44,878 nucleotides of DNA from Bacteroidota bacterium. GTDB taxonomy: Bacteria; Bacteroidota; Bacteroidia; UBA7662. Position 1 is the first letter of the stretch. Every line of letters begins with the position of its first letter. Positions 1 to 44,878 of this stretch are shown here, in pieces. Made by a program: the position numbers and the translations under genes. Below the pieces are notes generated by a model that saw only the letters and a program-made list of their open reading frames with translations, was not told the origin of the DNA and ran no database searches. The stretch covers positions 1-44,878 of the forward strand of contig JAIXRA010000067.1 of assembly GCA_027485465.1 (NCBI GenBank), in the 5' to 3' direction.

Positions 1-1409
1 ACGGAATGGCGCTTGGCGTTCAAGTATTGCCGAACACCCCCAAAAAACAAAGAGTCGTTGTCGATTTCGTTCCGAAGCATGTGCAAAACCGCTGCTCCCT
101 TTTTGTAGGTAAGCGAGGATGAGAATATTCGGTTCACATTGCTTACGCCAGAAGCCGGCACATACACCGAACCGGTGGTCGCTGAACGAGCGCTGTTATG
201 GGTGTTCGTCATCCAATCCGATGCGGATGCTTGAGATATAACATATTGACGATGAAGGTATTCTCCGTACGAAGCCCAGCCCTCGTTCAGCCAAATATCG
301 TTCCAGGTTGCACAGGTCACCATGTCCCCAAACCATTGGTGGGCTAATTCGTGGGCAATCAAATCCATTCCAAAATTACCCATGGTGCTCATGGTCTGGT
401 GTTCCATCCCGCCTCCCAATGGAGCCATCATGTGGCCGTATTTCTCGTTGCTAAAAGGATACAAAACAAAGAGATTCGAAAAATTCTCGATCATAGGGCC
501 GGTGCTGTTCAGGGCCGTGCGGTTAAAATTCAAGCAAGAAGTCCCGGAGGAATTGCTGGCATTGTAAATCCAATGCTGGATCAACAGAGAATCCCCGGCC
601 ATGGCCGCAGGATAGGCCCAGCTTAGGTGCTCGGTATAGTTGGTAACCGCAAAGGCCATGAGGTAAAAAGCCATGGGGTAACGACTTCTCCATTTGAACT
701 TCATTCGGTTGCCGCTCAGGGTATCCACCCCCACCAAAAGGCCTGTCGAAGCCACCTTGTTGGGCGACACGCTGGTTCCGTCAAAAAAAACCGAGTCTAT
801 TTTGTCCGCAAGATCCTGTTTGCATGGGAACCAATCCGGAGCCGAGAATGGCTCCGAGAGGGTCCACGTCACATTGACCCCCCAGGTCGGAGACTGGGCG
901 CTGGTAACCCCGCTAAAAAAACCGGAGCTTGGAGGTGTACCTCGGTAATAAACCCGACAGGTCACCGCCATTCCGGCATCCAGGTTCGAGACCAAAGGAA
1001 TACGCACCACATGATTCAAACGGGATAGAGAGGCCGGTAAATAGGTGGTATTGTTCAAACGAACCGAGTCCACGATCATAAAATCCCGTAGTTCAAACCA
1101 AAAAGTATCCATCACCGGGGAGGTCACGACCGACTTGAACATAACGTCCCCACCAACGGTTGTCGAGGTATTGGTGACTTCCAGGTTAAAGTGATAATGA
1201 TGAATGTCGTAGGTATCCGCACCCCGGTTCAAGGCCGAGCTGCGCTGGGCCGCTTGGTTCAATTGGCGTATACCGGCCTGCCGCTCTTTGAGGGCGGCGC
1301 AGCTGTGTTGATCGCCGGTTTTGAGATCCGAGGCCTTGGCGGTGATGACGAGCAGACAAAGGGCGAAAAGTGTCGTTTTGAAAACGGGAAAGTAGCGGAG
1401 GTATCGCAT
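1..1409 (-). CDS. M1-family zinc metallopeptidase (aminopeptidase N-like), secreted; 3' part lies beyond the left edge
   Basis: Manual reverse-complement translation from the ATG at 1409: MRYLRYFPVFKTTLFALCLLVITAKA (signal peptide), ...GGGMEHQT..., HELAHQWFGDMVTCATWNDIWLNEGWASY (HExxH-x18-E). Open to the window edge, so absent from the ORF track. Confidence 0.9.
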   Translation of the reverse strand, partial: MRYLRYFPVFKTTLFALCLLVITAKASDLKTGDQHSCAALKERQAGIRQLNQAAQRSSALNRGADTYDIHHYHFNLEVTNTSTTVGGDVMFKSVVTSPVMDTFWFELRDFMIVDSVRLNNTTYLPASLSRLNHVVRIPLVSNLDAGMAVTCRVYYRGTPPSSGFFSGVTSAQSPTWGVNVTWTLSEPFSAPDWFPCKQDLADKIDSVFFDGTSVSPNKVASTGLLVGVDTLSGNRMKFKWRSRYPMAFYLMAFAVTNYTEHLSWAYPAAMAGDSLLIQHWIYNASNSSGTSCLNFNRTALNSTGPMIENFSNLFVLYPFSNEKYGHMMAPLGGGMEHQTMSTMGNFGMDLIAHELAHQWFGDMVTCATWNDIWLNEGWASYGEYLHRQYVISQASASDWMTNTHNSARSATTGSVYVPASGVSNVNRIFSSSLTYKKGAAVLHMLRNEIDNDSLFFGGVRQYLNAKRHS

Positions 1410-1450
1410 GAGAGTCGAAGAAAACATGAATGGTTGAGTTCAAAAATAGG

Positions 1451-3259
1451 TTATTTTGGCTGTGAGGCCCCACTATCCACTTGTTGAGCCTGGTGCAAGG
1501 CCCAAAAACGGCCCTTCAATTCCAACAAGGCGTTGTAGGTGCCGGATTCTACCACCACGCCTCCTTCCAAAACAACAATACGATGGGCAAAACGAAGGGT
1601 GGATAAACGATGGGCAATCAGGAGGGCATTCCTTCCTTGGACAAAAGATTCGATGCCCCGTTGAACCATGGCTTCGGTCTTGGAATCGATCGATGCCGTG
1701 GCCTCATCCAATATCAAAAGGTCAGGGTCCAAGACCATGGCCCTCATTAAGGCAACCAGCTGACGCTGACCGGCCGAAAGAAGCAAGCCCCGTTCACCAA
1801 CCGGCGTATCGAGTCCTTGGGGTAGCTTATCCAAAAATTCTTCCAAATTCCAAGAACGAATCCGCGATTCAACGGTGGGTCCGTCCAAACCGGTATTAAG
1901 CAATGCAATGTTATCAAGAACTGTGCCGTTAATCAAAAACAATTCCTGAGGCACATAGACCATTCGATGACGTAATTCTTGAAGAGGATAGGCCTCCAAA
2001 TTTCGCCCATTGATTTCAATGCGGCCGCTGTTGGCATCGTAAAATCGTACGAGCAATTGGGCCAGGGTGGATTTGCCACAGCCACTTCCCCCGACCAACG
2101 CCACCACTTCGCCTTGGTTAAGTTCAAGATTTAGTCCTCGAAGGACAGGGCGTTCGGGATCGTACCCAAAATACAGGTCGCTTATTTTGACATGCAAGCC
2201 ACGACGTCCGTTCTCTGCCTTGGGGAGCCCCGTCCCTGTAGACTCAACCTGCACCTGAACTTCGGCTTCTTCTTCCATCAATGCAAAAACCCTGGAAGCC
2301 GCTATAACCCCCATTTGCAAAGAGTTGAATTTGTCAGCCAAAAGTCGAAGCGGCCTAAATAACTGGTTGATATACACCAAAAAAGCCACCAAAACACCCG
2401 GGGAAACGTCACCGCTTTCCACACGGACGGCACCGTACCAAACCATAAGACCCATCGCCGCAGCGGTTAATACCTCGACCACGGGAAAAAAAACCGAGTA
2501 GTACCAAATGCCGTCCAGATGAGCCTTGGTCAAACGTGCATTCTCCTCTGCAAAGGCCTGGTTCTCTCTTTTTTCCCGGTCAAAGAGCGGGACCAACAAC
2601 AGATTGCTCAATCGCTCGGCCAAAAATGCGTTAAGCCGGGCCGTGTTGGCACGCACCGAAGTAAAGGAGCCATGGACTTTTTCTTTGAACCACCAGGTCG
2701 ATCGTAACAACAAAGGCATCACCAAGAGACTGACCACGCTTAGCTGCCAATCCGTGCTGAACATCACCACCAAGACCACCACCAGTTGAAGGACATCCCC
2801 GGCCATGGTCAAGAAGCCTTGGGCAAAGAGTTCAGCGATTGCTTCCAAGTCGTTGATCACCCTGCTGGCCAGAGAACCCACCGGCCTCGCTTCATAAAAT
2901 CCAGGACGGTAGCGACTGAGCTTGGTATACAGGCTTTGGCGCAAGTCCAGAACCACGGATTGCCCTAACTGAACACTAAGGTAACCAAACCCGTAACGGA
3001 GCAGGGATTCCAAAACGAGCAGTCCCAAAATGAGCCAGCCCAAACCGGCCAAAGCATCCAGATCTCCGGTGCGCATGGGGCCATCAACGGCCTGTTGAAT
3101 ATACCAGGGCCGCAGGGGGGCCATACCTGCTAGAACCACGGCCAAAACAACCGTGACCACGACCAAGCCGCGGTATTGTAACATCGCCTGCAACAGGCGA
3201 CGGGTCGGGGCCCAAAGACCTTGTGCGCCTCCCAATTCGTTTGCTTTGGTTGACTTCAT
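1451..3259 (-). CDS. ABC transporter, fused permease/ATPase (ABCB/MsbA-like exporter)
   Basis: N-terminal multi-TM domain; Walker A GGSGCGKST, signature LLLSAGQRQ, Walker B LLILDEATASID, H-loop IAHRLST. Confidence 0.9.
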   Translation of the reverse strand: MKSTKANELGGAQGLWAPTRRLLQAMLQYRGLVVVTVVLAVVLAGMAPLRPWYIQQAVDGPMRTGDLDALAGLGWLILGLLVLESLLRYGFGYLSVQLGQSVVLDLRQSLYTKLSRYRPGFYEARPVGSLASRVINDLEAIAELFAQGFLTMAGDVLQLVVVLVVMFSTDWQLSVVSLLVMPLLLRSTWWFKEKVHGSFTSVRANTARLNAFLAERLSNLLLVPLFDREKRENQAFAEENARLTKAHLDGIWYYSVFFPVVEVLTAAAMGLMVWYGAVRVESGDVSPGVLVAFLVYINQLFRPLRLLADKFNSLQMGVIAASRVFALMEEEAEVQVQVESTGTGLPKAENGRRGLHVKISDLYFGYDPERPVLRGLNLELNQGEVVALVGGSGCGKSTLAQLLVRFYDANSGRIEINGRNLEAYPLQELRHRMVYVPQELFLINGTVLDNIALLNTGLDGPTVESRIRSWNLEEFLDKLPQGLDTPVGERGLLLSAGQRQLVALMRAMVLDPDLLILDEATASIDSKTEAMVQRGIESFVQGRNALLIAHRLSTLRFAHRIVVLEGGVVVESGTYNALLELKGRFWALHQAQQVDSGASQPK

Positions 3260-4062
3260 GGCTGGAACAAAGGCGGTGCTTCCATGAGAACGGGTTGATC
3301 CAAAAGACCTTGGGGGTATTCAACCTTTTCCAAATAGAGCCCGTGAGCCGGGGCTGAACTGCCAGCGGCTGATCGCTTGGCTTCTTGAATCAAGGACTCC
3401 ATTTGGTCCGCGCTTCGATAGCCCCTTCCGACTTCCATCAGGGTACCGACCACGGCCCGAACCATGTTCCGAAGAAAACGATTGGCCTGCAAAGTCAGGC
3501 TCGCTTGGCCGGGCGCCGGAAAGGTCCATTCCGCCCTTCGTAGTTCGCAGAGGTTGTGTTTTTGGCCCCCACCACTGCGGGCGAAAGCCCCAAAATCCCG
3601 GGTACCCGGCAATGCGTCGGTGGCTTTGATGACCGCCTCCCAATCGGGTTGCGAGGAAAGCCACCATGAGCGCCCGGCCAAGAGGGGATCCTTGTTCCAA
3701 TGAACACGATAACAATAGGTTCTTGACAAGGCCGAATAGCGGGCATGCAATGTATTGGGAACCCTGATGAGAGCATGCACCGCCAGGTCCGGCGGAAGCA
3801 TACGATTAAGTCGTGAAAGCCAGCCATCAAGGTTGGCTTGCCAAGGCAAAGGCTCGTCGTCTTTCAGATCCCAGTGGGCGTAAAAACTTGTGGCGTGCAC
3901 CCCGGTATCGGTTCGGCCTTGTCCCGTCAGGTAAACATCCTGTCGAGTGTAAACCGACAAGGCTTTTTCGAGGGTTTCCTGAACGGTGATCGCATTCGGT
4001 TGTTTTTGCCAACCGTGATAGGCTCCTCCATCGTAGGATAAATGCAAAAAGAACCGAGGCAC
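3256..4062 (-). CDS. truA: tRNA pseudouridine(38-40) synthase TruA
   Basis: HLSYDGGAYHGWQKQPNAITVQETLE, GQGRTDTGVHA, ANRFLRNMVRAVVGTL. GTG start at 4062 chosen because the upstream ORF extension overlaps the thiolase gene. Confidence 0.92.
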   Translation of the reverse strand: MPRFFLHLSYDGGAYHGWQKQPNAITVQETLEKALSVYTRQDVYLTGQGRTDTGVHATSFYAHWDLKDDEPLPWQANLDGWLSRLNRMLPPDLAVHALIRVPNTLHARYSALSRTYCYRVHWNKDPLLAGRSWWLSSQPDWEAVIKATDALPGTRDFGAFARSGGGQKHNLCELRRAEWTFPAPGQASLTLQANRFLRNMVRAVVGTLMEVGRGYRSADQMESLIQEAKRSAAGSSAPAHGLYLEKVEYPQGLLDQPVLMEAPPLFQP

Positions 4063-4081
4063 CGAATTGAAAATTTGGCGC

Positions 4082-5287
4082 TTAACGACATGCTTCGACC
4101 ACCAATGCCAGACCCTGTCCGACCCCAACGCACATGGTAGCCAACCCATACGGTGAGCTCTGCGGGTAGCGGTGCAAGGCATGGACCAAGGTCGTGGTAA
4201 TCCGAGCCCCCGAGCAACCCAAGGGATGGCCCAATGCAATGGCCCCTCCATGAATATTGACTCGTTCCATGGGCAAATCCAATTCGCGTTGGCAGGCCAA
4301 GGCCTGCGATGCAAATGCTTCGTTCAATTCAATGAGGCCCAAGTCGTTGGTAGTCAGACCAGCACGAGCGAGTGCCTTGCGGACCGCCGGTACCGGCCCC
4401 ATGCCCATGATGGCGGGATCGACACCGGCCGCACCAACCGATACCACCCTGGCCAAGGGTTTCAACCCATCCCGACGAACCGCTGTACCAGAGGCTAGAA
4501 TCAAGCAAGCTGCGCCATCGTTGATGCCCGAAGAATTGCCCGCTGTTACGGTGCCCCCGTTTTTGAAGGCCGGTTTAAGTTGCTCCAAAGCAGCCCGTTC
4601 CACGGGACGCGGGTGCTCATCCACTTCAAAAAGTTCGACCTTTCCCTTGCCTTTGGACACCTTCACCCCGATTCTTTCGCGTTCAAAGGCGCCATCGGCC
4701 TCGGCCGCTGCGTATTTGTGTTGCGAAGCGTGGGCAAAATCATCTTGGTCGCTGCGACTGATCTTGTACCGTTCGGCAACATTTTCGGCGGTTTCGCCCA
4801 TGGAATACGGATGGTACAGCCCTTCCCAACGTGGATTGGTAAAACGCCATCCCAGGGTGGTGTCGTAAACCCGGGGCTGACGATCAAAAGCCTGGTCCGG
4901 CTTGGCCATTACATAAGGCGCCCTTGACATGCTTTCCACACCGCCCGCGATGTAGTAATCTCCCTGGCCCAGGGCCAAAGCCCGGTAGGCATCAACGATG
5001 GATTGAAGACCGCTGGCGCAGAGTCGATTGACCGTGACGCCGGAGACCTCCAAAGGCAAACCAGCCAATAGCGAGGCCATGCGGGCCACGTTTCGGTTGT
5101 CTTCGCCGGCCTGGTTGGCGGCCCCCAGGATAACCTCCTCAATACGATGCGGATCAACCCCGGGGTTCCGATCCAATAAATGACGCAGGAGGTCGGCCAT
5201 TAAATCGTCCGGACGAACCTGCGCCAAAGCACCACCGTACCGACCGATGGGGGTCCGGGCTGCATCAACAATAAAAACCTCTTCCAT
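4082..5287 (-). CDS. Acetyl-CoA C-acyltransferase (thiolase)
   Basis: MEEVFIVDAARTPIGRYGGAL, NRLCASGLQSI (active Cys), NIHGGAIALGHPLGCSGARI, MCVGVGQG. Start set at the internal ATG 5287. Confidence 0.93.
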   Translation of the reverse strand: MEEVFIVDAARTPIGRYGGALAQVRPDDLMADLLRHLLDRNPGVDPHRIEEVILGAANQAGEDNRNVARMASLLAGLPLEVSGVTVNRLCASGLQSIVDAYRALALGQGDYYIAGGVESMSRAPYVMAKPDQAFDRQPRVYDTTLGWRFTNPRWEGLYHPYSMGETAENVAERYKISRSDQDDFAHASQHKYAAAEADGAFERERIGVKVSKGKGKVELFEVDEHPRPVERAALEQLKPAFKNGGTVTAGNSSGINDGAACLILASGTAVRRDGLKPLARVVSVGAAGVDPAIMGMGPVPAVRKALARAGLTTNDLGLIELNEAFASQALACQRELDLPMERVNIHGGAIALGHPLGCSGARITTTLVHALHRYPQSSPYGLATMCVGVGQGLALVVEACR

Positions 5288-5422
5288 GCCACAAAACTGC
5301 GAAGAATTGACCAAAGAACCCCTCCTTGTGCATCAAATATTCGGACATTTTGGCATAATGAAGGGTTCATAGCCCCATGGCACGGCCTTTGCGTAGGGCC
5401 TTGTACCCAAAAAAAAGAATCG

Positions 5423-7258
5423 ATGTCGACACAAAAGACCAAAACAGGGACCATTTCGGTCCATACCGAGAACATTTTCCCCCTCATCAAAAAGTCCCTC
5501 TACTCCAACCAGGAAATTTTTTTGAGGGAATTGGTAAGCAACGGGGTGGATGCCTGCCAGAAGTTAGCGGCTTTGGCCTCCATGGGAGAAGTAACCGGTG
5601 AACTGGGCGAGCTCCAAGTCACCGTTCACTTAGACAAAGACGCCAAAACCATTCGGATTTCAGATAATGGACTGGGATTGACAGAGGAAGAAATCGAAAA
5701 GTACATTACCCAAGTCGCCTTCTCTGGTGCTACCGAGTTTATCGAAAAGTACAAAGACAAGTCAGACCTCAACCAAATCATCGGAGCCTTTGGTTTGGGC
5801 TTTTATTCGGCCTTTATGGTCGCCGACCGAGTGGACCTCGAATCCCTATCTTATCGGGATGGAGCCCAAGCGGCCCGTTGGTCCTGCGATGGTTCCACCG
5901 AGTACCAAATCGGTAGCGGAACTCGCACCGAGCGGGGCACCGATATCATCCTGCATGTTGCCGAGGATGCTTCGGAATACCTGGACGAATGGAGGCTCAA
6001 GGAAATTCTGCGGAAATACGGCAAGTTCCTCCCCATCAAGGTCATGTTTGGCGATGAGCATATCAACGCTACATCGCCCTTGTGGACCCGCAAACCATCC
6101 GAACTCACCGATGAGGACTACCAGAACTTTTACAACGATCTGTACCCCATGGCCGAGAAGCCGTTGTTCTGGATTCACCTCAACGTCGACTACCCCTTCA
6201 ACCTCACCGGTATTTTGTATTTCCCCAAGCTCAAAGCCGACTTTGAGCCGACCAAAAACAAAATACAACTGTATAGCCGACAGGTGTTTATCACCGATTC
6301 AGTCGAGGACGTGGTCCCTGATTATCTGCGCCTATTGCACGGGGTGCTGGACTCCCCGGATATTCCGCTGAATGTTTCCCGTTCCTTTTTGCAGACCGAT
6401 GGCAATGTCAAGAAGATCAACAGCCATATTTCCAAAAAAGTGGCCGACAAGCTCCAGGACCTTGCCAAAAACCAGGAGGAATCCTTCCGTGAAAAGTGGG
6501 ATCAGCTAGAACTCTTCGTTAAATACGGGATGATTTCTGACGAAAAGTTTTATGAAAGAGCTGCTGGCTTTTGTTTGTACAAAGACTGCGATGGAAATCT
6601 GCGCAACTGGGATCAAACGGCCGAAATCCTCGAAGCCAATCATCGCAACAAAGACGGTCAACTGGTGGTGCTCTACACCAACCAAACAGAGGCCCATCAC
6701 ATGCTGATCGAAGGCGCGCGCAAAAGAGGCCTGACGGTCCTTCAGTTGGGCAATGTTATCGATCCCCATTTCATTGGGCAATTGGAAGGCAGACTCGAAA
6801 AAACGACCTTCAAACGAATTGATTCCGAAAGCCTGGACAAGTTGGTTGACAAGGGCGAGTCCAAAGGATCTTTGCTCAACGAGGAACAAGAAAAACAAGT
6901 GGTTGAATGGGTGGGTGACTGGGTGCGCGATCGCGATTTCAAGGTCAAGGCCGAGGCCATGTCTGCCGATGACCCCCCTATCCTGATAACCCGCCCCGAA
7001 TTCCTGAGGAGGATGAATGAAATGGCCGCCACCGGGGGATCCCCGTTTTTGGGAGGCCCCATGAAAGAAACCGTGGATATGGTCGTCAACGCGGCCCATC
7101 CCCTTGTACAGCAATTGGCCCTGACCAACGACGAATCCTCCAGAACAAGCCTGGGCCAAAACCTCATCGACCTGGCCCTTTTGTCGCAGGGCATGCTCAG
7201 CGGCGCCCCTTTGGCGGCCTTCATCGAACGCAGCCTCCAATCGGCATCTAAACCGTAA
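5423..7258 (+). CDS. htpG: Chaperone HtpG (Hsp90 family)
   Basis: ENIFPLIKKSLYSNQEIFLRELVSNGVDACQKL, ISDNGLGLTEEEI, IGAFGLGFYSAFMVAD. Confidence 0.95.
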   Translation: MSTQKTKTGTISVHTENIFPLIKKSLYSNQEIFLRELVSNGVDACQKLAALASMGEVTGELGELQVTVHLDKDAKTIRISDNGLGLTEEEIEKYITQVAFSGATEFIEKYKDKSDLNQIIGAFGLGFYSAFMVADRVDLESLSYRDGAQAARWSCDGSTEYQIGSGTRTERGTDIILHVAEDASEYLDEWRLKEILRKYGKFLPIKVMFGDEHINATSPLWTRKPSELTDEDYQNFYNDLYPMAEKPLFWIHLNVDYPFNLTGILYFPKLKADFEPTKNKIQLYSRQVFITDSVEDVVPDYLRLLHGVLDSPDIPLNVSRSFLQTDGNVKKINSHISKKVADKLQDLAKNQEESFREKWDQLELFVKYGMISDEKFYERAAGFCLYKDCDGNLRNWDQTAEILEANHRNKDGQLVVLYTNQTEAHHMLIEGARKRGLTVLQLGNVIDPHFIGQLEGRLEKTTFKRIDSESLDKLVDKGESKGSLLNEEQEKQVVEWVGDWVRDRDFKVKAEAMSADDPPILITRPEFLRRMNEMAATGGSPFLGGPMKETVDMVVNAAHPLVQQLALTNDESSRTSLGQNLIDLALLSQGMLSGAPLAAFIERSLQSASKP

Positions 7259-7412
7259 GCCACGGAAGCGCAAACCACCAAAAAAGGTTGATACTTTGTT
7301 CATAAAATAAGGGATCGCGTTTCCCTGAAGGATTGATTTAAATTTTAGTTTTGAGGTCCCGATTCCGGGAATCTCATCACCGCATTCAACCCTCATCGGA
7401 CGACCCCCAACC

Positions 7413-8936
7413 ATGCCTGATATTCGCCCTGTACGCTCCGCACTTATCTCGGTTTACCACAAAGAAGGCCTGGACCGATTGGCTCTGGCACTGCACGAGC
7501 GAGGCATCGAAATTTGGTCCACCGGGGGCACCAGGGATTTTTTGGAGGGCTTGGGTGTCAAAACCCAGAAGGTTGAAGACCTCACCGGGTACCCATCCAT
7601 TTTGGGGGGACGAGTCAAGACCCTGCATCCCAAGGTCTTTGGCGGGATCCTTCACCGTTCCGAGCATATGGACGATCTCAACGAAATGGCGGCCCACGAA
7701 ATCCCACCGTTGGATTTGGTCATCGTTGACCTGTACCCCTTTGAACAAACCCTTTTGAATGGCGGTACCAACGCCGAACTCATCGAAAAAATCGATATCG
7801 GCGGGATTAGCCTGCTACGAGCCGCCGCCAAGAACCACCTGCAATGCACCGTGGTTTCCTCTGCCCGTCAATACCCTCGGATACTGAATCAAATTTTGGA
7901 ACAAGGCGGAACCAGCCTGACCGAACGCGAGACCTATGCAGCCGAAGCCTTTGCGGTGACCTCCCACTACGACCGCGCCATTTTTGATTATCTCAACCGG
8001 GATGGTTTGGTTCCAGCGCTCCGAATCAGCAACGACGATGCCCATGTCTTGAGGTACGGCGAAAACCCGCACCAAAAGGCGTCCTTCTTCGGCCCCTTAG
8101 ACCAACATTTTGAGGTGCTCTCCGGCAAAGCCCTGAGCTACAACAACCTCCTAGATGTGGATGCGGCCGTTTCTCTGCTCTCTGAATTCCTTGACCCCAC
8201 CTTTGTAGTCATCAAACACAACAACGCCTGTGGCTTGGCTAGCAGAGACCACCTTACCCAGGCTTGGAAAGACGCCCTGGCCGGTGATCCGGTTTCGGCT
8301 TTTGGGGGGGTCTTGGCCGCTAATCGATGCGTAGACCTGGAATGTGCCTTGGCCATCGACCAGATTTTCTACGAAGTTCTGATTGCTCCGGATTTCACAG
8401 CAGAGGCGGTGGAACTGCTATCGCGCAAAAAAAACCGCATTCTCTTACGGCTCAAGTCCATTCCACCATCCGGCATTCAAATTCGAAGTGTCTTGGGGGG
8501 ATATCTTGTCCAGGATCCGGACTCGGTGACCGAATCAACCGAAGACTTCAAGGTGGTCACTCGCGTTGCCCCCCAGCCCTCCGAGATAGAGGACATGGTT
8601 TTTGCCCTCAAAATCGTCAAACATACCCGCAGCAACGCCATTGTCTTGGTTCGGAATCGGCAGTTAATCGGTTCAGGCACCGGTCAGAGTTCTCGAATTG
8701 ATGCGATGCGCCAGGCCGCCCACAAGGCCCGCACTTTTGATTTTGATGTTCAGGGCGCTGTCATGGCCAGCGATGCCTTTTTTCCCTTTGCCGACAGCGT
8801 TGAAGTGGCCTTTCAGGAAGGTATACGGGCGGTGGTTCAGCCCGGTGGTTCGGTCAAGGACCAGGATAGCATTGACTTTTGCGATCGCAACAACATGGCC
8901 ATGGTCATGACTGGACGGAGACATTTCAAACACTAA
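7413..8936 (+). CDS. purH: Bifunctional AICAR formyltransferase/IMP cyclohydrolase
   Basis: ALISVYHKEGLDRLA, WSTGGTRDFLEGLG, GGRVKTLHPKVFGGIL, LRYGENPHQKASF, KHNNACGLA. Confidence 0.96.
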   Translation: MPDIRPVRSALISVYHKEGLDRLALALHERGIEIWSTGGTRDFLEGLGVKTQKVEDLTGYPSILGGRVKTLHPKVFGGILHRSEHMDDLNEMAAHEIPPLDLVIVDLYPFEQTLLNGGTNAELIEKIDIGGISLLRAAAKNHLQCTVVSSARQYPRILNQILEQGGTSLTERETYAAEAFAVTSHYDRAIFDYLNRDGLVPALRISNDDAHVLRYGENPHQKASFFGPLDQHFEVLSGKALSYNNLLDVDAAVSLLSEFLDPTFVVIKHNNACGLASRDHLTQAWKDALAGDPVSAFGGVLAANRCVDLECALAIDQIFYEVLIAPDFTAEAVELLSRKKNRILLRLKSIPPSGIQIRSVLGGYLVQDPDSVTESTEDFKVVTRVAPQPSEIEDMVFALKIVKHTRSNAIVLVRNRQLIGSGTGQSSRIDAMRQAAHKARTFDFDVQGAVMASDAFFPFADSVEVAFQEGIRAVVQPGGSVKDQDSIDFCDRNNMAMVMTGRRHFKH

Positions 8937-8988
8937 GGAGGCGAACGCTCACTCCGGCATTAGATTCGCTCCAATTACGATTTTTGAT

Positions 8989-10011
8989 ATGGGATTATTT
9001 GACCTTTTTACGCAGGAGATAGCGATTGACCTGGGCACTGCGAATACACTGATTATTCACAAGGACACCATTGTGGTGGACGAGCCTTCGATTGTGGCCC
9101 TTGACCGAAACACCGGCAAGGTGATTGCAATTGGCAAGAAGGCCCAACAAATGCATGGAAAAACGCACGAGAACATCAAGACGATCCGACCCTTGAGGGA
9201 TGGGGTCATCGCCGATTTCCACGCTGCCGAGCACATGATACGGGGTATGATTAGCATGATTAACCCCACCAAACGATTTTTTGCTCCTTCGCTTCGCATG
9301 GTGGTCTGCATACCCTCGGGAATCACCGAAGTCGAAAAAAGAGCGGTTCGAGACTCCGCCGAACATGCCGGAGCCAAGGAGGTGTACCTGATTCACGAAC
9401 CGATGGCCGCTGCCATTGGTATAGGGATCGATGTCGAAGAACCCAAAGGCAACATGATCATTGATATCGGAGGCGGAACCTCCGAGATTGCGGTCATTGC
9501 CTTGGCAGGTATTGTTTGCGATGAATCCATCCGCGTTGCCGGCGACCAATTCACGGCCGATGTTTTGGAATACGTTCGTCGCCAACACAATATGTTGGTG
9601 GGTGAACGCACCGCCGAAATGATCAAAATCAATATTGGTTCGGCTCTAACCACCTTGGACGATCCGCCGCCGCCTATGATGGTGAGTGGTCGGGATTTGA
9701 TGACCGGTATACCGCGCGAGATTTCCTTGACCTATTCCGAAATCGCAACGGCCTTGGATAAATCCATTTCCAAGGTTGAAGGCGCCATCCTGAAGGCCCT
9801 CGAAATTACCCCCCCGGAATTGGCTTCGGATATTCATGAAACCGGAATTTATTTGACGGGTGGCGGCGCTCTGATCCGTGGGCTTGATAAACGCATAAGC
9901 GCCAAAACCAAACTCAAGGTAATCGTTGCAGAGGACCCACTGCGCGCCGTCGTCCGCGGAACCGGGATTGCCCTCAAGAATATTCATCGTTTCCAATTCC
10001 TGATGACCTGA
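8989..10011 (+). CDS. mreB: Rod shape-determining protein MreB
   Basis: MGLFDLFTQEIAIDLGTANTLI; actin-like IDIGGGTSEIAVIAL; followed by mreC and mreD. Confidence 0.96.
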   Translation: MGLFDLFTQEIAIDLGTANTLIIHKDTIVVDEPSIVALDRNTGKVIAIGKKAQQMHGKTHENIKTIRPLRDGVIADFHAAEHMIRGMISMINPTKRFFAPSLRMVVCIPSGITEVEKRAVRDSAEHAGAKEVYLIHEPMAAAIGIGIDVEEPKGNMIIDIGGGTSEIAVIALAGIVCDESIRVAGDQFTADVLEYVRRQHNMLVGERTAEMIKINIGSALTTLDDPPPPMMVSGRDLMTGIPREISLTYSEIATALDKSISKVEGAILKALEITPPELASDIHETGIYLTGGGALIRGLDKRISAKTKLKVIVAEDPLRAVVRGTGIALKNIHRFQFLMT

Positions 10012-10018
10012 TTCCTTC

Positions 10019-10855
10019 ATGGGTGCATTGGCGATTTGGCTGTTCAGGTACAGGTTTTTCTTATGGTTGATTTTCCTCGAATCCATCGGGGCATGGATAA
10101 CATTTTCTGAACAAGCCTATCATCGCAGTCGCCTGAATCAGTGGCAAATAGAGACGGCTGGCTCCTACCAGTCCATGATACACCGGGCGACCCGTTTTTG
10201 GCGCATGGACGATGAAAACCTTCGTCTCAATCAAGAGTTGGCCATGCTTAGGCAAATGATTTCGGATTCCCTTGGGGTCGCGGATTCTCTCCAAAAAACA
10301 AATACGACCGAACCATGGCCGGATACCACCCTACGGGTGGATTTGATCCAATCAGCCCGGGTTCTCTATGCAGGCACCAATGCGCAACACAATTACCTCC
10401 TGCTGGACAAAGGTTCCCTGGACGGTATACAGCCACGGATGGCCGTCGTCCAAGGCCACAAAATCGTAGGCCAGGTGCAGGCCGTTTCGCCGCGCTTTGC
10501 CCGTGTTATTCCTTTGATTAACACAAAATTGCGAACCAGCGCCCTGCACACCGCCTCCCAAACAACCGGGTCCTTGGTTTGGACCGGGGGCTCTACGCGT
10601 TATGCTGAATTAATGGACTTTCCCATTCATATCCCTATCAAGGTAGGCGATTCTCTGGTTAGCAGCACCTATTCATCGGTTTATCCTCCTGGCCTTCGAC
10701 TGGGTCGTATCGACCGAATCGAAACCGTACCCGGTGCCATTACCTACAAAATTCGCGTTATGTTATCGGTCGATTACCACCGCCTGGATCATGTTCAGGT
10801 GATGCGCCCTACGTTTCAAAAAGAGCGCGAAGAGCTCCTACCTGACCAAAATTAA
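10019..10855 (+). CDS. mreC: Rod shape-determining protein MreC
   Basis: N-terminal TM, LLDKGSLDGIQPRMAVVQGHKIVGQVQAVSPRFARVIPLINTKLRTSA; position after mreB. Confidence 0.9.
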   Translation: MGALAIWLFRYRFFLWLIFLESIGAWITFSEQAYHRSRLNQWQIETAGSYQSMIHRATRFWRMDDENLRLNQELAMLRQMISDSLGVADSLQKTNTTEPWPDTTLRVDLIQSARVLYAGTNAQHNYLLLDKGSLDGIQPRMAVVQGHKIVGQVQAVSPRFARVIPLINTKLRTSALHTASQTTGSLVWTGGSTRYAELMDFPIHIPIKVGDSLVSSTYSSVYPPGLRLGRIDRIETVPGAITYKIRVMLSVDYHRLDHVQVMRPTFQKEREELLPDQN

Positions 10856-10870
10856 ACGAAGTAAGGACCC

Positions 10871-11380
10871 ATGAACCGCAGCCCTTGGATTTTGTTGATT
10901 ACGGTCGTGCTCCTGCAAGGTGGCGTCTTCAACCGCATTCATTGGATGGGACTGATCAATCCGATGGTGTACGTGATGGCCTTGGTTTGGCTGCCTCTGG
11001 GTTGGAACCTGGCCTTGCAAATGCTCGTAGCCTTTGGGATCGGCTGGTGGGTCGATAGCTCGCTGCAAAGCGGAGCCATCCACGCGATGGTTTCTACCCT
11101 GGTCATCTACCTTCGCTCCTATTGGATACGGTTGACCGTTTCTCCTGTCACGCTCCAAGATCATCCGGACCCGGACCTGCGGGATCTCGAATTCCGATCC
11201 CTTCTCAGCTATGCGGGCGGCCTGATCTTTATCCATCACGCAGCCTTGTACCTTCTCGAAAGCCTACGCTTGGCCCATTGGGGCTATGCCCTACTCAAAG
11301 CTTTTGCGAGTTCCACCTTGGTCTTTGGTCTCCTCTGGTCGATTCTGCAATGGACCAACCAAACCAAGTCAGCGCGTTAA
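10871..11380 (+). CDS. mreD: Rod shape-determining protein MreD (putative)
   Basis: 169-aa multi-TM protein between mreC and mrdA; assigned mainly from synteny. Confidence 0.75.
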   Translation: MNRSPWILLITVVLLQGGVFNRIHWMGLINPMVYVMALVWLPLGWNLALQMLVAFGIGWWVDSSLQSGAIHAMVSTLVIYLRSYWIRLTVSPVTLQDHPDPDLRDLEFRSLLSYAGGLIFIHHAALYLLESLRLAHWGYALLKAFASSTLVFGLLWSILQWTNQTKSAR

Positions 11381-11393
11381 AAGGTTCAGCGCC

Positions 11394-13265
11394 ATGAACC
11401 CATCCTACAACAAGGAACCCGCTATCGAAAACCGCACCATGGTCTTGGTGTGGACGGTGGTTGTGGTTTTGGCTATTTTTTTGATCCGACTCCTCACGGT
11501 CCAAATCCTGGATCACAAATACCATGAATTAGCGCAACAAAATGCCATCCGAAGAGTCAACGCCTATGCCCCCAGAGGCATCATTTTTGACCGCAACGGC
11601 AAAAAAATCGTCGTCAACCGTCCGATCTACGATTTGATGGTGGTTCCCGGTGAATTGCCTCAACCGTTGGATACCGCTCGTCTGGCTGATTTGATCCGCT
11701 TGCCGTTGGACGAACTTGTTTTGAGACTCCGCAAGGCTACGACCTATTCCCGCTTTCGTCCCACCCTGTTGCATTCCCAGATTCGGGTTGAGGATTTTGC
11801 GCAAATCCAGGAAGGACTCCACGATTTTAGCGGAATCTATGCGGAAACCCGAACCGTCCGTACCTACCTCTATCCTGCGGCAGCTCATGCCCTGGGGTAT
11901 GTTGGCGAAGCCTCCCCTGAATTGATCGAAAAATCCAATGGAGAATACAATGCCGGGGACTATGTTGGCATCAGCGGCTTAGAGAAAACCTACGAGAACT
12001 ACCTCAAAGGCAAGCGGGGGGTTCAGTACCGGTATGTGGATGTTCACAACCGCGAAGTGGGTCGTTACAAAGACGGGGCATTTGACTCCCTCCCCATCCC
12101 GGGTGAAGACCTTCATCTGGGTTTGGATATTGAGCTTCAAGTGTATGCCGAACAATTGATGGCCAACAAAAGAGGATCGGTGGTGGCTATTGACCCATCG
12201 ACGGGTGAGATCCTCACCATGGTATCCACGCCTTCTTACGACCCGGCCTTGCTGGTGGGCAATGTCCGAGGCAAAAACTATCGCCGCCTCCAAAAGGACC
12301 CGCTCAAACCTCTTTTTAATCGACCCCTTCAAGCCATGTACCCTCCAGGCTCCATCGTCAAATCTCTTCAGGCTTTGATTGGCCAAGAACTGGGGCTGAT
12401 TGGTCCTGAAACCCGTTTTCCATGCGGTGGCGGTTACGCCATCGCCGGACATGTTGTCAAATGCACCCACAAACACGTGGCCCTCAACCTCGAAGAGTCC
12501 ATCCAGCTTTCGTGCAACCCCTACTATTGTTATGTCTTCAAGGCCATGGTTGACCAAAACCGAGGCCTCAAGCCAAGAGACGGCTACAAGGTTTGGTTCG
12601 ACTACATGCAAAAGTTTAACATTGGACGCAAGTGTGAAATCGACTTGCCCAATGAACGGAAAGGGATTCTTCCCAGCCCCGAATACTACGATAAAATTTA
12701 CGGCAAAAATCGATGGAAATCATCCACCATCATTTCCCTATCCATAGGACAAGGGGAGTTTGGAATTACGCCCCTTCAAATGGCCCATACCATGGCCATC
12801 TTTGCCAACAAAGGAAAATACCACGCCCCCCACCTCGTGAGGAGTATCGGTGTCACCGGTCAGAAAAAAATGAAATACCGGCAAATCTATCAAATACCGG
12901 TTCAAGCCAGGCATTTCAATGTGGTTCAAGATGCCATGCAGAAAGTTGTGGACATGGGAACCGCCACGGCCTACGGCAAAATTGACAGCATCGTGGTTTG
13001 CGGAAAAACCGGAACAGCCCAAAATCCTCACGGCGAGGACCACGCTGTCTTCGTCTGCTTCGCACCCCGCGATAACCCCAAGATTGCGATCGCGGTCGTT
13101 GTCGAAAACGCCGGATTCGGAGGTGTTTGGGCGGCACCGGTGGCGAGCCTTATGATCGAAAAATACCTCCGGGGAGGGACCCGGCGCACCGAACTCGAAG
13201 AACGCCTCCTCAAAGCCCGCATCTTACCGGCTGGCATGGACACTGCCTCAACCAAACGCTTATGA
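11394..13265 (+). CDS. mrdA: Penicillin-binding protein 2
   Basis: PRGIIFDRNGKKIVVN, YPPGSIVKSLQA (SxxK), VVCGKTGTAQNP (KTG). Start set to ATG 11394 (MNPSYNKEPAIENRTMV). Confidence 0.93.
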   Translation: MNPSYNKEPAIENRTMVLVWTVVVVLAIFLIRLLTVQILDHKYHELAQQNAIRRVNAYAPRGIIFDRNGKKIVVNRPIYDLMVVPGELPQPLDTARLADLIRLPLDELVLRLRKATTYSRFRPTLLHSQIRVEDFAQIQEGLHDFSGIYAETRTVRTYLYPAAAHALGYVGEASPELIEKSNGEYNAGDYVGISGLEKTYENYLKGKRGVQYRYVDVHNREVGRYKDGAFDSLPIPGEDLHLGLDIELQVYAEQLMANKRGSVVAIDPSTGEILTMVSTPSYDPALLVGNVRGKNYRRLQKDPLKPLFNRPLQAMYPPGSIVKSLQALIGQELGLIGPETRFPCGGGYAIAGHVVKCTHKHVALNLEESIQLSCNPYYCYVFKAMVDQNRGLKPRDGYKVWFDYMQKFNIGRKCEIDLPNERKGILPSPEYYDKIYGKNRWKSSTIISLSIGQGEFGITPLQMAHTMAIFANKGKYHAPHLVRSIGVTGQKKMKYRQIYQIPVQARHFNVVQDAMQKVVDMGTATAYGKIDSIVVCGKTGTAQNPHGEDHAVFVCFAPRDNPKIAIAVVVENAGFGGVWAAPVASLMIEKYLRGGTRRTELEERLLKARILPAGMDTASTKRL

Positions 13266-14533
13266 GTGTCGTTCGTGAAGAAAAAAGTGTCTTTCAGTTC
13301 ATCGACAAACCTTTGTTATGGACTTATGCGGCGCTTTGTCTGATTGGATGGATCGCTATCTATGCGGCGGTTTACAATCCTTCGCATCGCCACCTTTGGG
13401 ACCTGGATCAGAACTACGGCAAACAGATGGTTTGGATCCTGAGTTCGTGGGGTATCATGATTGTGATTCTTTCGGTACACCCACGGATTTTTTATCATAG
13501 CAGTCCCGTCATTTATTTGATTACCATGGTTTTGGGGCTTGCTGTGGCCTTTTTGGGTCGAGAAGTCAACGGTGCAAGGGCCTGGTTCGAAGTGGGCAGT
13601 TTTCGCTTGCAGCCTGCTGAGTTTATGAAACTTAGTACAGCCCTGATGGTTGCCTATTTTTTTGCAAATCGCCCGGTGCGCTTGGATCGCTTTTCGTCCC
13701 AGCTTTTGGCAGGCCTGTGGTTATTGATTCCCGTTGTTTTATTGCTCCTTCAGAAGGATACCGGCAGCGCTTTGGTTTATGTGGCCTTTGTTTTGGTTTT
13801 TTACCGCGAGGGCCTTTCGGTGAATTACCTACTGTTCGGTTTGGCTTCGGCCTTTGTCTCGGTTCTCACCCTGTGGCTGGGAGCGAATACCATGGCCATC
13901 GTCCTTCCAGCGACCGCCCTGCTCTATGTGGTGATGGCCGCCAACAGCCGCAAAGCGGCTTTGGTTTCGATTCGATACTTGATTCCTGCGTTGGCTCTGG
14001 TCCTCGCCGTGGGCTACGCCTTTGACAATATCCTGCTCCCCCACCAAAAGCAACGCATCCTCGTCTTGTTGGGCAAAGTGGACGATCTGCGCGGAGCCGG
14101 TTACAATGTGCATCAATCCTTGATCGCTATTGGTTCCGGGGGGTTGTGGGGCAAAGGTTTTTTGCAGGGAACCCAAACGAAATTTGACTTTGTTCCGGAA
14201 CAAAGCACCGACTTTATTTTTTGTACCATCGCTGAAGAATACGGATTTTGGGGCAGTACCCTGCTCTTAGCCCTGTTTGGGTTTTTGCTGATTCGGATTT
14301 TTCAGATTGCCGAGCGCCAACCGGGGACCTTTGGCAGGGTCTATGGCTACGGAATCGGTTGCATTCTGTTTTTGCACGTAACGATTAATATTGGTATGAC
14401 CCTGGGGCTCTTGCCGGTCATCGGGATTCCCCTCCCCCTGATTAGCTATGGAGGCTCCTCCCTTTGGTCCTTTACAGCCATGATTGCGATCCTTCTCCGG
14501 TTGGACAGTGGGCGCATGTTGGGAATACGCTAA
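13262..14533 (+). CDS. rodA: Rod shape-determining protein RodA (SEDS family)
   Basis: Multi-TM; QPAEFMKLSTALMVAYFF, LLQKDTGSALVY, IPLPLISYGGSSLW. ATGA overlap with mrdA (13262-13265); the track's longer ORF start lies inside mrdA. Confidence 0.92.
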   Translation: MSVVREEKSVFQFIDKPLLWTYAALCLIGWIAIYAAVYNPSHRHLWDLDQNYGKQMVWILSSWGIMIVILSVHPRIFYHSSPVIYLITMVLGLAVAFLGREVNGARAWFEVGSFRLQPAEFMKLSTALMVAYFFANRPVRLDRFSSQLLAGLWLLIPVVLLLLQKDTGSALVYVAFVLVFYREGLSVNYLLFGLASAFVSVLTLWLGANTMAIVLPATALLYVVMAANSRKAALVSIRYLIPALALVLAVGYAFDNILLPHQKQRILVLLGKVDDLRGAGYNVHQSLIAIGSGGLWGKGFLQGTQTKFDFVPEQSTDFIFCTIAEEYGFWGSTLLLALFGFLLIRIFQIAERQPGTFGRVYGYGIGCILFLHVTINIGMTLGLLPVIGIPLPLISYGGSSLWSFTAMIAILLRLDSGRMLGIR

Positions 14534-14574
14534 AACCTTTGGGGCTACGAGGGGTTCTACCTAAAACCAAAACA

Positions 14575-14739
14575 ATGTCCAAATTCCTTCGGTATTTTGT
14601 AGAGGTCTTCCGGACTGGAGGAGCCCATCGCAGCGGCAATTTTAACCTGCGCATGATGCATGGGATTAACCGAATCAGCATCCTCATGTTCATCGCAGGG
14701 GTTTTGGTGCTGGTTTTTAGGTCCTGCGCTCGGGGTTAG
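14575..14739 (+). CDS. 54-aa single-TM protein, DUF6728-like
   Basis: MSKFLRYFVEVFRTGGAHRSGNFNLRMMHGINRISILMFIAGVLVLVFRSCARG; resembles short Bacteroidota proteins carrying a NxNLRMMHGINxISILMF core; reads off the rodA operon. Confidence 0.6.
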   Translation: MSKFLRYFVEVFRTGGAHRSGNFNLRMMHGINRISILMFIAGVLVLVFRSCARG

Positions 14740-14740
14740 G

Positions 14741-16846
14741 TCAAGAAATCTTGCTCCAATTTTTGCTTTTACCGTAAAAGCGATCGTAGGCCAAAGCCAA
14801 ACGACCCATGGTTTCACCTGTTGCTTGGGGATCGGCCTCCATAATTTGGCGAGCATAATCACGAGCCTTTTCCATGGTTTCCCCATCGTGAACCAAATCC
14901 GCGTATTTGAGTTCCATCACCCCGCTTTGTTGAGTGCCCGCCATATCTCCGGGACCGCGTAATTGCAAATCCATTTCGGCAATCAGAAACCCGTCGGTGG
15001 TCGATGCCAAGGCATCCAATCGCTGCTTGGCCTGTTCCGAAGGTCGGTCTTTGTGCATCAAGAGGCAGTAACTCTGCTCGGAACCCCGGCCCACGCGACC
15101 ACGCAATTGATGGAGTTGGGCCAGCCCAAATCGCTCCGCATTCTCAATCACCATGACGGTCGCATTGGGCACATTGACCCCCACTTCTATAACGGTTGTA
15201 GCCACCAGTAACTGGGCCTTACCACTCACAAATCGTTGCATTTCAAGGTCCCGATCGGCGCCTTTCATTTGGCCATGCACCACAGCCAATTCAAATTCTG
15301 GGCGCGGAAAGGCCCGTATCATGGCTTCGTATCCGTCGTAAAGGAACTTAATGTCTTGGTCCTCGGTCTCCCGTATCGCAGGGTAAACCACGTAAACCTG
15401 GCGGCCGGCCCGCATTTGTTCAGCAAGGAAAGCAAACATTTTGAGACGTTTGGCCTCGGGAGTCACCACGGTGCGGATGGCCCTGCGACCAGCAGGCAAT
15501 TGATTCATCACAGACACCTCCAAATCTCCGTAGCGGGTCATCGCAAGGGTACGGGGAATCGGAGTGGCCGTCATCACCAAAACATGGGGCGGAATCCGGG
15601 ATTTGGCCCATAACATGGCCCTTTGTTCCACCCCAAAACGATGCTGCTCATCGATAACAGCCAAACCCAAATTCTTGAATCGCACATGTTCCTGAATCAG
15701 GGCATGGGTCCCCACCAAAATCTGAAGGTCGCCGTTGTACAAATCTTCGAGCAATTGTCGTCGGGTTGCCCCTTTGACTTGACCGGTTAACAAACCAATC
15801 CGAACCGGTAAATCGCCCAAAAACTGAGTGAGGGATACCAAGTGCTGGCGGGCCAATAACTCCGTAGGAGCCATCATGCAAGCCTGAAATCCGTTATCCA
15901 CCGCCAAAAGCATGCTCATCAAAGCCACCAAGGTCTTGCCACTCCCCACATCACCCTGCAAAAGTCGGTTCATTTGGGTACCTGCCTTGAGGTCTGCCCG
16001 AATTTCTTTGAGGACCTTTTTTTGGGCGTCGGTCAATTCAAAGGGCAGGCATCGATGATAAAAATCATGAAACAAGTCCCCTACCTTTTCCAATCGATGA
16101 CCTGGATTGCGGATTTTGCGTAGACTACGAATCCTTAAGACCCCCCATTGTAAAAAAAACAATTCCTCCAACTTAAACCGACGCAAAGCCGTTCGCAGCT
16201 CTTCGTTGCTCTCCGGAAAATGCGCATGTTTCATCGCTTCGCTACGTTGCGGTAATTTTTCTGCGTCAAGGATGAATCGAGGCAAAATTTCAGCGATCGA
16301 GCCACTAACCTGTTCCAGGGTTTGTTGAACCATCGAAATCCACCAACGATTGCTCAATCCACGTTGCTTGAGTTTCTCGGAAATCGGATAAACAGGACTG
16401 AGGGATGCACCCCCGCTTTTGGTCCACTCAGTCCAAAGCGTTAATTCGGGATGAGCCATTTGCAATTGCCCTTTGTAACGGCTCACCTTGCCAAAAATCA
16501 AATACTCATCCCCAGGCTTAACGGCCGATTCCACCCAACGAAGGGACTGAAACCATACAAGTTCCAACCATCCGTGTCCATCGGTGACGGTCGCAACCAG
16601 TCGCTGAGCTTTGCCGAGCCCTACCTTTTCGATCCGTATCACCTTACCTCGGGTTTGCAGCGCTGCTGGGCCTTCGTCCAAAGATTGCAGAGGATATACC
16701 TCGGAACGATCCAGGTATCGACTCGGAAAAAAAGCCAAAAAATCATGAAAGGAAACCAGGCCTAATTCGTCGCGGATCCAGGCTGCACGCTGTGGGCCCA
16801 TTCCTTTGAGATAGGCCAAATCATAAAACAAAGGATGTTCCGTCAT
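14741..16846 (-). CDS. recG: ATP-dependent DNA helicase RecG
   Basis: LLQGDVGSGKTLVALMSML, VIDEQHRFGVEQRA, VMTATPIPRTLAMT, QLRGRVGRGSEQSYC. Confidence 0.96.
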   Translation of the reverse strand: MTEHPLFYDLAYLKGMGPQRAAWIRDELGLVSFHDFLAFFPSRYLDRSEVYPLQSLDEGPAALQTRGKVIRIEKVGLGKAQRLVATVTDGHGWLELVWFQSLRWVESAVKPGDEYLIFGKVSRYKGQLQMAHPELTLWTEWTKSGGASLSPVYPISEKLKQRGLSNRWWISMVQQTLEQVSGSIAEILPRFILDAEKLPQRSEAMKHAHFPESNEELRTALRRFKLEELFFLQWGVLRIRSLRKIRNPGHRLEKVGDLFHDFYHRCLPFELTDAQKKVLKEIRADLKAGTQMNRLLQGDVGSGKTLVALMSMLLAVDNGFQACMMAPTELLARQHLVSLTQFLGDLPVRIGLLTGQVKGATRRQLLEDLYNGDLQILVGTHALIQEHVRFKNLGLAVIDEQHRFGVEQRAMLWAKSRIPPHVLVMTATPIPRTLAMTRYGDLEVSVMNQLPAGRRAIRTVVTPEAKRLKMFAFLAEQMRAGRQVYVVYPAIRETEDQDIKFLYDGYEAMIRAFPRPEFELAVVHGQMKGADRDLEMQRFVSGKAQLLVATTVIEVGVNVPNATVMVIENAERFGLAQLHQLRGRVGRGSEQSYCLLMHKDRPSEQAKQRLDALASTTDGFLIAEMDLQLRGPGDMAGTQQSGVMELKYADLVHDGETMEKARDYARQIMEADPQATGETMGRLALAYDRFYGKSKNWSKIS

Positions 16847-16861
16847 ACGAAACGCAATCGA

Positions 16862-17539
16862 TCAACCGCCTTTGGGCGACCACTTGAGGGTAGACAACAC
16901 ATGAAGTACGTCTTCCAGGATATAATCCGAATATGGTTGCAACGAATCCGCATTCGGCGTAGCCCCAAAATAGAGCGATCCCCTCAAATAATGCCGAATT
17001 GAATCCGTAACATAAAATTGCGTTTGACTGGCCGCATTACCCCTCACGGTGTATAACATTCCGTGGACCTTATGTTCAGGGTATCGAACCAAGGTCTCCT
17101 CGATACCCGATGCCTTGAGGGTATGTTTGAAAGTCATACGCTGGGTTTCGGCCATCAAAACCGCTAAGGCATCGGCCACGCGGACTTGTTGACCATTCCC
17201 ATAGTAGATACTGTTCAACGGATGATACGAAAGGTGGACCTGGGCCTTGAGTTCAGGGTACTCCAGATTCATCCACAAGGTCCCCTCTTGTTGGGGGCGA
17301 TTCCCTTCCGTAGGGTTCCCTGACCCCGAAGGCAGAAGCCTAGGCACGGAGGCGGCATTGTATTCAAAGTGGGCAGGGAAACCGGGTTGCTGGCATGTTG
17401 CCCACTGCCTTTTGGGCAAGACGGCTTTGGCATAACCGTAAGGTCTGGCCACCGGATCCTCACCGGTGCAAGCGAAAGAAAGTCCCAGAACCAGGAGAGT
17501 CCCAACGATGTTTTTAAGCAACGTAATCGTTGGCCGCAT
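16862..17539 (-). CDS. gldD: Gliding motility lipoprotein GldD
   Basis: Lipobox-like LSFAC; GEDPVARPYGYAKAVLPKRQW, core and position directly after gldE typical of GldD. Confidence 0.82.
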   Translation of the reverse strand: MRPTITLLKNIVGTLLVLGLSFACTGEDPVARPYGYAKAVLPKRQWATCQQPGFPAHFEYNAASVPRLLPSGSGNPTEGNRPQQEGTLWMNLEYPELKAQVHLSYHPLNSIYYGNGQQVRVADALAVLMAETQRMTFKHTLKASGIEETLVRYPEHKVHGMLYTVRGNAASQTQFYVTDSIRHYLRGSLYFGATPNADSLQPYSDYILEDVLHVLSTLKWSPKGG

Positions 17540-18845
17540 GGGGGTTGCGCTTTAGGTGAACCGAAACAATCTTGCGGGCATCCGCTTGCAGGACCAAGAA
17601 TTCAAAACCTCGGTGCAGAAGGACCTCTCCTTGCGCCGGGATACGGCCTTCAAGCTCCAAAATCAAACCGGCCATCGTTTCAACGCCCTCCAACTTTTCG
17701 GAAAATTCGGACCAGTCCCAGCCGGTCTCTCTGGACAAATCCTGCAAGAGCATTTTGCCGGCCACCCAGTATTGATCGGTATCAATTTTGCGGCAAAGTC
17801 TTTGTTCATCGGTATCGAATTCGTCCTGAATTTCTCCGACGATTTGCTCCAGAATATCCTCCAAGGTAACCAATCCCGAAACCCCGCCGTATTCATCAAT
17901 GGCCAGAGCCATGTGCATTCGTCTGGATTTGAATTCCCGAAACAAATCATCAATATGTTTGGTATCGGGAACCACAAAAGGTTTGCGCAACAATTCCTGC
18001 CACCTGAAATTGCGACCTTGATTGAGCCTCGTAAACAAGTCTTTGAGATACAAAATACCGACCATTTGATCCATGGATTCACTGAAAACGGGAACCCTCG
18101 AATACCCCCAGTCTCGAAGCAGGGGGAGTATCTCTTCCAGCGAACTTTTGGAATCCAAGGCTTTGATTTCGAGACGGGGAACCATAATCTGCCTCACCTC
18201 CAATTCGCCAAAATTCACAATGCCTTTGAGCAATTCTTTTTCGGAACCACTACGGGCCTGTTCCTGACCAAAGGTCAAATCAATCGCCTGATTAATTTCG
18301 TCTTTGGAGAGTTGGGTTTGCTTGCGGACAATCCATCGATCCAAAAGTCCCGTACTATTAATGAGAACCCAAATAATGGGGCGAAAAATCAATTCCGAAA
18401 TTTGCAAAGGCATTGAAAACCATAGGGCTACGCTCAAAGGATTCCTCGACGCATAGACTTTGGGAATGACCTCTCCCACAAAAACAATCAGGGCTGTAAC
18501 AACAAAAGTCTGCAATACGGCCGGAATCCAAGGATAGGGACCAAAATCCAGGACCTTGAAGAACATAAAATAAAAGAGAAGTATAATGGTAAGGTTCACT
18601 ACATTGTTGCCAATAAGCAGATTGGCTAACAAGCGCCTGGGATCCGAGAGATGCCGTAGGATGCGACGATGGCCGGCGGATGCAGACGTTCGTAATAAAT
18701 CGATCTGCGCTTTGGTCAACGAAAAATAGGCCGTCTCCCCTGCCGAGAACATGGCCGAACAAAGAAGGAAGAATAGAATTAAAGGAGGTAAAGACCAAAA
18801 GGTCGAATCGAATCCGGTTAGGTATTGTTCAGGAGGGTCGTCCAT
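17514..18845 (-). CDS. gldE: GldE: gliding-associated CNNM/CBS-domain (hemolysin C/CorC-like) membrane protein
   Basis: FSAGETAYFSLTKAQI, TM region, EVRQIMVPRLEI, CBS pair, DEYGGVSGLVTLEDILEQIVGEIQDEFD; adjacent to gldD and ssb. Confidence 0.85.
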   Translation of the reverse strand: MDDPPEQYLTGFDSTFWSLPPLILFFLLCSAMFSAGETAYFSLTKAQIDLLRTSASAGHRRILRHLSDPRRLLANLLIGNNVVNLTIILLFYFMFFKVLDFGPYPWIPAVLQTFVVTALIVFVGEVIPKVYASRNPLSVALWFSMPLQISELIFRPIIWVLINSTGLLDRWIVRKQTQLSKDEINQAIDLTFGQEQARSGSEKELLKGIVNFGELEVRQIMVPRLEIKALDSKSSLEEILPLLRDWGYSRVPVFSESMDQMVGILYLKDLFTRLNQGRNFRWQELLRKPFVVPDTKHIDDLFREFKSRRMHMALAIDEYGGVSGLVTLEDILEQIVGEIQDEFDTDEQRLCRKIDTDQYWVAGKMLLQDLSRETGWDWSEFSEKLEGVETMAGLILELEGRIPAQGEVLLHRGFEFLVLQADARKIVSVHLKRNPHAANDYVA

Positions 18846-18869
18846 AGGGGTTTTAATGAACCAAAAATA

Positions 18870-19301
18870 TCAATACGGCAAATCATTCACCGCATCGGAG
18901 GAGCGATCCACGGACCCCAAATCACCGGGGGCTGTAGGCTTGGGGGGGTGTGCGGAACTTGATGTGGAATCGGAACGTGACAAAAGTACCATATTGTCTC
19001 CGATGATCTCGGTTGTATAACGGGTGTGGCCATCTTTGTCGTCCCATTTACGGGTAGACAAACGGCCTTCGATGTAGACTTGTCCGCCTTTACGGCAATA
19101 CAATTCGGCCACATCGGCCAAACCTCTCCACAAAACGATGTTGTGCCATTCGGTCCTGGATTGTTTGTTCCCGTCCCTGTCTTTGTAGGTTTCGGTGGTG
19201 GCCAAAGGAAACGTGGCGATTTTGGCCCCGTTGTCAAGGGTTTTGACTTCGGGGTCCTTGCCTAGGTTGCCGATGAGCATGGCTTTGTTGAGTCCTCCCA
19301 T
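18870..19301 (-). CDS. ssb: Single-stranded DNA-binding protein
   Basis: MGGLNKAMLIGNLGKDPEVKTL, WHNIVLWRGLADVAELYCRKGGQVYIEGRLSTRKW. C-terminal tip ...DAVNDLPY. Start set to ATG 19301. Confidence 0.94.
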   Translation of the reverse strand: MGGLNKAMLIGNLGKDPEVKTLDNGAKIATFPLATTETYKDRDGNKQSRTEWHNIVLWRGLADVAELYCRKGGQVYIEGRLSTRKWDDKDGHTRYTTEIIGDNMVLLSRSDSTSSSAHPPKPTAPGDLGSVDRSSDAVNDLPY

Positions 19302-20391
19302 GGTTGAAATCGATTTGTTTGAGGAATTGGAGAAACGGTTGGGGCAGAGGGTAACGTTCAAGGTCTTGGAGAGTCACCCAGACCCCGCCGTCAAGATGCA
19401 AATTACGATTCAGCCGTATACAATTCAAATTCAAAGTTAATGAACGATGGCTTAGGGCATGACTCACGGTAACCAACCGATGTGAAAGGGTTTCCGAAGG
19501 ATGCTCAGACCCCCAATGCTGATCCCAGGCCGATTCATCCCATGCTCCAGCCCATGGCTGAGGCAAAAATTCGTACAACCCGGCCCATATTCCTTGGTCT
19601 CTCCGGGGAAACAAAAGAACCCTACCCCGGTGGAAGAGGACCAAATAATCCAAGGTGAGCGGGACAACTTTGGTGGATTTGGAACGTTTCGGCAGCTCAC
19701 CTACCCTGTCTTGGAGAAAAGCGACGCATTTCTTTTGCCAAAAACAGGTGTTACAGGCCGGTTTTTGGGGTGTACATACGGTCGCTCCCATATCCATCAG
19801 GGCTTGGTTGTAATCGCCGGGGCGATCTGTATCCAAAAGATTTTGAGCGGTTTGGCGTATCCATCGCAGGCCTTCGGCGGTGTCGTACGGCGCTTCGGCC
19901 CCAAAAGCTCTTGACAAAACCCGGATGACATTGCCATCCACCACCGGTGCTGGGTAATCCAGGGCAATGGAGGCAATGGCCGCGGCCGTATAGGGGCCCA
20001 CACCTGGTAATTGGAGCCATTCAGCAGGACTTTGAGGCAAGCCCCCGCCCTTTGCAACCACTAACTTAGCGGCGCAATGCAGGTGATGGGCTCTGCGATA
20101 ATAACCCAATCCCTGCCATAGACGAAGGACGTCCTGAATATCAGCCTGGGCCAATTCCTGAACCGTTGGGAAATGATCCAGGAATCGAAGGTAATAGGAT
20201 AAACCCTGATCAACCCTGGTTTGCTGCAACAGGACTTCCGAAAGCCAGATCGCGTAGGGATTGCGCGTACGTCGCCAAGGCAAATCCCGACCATGAACAG
20301 CGTACCAAGCCAATAAGCATTTAGACCACAGGCTTTTATACTTCAACAAACTCCGCTCTGTTTTTTGATTGGCACCCTCTTCGTGACGCAT
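19234..20391 (-). CDS. mutY: A/G-specific adenine DNA glycosylase MutY
   Basis: LPWRRTRNPYAIWLSEVLLQQTRV, LPGVGPYTAAAIASIALDYPAPVVDGNVIRVLSR, CTPQKPACNTCFWQKKC (Fe-S cluster loop), C-terminal NUDIX-like region. Confidence 0.93.
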   Translation of the reverse strand: MRHEEGANQKTERSLLKYKSLWSKCLLAWYAVHGRDLPWRRTRNPYAIWLSEVLLQQTRVDQGLSYYLRFLDHFPTVQELAQADIQDVLRLWQGLGYYRRAHHLHCAAKLVVAKGGGLPQSPAEWLQLPGVGPYTAAAIASIALDYPAPVVDGNVIRVLSRAFGAEAPYDTAEGLRWIRQTAQNLLDTDRPGDYNQALMDMGATVCTPQKPACNTCFWQKKCVAFLQDRVGELPKRSKSTKVVPLTLDYLVLFHRGRVLLFPRRDQGIWAGLYEFLPQPWAGAWDESAWDQHWGSEHPSETLSHRLVTVSHALSHRSLTLNLNCIRLNRNLHLDGGVWVTLQDLERYPLPQPFLQFLKQIDFNHGRTQQSHAHRQPRQGPRSQNP

Positions 20392-20410
20392 ACTATTAAG
20401 ATTTATGGTC

Positions 20411-20418
20411 TATATTTG
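20411..20418 (+). promoter_or_regulatory. Candidate Bacteroidota -7 element (TATATTTG) upstream of HU
   Basis: Exact match to TAnnTTTG, 47 nt before the HU ATG at 20465; no convincing -33 TTG at the usual spacing. Confidence 0.45.
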
Positions 20419-20464
20419 CCGTCCTTTACGAAAATTCTTCGAATTAACCCTCAAAACCAAAGCC

Positions 20465-20758
20465 ATGACCAAAGCCGATTTGATTCGCCAGATTGCCGAC
20501 GAAACAGGAGTTGAACGAGTTGATGTTGCCCAAAGTGTAGAAGCCCTCATCGCAGTTGTAAAGAAATCCCTCAAAGGCGGTCAGAGTATCTATCTCCGCG
20601 GTTTTGGAAGTTTTATTATCAAGAAGCGCGCCAAGAAATTGGCCCGGAACATTTCCCGCGGTACCACCGTTGAAATCCCTGAACACTTTGTTCCTAGTTT
20701 CAAGCCCTCCAAGCAGTTTATCGATTTGGTCCGCAAAGGACCCAAAAAGACCCGCTAA
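20465..20758 (+). CDS. HU-family DNA-binding protein
   Basis: MTKADLIRQIADETGVERVDVAQSVEALIAVVKKSLKGGQSIYLRGFGSFIIKKRAKKLARNISRGTTVEIPEHFVPSFKPSKQF. Confidence 0.95.
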   Translation: MTKADLIRQIADETGVERVDVAQSVEALIAVVKKSLKGGQSIYLRGFGSFIIKKRAKKLARNISRGTTVEIPEHFVPSFKPSKQFIDLVRKGPKKTR

Positions 20759-20760
20759 AA

Positions 20761-21612
20761 ATGCTCTCTAGACCCCTAATCCTGGTAATCCTCTGCCTAG
20801 CAGTGGGTTTGACCCTTGCGATTGGGGGGCAACGGAGTGCCATGAAAGCGGGCGATGCGGGGGATCCTGACCCCAAGGAACAGGATTCCGGTGCAGAGCC
20901 CACTGCCTCCACCGTGTTGGATAGCAAGGTGAAAGCATTGTCCGAAGAAGACCGAACCCGCTTTGAATCGGTTCGTTCCGCCCTGGACTCCCTCAAGGAT
21001 CGCCCCGAACAAACCGCGGGTTTGTGGAAGAGTTTGGCGTCTTTTTGGTTAACCCGTCAGGATTTTCTAGGAGCGGCTGTTTGTTTGGACCAAGCCCTTG
21101 TTTGGGGCCCCAACGGGGTCGATTTCAAGGAGGCCGGTCTTTATTACAGCTCTGCAAGGCATGCCCCCGAGGCCGAAGACAGCCTCGTACAGGCCTTTTG
21201 CCGTCGCCGCTCCACGGAACTCTTGGCCAAGGCCTTGGAAACCCAACCCAACGATCTTGACCTCAAAGCAGATTGGGCTCAGGCCCTGGTACTCTCCAGT
21301 CCGGCCCCTATGCAAGGGGTTCAGGTTCTTATGGGTATCGTCAAAGAGGAGCCCCGCCACCTGAAGGCCCATGCACACCTTGCCAAATTGGCCATCGAAA
21401 GCAAGCAATTCCCCAAAGCCATTCAGCGTTTCAAAAACCTCTTGGATTGGTACCCCGGCTTGGGCGAAGCTTACCTTGGCCTGGGTGAAGCCTATTACCG
21501 GTCCGGTCAAGCGGACAGTGCAGTCTTCTACCTCAAGCAATACCGCGGATTGGTCCGCGACCCAGAAATACAAGAACAGATCGATTCCTATCTGAATCAA
21601 ATTCAACCTTAA
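20761..21612 (+). CDS. TPR-repeat protein with N-terminal membrane segment
   Basis: N-terminal hydrophobic segment, then TPR-like repeats (AHAHLAKLAIESKQFPKAIQRFKNLLDWYPGLGEAYLGLGEAYYRSGQADSAVFYLKQY). Confidence 0.8.
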   Translation: MLSRPLILVILCLAVGLTLAIGGQRSAMKAGDAGDPDPKEQDSGAEPTASTVLDSKVKALSEEDRTRFESVRSALDSLKDRPEQTAGLWKSLASFWLTRQDFLGAAVCLDQALVWGPNGVDFKEAGLYYSSARHAPEAEDSLVQAFCRRRSTELLAKALETQPNDLDLKADWAQALVLSSPAPMQGVQVLMGIVKEEPRHLKAHAHLAKLAIESKQFPKAIQRFKNLLDWYPGLGEAYLGLGEAYYRSGQADSAVFYLKQYRGLVRDPEIQEQIDSYLNQIQP

Positions 21613-21623
21613 TCCCACCCCCT

Positions 21624-21713
21624 ATGCCCTGCGGTAAAAAAAGAAAGCGTCATAAGATGTCCACGCACAAGCGCAAAAAGCGTTTGAGAAAAAATCGCCA
21701 CAAGAAAAAATAA
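21624..21713 (+). CDS. 29-aa highly basic mini-protein, probable ribosome- or RNA-associated protein
   Basis: Manual translation MPCGKKRKRHKMSTHKRKKRLRKNRHKKK*; 20 of 29 residues are K/R/H; lies between the TPR gene and rng on the same strand. Below the size cutoff of the ORF track. Confidence 0.75.
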   Translation: MPCGKKRKRHKMSTHKRKKRLRKNRHKKK

Positions 21714-21728
21714 TTCCGGTCTGAGAAT

Positions 21729-21752
21729 GGGTCTCCTTTGCGAAGGATACCC
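21729..21752 (+). other. Predicted RNA hairpin 1 in the rng leader
   Basis: GGGT-C-TCCTT-TGCG-AAGGA-T-ACCC: 9 Watson-Crick pairs, one C/T mismatch, TGCG tetraloop. Confidence 0.5.
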
Positions 21753-21771
21753 ACAGACTTTGGCATGACCT

Positions 21772-21791
21772 CTTTCGCCCTTAGGCGAAGG
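21772..21791 (+). other. Predicted RNA hairpin 2 in the rng leader
   Basis: CTTTCGCC-CTTA-GGCGAAGG: 8-bp stem (one U-G wobble) with 4-nt loop, 17 nt before the rng GTG. Confidence 0.5.
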
Positions 21792-21808
21792 ACCAAATAT
21801 TTATTGCC

Positions 21809-23359
21809 GTGAGTAAATCACTATTTGTCAGCCACTCGAGCAAGGGCTTTGTCTTTGCTATGACCGAGGGCAAGAAACTCGTTGAATACGGGGAAGAAAC
21901 CAACGAAAAAGCTTTTCAGGTTGGAGATATCTATTGGGGGGAAGTACGCAAAATCAACCCCTCACTCAATGCCTGCTTTGTCGACGTTGGAGACGAAAAA
22001 GACGGGTTTCTTCACTATTTGGATTTGGGCGAACATTTTGGATCGCTTCGAAAATTAACCCAGGAGCTGAACGGGGGAAAGCGCAAACCCGGCATGCTCC
22101 AAAATTTTGAAAAAGCCGAAATTCTTCCCAAAGAAGGAAAAATTGGGGACTATCTTCAAAAGGGCGACAAAATTCCAGTCCAAATCACCAAGGAACCCAT
22201 CAATTCCAAAGGCCCACGTCTGACCGCTTCGCTTTCTTTGGCCGGTCGTTTTTGTGTCCTGCTTCCCGTTGATAGCGGGGTTTCGGTTTCTCGCAAAATC
22301 GTGGATGCCAACGAAAAGAAAAGGCTGAAACAAATCGCCTCTCAGGCCCTGCCACGAAATTTTGGGGTCATTGTGCGCACCGCCGCTGTCGGGGCAGGAT
22401 CCGATGAAATCTCCAGCGATATTCAAGACCTGGTTACAAAGTGGAAAGAGATTTCCCAAAAAATCGCTGCAGCCAAGCCCAAAGACCTGATTAGCAAAGA
22501 AATAACCAGGGTAACCGGATTGCTGCGAGATTTGTTAAGCGATCAGTTTGATCAAATTTTGGTGGACCATCCTGGCATGGCCGAACAGCTCCGCGAATAT
22601 GTTCAGGGTATTGCCCCCGACAAGGTCAACCTGGTTCAGGATTACAAAGGCAAGGTGCCTCTCTTTGAGCATACTGGCTTGGACAAACAAGTCAAGGGCT
22701 CCTTTGGCACATCGGTCAGCATGCCCGGTGGCATTTATTTGGTCATTGAACATACCGAAGCTTTGCATGTCATCGATGTCAATAGCGGAAATCGTTCCAA
22801 GAAAGACAACGACCAGCAGGAACATGCCCTGCAAACCAATATGGACGCCGCCGAAGAGATTGCAAGACAACTTCGGCTGAGGGACATGGGCGGCATCATC
22901 GTCATCGATTTCATAGATCTCAAATCCGCCGAGCATCGCAAGGCCCTTTTGGACAAGATGATTGGCCTCATGTCCACAGACCGGGCCAAGCATCATATTC
23001 TACCCATGTCCAAGTTTGGACTGATGGAAATCACCCGTCAACGGGTAAGGCCAGCCGTTCAAATATCCACCCAGGAACAATGCGCGGCTTGCAGAGGCAC
23101 GGGCAAAATTGGACCCAGCCTTTTGATTACCGATCAAATCGAAAGTCGTCTTGATTTTTTGCTGCTCAAAAACGGAGAGAAAAGCGTAACCATCAGCGCC
23201 CATCCCCACTTGGCTGCCTATTGCAAAAGCGGTTGGCCTTCTTTGCAGTGGAAATGGGTTTGGAAATACCGCAAATCAGTCAAAGTCAGGGCAGACCAGC
23301 AATTGCTCATGGGAGAATACCGCTTGCTAAATCCCAAAGGAGAGGTCATCCCCCTTTGA
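21809..23359 (+). CDS. rng: Ribonuclease G/E family endoribonuclease
   Basis: SKSLFVSHSSKGFVFAMTEGKKLVEY, YWGEVRKINPSLNACFVDVGDEKDGFLHYLDL (S1-like), LHVIDVNSGNR, GGIIVIDFIDLKS, CAACRGTGKIG. GTG start. Confidence 0.95.
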   Translation: MSKSLFVSHSSKGFVFAMTEGKKLVEYGEETNEKAFQVGDIYWGEVRKINPSLNACFVDVGDEKDGFLHYLDLGEHFGSLRKLTQELNGGKRKPGMLQNFEKAEILPKEGKIGDYLQKGDKIPVQITKEPINSKGPRLTASLSLAGRFCVLLPVDSGVSVSRKIVDANEKKRLKQIASQALPRNFGVIVRTAAVGAGSDEISSDIQDLVTKWKEISQKIAAAKPKDLISKEITRVTGLLRDLLSDQFDQILVDHPGMAEQLREYVQGIAPDKVNLVQDYKGKVPLFEHTGLDKQVKGSFGTSVSMPGGIYLVIEHTEALHVIDVNSGNRSKKDNDQQEHALQTNMDAAEEIARQLRLRDMGGIIVIDFIDLKSAEHRKALLDKMIGLMSTDRAKHHILPMSKFGLMEITRQRVRPAVQISTQEQCAACRGTGKIGPSLLITDQIESRLDFLLLKNGEKSVTISAHPHLAAYCKSGWPSLQWKWVWKYRKSVKVRADQQLLMGEYRLLNPKGEVIPL

Positions 23360-23366
23360 TTCTTCA

Positions 23367-23386
23367 AATCCCTCACACCAGGGATT
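23367..23386. terminator. Candidate bidirectional hairpin at the convergent rng/nadE junction
   Basis: AATCCCT-CACACC-AGGGATT, perfect 7-bp stem, begins 8 nt after the rng stop and spans the nadE stop; no strong U-tract, so terminator function is uncertain. Confidence 0.35.
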
Positions 23387-25073
23387 GCCTCCAGCCCCTA
23401 CCAAAACTCCGTGAGCTGACCCGTAAAACGGGAGGCATCTGGAACCGCTTGAATTCACTTCGCCGCACCAACCCCCATACCCTGGACACGATGTCCGGGT
23501 CGTGACCGGCCTGGTAGAGTCCGGCCCGATCCAACCCTCCCTCAATAAGATCCATCAAAAGAGCATCCAGGACCGGATAAGGAGGCAATGAATCCGTATC
23601 CAACTGATCGGGGCGCAATTCTGCACTGGGGAGAGCCTGCACAATGGAGGCTGGTATCCAGTTCCCCTGCTCGTTCCAATAATTTGCCAAGGCGTACAAC
23701 TGGGTTTTATACAAATCACCAACCACCGAAAGTCCTCCCCCCATATCCCCGTAAAGGGTGCTGTACCCCACGGCGGCCTCGCTTTTGTTACTGGAATTCA
23801 ACCACATATCCCCAAACTGATTGGAGTGAGCCATCAAATACAAGGCCCTCAATCGGGGTTGTATATTTTCTTCGGTGAGTGGTCGAATGGCCTCGCCCCA
23901 TTGAGTCAGGAGCGTTTCCTTGATGGAGCCAAAAGCAGAACCAATGGGTAGAATACGATGCGCGACTCCGTGCATTTTGCAGAGTTCCAGGCTATCACGA
24001 ACCGATCGATCCGACGAATATTCCGAAGGCATCAGGAGGGCTGTAACATTTTCGGCACCCAATGCCATCACCGCCAGGCAAGTGACCATGGCCGAGTCCA
24101 AGCCTCCCGAAAGTCCCACCACAACCCCTTGACCACCGGTCATGTCCCTGTAATCCCGGAGTCCCGTGCACAACGCCTGGGTTACTTCAACGGGATCAAA
24201 ACGATGACCCAAGACCAGGGGATGACTCTTCTCCAGCGACTTGTTCTCCAAGACCGAAGGAGCCCGCGAAACAACCCAAGTGTTGTCATGCAATGCCATC
24301 ACCTCCGCCTTGAGCGCGACGCCTTCCACCACCTCCACCAAAAGCATGGACTCCAAAAAAGAAGGGCAACGAACAACCGTTTCACCCACCGCACTAATCA
24401 GTGAACTGCCACCATCAAAAATCAGATCCGCCCGTGCACCCACCTGATTCACGTACAGCAACGGCAATCCATACCGGGCTGCTACCGATGACAAAACCTT
24501 TTGGCGCTTTACCACCCCTTGAATGGAATACGGAGAGGCCGCAAGGTTCAGTAGGACCCGAGGCTTTCCATGGTCAAGCGCCAAGGCCACTGCGACCGGA
24601 TCACTGGGATAGTTGTAGTCCGCATCTTGGGCCCAGAGGTCTTCGCAAATCGACAAAACCACGCTTTGACCAGCGATTTCGATGGTTGAGCAGGCCTCTC
24701 CCGGCGTGAAATACCGGGACTCGTCAAAGACATCGTAATTCGGTAACAATACTTTGCGTCCTACTTCGCGGACTTCCCCGCGATAACACCAAAAAACAGC
24801 GTTGTATAGAGCCGAATCCACCTTGGAAGGTGCCCCTACCAAAAGGGGTATCTCTGCCGAAGCGGCCAAGGTCCCCAGTGCCTTTGTGCATGCTTCCTGC
24901 AATCCCGGCTCCCTCAACAAATCCATGGGTGGGTATCCCACCAAACTTAATTCCGGAAACACGACCGCGTCAGCTCCTTGAAGGGCCGCCTTCTTGGCGA
25001 GTTCCCCCATTCGCTCGGCGTTGTGTTCCAATCGACCGATGCCGGGGGCCCATTGAATTAAAGCGAGGCGCAT
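23373..25073 (-). CDS. nadE: Glutamine-dependent NAD+ synthetase
   Basis: N-terminal nitrilase domain (MRLALIQWAPGIGRLEHNAERM...VFPELSLVGYPPMDLL, LSICEDLW), C-terminal synthetase (GVVVGLSGGLDSAMVTCLAV, LNSSNKSEAAVGYSTLYGDMGGGLSVVGDLYKT). Start set to ATG 25073. Confidence 0.95.
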   Translation of the reverse strand: MRLALIQWAPGIGRLEHNAERMGELAKKAALQGADAVVFPELSLVGYPPMDLLREPGLQEACTKALGTLAASAEIPLLVGAPSKVDSALYNAVFWCYRGEVREVGRKVLLPNYDVFDESRYFTPGEACSTIEIAGQSVVLSICEDLWAQDADYNYPSDPVAVALALDHGKPRVLLNLAASPYSIQGVVKRQKVLSSVAARYGLPLLYVNQVGARADLIFDGGSSLISAVGETVVRCPSFLESMLLVEVVEGVALKAEVMALHDNTWVVSRAPSVLENKSLEKSHPLVLGHRFDPVEVTQALCTGLRDYRDMTGGQGVVVGLSGGLDSAMVTCLAVMALGAENVTALLMPSEYSSDRSVRDSLELCKMHGVAHRILPIGSAFGSIKETLLTQWGEAIRPLTEENIQPRLRALYLMAHSNQFGDMWLNSSNKSEAAVGYSTLYGDMGGGLSVVGDLYKTQLYALANYWNEQGNWIPASIVQALPSAELRPDQLDTDSLPPYPVLDALLMDLIEGGLDRAGLYQAGHDPDIVSRVWGLVRRSEFKRFQMPPVLRVSSRSFGRGWRQSLV

Positions 25074-25107
25074 GGTTGAAGGTTTTGGAGGAGGAGGGCT
25101 GACTGCA

Positions 25108-25139
25108 TTGGATGCAGACGCCACAGCGGGGTAAATTTG
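25108..25139 (+). promoter_or_regulatory. Candidate Bacteroidota promoter for gldB (TTG -33 / TAAATTTG -7)
   Basis: TTG at 25108-25110, 21-nt spacer, TAAATTTG at 25132-25139, then 34 nt to the gldB ATG at 25174. Confidence 0.5.
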
Positions 25140-25173
25140 CTGAAGAGCTTCTTGAACACAACCCTCATCTCGA

Positions 25174-26238
25174 ATGTCCAAAAATAAGATTTATACCGCC
25201 CTTATCCTCCTTTGTTCAGCAATCCTCCTTTATTGGGTATCCCAAAAGACCAAGCCCGGCCTAACCACCGGACCCCTTCCCCAAAGCAAGGTGGCGGTTC
25301 CCACTCTAAGGCCATTCTGGAAGGCTCTTCCCATCCAAACCGGCGAAAACCCAGCGGAATGGCTTGAGCGGCAAAGGAGACAGGATTCCTTGCTCTTTGA
25401 ATTTTTTGTTCAAAAAATCCTCCAAAGCGATCCCGAAACGGTCTATTCCTTGTGGCAGAACCCCGGGGTTGATAGTCTTACCAACGATGTAACGGCTTTT
25501 TGGGGGTCCGATCATCCGGAGGTGGTCCAAGCCAAGCAAGAATTGACCGAATTGCTAGTACGCTATCCTTCCCTGCTCCAAACAGCCGGTGGATTTTCCC
25601 CCGATTCCCTCGCCCCCCTCCCTGTACCGGTCGGTATGGTCGGACTCTTTCAATACCAATGCGTTTTGAGTGACTCCAATCTGTGGATTGGCCTGGACCT
25701 CTTTATGAATGAAAGTTATCGCTATTACCCCACCGTGGATCAGCTCTACCTCTATCAACGTCGGCGAACCCATCCTCGTCACATGCCCATCGCCGTGGCA
25801 CGAACCCTCAGCGAAGACTTGGTAGACCAACTCAACCCCGGATCTTCCACCGGAAAACTCCTCAACCAAATTCTTCGAGAGGGCCGAATCATGGCCTGCC
25901 TTCGACTCTTACTTCCGGAGACCCCCGACAGCCTTTTGCTGGGTTATAACCCCGGCCAATGGAACTGGATTTGCCAAAACGAAACCGATGTCTGGAAAAA
26001 CCTTGTTCGTTCCCAAGCTCTTTTTTCGGAGGACCCCTTGGTAGCGGCTCGCTACCTGAGTGACGGACCTTTTACATCGGGTTTATCGACGGACAGTCCT
26101 CCTGCCCTGGGTCGATTTTTGGGGGACCGAATTATGCAACAGTGGTTAGCCAACCAAAAGCCCCGTAAGGGTTGGATCAAAGCCCTGGGGCAGCCAGAAC
26201 TTATCCTTCAGGAATCGGGGTATCGAGGACGATCCTAA
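25174..26238 (+). CDS. gldB: GldB-like gliding motility protein
   Basis: LWIGLDLFMNESYRYYPTVDQLYLYQRRRTHPRHMPIAVARTLSEDLVDQL, LLNQILREGRIMACLRLLLPETPDSLLLGY, YLSDGPFTSGLSTDSPPALGRFLGDRIMQQWL resemble GldB as I recall it; adjacent to nadE. Confidence 0.78.
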   Translation: MSKNKIYTALILLCSAILLYWVSQKTKPGLTTGPLPQSKVAVPTLRPFWKALPIQTGENPAEWLERQRRQDSLLFEFFVQKILQSDPETVYSLWQNPGVDSLTNDVTAFWGSDHPEVVQAKQELTELLVRYPSLLQTAGGFSPDSLAPLPVPVGMVGLFQYQCVLSDSNLWIGLDLFMNESYRYYPTVDQLYLYQRRRTHPRHMPIAVARTLSEDLVDQLNPGSSTGKLLNQILREGRIMACLRLLLPETPDSLLLGYNPGQWNWICQNETDVWKNLVRSQALFSEDPLVAARYLSDGPFTSGLSTDSPPALGRFLGDRIMQQWLANQKPRKGWIKALGQPELILQESGYRGRS

Positions 26239-26243
26239 AACCT

Positions 26244-26939
26244 TTAGCGGTTCACCTCGACAAAACGTTCGATATCCTCCCGTTTACCAAGCAAAACCAT
26301 GAAATCAGAGCTGTACAAAATCGTATCTGCACTGGGGACGCCCAAAATATGATACTCATCACGCCGCTCACCTTGATCATTGGAAACCTCGTAGGAACGC
26401 CGCAAAGTAATCAGATTGAGCTTGTAACGGGTTCTTAGCTCGACCTGCAAAACTGTTTTGTTGCAAACCGCTGCAGGGGTTTTGACCTCCACAATTTGAT
26501 AGTCATCCGGTAATTGAAAAACATTTACCAAGTTGGGGTTCAAGAGACGACCAGCTACTGAGATACCCACCTCATCTTCCGGAGAGAGAATTTCGGTAAC
26601 ACCGAGTTTTTCGAGAACACGACGTTGTTGATCGGTTGAGGCCCTGGCAATGATACGCTTTACACCCAATTCAAGCAACGTAACGGTTGTTAACAAGAGA
26701 CCTTCAAAATCCTGACCAATCGCCACAACAACCGCATCCAAATCCTGCACGTTTTGTTCGCGCAATAACTTGAGGTTGGTTGCGTCCATTCGAACCGCAA
26801 AGGCAACATCATCACGCAAAGCGTTGATCGCTTGTTCATCGTTATCAATAACTATGACCTCGGCACCCCGCTGCGCCAGAGTCCTGGCAATGGTGGTTCC
26901 AAAGCGACCTAATCCGATGACACCGAAACGGTTTTCCAT
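26244..26939 (-). CDS. RCK/TrkA-N, TrkA-C potassium-channel regulatory subunit (KtrA/TrkA-like)
   Basis: FGVIGLGRFGTTIARTLAQRGAEVIVIDNDEQAINAL (Rossmann), TrkA-C-like end DTILYSSDFMVLLGKREDIERF. Confidence 0.88.
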   Translation of the reverse strand: MENRFGVIGLGRFGTTIARTLAQRGAEVIVIDNDEQAINALRDDVAFAVRMDATNLKLLREQNVQDLDAVVVAIGQDFEGLLLTTVTLLELGVKRIIARASTDQQRRVLEKLGVTEILSPEDEVGISVAGRLLNPNLVNVFQLPDDYQIVEVKTPAAVCNKTVLQVELRTRYKLNLITLRRSYEVSNDQGERRDEYHILGVPSADTILYSSDFMVLLGKREDIERFVEVNR

Positions 26940-27571
26940 GATGATAAAGATTGAATATGAGAAGCAAAGACCTCCAAAGCAGGGCCAAAACCCTGGGTAT
27001 TGGTTATGATTAAATCACTTGAATCCCGATAGGGCTCCAGGTAGGCCCTGTAGGCCGGGGCCACATGATGATCCCACTGGTAACGAACAACGTCCTCGGG
27101 ATACCCTCGCTCGGCCAAATCCCGCTCAATCCTGCGGGCCAACATTAATTCTTGAGGGGCATCGATGAAAACTCGAAGATCCAAGAGGTCCGCAATTTCT
27201 CGGTAATGAAAGACGAAGAGTCCCTCAATGACCAACACCGGAGCGGGTTGTACCGTGTGATAAGCCGGCTCGGCCCCTGGACGATTAAAGGTGTACTCTT
27301 TGATACGAACCGAACGGCCTTCGATGAGGGTCTGCAAATCCTGCAGGCAACGGTCCCGGTCCAAGGCGTCGGGTAGGTCAAAATTGACCTCGCCCCTGGG
27401 GTCCCTGGCCTGCATTTCGATCGGGTGGTAATAATGGTCCTGCGATATCACAGCCAACTGCTCCGGCGCAAAACGGGCCGATAGGGCCTTGATAAAAGTG
27501 GTTTTGCCCGATGCACTCCCCCCTACCAAGCCAATGATATAAGGCTTTTGGGGATGAAGGCCGGATTGCAT
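26909..27571 (-). CDS. udk: Uridine kinase
   Basis: IIGLVGGSASGKTTFIKAL, ISQDHYYHP, NFDLPDALDRDRCLQDLQTL, LVIEGLFVF, RRIERDLAERG. Confidence 0.88.
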   Translation of the reverse strand: MQSGLHPQKPYIIGLVGGSASGKTTFIKALSARFAPEQLAVISQDHYYHPIEMQARDPRGEVNFDLPDALDRDRCLQDLQTLIEGRSVRIKEYTFNRPGAEPAYHTVQPAPVLVIEGLFVFHYREIADLLDLRVFIDAPQELMLARRIERDLAERGYPEDVVRYQWDHHVAPAYRAYLEPYRDSSDLIITNTQGFGPALEVFASHIQSLSSWKTVSVSSD

Positions 27572-27613
27572 TCCGCAAAACTACACCAAAGTCCTCAAAC
27601 CCAAACCCAACCC

Positions 27614-29221
27614 CTAAACCCCTTCTCGGGGCCGAAAAACCGCTAGAGGCACAATGCATTCCTCCAGTGAAATACCTCCGTGCTGAAAGGAATCCCTGTA
27701 GAGGGATGCATACTGATGAAAATTGTTAGGATAACAAAAAAACTGATCCGAACCGGCCAAAATATAGACCGAATTAAGGTGCTTGCGCGGTAATTGAACC
27801 TGCTCGGGTTGTTGAATGGTGTAGACCAAGTCATCCTGAATTTGTAAATTCCGGCCTTCTTTATAACGAAGATTGTTGGACATCTCCCGATCACCACTGA
27901 TGCGCACGGGGTCCTGCACTTTGATCATCCCATGATCGGTGGTTAGAACAAGGGTATAACCCCGAGCGGCGGCTTTTTGTAAATAATCCAAGAGGGGGGA
28001 ATGCTGAAACCAAGAACGCGTTATGGAACGATAGGCGGCTTCATCTTCGGCCAGTTCCTTGATGATATTCATTTCGGACCGAGCATGGCTCAGCATGTCT
28101 ACAAAGTTATAAACCAAGACCTCCAAGGGTTGACTCAAACCTCCGTTTGCATTTTCGAGGCTCTGTTTCGCCTGTGCCAGGGAGGTAATTTTTTGGTAAC
28201 CGTGGGCTGGATTGCGCCCGTTGCGCTTGAGCCATTCCCCCAAGAAAAAAGACTCGTGCATGTTGTGGCTGTGCTCGTCCTGATCCGACCACCAGCGGTC
28301 GGGGTAACGCCTCACGATTTCGGCGGGGGGCATGCCCGCAAAGAGCGCATTACGAGCATATTCTGTGCTGGTTGGTAGGATGGAGTAATAGGTTTCTACC
28401 TCCAATGCTCTGTAAAATTCCCCCAAAATTGGCTCAATAACACGGAACTGATCCAAACGAAAATTATCAATCAACAACAAGAGGACTTTGGGGTATTGGT
28501 CCAGGATCGGAAGCAATTTTCGTTGCAAAAGCTGATGCGAAAGGGTGGGCGCACCCTGTACGCTTTGCGGCTGTTTTGCGGGGATTGCCATACCCTTGGT
28601 GTTCAGGGTTCCGGCAAACCAACTAGCATAATTCTTCTTGATAAATCGAACAAACAATCGATTGGCCTCGGCCTTTTGCATCGCAAAAACCTCTTTCATT
28701 CCCTCGTCTCCCGATTCTTCCAAGTCCAATTCCCATCGCACGAGTCGCTGATACAATTCGGCCCATTGAGCTGCATCCAGTTGATCAGACATGCTCATGC
28801 CCAATTCGCCAAAATCATCGCGATAGGCTTCGTTGGTTTTGCGAGCAACCAGGCGTTTTTGATCGGTTACCTTGAGGATGGCCGATAACAATTGTTTGGG
28901 GTGGACCGGCTTGATAAGGTAATCGGCGATTTTGGAGCCGATGGCTTCTTCCATGAGGAGTTCTTCTTCGCTCTTGGTGACCATAATAACCGGCATCAAA
29001 GGCTTGATCTCCTTGAGGCGGGACAGGGTTTCCAGGCCACTCAATCCGGGCATGTTTTCGTCCAGCAACACCAAATCAAAATCCTCGTCCGCCGCACGTT
29101 GCAAGGCCTCGAGTCCGTTGTTGACCGGAGTGGTACGGTAGCCTTTGCTTTCCAGAAAAGACAAATGAGGCGCGAGCAAATCGATTTCGTCGTCAGCCCA
29201 AAGAATTGAAAGATTGGCCAT
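27614..29221 (-). CDS. porX: PorX-type response regulator with PglZ/alkaline-phosphatase-superfamily effector domain
   Basis: Receiver (ILWADDEIDLLAPH, LVLLDENMPGLSGLE, PVIMVTKSEEE, YLIKPVHPKQLL) plus PglZ-like region (LLLIDNFRLDQFRVIEPIL, YSILPTSTEYARNALFAGMPPAEI, LVLTTDHGMIKV). Confidence 0.88.
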   Translation of the reverse strand: MANLSILWADDEIDLLAPHLSFLESKGYRTTPVNNGLEALQRAADEDFDLVLLDENMPGLSGLETLSRLKEIKPLMPVIMVTKSEEELLMEEAIGSKIADYLIKPVHPKQLLSAILKVTDQKRLVARKTNEAYRDDFGELGMSMSDQLDAAQWAELYQRLVRWELDLEESGDEGMKEVFAMQKAEANRLFVRFIKKNYASWFAGTLNTKGMAIPAKQPQSVQGAPTLSHQLLQRKLLPILDQYPKVLLLLIDNFRLDQFRVIEPILGEFYRALEVETYYSILPTSTEYARNALFAGMPPAEIVRRYPDRWWSDQDEHSHNMHESFFLGEWLKRNGRNPAHGYQKITSLAQAKQSLENANGGLSQPLEVLVYNFVDMLSHARSEMNIIKELAEDEAAYRSITRSWFQHSPLLDYLQKAAARGYTLVLTTDHGMIKVQDPVRISGDREMSNNLRYKEGRNLQIQDDLVYTIQQPEQVQLPRKHLNSVYILAGSDQFFCYPNNFHQYASLYRDSFQHGGISLEECIVPLAVFRPREGV

Positions 29222-29254
29222 AAGTGGTTTAGGTGATTGATAACGGCCGAAACC

Positions 29255-29262
29255 TAATTTTG
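29255..29262 (+). promoter_or_regulatory. Candidate -7 element (TAATTTTG) upstream of the HD-domain gene
   Basis: Exact TAnnTTTG match in the 79-bp divergent porX/HD intergenic region; -33 spacing not convincing. Confidence 0.3.
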
Positions 29263-29300
29263 GTCTAAATTACCGACGCTTTCCTAGACCACCCCGCCCC

Positions 29301-30524
29301 TTGACCAACAAAATCCTCAACGATCCCCTGTACGGCTTTATACGACTGGAGTCCAAGCTGATCCTTCGCCTGATAGATCATCCCCTCTTCCAGCGGCTTC
29401 GCTATATCCGTCAGTTGGGCATGACCTACCTGGTTTATCCAGGAGCCACCCATTCGCGGCTGGCCCATGCGCTCGGTGCCATGCACCTGATGCAAGAGGC
29501 CTTGGATGTATTGGCCCACAAGGGTTACAGCCTCAGCCCCGATGACCGTAGTGCCTGCCTGATGGCCATCCTACTGCACGATCTGGGCCATGCCCCCTTC
29601 TCACATGCCCTGGAGGGCTTCCTCGTTCAGGACATGCCGCACGAAGATATTTCCTTGCTGATGATGCAGGATTTGAACCGATGGTGCGACGGCGAATTGG
29701 AAACCACCTTGGATGTTTTTAGGGGATCCCATGAATTGCCTTTTTTGCACGAATTGGTTTCATCCCAATTGGACATGGATCGATTGGATTATCTCAATAG
29801 GGATAGCTTTTTTACGGGTGTCACAGAGGGCATCATTGGGGTCGATCGCATCTTGCAAATGCTGGATGTGCACCAGGGTCGCCTGGTGGTCGAGCGCAAA
29901 GGCATCTATAGCATCGAAAAATACCTGATGGCCCGCTACCTCATGTATTGGCAGGTTTATTTGCACAAAACAGTTTTGTCGGCGGAGTACCTGATGGGGC
30001 ATATCATGAACCGTGCCCGTCGTGTCCTCGAGCAGGGCCTGGACCTCTTTGTTTCCCCGGATTTGGGCCTATTTCTAAGGCAACCGGTTCGTGGCGACGA
30101 ATTTAGAAGCAACCCTGAACTCCGAGAAGCCTATGCCCGCTTGGACGATTCCGAAATCATGGTTCATGTCAAGACCTGGGCCCGGCGTTCCGAACCCATC
30201 CTGGAGCACCTCAGCCAACAATTAATGACTCGCCGATTGGCCGCCGTCGACTGGTCCTCCGAACCTGTTTCTCTGGACACGGTCCAAGGCTTGGCCCAGG
30301 AAGAGGCTCATCGCTTGGGCTTGGGAGAGGAGGCCTTGGCCTATCTGGCCCATTGCCGGCCGGTCCGCAAAGCCGTGTATTCGGGGGCAGAGTCCCCCAT
30401 TTTGATCAAAGATCGGCAAGGCGTGGTCAGCCCCTTGGACGCCCTTTCGGATCATATTCAGGTGGTGGATTTGCATAGCAAGCACGAGCGATATGCCCTT
30501 TACCGCCCCAAAAACCGCCCTTAG
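29301..30524 (+). CDS. HD-superfamily phosphohydrolase (dNTPase-like)
   Basis: NDPLYGFIRLESKLILRLIDHPLFQRLRYIRQLGMTYLVYPGATHSRLAHALG, ILLHDLGHAPFSHALE, SSQLDMDRLDYLNRD. TTG start as given in the track. Confidence 0.9.
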   Translation: MTNKILNDPLYGFIRLESKLILRLIDHPLFQRLRYIRQLGMTYLVYPGATHSRLAHALGAMHLMQEALDVLAHKGYSLSPDDRSACLMAILLHDLGHAPFSHALEGFLVQDMPHEDISLLMMQDLNRWCDGELETTLDVFRGSHELPFLHELVSSQLDMDRLDYLNRDSFFTGVTEGIIGVDRILQMLDVHQGRLVVERKGIYSIEKYLMARYLMYWQVYLHKTVLSAEYLMGHIMNRARRVLEQGLDLFVSPDLGLFLRQPVRGDEFRSNPELREAYARLDDSEIMVHVKTWARRSEPILEHLSQQLMTRRLAAVDWSSEPVSLDTVQGLAQEEAHRLGLGEEALAYLAHCRPVRKAVYSGAESPILIKDRQGVVSPLDALSDHIQVVDLHSKHERYALYRPKNRP

Positions 30525-30587
30525 GCAAATATTAGGGCCCAACTAGAAGCCTCGTCCACCAAAATGGTGGATATTTGCGCAATATTC

Positions 30588-31652
30588 ATGAAGTTAAGCT
30601 GCCAAGAGCTCACCACCCTTGTTGAGGGCGTATTGCAAGGCGACCCCCATCGAAGCATTCTGGGTCCGGCCAAAATAGAAGAGGCGGGGCCCAACGAGGT
30701 TACATTTTTGGCCAACTCCAAATACCTTCCGTATGTGGATCGTTGCCGTGCGGGCTTGCTTTTGGTGGAATCAAACCAAGAGCTCCCTTCTCTGGTCTCC
30801 ACCTCCATCTTGCGGGTGGCGGATCCCTACCGAGCCTTTGGACTCATCCTGCAGGCCTTTGAACAACAGCGCCTTTACAGCCCTGGTCTCCACCCCCAGA
30901 GCTGGGTGGACCCCGAAGCGGTCTTGGGCGAAGGCGTAGGAGTGGGTGCGTTCGCGACGGTGGGATCTGGAGCGGTTATCGGAAATGGCACTCGCATCGC
31001 GGCCCATGCCTATGTGGGATCCCGGGTCAAAATTGGACGGGACTGCATCCTTCATCCCGGGGTACGGCTCATGGATGACTGCGAAATTGGCGATCGTTGT
31101 ATACTCTACGCCAATGCCGTGGTCGGATCGGATGGATTTGGCTATGCCCCCAATGCTTCCCAGGTTTATTCCAAAATTCCCCAGGTGGGTCGGGTAATTC
31201 TGGGGAACGACGTCGAAGTCGGAGCCCATGCCACCATTGATCGCGCCACCATGGGGGCCACCGTTGTTGGCAACGGATCCAAAATTGACAATCTAGTCCA
31301 TTTGGCCCACAATGTAGAAATTGGCGAAAACACCGTCATCGCAGCCCAAACCGGAGTATCAGGCAGCACCCGTGTTGGGGCCCGCTGTGTCTTTGGAGGT
31401 CAGGTCGGTGTTGCAGGTCACCTCACGGTAGCCGAAGGCAGCCAGATTGGCGGGCAAACCGGCGTGACCCGGTCCATTGTCGAACCGAATCGCAAATGGA
31501 ACGGAACCCCCCTGATGTCTTATATGGACAACCAGCGCTCCAACGCCGTTTTTAGGCGACTGCCTGACCTGGAGGCGGACCTTCGGCAACAAATAATCAA
31601 CCTTCAAAAAGAAGTGGAGGAGCTCAAAGCCCTACGAACATCCGGTTCCTGA
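30588..31652 (+). CDS. lpxD: UDP-3-O-(3-hydroxyacyl)glucosamine N-acyltransferase LpxD
   Basis: Left-handed beta-helix hexapeptides; HPGVRLMDDCEIGDRCILYANAVVGSDGFGYAP; NLVHLAHNVEIGENTVIAAQTGVSGST. Start uncertain (30564 also possible). Confidence 0.93.
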   Translation: MKLSCQELTTLVEGVLQGDPHRSILGPAKIEEAGPNEVTFLANSKYLPYVDRCRAGLLLVESNQELPSLVSTSILRVADPYRAFGLILQAFEQQRLYSPGLHPQSWVDPEAVLGEGVGVGAFATVGSGAVIGNGTRIAAHAYVGSRVKIGRDCILHPGVRLMDDCEIGDRCILYANAVVGSDGFGYAPNASQVYSKIPQVGRVILGNDVEVGAHATIDRATMGATVVGNGSKIDNLVHLAHNVEIGENTVIAAQTGVSGSTRVGARCVFGGQVGVAGHLTVAEGSQIGGQTGVTRSIVEPNRKWNGTPLMSYMDNQRSNAVFRRLPDLEADLRQQIINLQKEVEELKALRTSGS

Positions 31653-31685
31653 ACCCTCAAAAAAATTTTAAACCCCGATCACCCC

Positions 31686-33083
31686 ATGCCCTCATTGGAT
31701 TACCAAAAAACGCTGGCTCAACCTGTTGTGATGGAAGGCGTAGGCCTGCACAGCGGAGCCCCGGTTCTCATCAAATTTTGTCCCGCTCCCGAAGACACGG
31801 GCTTTGTTTTTCGTCGTACTGATCTTCAACCCGTTGTTGATATCCCGGCCTTGGCCGAATACGTTGTTGAAACCAGTCGTGGTACCACCCTAGGACTTGG
31901 CGATGTCCGAGTTCTCACTGTGGAACATGTTCTTTCAGCCCTGACTGCTTCGGACCTGGACAATGTCATCATTGAATTGGATTCCCCGGAACTTCCGATC
32001 GGCGACGGAAGCGCCCGTCCCTTTATGGACGCCATTGGGAAGGCCGGTCTTCAAAACCAAAACAAGGCACGAACCTACCTTGAGTTAAAGGAGCATTTCA
32101 CCTTCAAGGATGCCGATAAAGGCAGTGAAATCACCCTTTTGCCGGATTCGCATTATCGATTGTCGGTGATGATCGATTTTGACTCCAAGGCCCTGGGACC
32201 CCAACACGCACGATTGGATGACCTGCGTGATTTTGACAAAGAAATTGCCTCCTGCCGGACCTTTTGTTTCCTTCACGAGCTTGAAGAAATGCATCGCCAA
32301 AATCTTATACAGGGCGGGGATCTTAACAATGCCTTGGTCTTTATCGAAAACCCGGTAGCCGATGATCAATGGGAATCCCTCAAAGGCTTGTTTGGGCATC
32401 CAGACCTTCAGCTTCAATCCGCGGGTATCCTGAATCACAAACATTTGTACTTTGACAACGAACCCGCCAGGCACAAACTTTTGGACATGGTCGGGGACCT
32501 TAGTTTGATCGGCCAAAGAATCAAAGGCCATATCGTAGCTCACAAACCCGGACATCAATCCAATGTGGCCTTTGTCCTGGCCCTACGGGAACACATCAAG
32601 CGCTCACCCAAATCCCTTGTCAACCCATCGGGAGACAAACCCAAGGTGGTCTTTGATACCAACCAAATCATGCAGTTTTTGCCACACCGCTATCCTTTTC
32701 TGCTGGTGGACAAGATTACAGAGATTTCGGATACGCATGTTGTTGGCATCAAAAATGTAAGTATCAATGAATCCTTTTTTCAGGGACATTTTCCGGGAAA
32801 CCCGGTCATGCCAGGTGTTTTGACGATTGAAGCCTTGGCCCAAGCCGGAGGTGTCCTTTGCCTCAACTTGATGGATGACCCAGGAGGTTATTGGACCTAT
32901 TTTACGCGCATTGATAAGTTAAAATTCAAAGGCAAGGTCCTACCAGGCGATACCCTTATACTCAAGTTAAACCTAATGGAACCCATTCGAAGAGGAATTT
33001 GCCGCATGGCAGCGACTGCCTATGTTGAGGACCAAAAGGTCGTGGAAGCCGAATTAATGGCCCAATTGGTTCGCAAATCATGA
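31686..33083 (+). CDS. Bifunctional LpxC deacetylase / FabZ dehydratase fusion
   Basis: LpxC: VMEGVGLHSGAPVLIKF, VEHVLSALTASDLDNVIIELDSPELPIGDGSA, FDNEPARHKLLDMVGDL. FabZ: IMQFLPHRYPFLLVDKI, FQGHFPGNPVMPGVLTIEALAQAGG. Confidence 0.95.
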   Translation: MPSLDYQKTLAQPVVMEGVGLHSGAPVLIKFCPAPEDTGFVFRRTDLQPVVDIPALAEYVVETSRGTTLGLGDVRVLTVEHVLSALTASDLDNVIIELDSPELPIGDGSARPFMDAIGKAGLQNQNKARTYLELKEHFTFKDADKGSEITLLPDSHYRLSVMIDFDSKALGPQHARLDDLRDFDKEIASCRTFCFLHELEEMHRQNLIQGGDLNNALVFIENPVADDQWESLKGLFGHPDLQLQSAGILNHKHLYFDNEPARHKLLDMVGDLSLIGQRIKGHIVAHKPGHQSNVAFVLALREHIKRSPKSLVNPSGDKPKVVFDTNQIMQFLPHRYPFLLVDKITEISDTHVVGIKNVSINESFFQGHFPGNPVMPGVLTIEALAQAGGVLCLNLMDDPGGYWTYFTRIDKLKFKGKVLPGDTLILKLNLMEPIRRGICRMAATAYVEDQKVVEAELMAQLVRKS

Positions 33084-33856
33084 GCACACTCAGCCACATT
33101 CATCCCAAGGCCAGGATTGGCAAGGGAACGCATATCTCTCCCTTTGTTACCATCGAAGAGGATGTCATTATCGGGGAAAATTGCTGGTTGGGCCCCAACT
33201 GCACCGTGATGAACGGGGCACGCATTGGAGACAAGGTCCAGGTATTTCCGGGCGCAGTTATTTCGGCCCCTCCACAAGATCTCAAATACCGGGGCGAACC
33301 AACCCTCACACGCATTGGAGACCGTTCCATTATCCGAGAATGCGTGACCATTAACCGAGGGACCACCGACCGCAACGAAACCGTGGTGGGCAGGGACTGC
33401 CTGTTAATGGCCTATACCCACGTCGCCCATGATTGCTTGTTGGGGGACCATGTAATTATGGCCAATCTGGCCACCTTGGCTGGGCATATCACTGTTCACA
33501 ATTGGGCCATTCTTGAGGGATTGGTGGCTGTGCAGCAATTTTTAACGATTGGGGAACATAGCTTTGTAGGCGGAGGCAGCTTGGTGCGCAAAGACGTTCC
33601 GCCCTTTGTCAAATGCGCCAAAGAGCCCCTTTCTTTTGCCGGGGTCAATGTAATCGGCCTGCGACGCCGAGGCTACAACGAAAACGAAATCAGGCTCATT
33701 GAAGATGTGTACCGGATCATTTATGTCCGCGGCTATAACATAACACGGGCCCTTGAGCAGGTCGAAATCGATGTGGCTCCTTCCAAACTCAGGGACCGTA
33801 TTCTTCAATTTGTTCGACATTCCAGCGCTGGGGTGATTCGGGGCATGCTTGAATAG
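33080..33856 (+). CDS. lpxA: Acyl-ACP--UDP-N-acetylglucosamine O-acyltransferase
   Basis: HPKARIGKGTHISPFVTIEEDVIIGENCWLGPNCTVMNGARIGDKVQVFPGAVISAPPQDLKYRGE, TINRGTTD, NLATLAGHITV. ATGA overlap with lpxC/fabZ. Confidence 0.95.
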   Translation: MSTLSHIHPKARIGKGTHISPFVTIEEDVIIGENCWLGPNCTVMNGARIGDKVQVFPGAVISAPPQDLKYRGEPTLTRIGDRSIIRECVTINRGTTDRNETVVGRDCLLMAYTHVAHDCLLGDHVIMANLATLAGHITVHNWAILEGLVAVQQFLTIGEHSFVGGGSLVRKDVPPFVKCAKEPLSFAGVNVIGLRRRGYNENEIRLIEDVYRIIYVRGYNITRALEQVEIDVAPSKLRDRILQFVRHSSAGVIRGMLE

Positions 33857-33876
33857 TTTTTTTTTGATTTTGTTCC

Positions 33877-34512
33877 GTGAGCCTCGACCCAACAACGAAT
33901 CCCAAAACGCCGGCTCTGGAAGCCTGTGGTATTGGGAAACATTACCAAGGTCAATGGCTCTTTCATTCCTGGAATGCTGTGCTGGAACCGGGTCAAGGTC
34001 TTGCACTTACCGGAGCCAACGGTAGTGGCAAGTCCACCCTGCTGCAATGCATCGGAGGCTTGATTCGCCCCGATACCGGCGTCATCACGTGGGGTGGTGA
34101 AAAGGAACAAATACCTGCTTGTTCCCTGGCCGCACCCTATTTGGATATCCCCACCGAATACACCTTAAACGAATTGGTGACTTTTCATTTTAGCATCAAT
34201 CCATTAAAATCCGGAGCCGATCCTTTTTTGCAATTACGTCTTTGTCATCTGGACCTTTCCTCCAATCTGTTGTTAAAACATTATAGTTCAGGAATGATCC
34301 AGAAGGTTAAGTTGGTCCTTGCGTTGTTGACCGATGCCCCCATTCTCCTCTTGGATGAGCCGCACAGCCACTTAGACCGGGAGGCCCAGGCTTGGTTTCA
34401 ACAACTTTTGTCCTCTTCCATTGCAGGCAGGGTCTGGGCGATGGCCTCCAACGACCCCAATGAATACCGGCTATGTAGCGCCGCTTTTGATTTGGGATCC
34501 AATCCGCCCTAA
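33877..34512 (+). CDS. Stand-alone ABC-type ATPase (CcmA-like), no adjacent permease
   Basis: Walker A LTGANGSGKSTLL, signature region HYSSGMIQKVKL, Walker B ILLLDEPHSHLD. GTG start. Confidence 0.85.
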   Translation: MSLDPTTNPKTPALEACGIGKHYQGQWLFHSWNAVLEPGQGLALTGANGSGKSTLLQCIGGLIRPDTGVITWGGEKEQIPACSLAAPYLDIPTEYTLNELVTFHFSINPLKSGADPFLQLRLCHLDLSSNLLLKHYSSGMIQKVKLVLALLTDAPILLLDEPHSHLDREAQAWFQQLLSSSIAGRVWAMASNDPNEYRLCSAAFDLGSNPP

Positions 34513-34523
34513 ACAATCCCTTC

Positions 34524-35765
34524 CTAAGCCCTGCGTATCCAGGTGCCCGATCCATTTCTTTGGAATAGTCCGGCCGATTCCAAAGCAAAAAGAGAGCGCA
34601 CAAAGCCCGGATAATCCCCCTGATGCAATTCCAAAAGTCGATCGGCCGAAGCTTCTTCCAAAACCGCCAAGCCACGTAGCATTCGCTGGGCTCCTTCGCT
34701 CAGCATCCGACCTGAAGCGGGCAGTCCTTCCAGGGTCTGTTGGACTCCTCGCGCTGCTTTGACACCTTGAAGTTGGGCATCCACAGCGGTACCCGCAATC
34801 AAACGATGGGCATCGGCCCTGCTGTCTTCAAGGCGAGGCCTCAAAGGCCAATTTTGCCAAACCCTGAGATCGTAGGGCGAACACAAAAGCTGAGCCTGCC
34901 CGGACAAGACCAAGCGTAGGCAACCACGGTAGCCCTGATCCGTCACCCGCCCCGGAAAGGCGTAGACCTGCCGATCGTAATCATTCGCAAAACGGGCCGT
35001 AATCAAAGCACCCCCTCGGGCTGCGGCCTCTGCCACCAAAACAAGGGGACAAAGTCCCGCAATGATGCGGTTGCGTCGTGGAAATAGACGGGCATCCGGA
35101 CCCTGCAAGGCCCTGGTTTCGGTCAGGATGACCATACCAGCCGCCACCATTCGCTCGCCTAGACCCTTGTGTTGAGGCGGATAGTGCGTTCCCAATCCAT
35201 TGGCTGTCACAGCCATGGTTCCAAAACCCATTTCCAAGGCCAACTCGTGGGCATGTCCATCCACGCCGAGAGCCAATCCGCTAACGATGATGGGTTTTGT
35301 GTTTTGAGGGATCCAAGCATGCGCCAATTCCTCCATGAAGGCCCGTAGAATGGTACTTCCGTATTGACTCATGTTACGGGTACCAACAACAGCCAATGCA
35401 TAGCGGTAATCCAGAGGCAGATGCCCTTTGACAAATAAAACCACCGGAGGATCGTGGCATTCGCGGAGGTATTCAGGATATTCGGGGTCCACCAAAGAAA
35501 CCCACCTCAACCCCATGGATTCCCCCAATTCCCATTCACGGCGGGCCATGCTGTTGGCCTCTTGCAGCAAGCGTGGTCCATCACGCCCGGATAGAACACG
35601 CGACAAATTCATTCCCCAAGCGCCGCAACGACTCAAGGCCGCCGTGTCCGCTCCCAACAAGGCCTCTGCGCTCCCCATGCATTCCAGCAGACGTTTCATG
35701 GCCACCGGTCCGGTACCCGGCAGCGTCGAGAGGGCCCACAAGCCCGTTTGAATGTCTTTGTTCAT
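34524..35765 (-). CDS. dprA: DNA-processing protein DprA
   Basis: LAVVGTRNMSQYGS, IIVSGLALGVDGHAHELALEMG, TMAVTANGLGTHYPPQHKGL, LFPRRNRIIAGLCPLVLVAEAAARGGALITARFANDYDRQVYAFPG. Start set to ATG 35765. Confidence 0.93.
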   Translation of the reverse strand: MNKDIQTGLWALSTLPGTGPVAMKRLLECMGSAEALLGADTAALSRCGAWGMNLSRVLSGRDGPRLLQEANSMARREWELGESMGLRWVSLVDPEYPEYLRECHDPPVVLFVKGHLPLDYRYALAVVGTRNMSQYGSTILRAFMEELAHAWIPQNTKPIIVSGLALGVDGHAHELALEMGFGTMAVTANGLGTHYPPQHKGLGERMVAAGMVILTETRALQGPDARLFPRRNRIIAGLCPLVLVAEAAARGGALITARFANDYDRQVYAFPGRVTDQGYRGCLRLVLSGQAQLLCSPYDLRVWQNWPLRPRLEDSRADAHRLIAGTAVDAQLQGVKAARGVQQTLEGLPASGRMLSEGAQRMLRGLAVLEEASADRLLELHQGDYPGFVRSLFALESAGLFQRNGSGTWIRRA

Positions 35766-35802
35766 CGGTTTTATTGCTAAATTCGGTTTTTGAAGTCCGG
35801 CT

Positions 35803-38046
35803 TTGTTTTCAATAATTCGACTTTCCTTTTGGGGTTTCCTTGGGGCACTGATTTTCGGTGCATTGCGCCTTGTCGCCCAAGACAGTCCAACCACGACATC
35901 CTCCAACCTGCCCACCAGAGACACGGTTTGGAACGGCCACCTACGGGTCTTGCAACCGGTGGTGATCACCACCTCCCGGTTGGTTCAACGTCCCGAACGT
36001 TCCACGGCCAGTTTGGGCCTATTGACCAGACAAGATGCCGAGGCCTTCAACAGCCTCACCCCCGAGGATGCCCTCAATCGCATGTCCGGGGTTTACAGCC
36101 TAAGAGGCCAACTGAGCATACGGGGTAGCGGAGGTTTTACACTCAATGCAGGAAGCCGGGCCCTGATGCTTTTGGACGGGCTACCCCTGCTCTCGGCGGA
36201 TGCGGCCGAGGTGCATTGGAAACTCCTACCTACCGAACAATTGGAACAAATTGAGGTTCTCAAAACCGCCGGATCCGCCCTCTACGGTTCATCCGCTCTG
36301 GGCGGGGTGGTTCATTTTCGAACCCGGAAGCCCGGCGCTGAACCGCTGAACTTGATAAGCGGCTTCACCGGAGTCTACGCCGATCCCCCCTCGTTTCATC
36401 GCAACCCATGGGGCCGTTCCAATTATCCGACCTTTAACGGACTATCCTACCTGCACAGTGCGCGGTACGGGAACACCGAAGTCACCGGCAGCTTCCAAGC
36501 CGTCGCGGATCAAGGCTTTCGCATCGGTGAAACCAGCAAACGCCTCCGTGGTGGCTTGAACCTCCGACGATCCATGGGAAGAGGGTGGACTGCTGGGCTA
36601 GCCGGGCATTTCCTGATTGACTCCATGCGCTTGTTTTCGATTTGGAAAAGCGATACCGATGCCTTTGTTCCTGCCGATGGCTCCACCAATCCCCAAATCA
36701 ACCGCCGATGGATTGTGGACCCTTCGATCACGTACCTAAGTGCCCGTTTTCAATTCAAATGGCTCAACCGCACCTATTATTCCTATAATAATTTTAACAA
36801 CGAAGATTTTGCGCTGGCCTTGATGACTTACAGCGAGCCCACCCTGCGTTGGATTCTACCATCCCAGAATGTTTCGTTGATGCTTGGCGCTGTATATCAA
36901 CAAAATACCATTGATTCCAAAAACCTTTACCGCCAACAGGGCTCATCCCAGCAGGCGGTCTATGCCCAAGCCGATTACCAAGAGAAACGCTGGACATGGG
37001 GAGCGGGCATGCGTATGGAGCGTTATGTTACGAATGGATTGGAACGGATGGCCTTGCCTCAAATCAGGACTTCGTTGAATTATCAGCTTGTGAAACCCGG
37101 TCGTTTTAACAAAAGGTTTCAACCCCCTGCCTTCGATTCGATTCAAATTATGCCGTTGTGGATAGATCCAACGCCCAACCCGGCTCGGGGTGGATTCCTG
37201 CGGGCGTCGATTGGTCAGGGCTTCCGTTTACCGAGCATCGCGGAACTTTATTCCAATTCCAAGATAGGAGGCGTTCGTATCCTGGGTGATAGCACCTTGG
37301 ATGCTGAACAAAGCTGGTCTGCTGAGGTGGGCTATATGCATCGCTTTGGTCGTAGCGAACTGCAACCGGAATTGGACATTGCTTTTTTTCATTCCTTTTA
37401 TCGCAACCTGGTGGAATTTAATTTTGAAGTGGCCCTACCGGCGGTTTACGATGCCCAGGATTCCGCTTGGTTCAATGACCCCAGCCTTAACACCGAAGAA
37501 AAAAACTCCCGCCTCTTCCAAAAATACGCCCGTTTCAAACCGATGGGTGTACCAGAGGCGATGATTCAAGGCGTTGAGGCTCAATTCAGCGGCAGCCTTC
37601 CGCTGCCCAAAGGAATGTTCCAATACCGGCTGGGTTATACGTTCAGCAACCCGTTGAATCTGCGTCCACCGGCCTTTGATTCTACCTACAATTCCACCCT
37701 GACCGATTTGATGAGGTTCTTGAAATACCGATACCGTCATTTGTTACGAGCTGAATTTTCTGTCCATAAAGGGCCCTGGACCTGGACAACCCAAGTTCGA
37801 TACAATTCCATTCCCTTGAATATTGACAAGGACTATTACCGTTTTATACCGGGACTGCTGGACCACCGCATCCGAACCCGTCACGGGGATTGGATGGTGG
37901 ATCTAAGGCTTGGTTGGACGGGGTATCGGGGACGCTACCGTTTTAATTTCATCGTCCGCAATGCCCTCAACAGGAGTTGGATGCCCGTACCGGGCAATAT
38001 CGGGGAACAACGTAATTTTCAAGTTCAATGGACCGTACAACTCTGA
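35803..38046 (+). CDS. TonB-dependent outer-membrane receptor, paralog 1 (no N-terminal CarboxypepD_reg-like domain)
   Basis: Signal peptide; plug VVITTSRLVQRPERST...DALNRMSGVYSLRGQLSIRGSGGF...LLDGLPLLSADAAEV...LYGSSALGGVVHFRT; C-terminal aromatic beta-strand ...FNFIVRNALNRSW...FQVQWTVQL. TTG start as given. Confidence 0.9.
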   Translation: MFSIIRLSFWGFLGALIFGALRLVAQDSPTTTSSNLPTRDTVWNGHLRVLQPVVITTSRLVQRPERSTASLGLLTRQDAEAFNSLTPEDALNRMSGVYSLRGQLSIRGSGGFTLNAGSRALMLLDGLPLLSADAAEVHWKLLPTEQLEQIEVLKTAGSALYGSSALGGVVHFRTRKPGAEPLNLISGFTGVYADPPSFHRNPWGRSNYPTFNGLSYLHSARYGNTEVTGSFQAVADQGFRIGETSKRLRGGLNLRRSMGRGWTAGLAGHFLIDSMRLFSIWKSDTDAFVPADGSTNPQINRRWIVDPSITYLSARFQFKWLNRTYYSYNNFNNEDFALALMTYSEPTLRWILPSQNVSLMLGAVYQQNTIDSKNLYRQQGSSQQAVYAQADYQEKRWTWGAGMRMERYVTNGLERMALPQIRTSLNYQLVKPGRFNKRFQPPAFDSIQIMPLWIDPTPNPARGGFLRASIGQGFRLPSIAELYSNSKIGGVRILGDSTLDAEQSWSAEVGYMHRFGRSELQPELDIAFFHSFYRNLVEFNFEVALPAVYDAQDSAWFNDPSLNTEEKNSRLFQKYARFKPMGVPEAMIQGVEAQFSGSLPLPKGMFQYRLGYTFSNPLNLRPPAFDSTYNSTLTDLMRFLKYRYRHLLRAEFSVHKGPWTWTTQVRYNSIPLNIDKDYYRFIPGLLDHRIRTRHGDWMVDLRLGWTGYRGRYRFNFIVRNALNRSWMPVPGNIGEQRNFQVQWTVQL

Positions 38047-40346
38047 ACGCGCTTTGCCCATGGGCCGTCGAATCTCTACGGCTAACCCTGCTGACCGCCT
38101 TGTTGTTGGGACTGGCCTCCTTGGCAACCAAGGCCCAGGAGCCGGGTGGCGTGCTTCGTGGCAAAGTCATGGATCGCGTGTTGAAAAGCCCCCTTCCCGG
38201 GGCCAATCTGCAATGGATGTGCCCTGCCAAGGACTTTACGACCGCACCATCCACCGCGGGTACCGCCAGCATGGGCGACGGGACCTATGAACTTCGGGTC
38301 CTCCCAGGTTGTTCGCTGAGGGTTAGTGCCATTGGTTACCAAACCCGATGGATTTTGTTGCCCGCCGCTACGTCGAACGAGGCCATCAAGCGATTGGATA
38401 TTGTATTGGAACCGGTTACGCTGGATCTGGATGCTGTCGTCATCAGTGCGGGCCGCTTTGAGCAACGTCTCAGCGAAGTCTCGGTGTCCATGCAAATTCT
38501 CAAACCGGAACTTCTCCAACAAAACAATTTAACCCGCTTGGATGATGCCATGGATCGTGTCCCCGGCGTCAGCATCGTGAATGGTCAGGCCAATATTCGA
38601 GGGACTTCCGGGTTTAGCTACGGAGCAGGGAGCCGGGTTCAGGTTCTTTTGGACGAAATGCCTTTGCTGAGCGCCGATGCCAACGATGTTCGATGGGCCT
38701 TCATGCCCATGGAAATCCTCTCCCAGATCGAGGTTATCAAGGGAGCCTCCTCGGTGCTGTTTGGAAGTGGAGCCTTGGGTGGTGCCATTCATTTACGAAG
38801 CCAATGGCCAGGGACTCAACCCGGCGGTATGCTTCAAACCTATGCCCTGGGTTACGATCATCCCCCGTCCCGGTTCACCGACCCCTACCCCGGTCGTATG
38901 CCCCTCCAAAGCGGTATCAATGGTTATTACCAAAAAAATTCCGGTCGTCTTGACTGGACCGTCGGCGCCATGGCCCTCACAGACCCTGGCTTCAGGATTG
39001 GCGAATTCAGCAACCGAATCCGAGCCAATACCGCCCTTCGTTACCGACTCAGCCCCCAACTCATGCTCAGCGTGGCCGGTAATTTCATGACCGAAAAAAT
39101 CGGTAATTTTCTTTTTTGGAACAACCTCGATTCAGCGCATTTTCCGGCCTCAGGGACCAACGATACCCTGCTCAGCCGTCGAGCTATGCTAGATCCTGTT
39201 TTGCGCTACACCGACCCCTGGGGCAATAACCACACCCTCAAAAACCGCTGGTACCTCACCCAAAACATGGGCGACAGCGATCGAAATGTACGAGGGTTGA
39301 TGCGTTACCACGAATATCAATTTCAAAGACGCTTTGTGGGCCCCCACAAATCGACCTGGGTGAGCAACAGCGGCGTCACCTATCTTCATAACAATGTCCA
39401 AAGCCAAGGTCTGTACGGGGACCGGAACAGCCGATCCATCGCCTTCTACTCCCAAATGGATGTACAGGCCGGGCGCTTGGGACTCTCCCTTGGGGGCCGT
39501 TTTGAATCGACCCGCATTGAATCCGATCCCTTGATTCGATTCCCCGTTTTTCGGTCGGGCATGACCTACGCCCTCGCCAAGGCCACCCACCTGCGCGCAT
39601 CGGCAGGGCAAGGCTTCCGTGCCCCTTCGGTGGCCGAACGGTATGTTCGGGCTGTCGGTGGGGCGGTCGAGGTCCTTCCCAACCCAACCTTGCAACCAGA
39701 ACAAGGATGGAGCGGCGAAATCGGACTGCGCCAGGGATACAAAAGGGGTTCCCTGGTGGGCGGCTTGGATATCGCTGCCTTTTATACCCGCTATACGGAT
39801 ATGATCGAATTTAGTTTCCGTTTATGGCCGGACGGTGACGGGTTCAAAGCGATCAATCTCTTGAACACCAAAGCCGTCATGTGGGGTTTTGAAGCTGGAA
39901 CCGAAGGCCAAGCCCGAATCGGCACCCACACGCTCCGCTGGATGATGGGCTATACCTTCACCCAACCGACCCAATACGCGATGCCCATCCCTGCGGAACC
40001 GGACTATATCGTAAAAGACACCCTCAAATACCGTAGCCGACACCTGTGGCGTTCCGATTTGTTATGGGAAAGAGGGCGAATGCAGGCGGGGATCAACCTC
40101 CGCTACAATAGTTTTATGCTCAAAATCGACGATATATTTTATTCGTTTATCCCCGGGACCCAGGCCTTTCGGGACGAAAACAACCAGGGCGATTGGATCG
40201 TCGATCTGCGCGCAGCTTATCAACTCCAGAAACAATTCAAAATCTCGGCCCTCGTGCGCAATGCCTTCAACCGGGCCTACGCCGTGGTCCCCGGTAACTT
40301 GGGCCCACCTCGAGCCTTCCTCCTCCAGGCCCAATGGAATCTTTGA
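38028..40346 (+). CDS. TonB-dependent outer-membrane receptor, paralog 2 (with N-terminal CarboxypepD_reg-like domain)
   Basis: N-terminal GVLRGKVMDRVLKSPLPGANLQW...LRVSAIGYQTRWILL; plug VVISAGRFEQRLSEVSVS...DAMDRVPGVSIVNGQANIRGTSGFSYGAGSRVQVLLDEMPLLSADANDV...LFGSGALGGAIHLRS; barrel end ...ISALVRNAFNRAYAVVPGN. Confidence 0.92.
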   Translation: MDRTTLNALCPWAVESLRLTLLTALLLGLASLATKAQEPGGVLRGKVMDRVLKSPLPGANLQWMCPAKDFTTAPSTAGTASMGDGTYELRVLPGCSLRVSAIGYQTRWILLPAATSNEAIKRLDIVLEPVTLDLDAVVISAGRFEQRLSEVSVSMQILKPELLQQNNLTRLDDAMDRVPGVSIVNGQANIRGTSGFSYGAGSRVQVLLDEMPLLSADANDVRWAFMPMEILSQIEVIKGASSVLFGSGALGGAIHLRSQWPGTQPGGMLQTYALGYDHPPSRFTDPYPGRMPLQSGINGYYQKNSGRLDWTVGAMALTDPGFRIGEFSNRIRANTALRYRLSPQLMLSVAGNFMTEKIGNFLFWNNLDSAHFPASGTNDTLLSRRAMLDPVLRYTDPWGNNHTLKNRWYLTQNMGDSDRNVRGLMRYHEYQFQRRFVGPHKSTWVSNSGVTYLHNNVQSQGLYGDRNSRSIAFYSQMDVQAGRLGLSLGGRFESTRIESDPLIRFPVFRSGMTYALAKATHLRASAGQGFRAPSVAERYVRAVGGAVEVLPNPTLQPEQGWSGEIGLRQGYKRGSLVGGLDIAAFYTRYTDMIEFSFRLWPDGDGFKAINLLNTKAVMWGFEAGTEGQARIGTHTLRWMMGYTFTQPTQYAMPIPAEPDYIVKDTLKYRSRHLWRSDLLWERGRMQAGINLRYNSFMLKIDDIFYSFIPGTQAFRDENNQGDWIVDLRAAYQLQKQFKISALVRNAFNRAYAVVPGNLGPPRAFLLQAQWNL

Positions 40347-42700
40347 CCTCCCCTCGCTTTTCACCTAATCCCCACGCCTTGAACCCATTTCTTCGTTTCA
40401 CCTTCTTCTCTTTCTACCTAATCCTAGCCCTGGGGCTGGCATCGGATCCCGCTTGGGCTCAATCCCGACGAGCTTCCAGTGGAACAAGCAAAAATAACAT
40501 CCCTGATGCCCCGACCACTGAAGACCAACTGAGCCTGGAATCCATCTTTGCATCCGGAAAATATGCCCAACGAGGTGCCGGTGTTATGGAATCGCTCAAG
40601 GACGGAATTCATTACTATAACAACCAACGCATCGGTGATTCACTGAAGGAAAACGCCTTGCTTATCTATGCCTACGAAGACGGGAAGGTCACCGATACCC
40701 TGCTCCGTGATTCCTGGTTACGCAGCCCGGACTACCCCGAAGGTTTGGCCTGGGAAGACGTAGAACTCTCCCCGGATGAATCGGTGCTTTTGCTGGCGAC
40801 CGATGCAGAATCCGTTTATCGGTACTCTTCCAAAGCCAAGTATTATGTGTGGAGCCGATCCAACCGAAGCCTGGTTCCTTTGATGGACGGTGCCAAAATC
40901 ATGGCTCCCGCCTTTTCCCCCAACGGCCGCTACCTTGCCTTTGTCTATTCCAACGATTTGTATATCCAAGACCTGCAAAACCAGCAATTGCGGAGAATCA
41001 CTCGGGATGGCCAAGTCAATCAAATCATCAACGGACACGGAGACTGGGTGTACGAAGAGGAATTGGAATTAACCAGGGCCTTTGCCTGGTCGCCCGACAG
41101 CAAAGCCCTCCTGTACTTGCGCTTTGACGAATCCAAAGTTCCTCAAATGAGTATCCCAATCTACGAGGGGAACCTCTACCCCCAAGAAATGAAATTCAAA
41201 TACCCCAAAGCCGGGGAACCCAATGCGGCGGTTAGCTTGTGGATGTTTGAATTGGATCAGGCCAAGCCTCGCTGCATCATTGCCGAAGATCCAAGGACCG
41301 GGGATGATGCCGACCATTACTTGGCCCGCATCGGCTGGACCAAAGACGCCGGTCTGGCCTGGGTTCAAACCATGAACCGGGCCCAAAATCGGCTGGATCT
41401 TTCCTTGATCAACCGCGAAAGCGGTGAACGCCGTTTGCTACGACGGGAACAATCCGAAACCTGGGTGGACCTTCACGATCATTTGGTCTTCTTGGACCAT
41501 GGAAGTTATTTCATTCATTCGAGCGAACACAGTGGTTTTCAACGCCTCTACCTCTACGACATGCAGGGCCGAGAGGTGGCGCCCCTGACGCCCGATGGCC
41601 AAGAACTGACCGATTTCTACGGAGTCGATCCCCAACGCAATGAAATTTACTACGGATTGGCGGCTCCAACCCCCATGGAAAGGCAAGTGTTCCGGGCCAA
41701 GCTCCCCGAATTGCAACCAACCACATCAGCCCCTACCCAACCGGTACCCACCGCGACCATGCTGAGCCGAGAAAGCGGGAAAACAACCGCCCGCTTTAGC
41801 CCAACCTATGATTACCATGTGTTGCAACACACCCAAATAGATCAACCGCTTCGGGTCAGCCTTCATCGAAGGGACGAAGAACTACGGGTCCTCCAAGACA
41901 ACCAAGCCCTTGTGCTTAAACTACGCAGTGCACCGCTTGGCAAGAAAACTCTGATGCAGGTGCCCGGGGCCGATTCCACCCTGCTAAATGCCTATGTTAT
42001 TCAACCACAGAATTTTAACCCCAAAAAATCCTACCCCCTTTTGATGTTCGTTTACGGAGGGCCTGGAAGCCAAACCGTGGATGCATCGCTGGGTCAAAAC
42101 TATTTATGGTTTCAATACCTCACCACCTTGGGCTACGTGGTCGCCTCGGTGGACGGAAGGGGCACCGGTTACCGAGGGGCGGCTTTCGAAAAAGCCACCT
42201 ACCGGCAATTGGGCAAATTGGAATGCGATGATCAAATTGCGGCGGCCCGATACTTTGGCAAGCAACCCTGGGTGGATGCCCAAAGGATTGGAATCTTTGG
42301 TTGGTCGTTTGGGGGATACCTAAGTTCCTTGGCGATAACCAGGGGCGCCGATGTTTTCAAAGCCGCCGTGGCCGTAGCCCCTGTTATTAACTGGCGCTTT
42401 TACGATTCGATTTATACCGAACGTTTTTTGGGAACCCCCGCAGACAATCCCGATGGTTACGACCAAAACTCACCGGAAAACCACGCAGCCAAACTGGTCG
42501 GAAATTACCTCCTTATTCATGGCACCGCCGACGACAATGTGCATTACCAAAATGCGGCTGTCATGGCCAAACGATTGGTAGATCTCAACAAGGACTTTGA
42601 ATTCATCACCTACACCGACAAAAACCACGGCATCAGCGGGGGCAAAACCCGCCTGCAATTGTTTACCAAAATCACCGGTTTCCTTCAAAAAAACCTCTAA
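40334..42700 (+). CDS. Secreted dipeptidyl peptidase IV-like S9 prolyl oligopeptidase
   Basis: Signal peptide; beta-propeller region (GHGDWVYEEEL); catalytic GWSFGGYLSSL, GTADDNVHYQN, KNHGISGG. Confidence 0.93.
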   Translation: MESLTSPRFSPNPHALNPFLRFTFFSFYLILALGLASDPAWAQSRRASSGTSKNNIPDAPTTEDQLSLESIFASGKYAQRGAGVMESLKDGIHYYNNQRIGDSLKENALLIYAYEDGKVTDTLLRDSWLRSPDYPEGLAWEDVELSPDESVLLLATDAESVYRYSSKAKYYVWSRSNRSLVPLMDGAKIMAPAFSPNGRYLAFVYSNDLYIQDLQNQQLRRITRDGQVNQIINGHGDWVYEEELELTRAFAWSPDSKALLYLRFDESKVPQMSIPIYEGNLYPQEMKFKYPKAGEPNAAVSLWMFELDQAKPRCIIAEDPRTGDDADHYLARIGWTKDAGLAWVQTMNRAQNRLDLSLINRESGERRLLRREQSETWVDLHDHLVFLDHGSYFIHSSEHSGFQRLYLYDMQGREVAPLTPDGQELTDFYGVDPQRNEIYYGLAAPTPMERQVFRAKLPELQPTTSAPTQPVPTATMLSRESGKTTARFSPTYDYHVLQHTQIDQPLRVSLHRRDEELRVLQDNQALVLKLRSAPLGKKTLMQVPGADSTLLNAYVIQPQNFNPKKSYPLLMFVYGGPGSQTVDASLGQNYLWFQYLTTLGYVVASVDGRGTGYRGAAFEKATYRQLGKLECDDQIAAARYFGKQPWVDAQRIGIFGWSFGGYLSSLAITRGADVFKAAVAVAPVINWRFYDSIYTERFLGTPADNPDGYDQNSPENHAAKLVGNYLLIHGTADDNVHYQNAAVMAKRLVDLNKDFEFITYTDKNHGISGGKTRLQLFTKITGFLQKNL

Positions 42701-42832
42701 ACGACCTATTTCTATCGCTGCAGGCCCTATTCCTATCCCAGGACGGTCCTCAAAAGGTCAATTTGACGGGTTTTCGCTTAATTTCACAACCGCGTGCCCC
42801 TTGGGGGCCTTGTTTCACTTCCAAACCACCTT

Positions 42833-44557
42833 ATGAGCTCCTCAAAATCCTCTGCTTCTGACCGCCACCCGACCGGTTTATGGTATCTGTTTGCCACCGA
42901 AATGTGGGAACGATTCGGCTATTACCTCATGCTTGGCATTTTCTCGCTTTACATGCTCGATGGCTGGAACAACGGGGGGATGGGTTTTGACTCCAAAACA
43001 AAATCCGATATCTACGGCACCTACCTGGGGTTGGTGTACCTGACGCCTTTTATTGGCGGTCTCCTCGCCGACCGCATGCTGGGGTACCGACGATCCATTA
43101 TCCTGGGCGGCCTGATGATGGCGGCCGGCTATTTTTTGTTATCGGTCCATAGCATCGAAACCTTCTACGCCGCGTTGGCTTTGATCATCCTTGGCAATGG
43201 TTTTTTTAAGCCCAATATCTCCACCCTGGTGGGTAACCTCTACAATACCGACGCGCTCAAAAACAAAAAGGATTCTGGCTTTAACATCTTCTACATGGGA
43301 ATTAACGTGGGAGCCTTCATCTGCAATTTTGTGGCGGCCTATATGCGTATTAACTATGGATGGGGCCACGCCTTTGCGGCGGCTGGTGTTGGGATGTTGA
43401 TTGGGGTTGTTATTTTTCTGATAGGGATGCCCCATATCAAACATGTGGATCAAGTCAAACCGCTCAAGGATGGTGATATGTCAACCCTCAAAATCCTGTC
43501 CATGACCCTTTTACCGATGTTCGTCTTTGGGGCCATCGGGTATGCCATCCCTGGGAATCTCTTGGGCACCGACACCAACGACGCCTTCATCATCGGCTGT
43601 TTACCCGTCATTGCCTTTTTTATCTATTTAGCCTATACGGCCGAAGCCAAAGAACGCCGCGCCATCAAAGCCCTTTTGGCGGTCTTCTCTTGTGTTATAT
43701 TGTTCTTTGCGATTTTTCACCAAAACGGTGACGCGCTAACGGTCTGGGCCGAGGATTTTACCGATCGTGAAATGCCAGCTGCTATTGCCCCCGCCGCCGA
43801 AAATTTTGGAATGGCGCAGGTGGTGACCAACCATGAATTGGTTCAAATGAACGATGAGGAATTTGGAATTGCGATGGAGATGATGCGTTCCCAAGAAAAC
43901 GCCATGCCCGGCACGACGGCCGAAGAACTCAAAGCCAAAGCTGATTACTCCGAAATCGTATCGCAGGTCGAAAAATCCAGGGCCTACTTCAAAAACCTAC
44001 CCAAGGACCAGATCCCACCCACCGGACAAAGCCTGAGGCTTTATTCCACCGAATTGTACCAGTCCATGAACCCGTTCTGGGTCGTTTTGTTAACGCCTGT
44101 AATGGTTGGTATCTGGGGCTTTTTTCGCTCCCGCGGCAAAGAACCCTCCACCCCAACCAAAATCGCCTTGGGTTTGGTCATCACCGCCCTTTCGGCCTTG
44201 GTGATGGTCGGAGCTGTTATGGCGACGAACGATCTTAGTGTAAAAGCCGGTTCCTTTTGGCTGCTGGCTTCCTACGGTGTGATCACCGTGGGTGAGCTCT
44301 GTTTGTCGCCTATGGGCCTTTCGCTGGTCTCCAAATTAAGCCCGCCACGAATCACCGCCCTGATGATGGGAGGATTCTTTTTGGCGGTTTCGGTTGGCAA
44401 CAAAATGTCAGGGATGCTATCAAGCCTCTGGGAAAGTTTTGATGACAAGAGGGATTTCTTTCTTTTGAATTTTGGACTGGTCATGGGCGCTGCACTTCTT
44501 CTGTTCCTGATGCTGCGCTGGCTGAATTCGGTCATGAAAGAGAACAACGTCCTCTAA
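42833..44557 (+). CDS. POT/PTR2-family proton-coupled oligopeptide transporter
   Basis: TM1 TEMWERFGYYLM (ExxER), LGLVYLTPFIGGLLADRMLGYRRSI, LGNGFFKPNISTLVGNLY, GINVGAFICN. Start set to ATG 42833. Confidence 0.92.
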   Translation: MSSSKSSASDRHPTGLWYLFATEMWERFGYYLMLGIFSLYMLDGWNNGGMGFDSKTKSDIYGTYLGLVYLTPFIGGLLADRMLGYRRSIILGGLMMAAGYFLLSVHSIETFYAALALIILGNGFFKPNISTLVGNLYNTDALKNKKDSGFNIFYMGINVGAFICNFVAAYMRINYGWGHAFAAAGVGMLIGVVIFLIGMPHIKHVDQVKPLKDGDMSTLKILSMTLLPMFVFGAIGYAIPGNLLGTDTNDAFIIGCLPVIAFFIYLAYTAEAKERRAIKALLAVFSCVILFFAIFHQNGDALTVWAEDFTDREMPAAIAPAAENFGMAQVVTNHELVQMNDEEFGIAMEMMRSQENAMPGTTAEELKAKADYSEIVSQVEKSRAYFKNLPKDQIPPTGQSLRLYSTELYQSMNPFWVVLLTPVMVGIWGFFRSRGKEPSTPTKIALGLVITALSALVMVGAVMATNDLSVKAGSFWLLASYGVITVGELCLSPMGLSLVSKLSPPRITALMMGGFFLAVSVGNKMSGMLSSLWESFDDKRDFFLLNFGLVMGAALLLFLMLRWLNSVMKENNVL

Positions 44558-44567
44558 ACCAACACTT

Positions 44568-44878
44568 ATGAACAACCCACCCCCCCCCTCCGATGGCCTA
44601 AGTTCCTCGGAGCAGGAATCCTTGTTGGCTATCCGCAACTTCAGCGGAACCTACCCCAAGCAGATATGGTACCTATTTATGGTCGAAATGTGGGAACGAT
44701 TTTGTTTCTACGGAATGCGCGGGATGTTAATGGTCTTTATGGTGACGGAACTCGGTTTGGGGGATGGGGCGGCCAATTTGCAATACGGTTCCATTCAGTC
44801 CTTTGTCTATGCCTTCACCTTTTTGGGGGGCGTGCTTGCCGACCGCTTTCTCGGATTCCGAAAATCGTTGTTATGGGG
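44568..44878 (+). CDS. Second POT/PTR2-family transporter, truncated by the right edge
   Basis: Manual translation MNNPPPPSDGLSSSEQESLLAIRNFSGTYPKQIWYLFMVEMWERFCFYGMRGMLMVFMVTELGLGDGAANLQYGSIQSFVYAFTFLGGVLADRFLGFRKSLLW. Confidence 0.9.
   Translation, partial: MNNPPPPSDGLSSSEQESLLAIRNFSGTYPKQIWYLFMVEMWERFCFYGMRGMLMVFMVTELGLGDGAANLQYGSIQSFVYAFTFLGGVLADRFLGFRKSLLW

Follow-up and report, generated by a model that had tools for sequence, protein, structure and literature searches.

Identity of the encoded peptide

The short gene at 21624–21713 of the window, i.e., of the whole 44,878-nucleotide stretch that was analysed, almost certainly encodes bS22, a ribosomal protein of the small subunit, as judged from sequence matches to chains modelled in solved ribosomes. 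The reading frame runs on the plus strand from an ATG at 21624 to a TAA stop ending at 21713, and its product is MPCGKKRKRHKMSTHKRKKRLRKNRHKKK (29 aa). The ORF listing leaves it a single possible start, with no ATG, GTG or TTG further upstream in frame. Eleven lysines, six arginines and three histidines make up 20 of the 29 residues (69%), and lysine and arginine alone account for 17 (59%), in agreement with the length and composition of bS22-type proteins (approximately 28–35 aa, more than 55% K/R). Furthermore, the peptide matches the pattern MPxG[KR]KRK...HK.KK...RHKK, the residues of which are invariant in alignment A1. The preliminary description of this DNA, which had reported a 29-aa mini-gene of about 70% K/R/H with a clear start and stop, oriented as the HU, TPR and rng genes are, proves accurate on each of these points, with all four genes on the plus strand (Table 1).

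A phmmer search of 177,635 PDB sequences with the 29-aa peptide as query returned, at E ≤ 10, just three distinct sequences, all aligned without gaps over 28–29 residues: 9i5v_10, named "AURKAIP1/COX24 domain-containing protein" (E 1.6e-9), the Flavobacterium johnsoniae chain 7jil_5 (E 6.1e-9) and the Borrelia bS22 chain 8fmw_V (E 2.3e-7). A second search of the PDB, with a family profile built from 12 relatives, matched the same sequences with E values of 8.4e-13, 1.8e-14 and 5.2e-13, respectively. The assignment to bS22 follows from these matches, since both the single sequence and the profile align over the full length with bS22 chains modelled in ribosomes. The identity of the protein is thus one already known, and bS22 is an ordinary component of this genome. 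The composition had earlier been likened to that of very small ribosomal proteins, a suggestion borne out by the PDB matches, the conservation and the synteny; comparison with the small proteins modelled in Bacteroidota ribosomes, also proposed at that stage, yields 7jil_5 at the E value given above.

The closest solved sequence, chain 10 of 9i5v/9i5x, differs from the window peptide at three of 29 positions (C3N, S13A, R22K). The F. johnsoniae bS22 (7jil chain 5), from the same phylum, has 30 residues versus 29, aligns over the full length without gaps, and shows five substitutions among the 29 positions of the printed alignment (C3S, M12V, S13A, L21A, K23A) together with one additional C-terminal lysine. 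The Borrelia burgdorferi protein (8fmw chain V) is likewise a full-length match and has the MPCG start in common with the window peptide, although it belongs to a different phylum and its gene begins with GUG, whereas the window gene begins with ATG.

Table 1. Features of the bS22 locus in the window
Feature	Coordinates	Strand	Evidence and remarks
HU-type DNA-binding protein	20459..20758	+	Pfam PF00216, E 1.4e-25; first gene of the conserved cluster; likelier start given
TPR protein	20761..21612	+	Pfam TPR_19, E 2.2e-13; N-terminal hydrophobic stretch; syntenic in relatives
bS22 coding sequence (assignment almost certain)	21624..21713	+	29 aa + stop; ORF, PDB matches, conservation, pN/pS
bS22-rng spacer, 95 bases	21714..21808	+	two strong predicted hairpins (folds)
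rng, ribonuclease E/G family	21809..23359	+	GTG start; Pfam PF10150, E 7.8e-95

Conservation and selection

With the 29-aa query, tblastn detects bS22 in 59 of 60 relatives, among them all 53 good-quality relatives within the class; in the phylum sample it is present in 244 of 248 genomes. The 58 loci used for the diversity counts comprise 56 distinct DNA versions and only 11 peptides, the latter being an underestimate because the loci taken were the best-scoring ones; identity drops to 72% in more distant members. Pairwise differences at codon positions 1, 2 and 3 amount to 3.55, 0.27 and 14.48, and Nei-Gojobori counts give pS 0.92 and pN 0.051 (pN/pS 0.055). The comparison of synonymous with non-synonymous change that had been advised for this gene therefore has a clear outcome: relatives keep the frame, and nearly all of the change is synonymous. 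bS22 is a single-copy, near-universal gene of the phylum and is under extreme purifying selection. No phage-encoded copy was found in 50,697 phage records, nor was one found on viral contigs with a degenerate pattern, an exact-pattern scan that divergent copies would escape.

Alternative readings

The mini-ORF is a real gene. Shortness and a lysine-rich, low-complexity composition are what a chance ORF would offer, but such an origin has a vanishingly small probability in view of the full-length PDB matches, the synonymous type of conservation and the fixed synteny; the phmmer E value of 1.6e-9 and the retention of the frame in 59 of 60 relatives refute it. The preliminary description had also raised the question of whether the mini-protein equals bL38, a 50S protein known first from the ribosome of F. 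johnsoniae. The PDB itself lends this reading a label, for one F. johnsoniae sequence (7jil_5; 9oz9, 9ozn, 9ozz, 9p0e) carries the name "30S ribosomal protein S22 | 50S ribosomal protein L38" across five entries. However, bS22 and bL38 of F. johnsoniae are two separate proteins in PMC10618245, and the Borrelia match of the window peptide is chain V, bS22. In that work, F. johnsoniae bL38 has beta strands and lies in the large subunit beside uL6, uL14 and 23S H95, and Borrelia bL38 extends past residue 50 (PMC10618245). The "L38" label is most plausibly a naming error, and bL38 is a very improbable identity; the answer to the question is almost certainly bS22, of the 30S subunit, and the link to L38 is a matter of the PDB label only.

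Equally improbable is a free, extra-ribosomal basic peptide that would assist HU or RNase E/G by binding RNA or DNA. HU is a constant neighbour of the gene, as is rng in the class of the window, and free bS22 of C. acnes is both antimicrobial and translation-inhibiting (PMC10085706); against this, close homologues are modelled inside the F. johnsoniae and Borrelia ribosomes, and outside the class the protein is nearly unchanged, yet the linkage to rng is missing. Ribosomal bS22 accordingly remains the preferred reading of the gene.

Relation to the wider family

The protein had been suggested to be lineage-specific. This does not hold, given the close Borrelia homologue 8fmw_V and the proteins bS22, mS38 and eL41 that occupy the same pocket in structures from other groups. 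Structures from the literature show actinobacterial bS22, mitochondrial mS38 (AURKAIP1/COX24) and eukaryotic eL41 in this common pocket (PMC10618245, PMC10085706, PMC6582356), and 37% identity is reported between the C. acnes and F. johnsoniae proteins (PMC10085706). At the sequence level, in contrast to the shared site, a link between these proteins and the window peptide went undetected. Pfam and NCBIfam scans of the single peptide and of 12 relatives gave nothing useful; PF08213 COX24_C (cut-off 23 bits), the AURKAIP1/mS38 domain after which such proteins are named in databases, had no match in the genome itself and one among the 12 relatives (E 0.13). An hhalign comparison with mycobacterial bS22, taken as an exact PDB match, produced no alignment (4.4% probability), a weak test with two near-identical sequences on one side. 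Since the profile comparison gave no alignment, the tie to the mycobacterial branch rests on the structures and on the 37% identity; likewise, the grouping of the protein with actinobacterial bS22, mS38 and eL41 has its basis in published structures. In each of the sequence features examined, the window protein groups with the bS22 of Bacteroidota and spirochaetes.

Genomic neighbourhood

In the class of the window, the gene order is MutY (divergent), HU, TPR, bS22 and rng, and the four neighbours in the window are confirmed by Pfam. Outside this class, most lineages still have HU and a TPR protein upstream of bS22 but no rng downstream, and some lineages carry bS22 in other gene contexts. The mention, in the preliminary description, of similar proteins near rng in other Bacteroidota is thus correct for the class of the window; beyond it, the linkage is to HU and TPR instead. 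Across the phylum, the linkage of bS22 to HU and TPR is older than that to rng. Across classes, the TPR protein keeps its place between HU and bS22. An N-terminal zinc ribbon is present in this protein in several out-of-class lineages (L064, L065, L071, L072 and L075 were compared) and is absent from the copy in the window. In one out-of-class locus (L064, bases 4450–5840), the translations read just downstream of bS22 are MraZ- and RsmH-like. RsmH modifies h44, the helix contacted by bS22.

The longest HU ORF begins at 20405; because the HU domain begins near residue 21 of this ORF, the start at 20459 (MTKADL...) is the likelier one. The intergenic gaps measure 2 bases between HU and TPR, 11 bases between TPR and bS22, and 95 bases between bS22 and rng. 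From the 11-base spacing, TPR and bS22 are probably carried on one transcript. A GGAGG-like Shine-Dalgarno sequence precedes the bS22 start in several out-of-class loci and is mostly absent in the window and its classmates; Bacteroidia are described as neglecting Shine-Dalgarno signals (PMC9976891). bS22 is probably expressed from a HU-TPR-bS22 transcript without such a signal, as is usual for the class.

Most relatives (spacers in L002–L030) also have a strong predicted hairpin between bS22 and rng, of unrelated sequence and in some cases with a T-run after it. The window spacer contains no terminator consensus with a T-run, and no Rfam family was matched in the window. Some of the hairpins in relatives are terminator-like, and others could be a leader control element of RNase E/G. 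Because the spacer holds strong predicted hairpins, bS22 is probably the final gene of the HU-TPR-bS22 unit, which would end in a stop or processing signal ahead of rng. As a general rule, an operon with rng is unsupported, as the spacers of relatives hold strong unrelated hairpins, some of them terminator-like.

Ribosomal site in orthologues and proposed role

In F. johnsoniae and Borrelia, bS22 occupies a small-subunit pocket formed by 16S h2, h27, h44 and h45 (PMC10618245). The Borrelia protein touches 23S H68 (PMC10618245) and that of C. acnes touches 23S H67 (PMC10085706); the orthologue structures share a bent, very basic buried helix that provides an additional subunit bridge (PMC10618245, PMC10085706). 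At the corresponding position, yeast mS38 is required for the normal structure of the decoding centre, and certain mRNAs depend on it for initiation (PMC6582356). By orthology, the basic, bent helix of the window protein would sit in the h2/h27/h44/h45 pocket below the decoding site and would reach 23S H67/H68 across the subunit interface. From such burial in an rRNA pocket, and from this reach across the interface, it would follow that bS22 neutralises phosphate charge, keeps the upper part of h44 in place at the decoding centre and adds a subunit bridge. Its role here is most likely that of its orthologues, namely charge neutralisation, stabilisation of upper h44 and subunit bridging.

Apparent absence in the family containing Salinibacter

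The genomes of the phylum sample in which bS22 was not matched include all three of one genus, and the HU protein of one bS22-less genome (G201) is 97% identical to that of Salinibacter altiplanensis. A profile search of the family (data from L099, L100, L104 and L105; genomes G201, G249, G253 and G316–G336) detected bS22 in all three genomes of one genus (E 1.4e-13). The other eight of the nine genera, represented by 24 genomes, gave no convincing bS22 in this search, the only trace being a weak match of nine residues (E 0.058), and positive controls were matched in the same kind of search. Among the good-quality genomes of the family, bS22 is present in 1 of 14. Two genomes of the bS22-less genus retain the HU-TPR order, with a different gene directly after it and no bS22-like frame. 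bS22 appears to have been lost in most of the Salinibacter family, which may possess a diverged or relocated replacement. In another family, a single genome (G281; L098, 1800–2500) lacks bS22 at the site, between its intact HU gene and the following gene, where relatives carry it; either a true loss or a relocation may explain this.

The Salinibacter family maintains a very high intracellular salt concentration. A tentative proposal, which is rather doubtful at present, is that bS22 may help ribosomes that ignore Shine-Dalgarno signals to hold mRNA and helix 44, and that the high-salt Salinibacter family dropped it at an intact HU-TPR site when charge neutralisation had become dispensable, leaving a natural knockout of the pocket.

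Implications

Short ribosomal genes slip below ORF cut-offs, and Borrelia bS22 was found only through cryo-EM; the double S22/L38 naming in the PDB can further mislead annotation. The conserved HU-TPR-bS22 neighbourhood is an aid both to finding and to annotating the gene. Its apparent loss in relatives of Salinibacter offers a natural comparison for the function of bS22.
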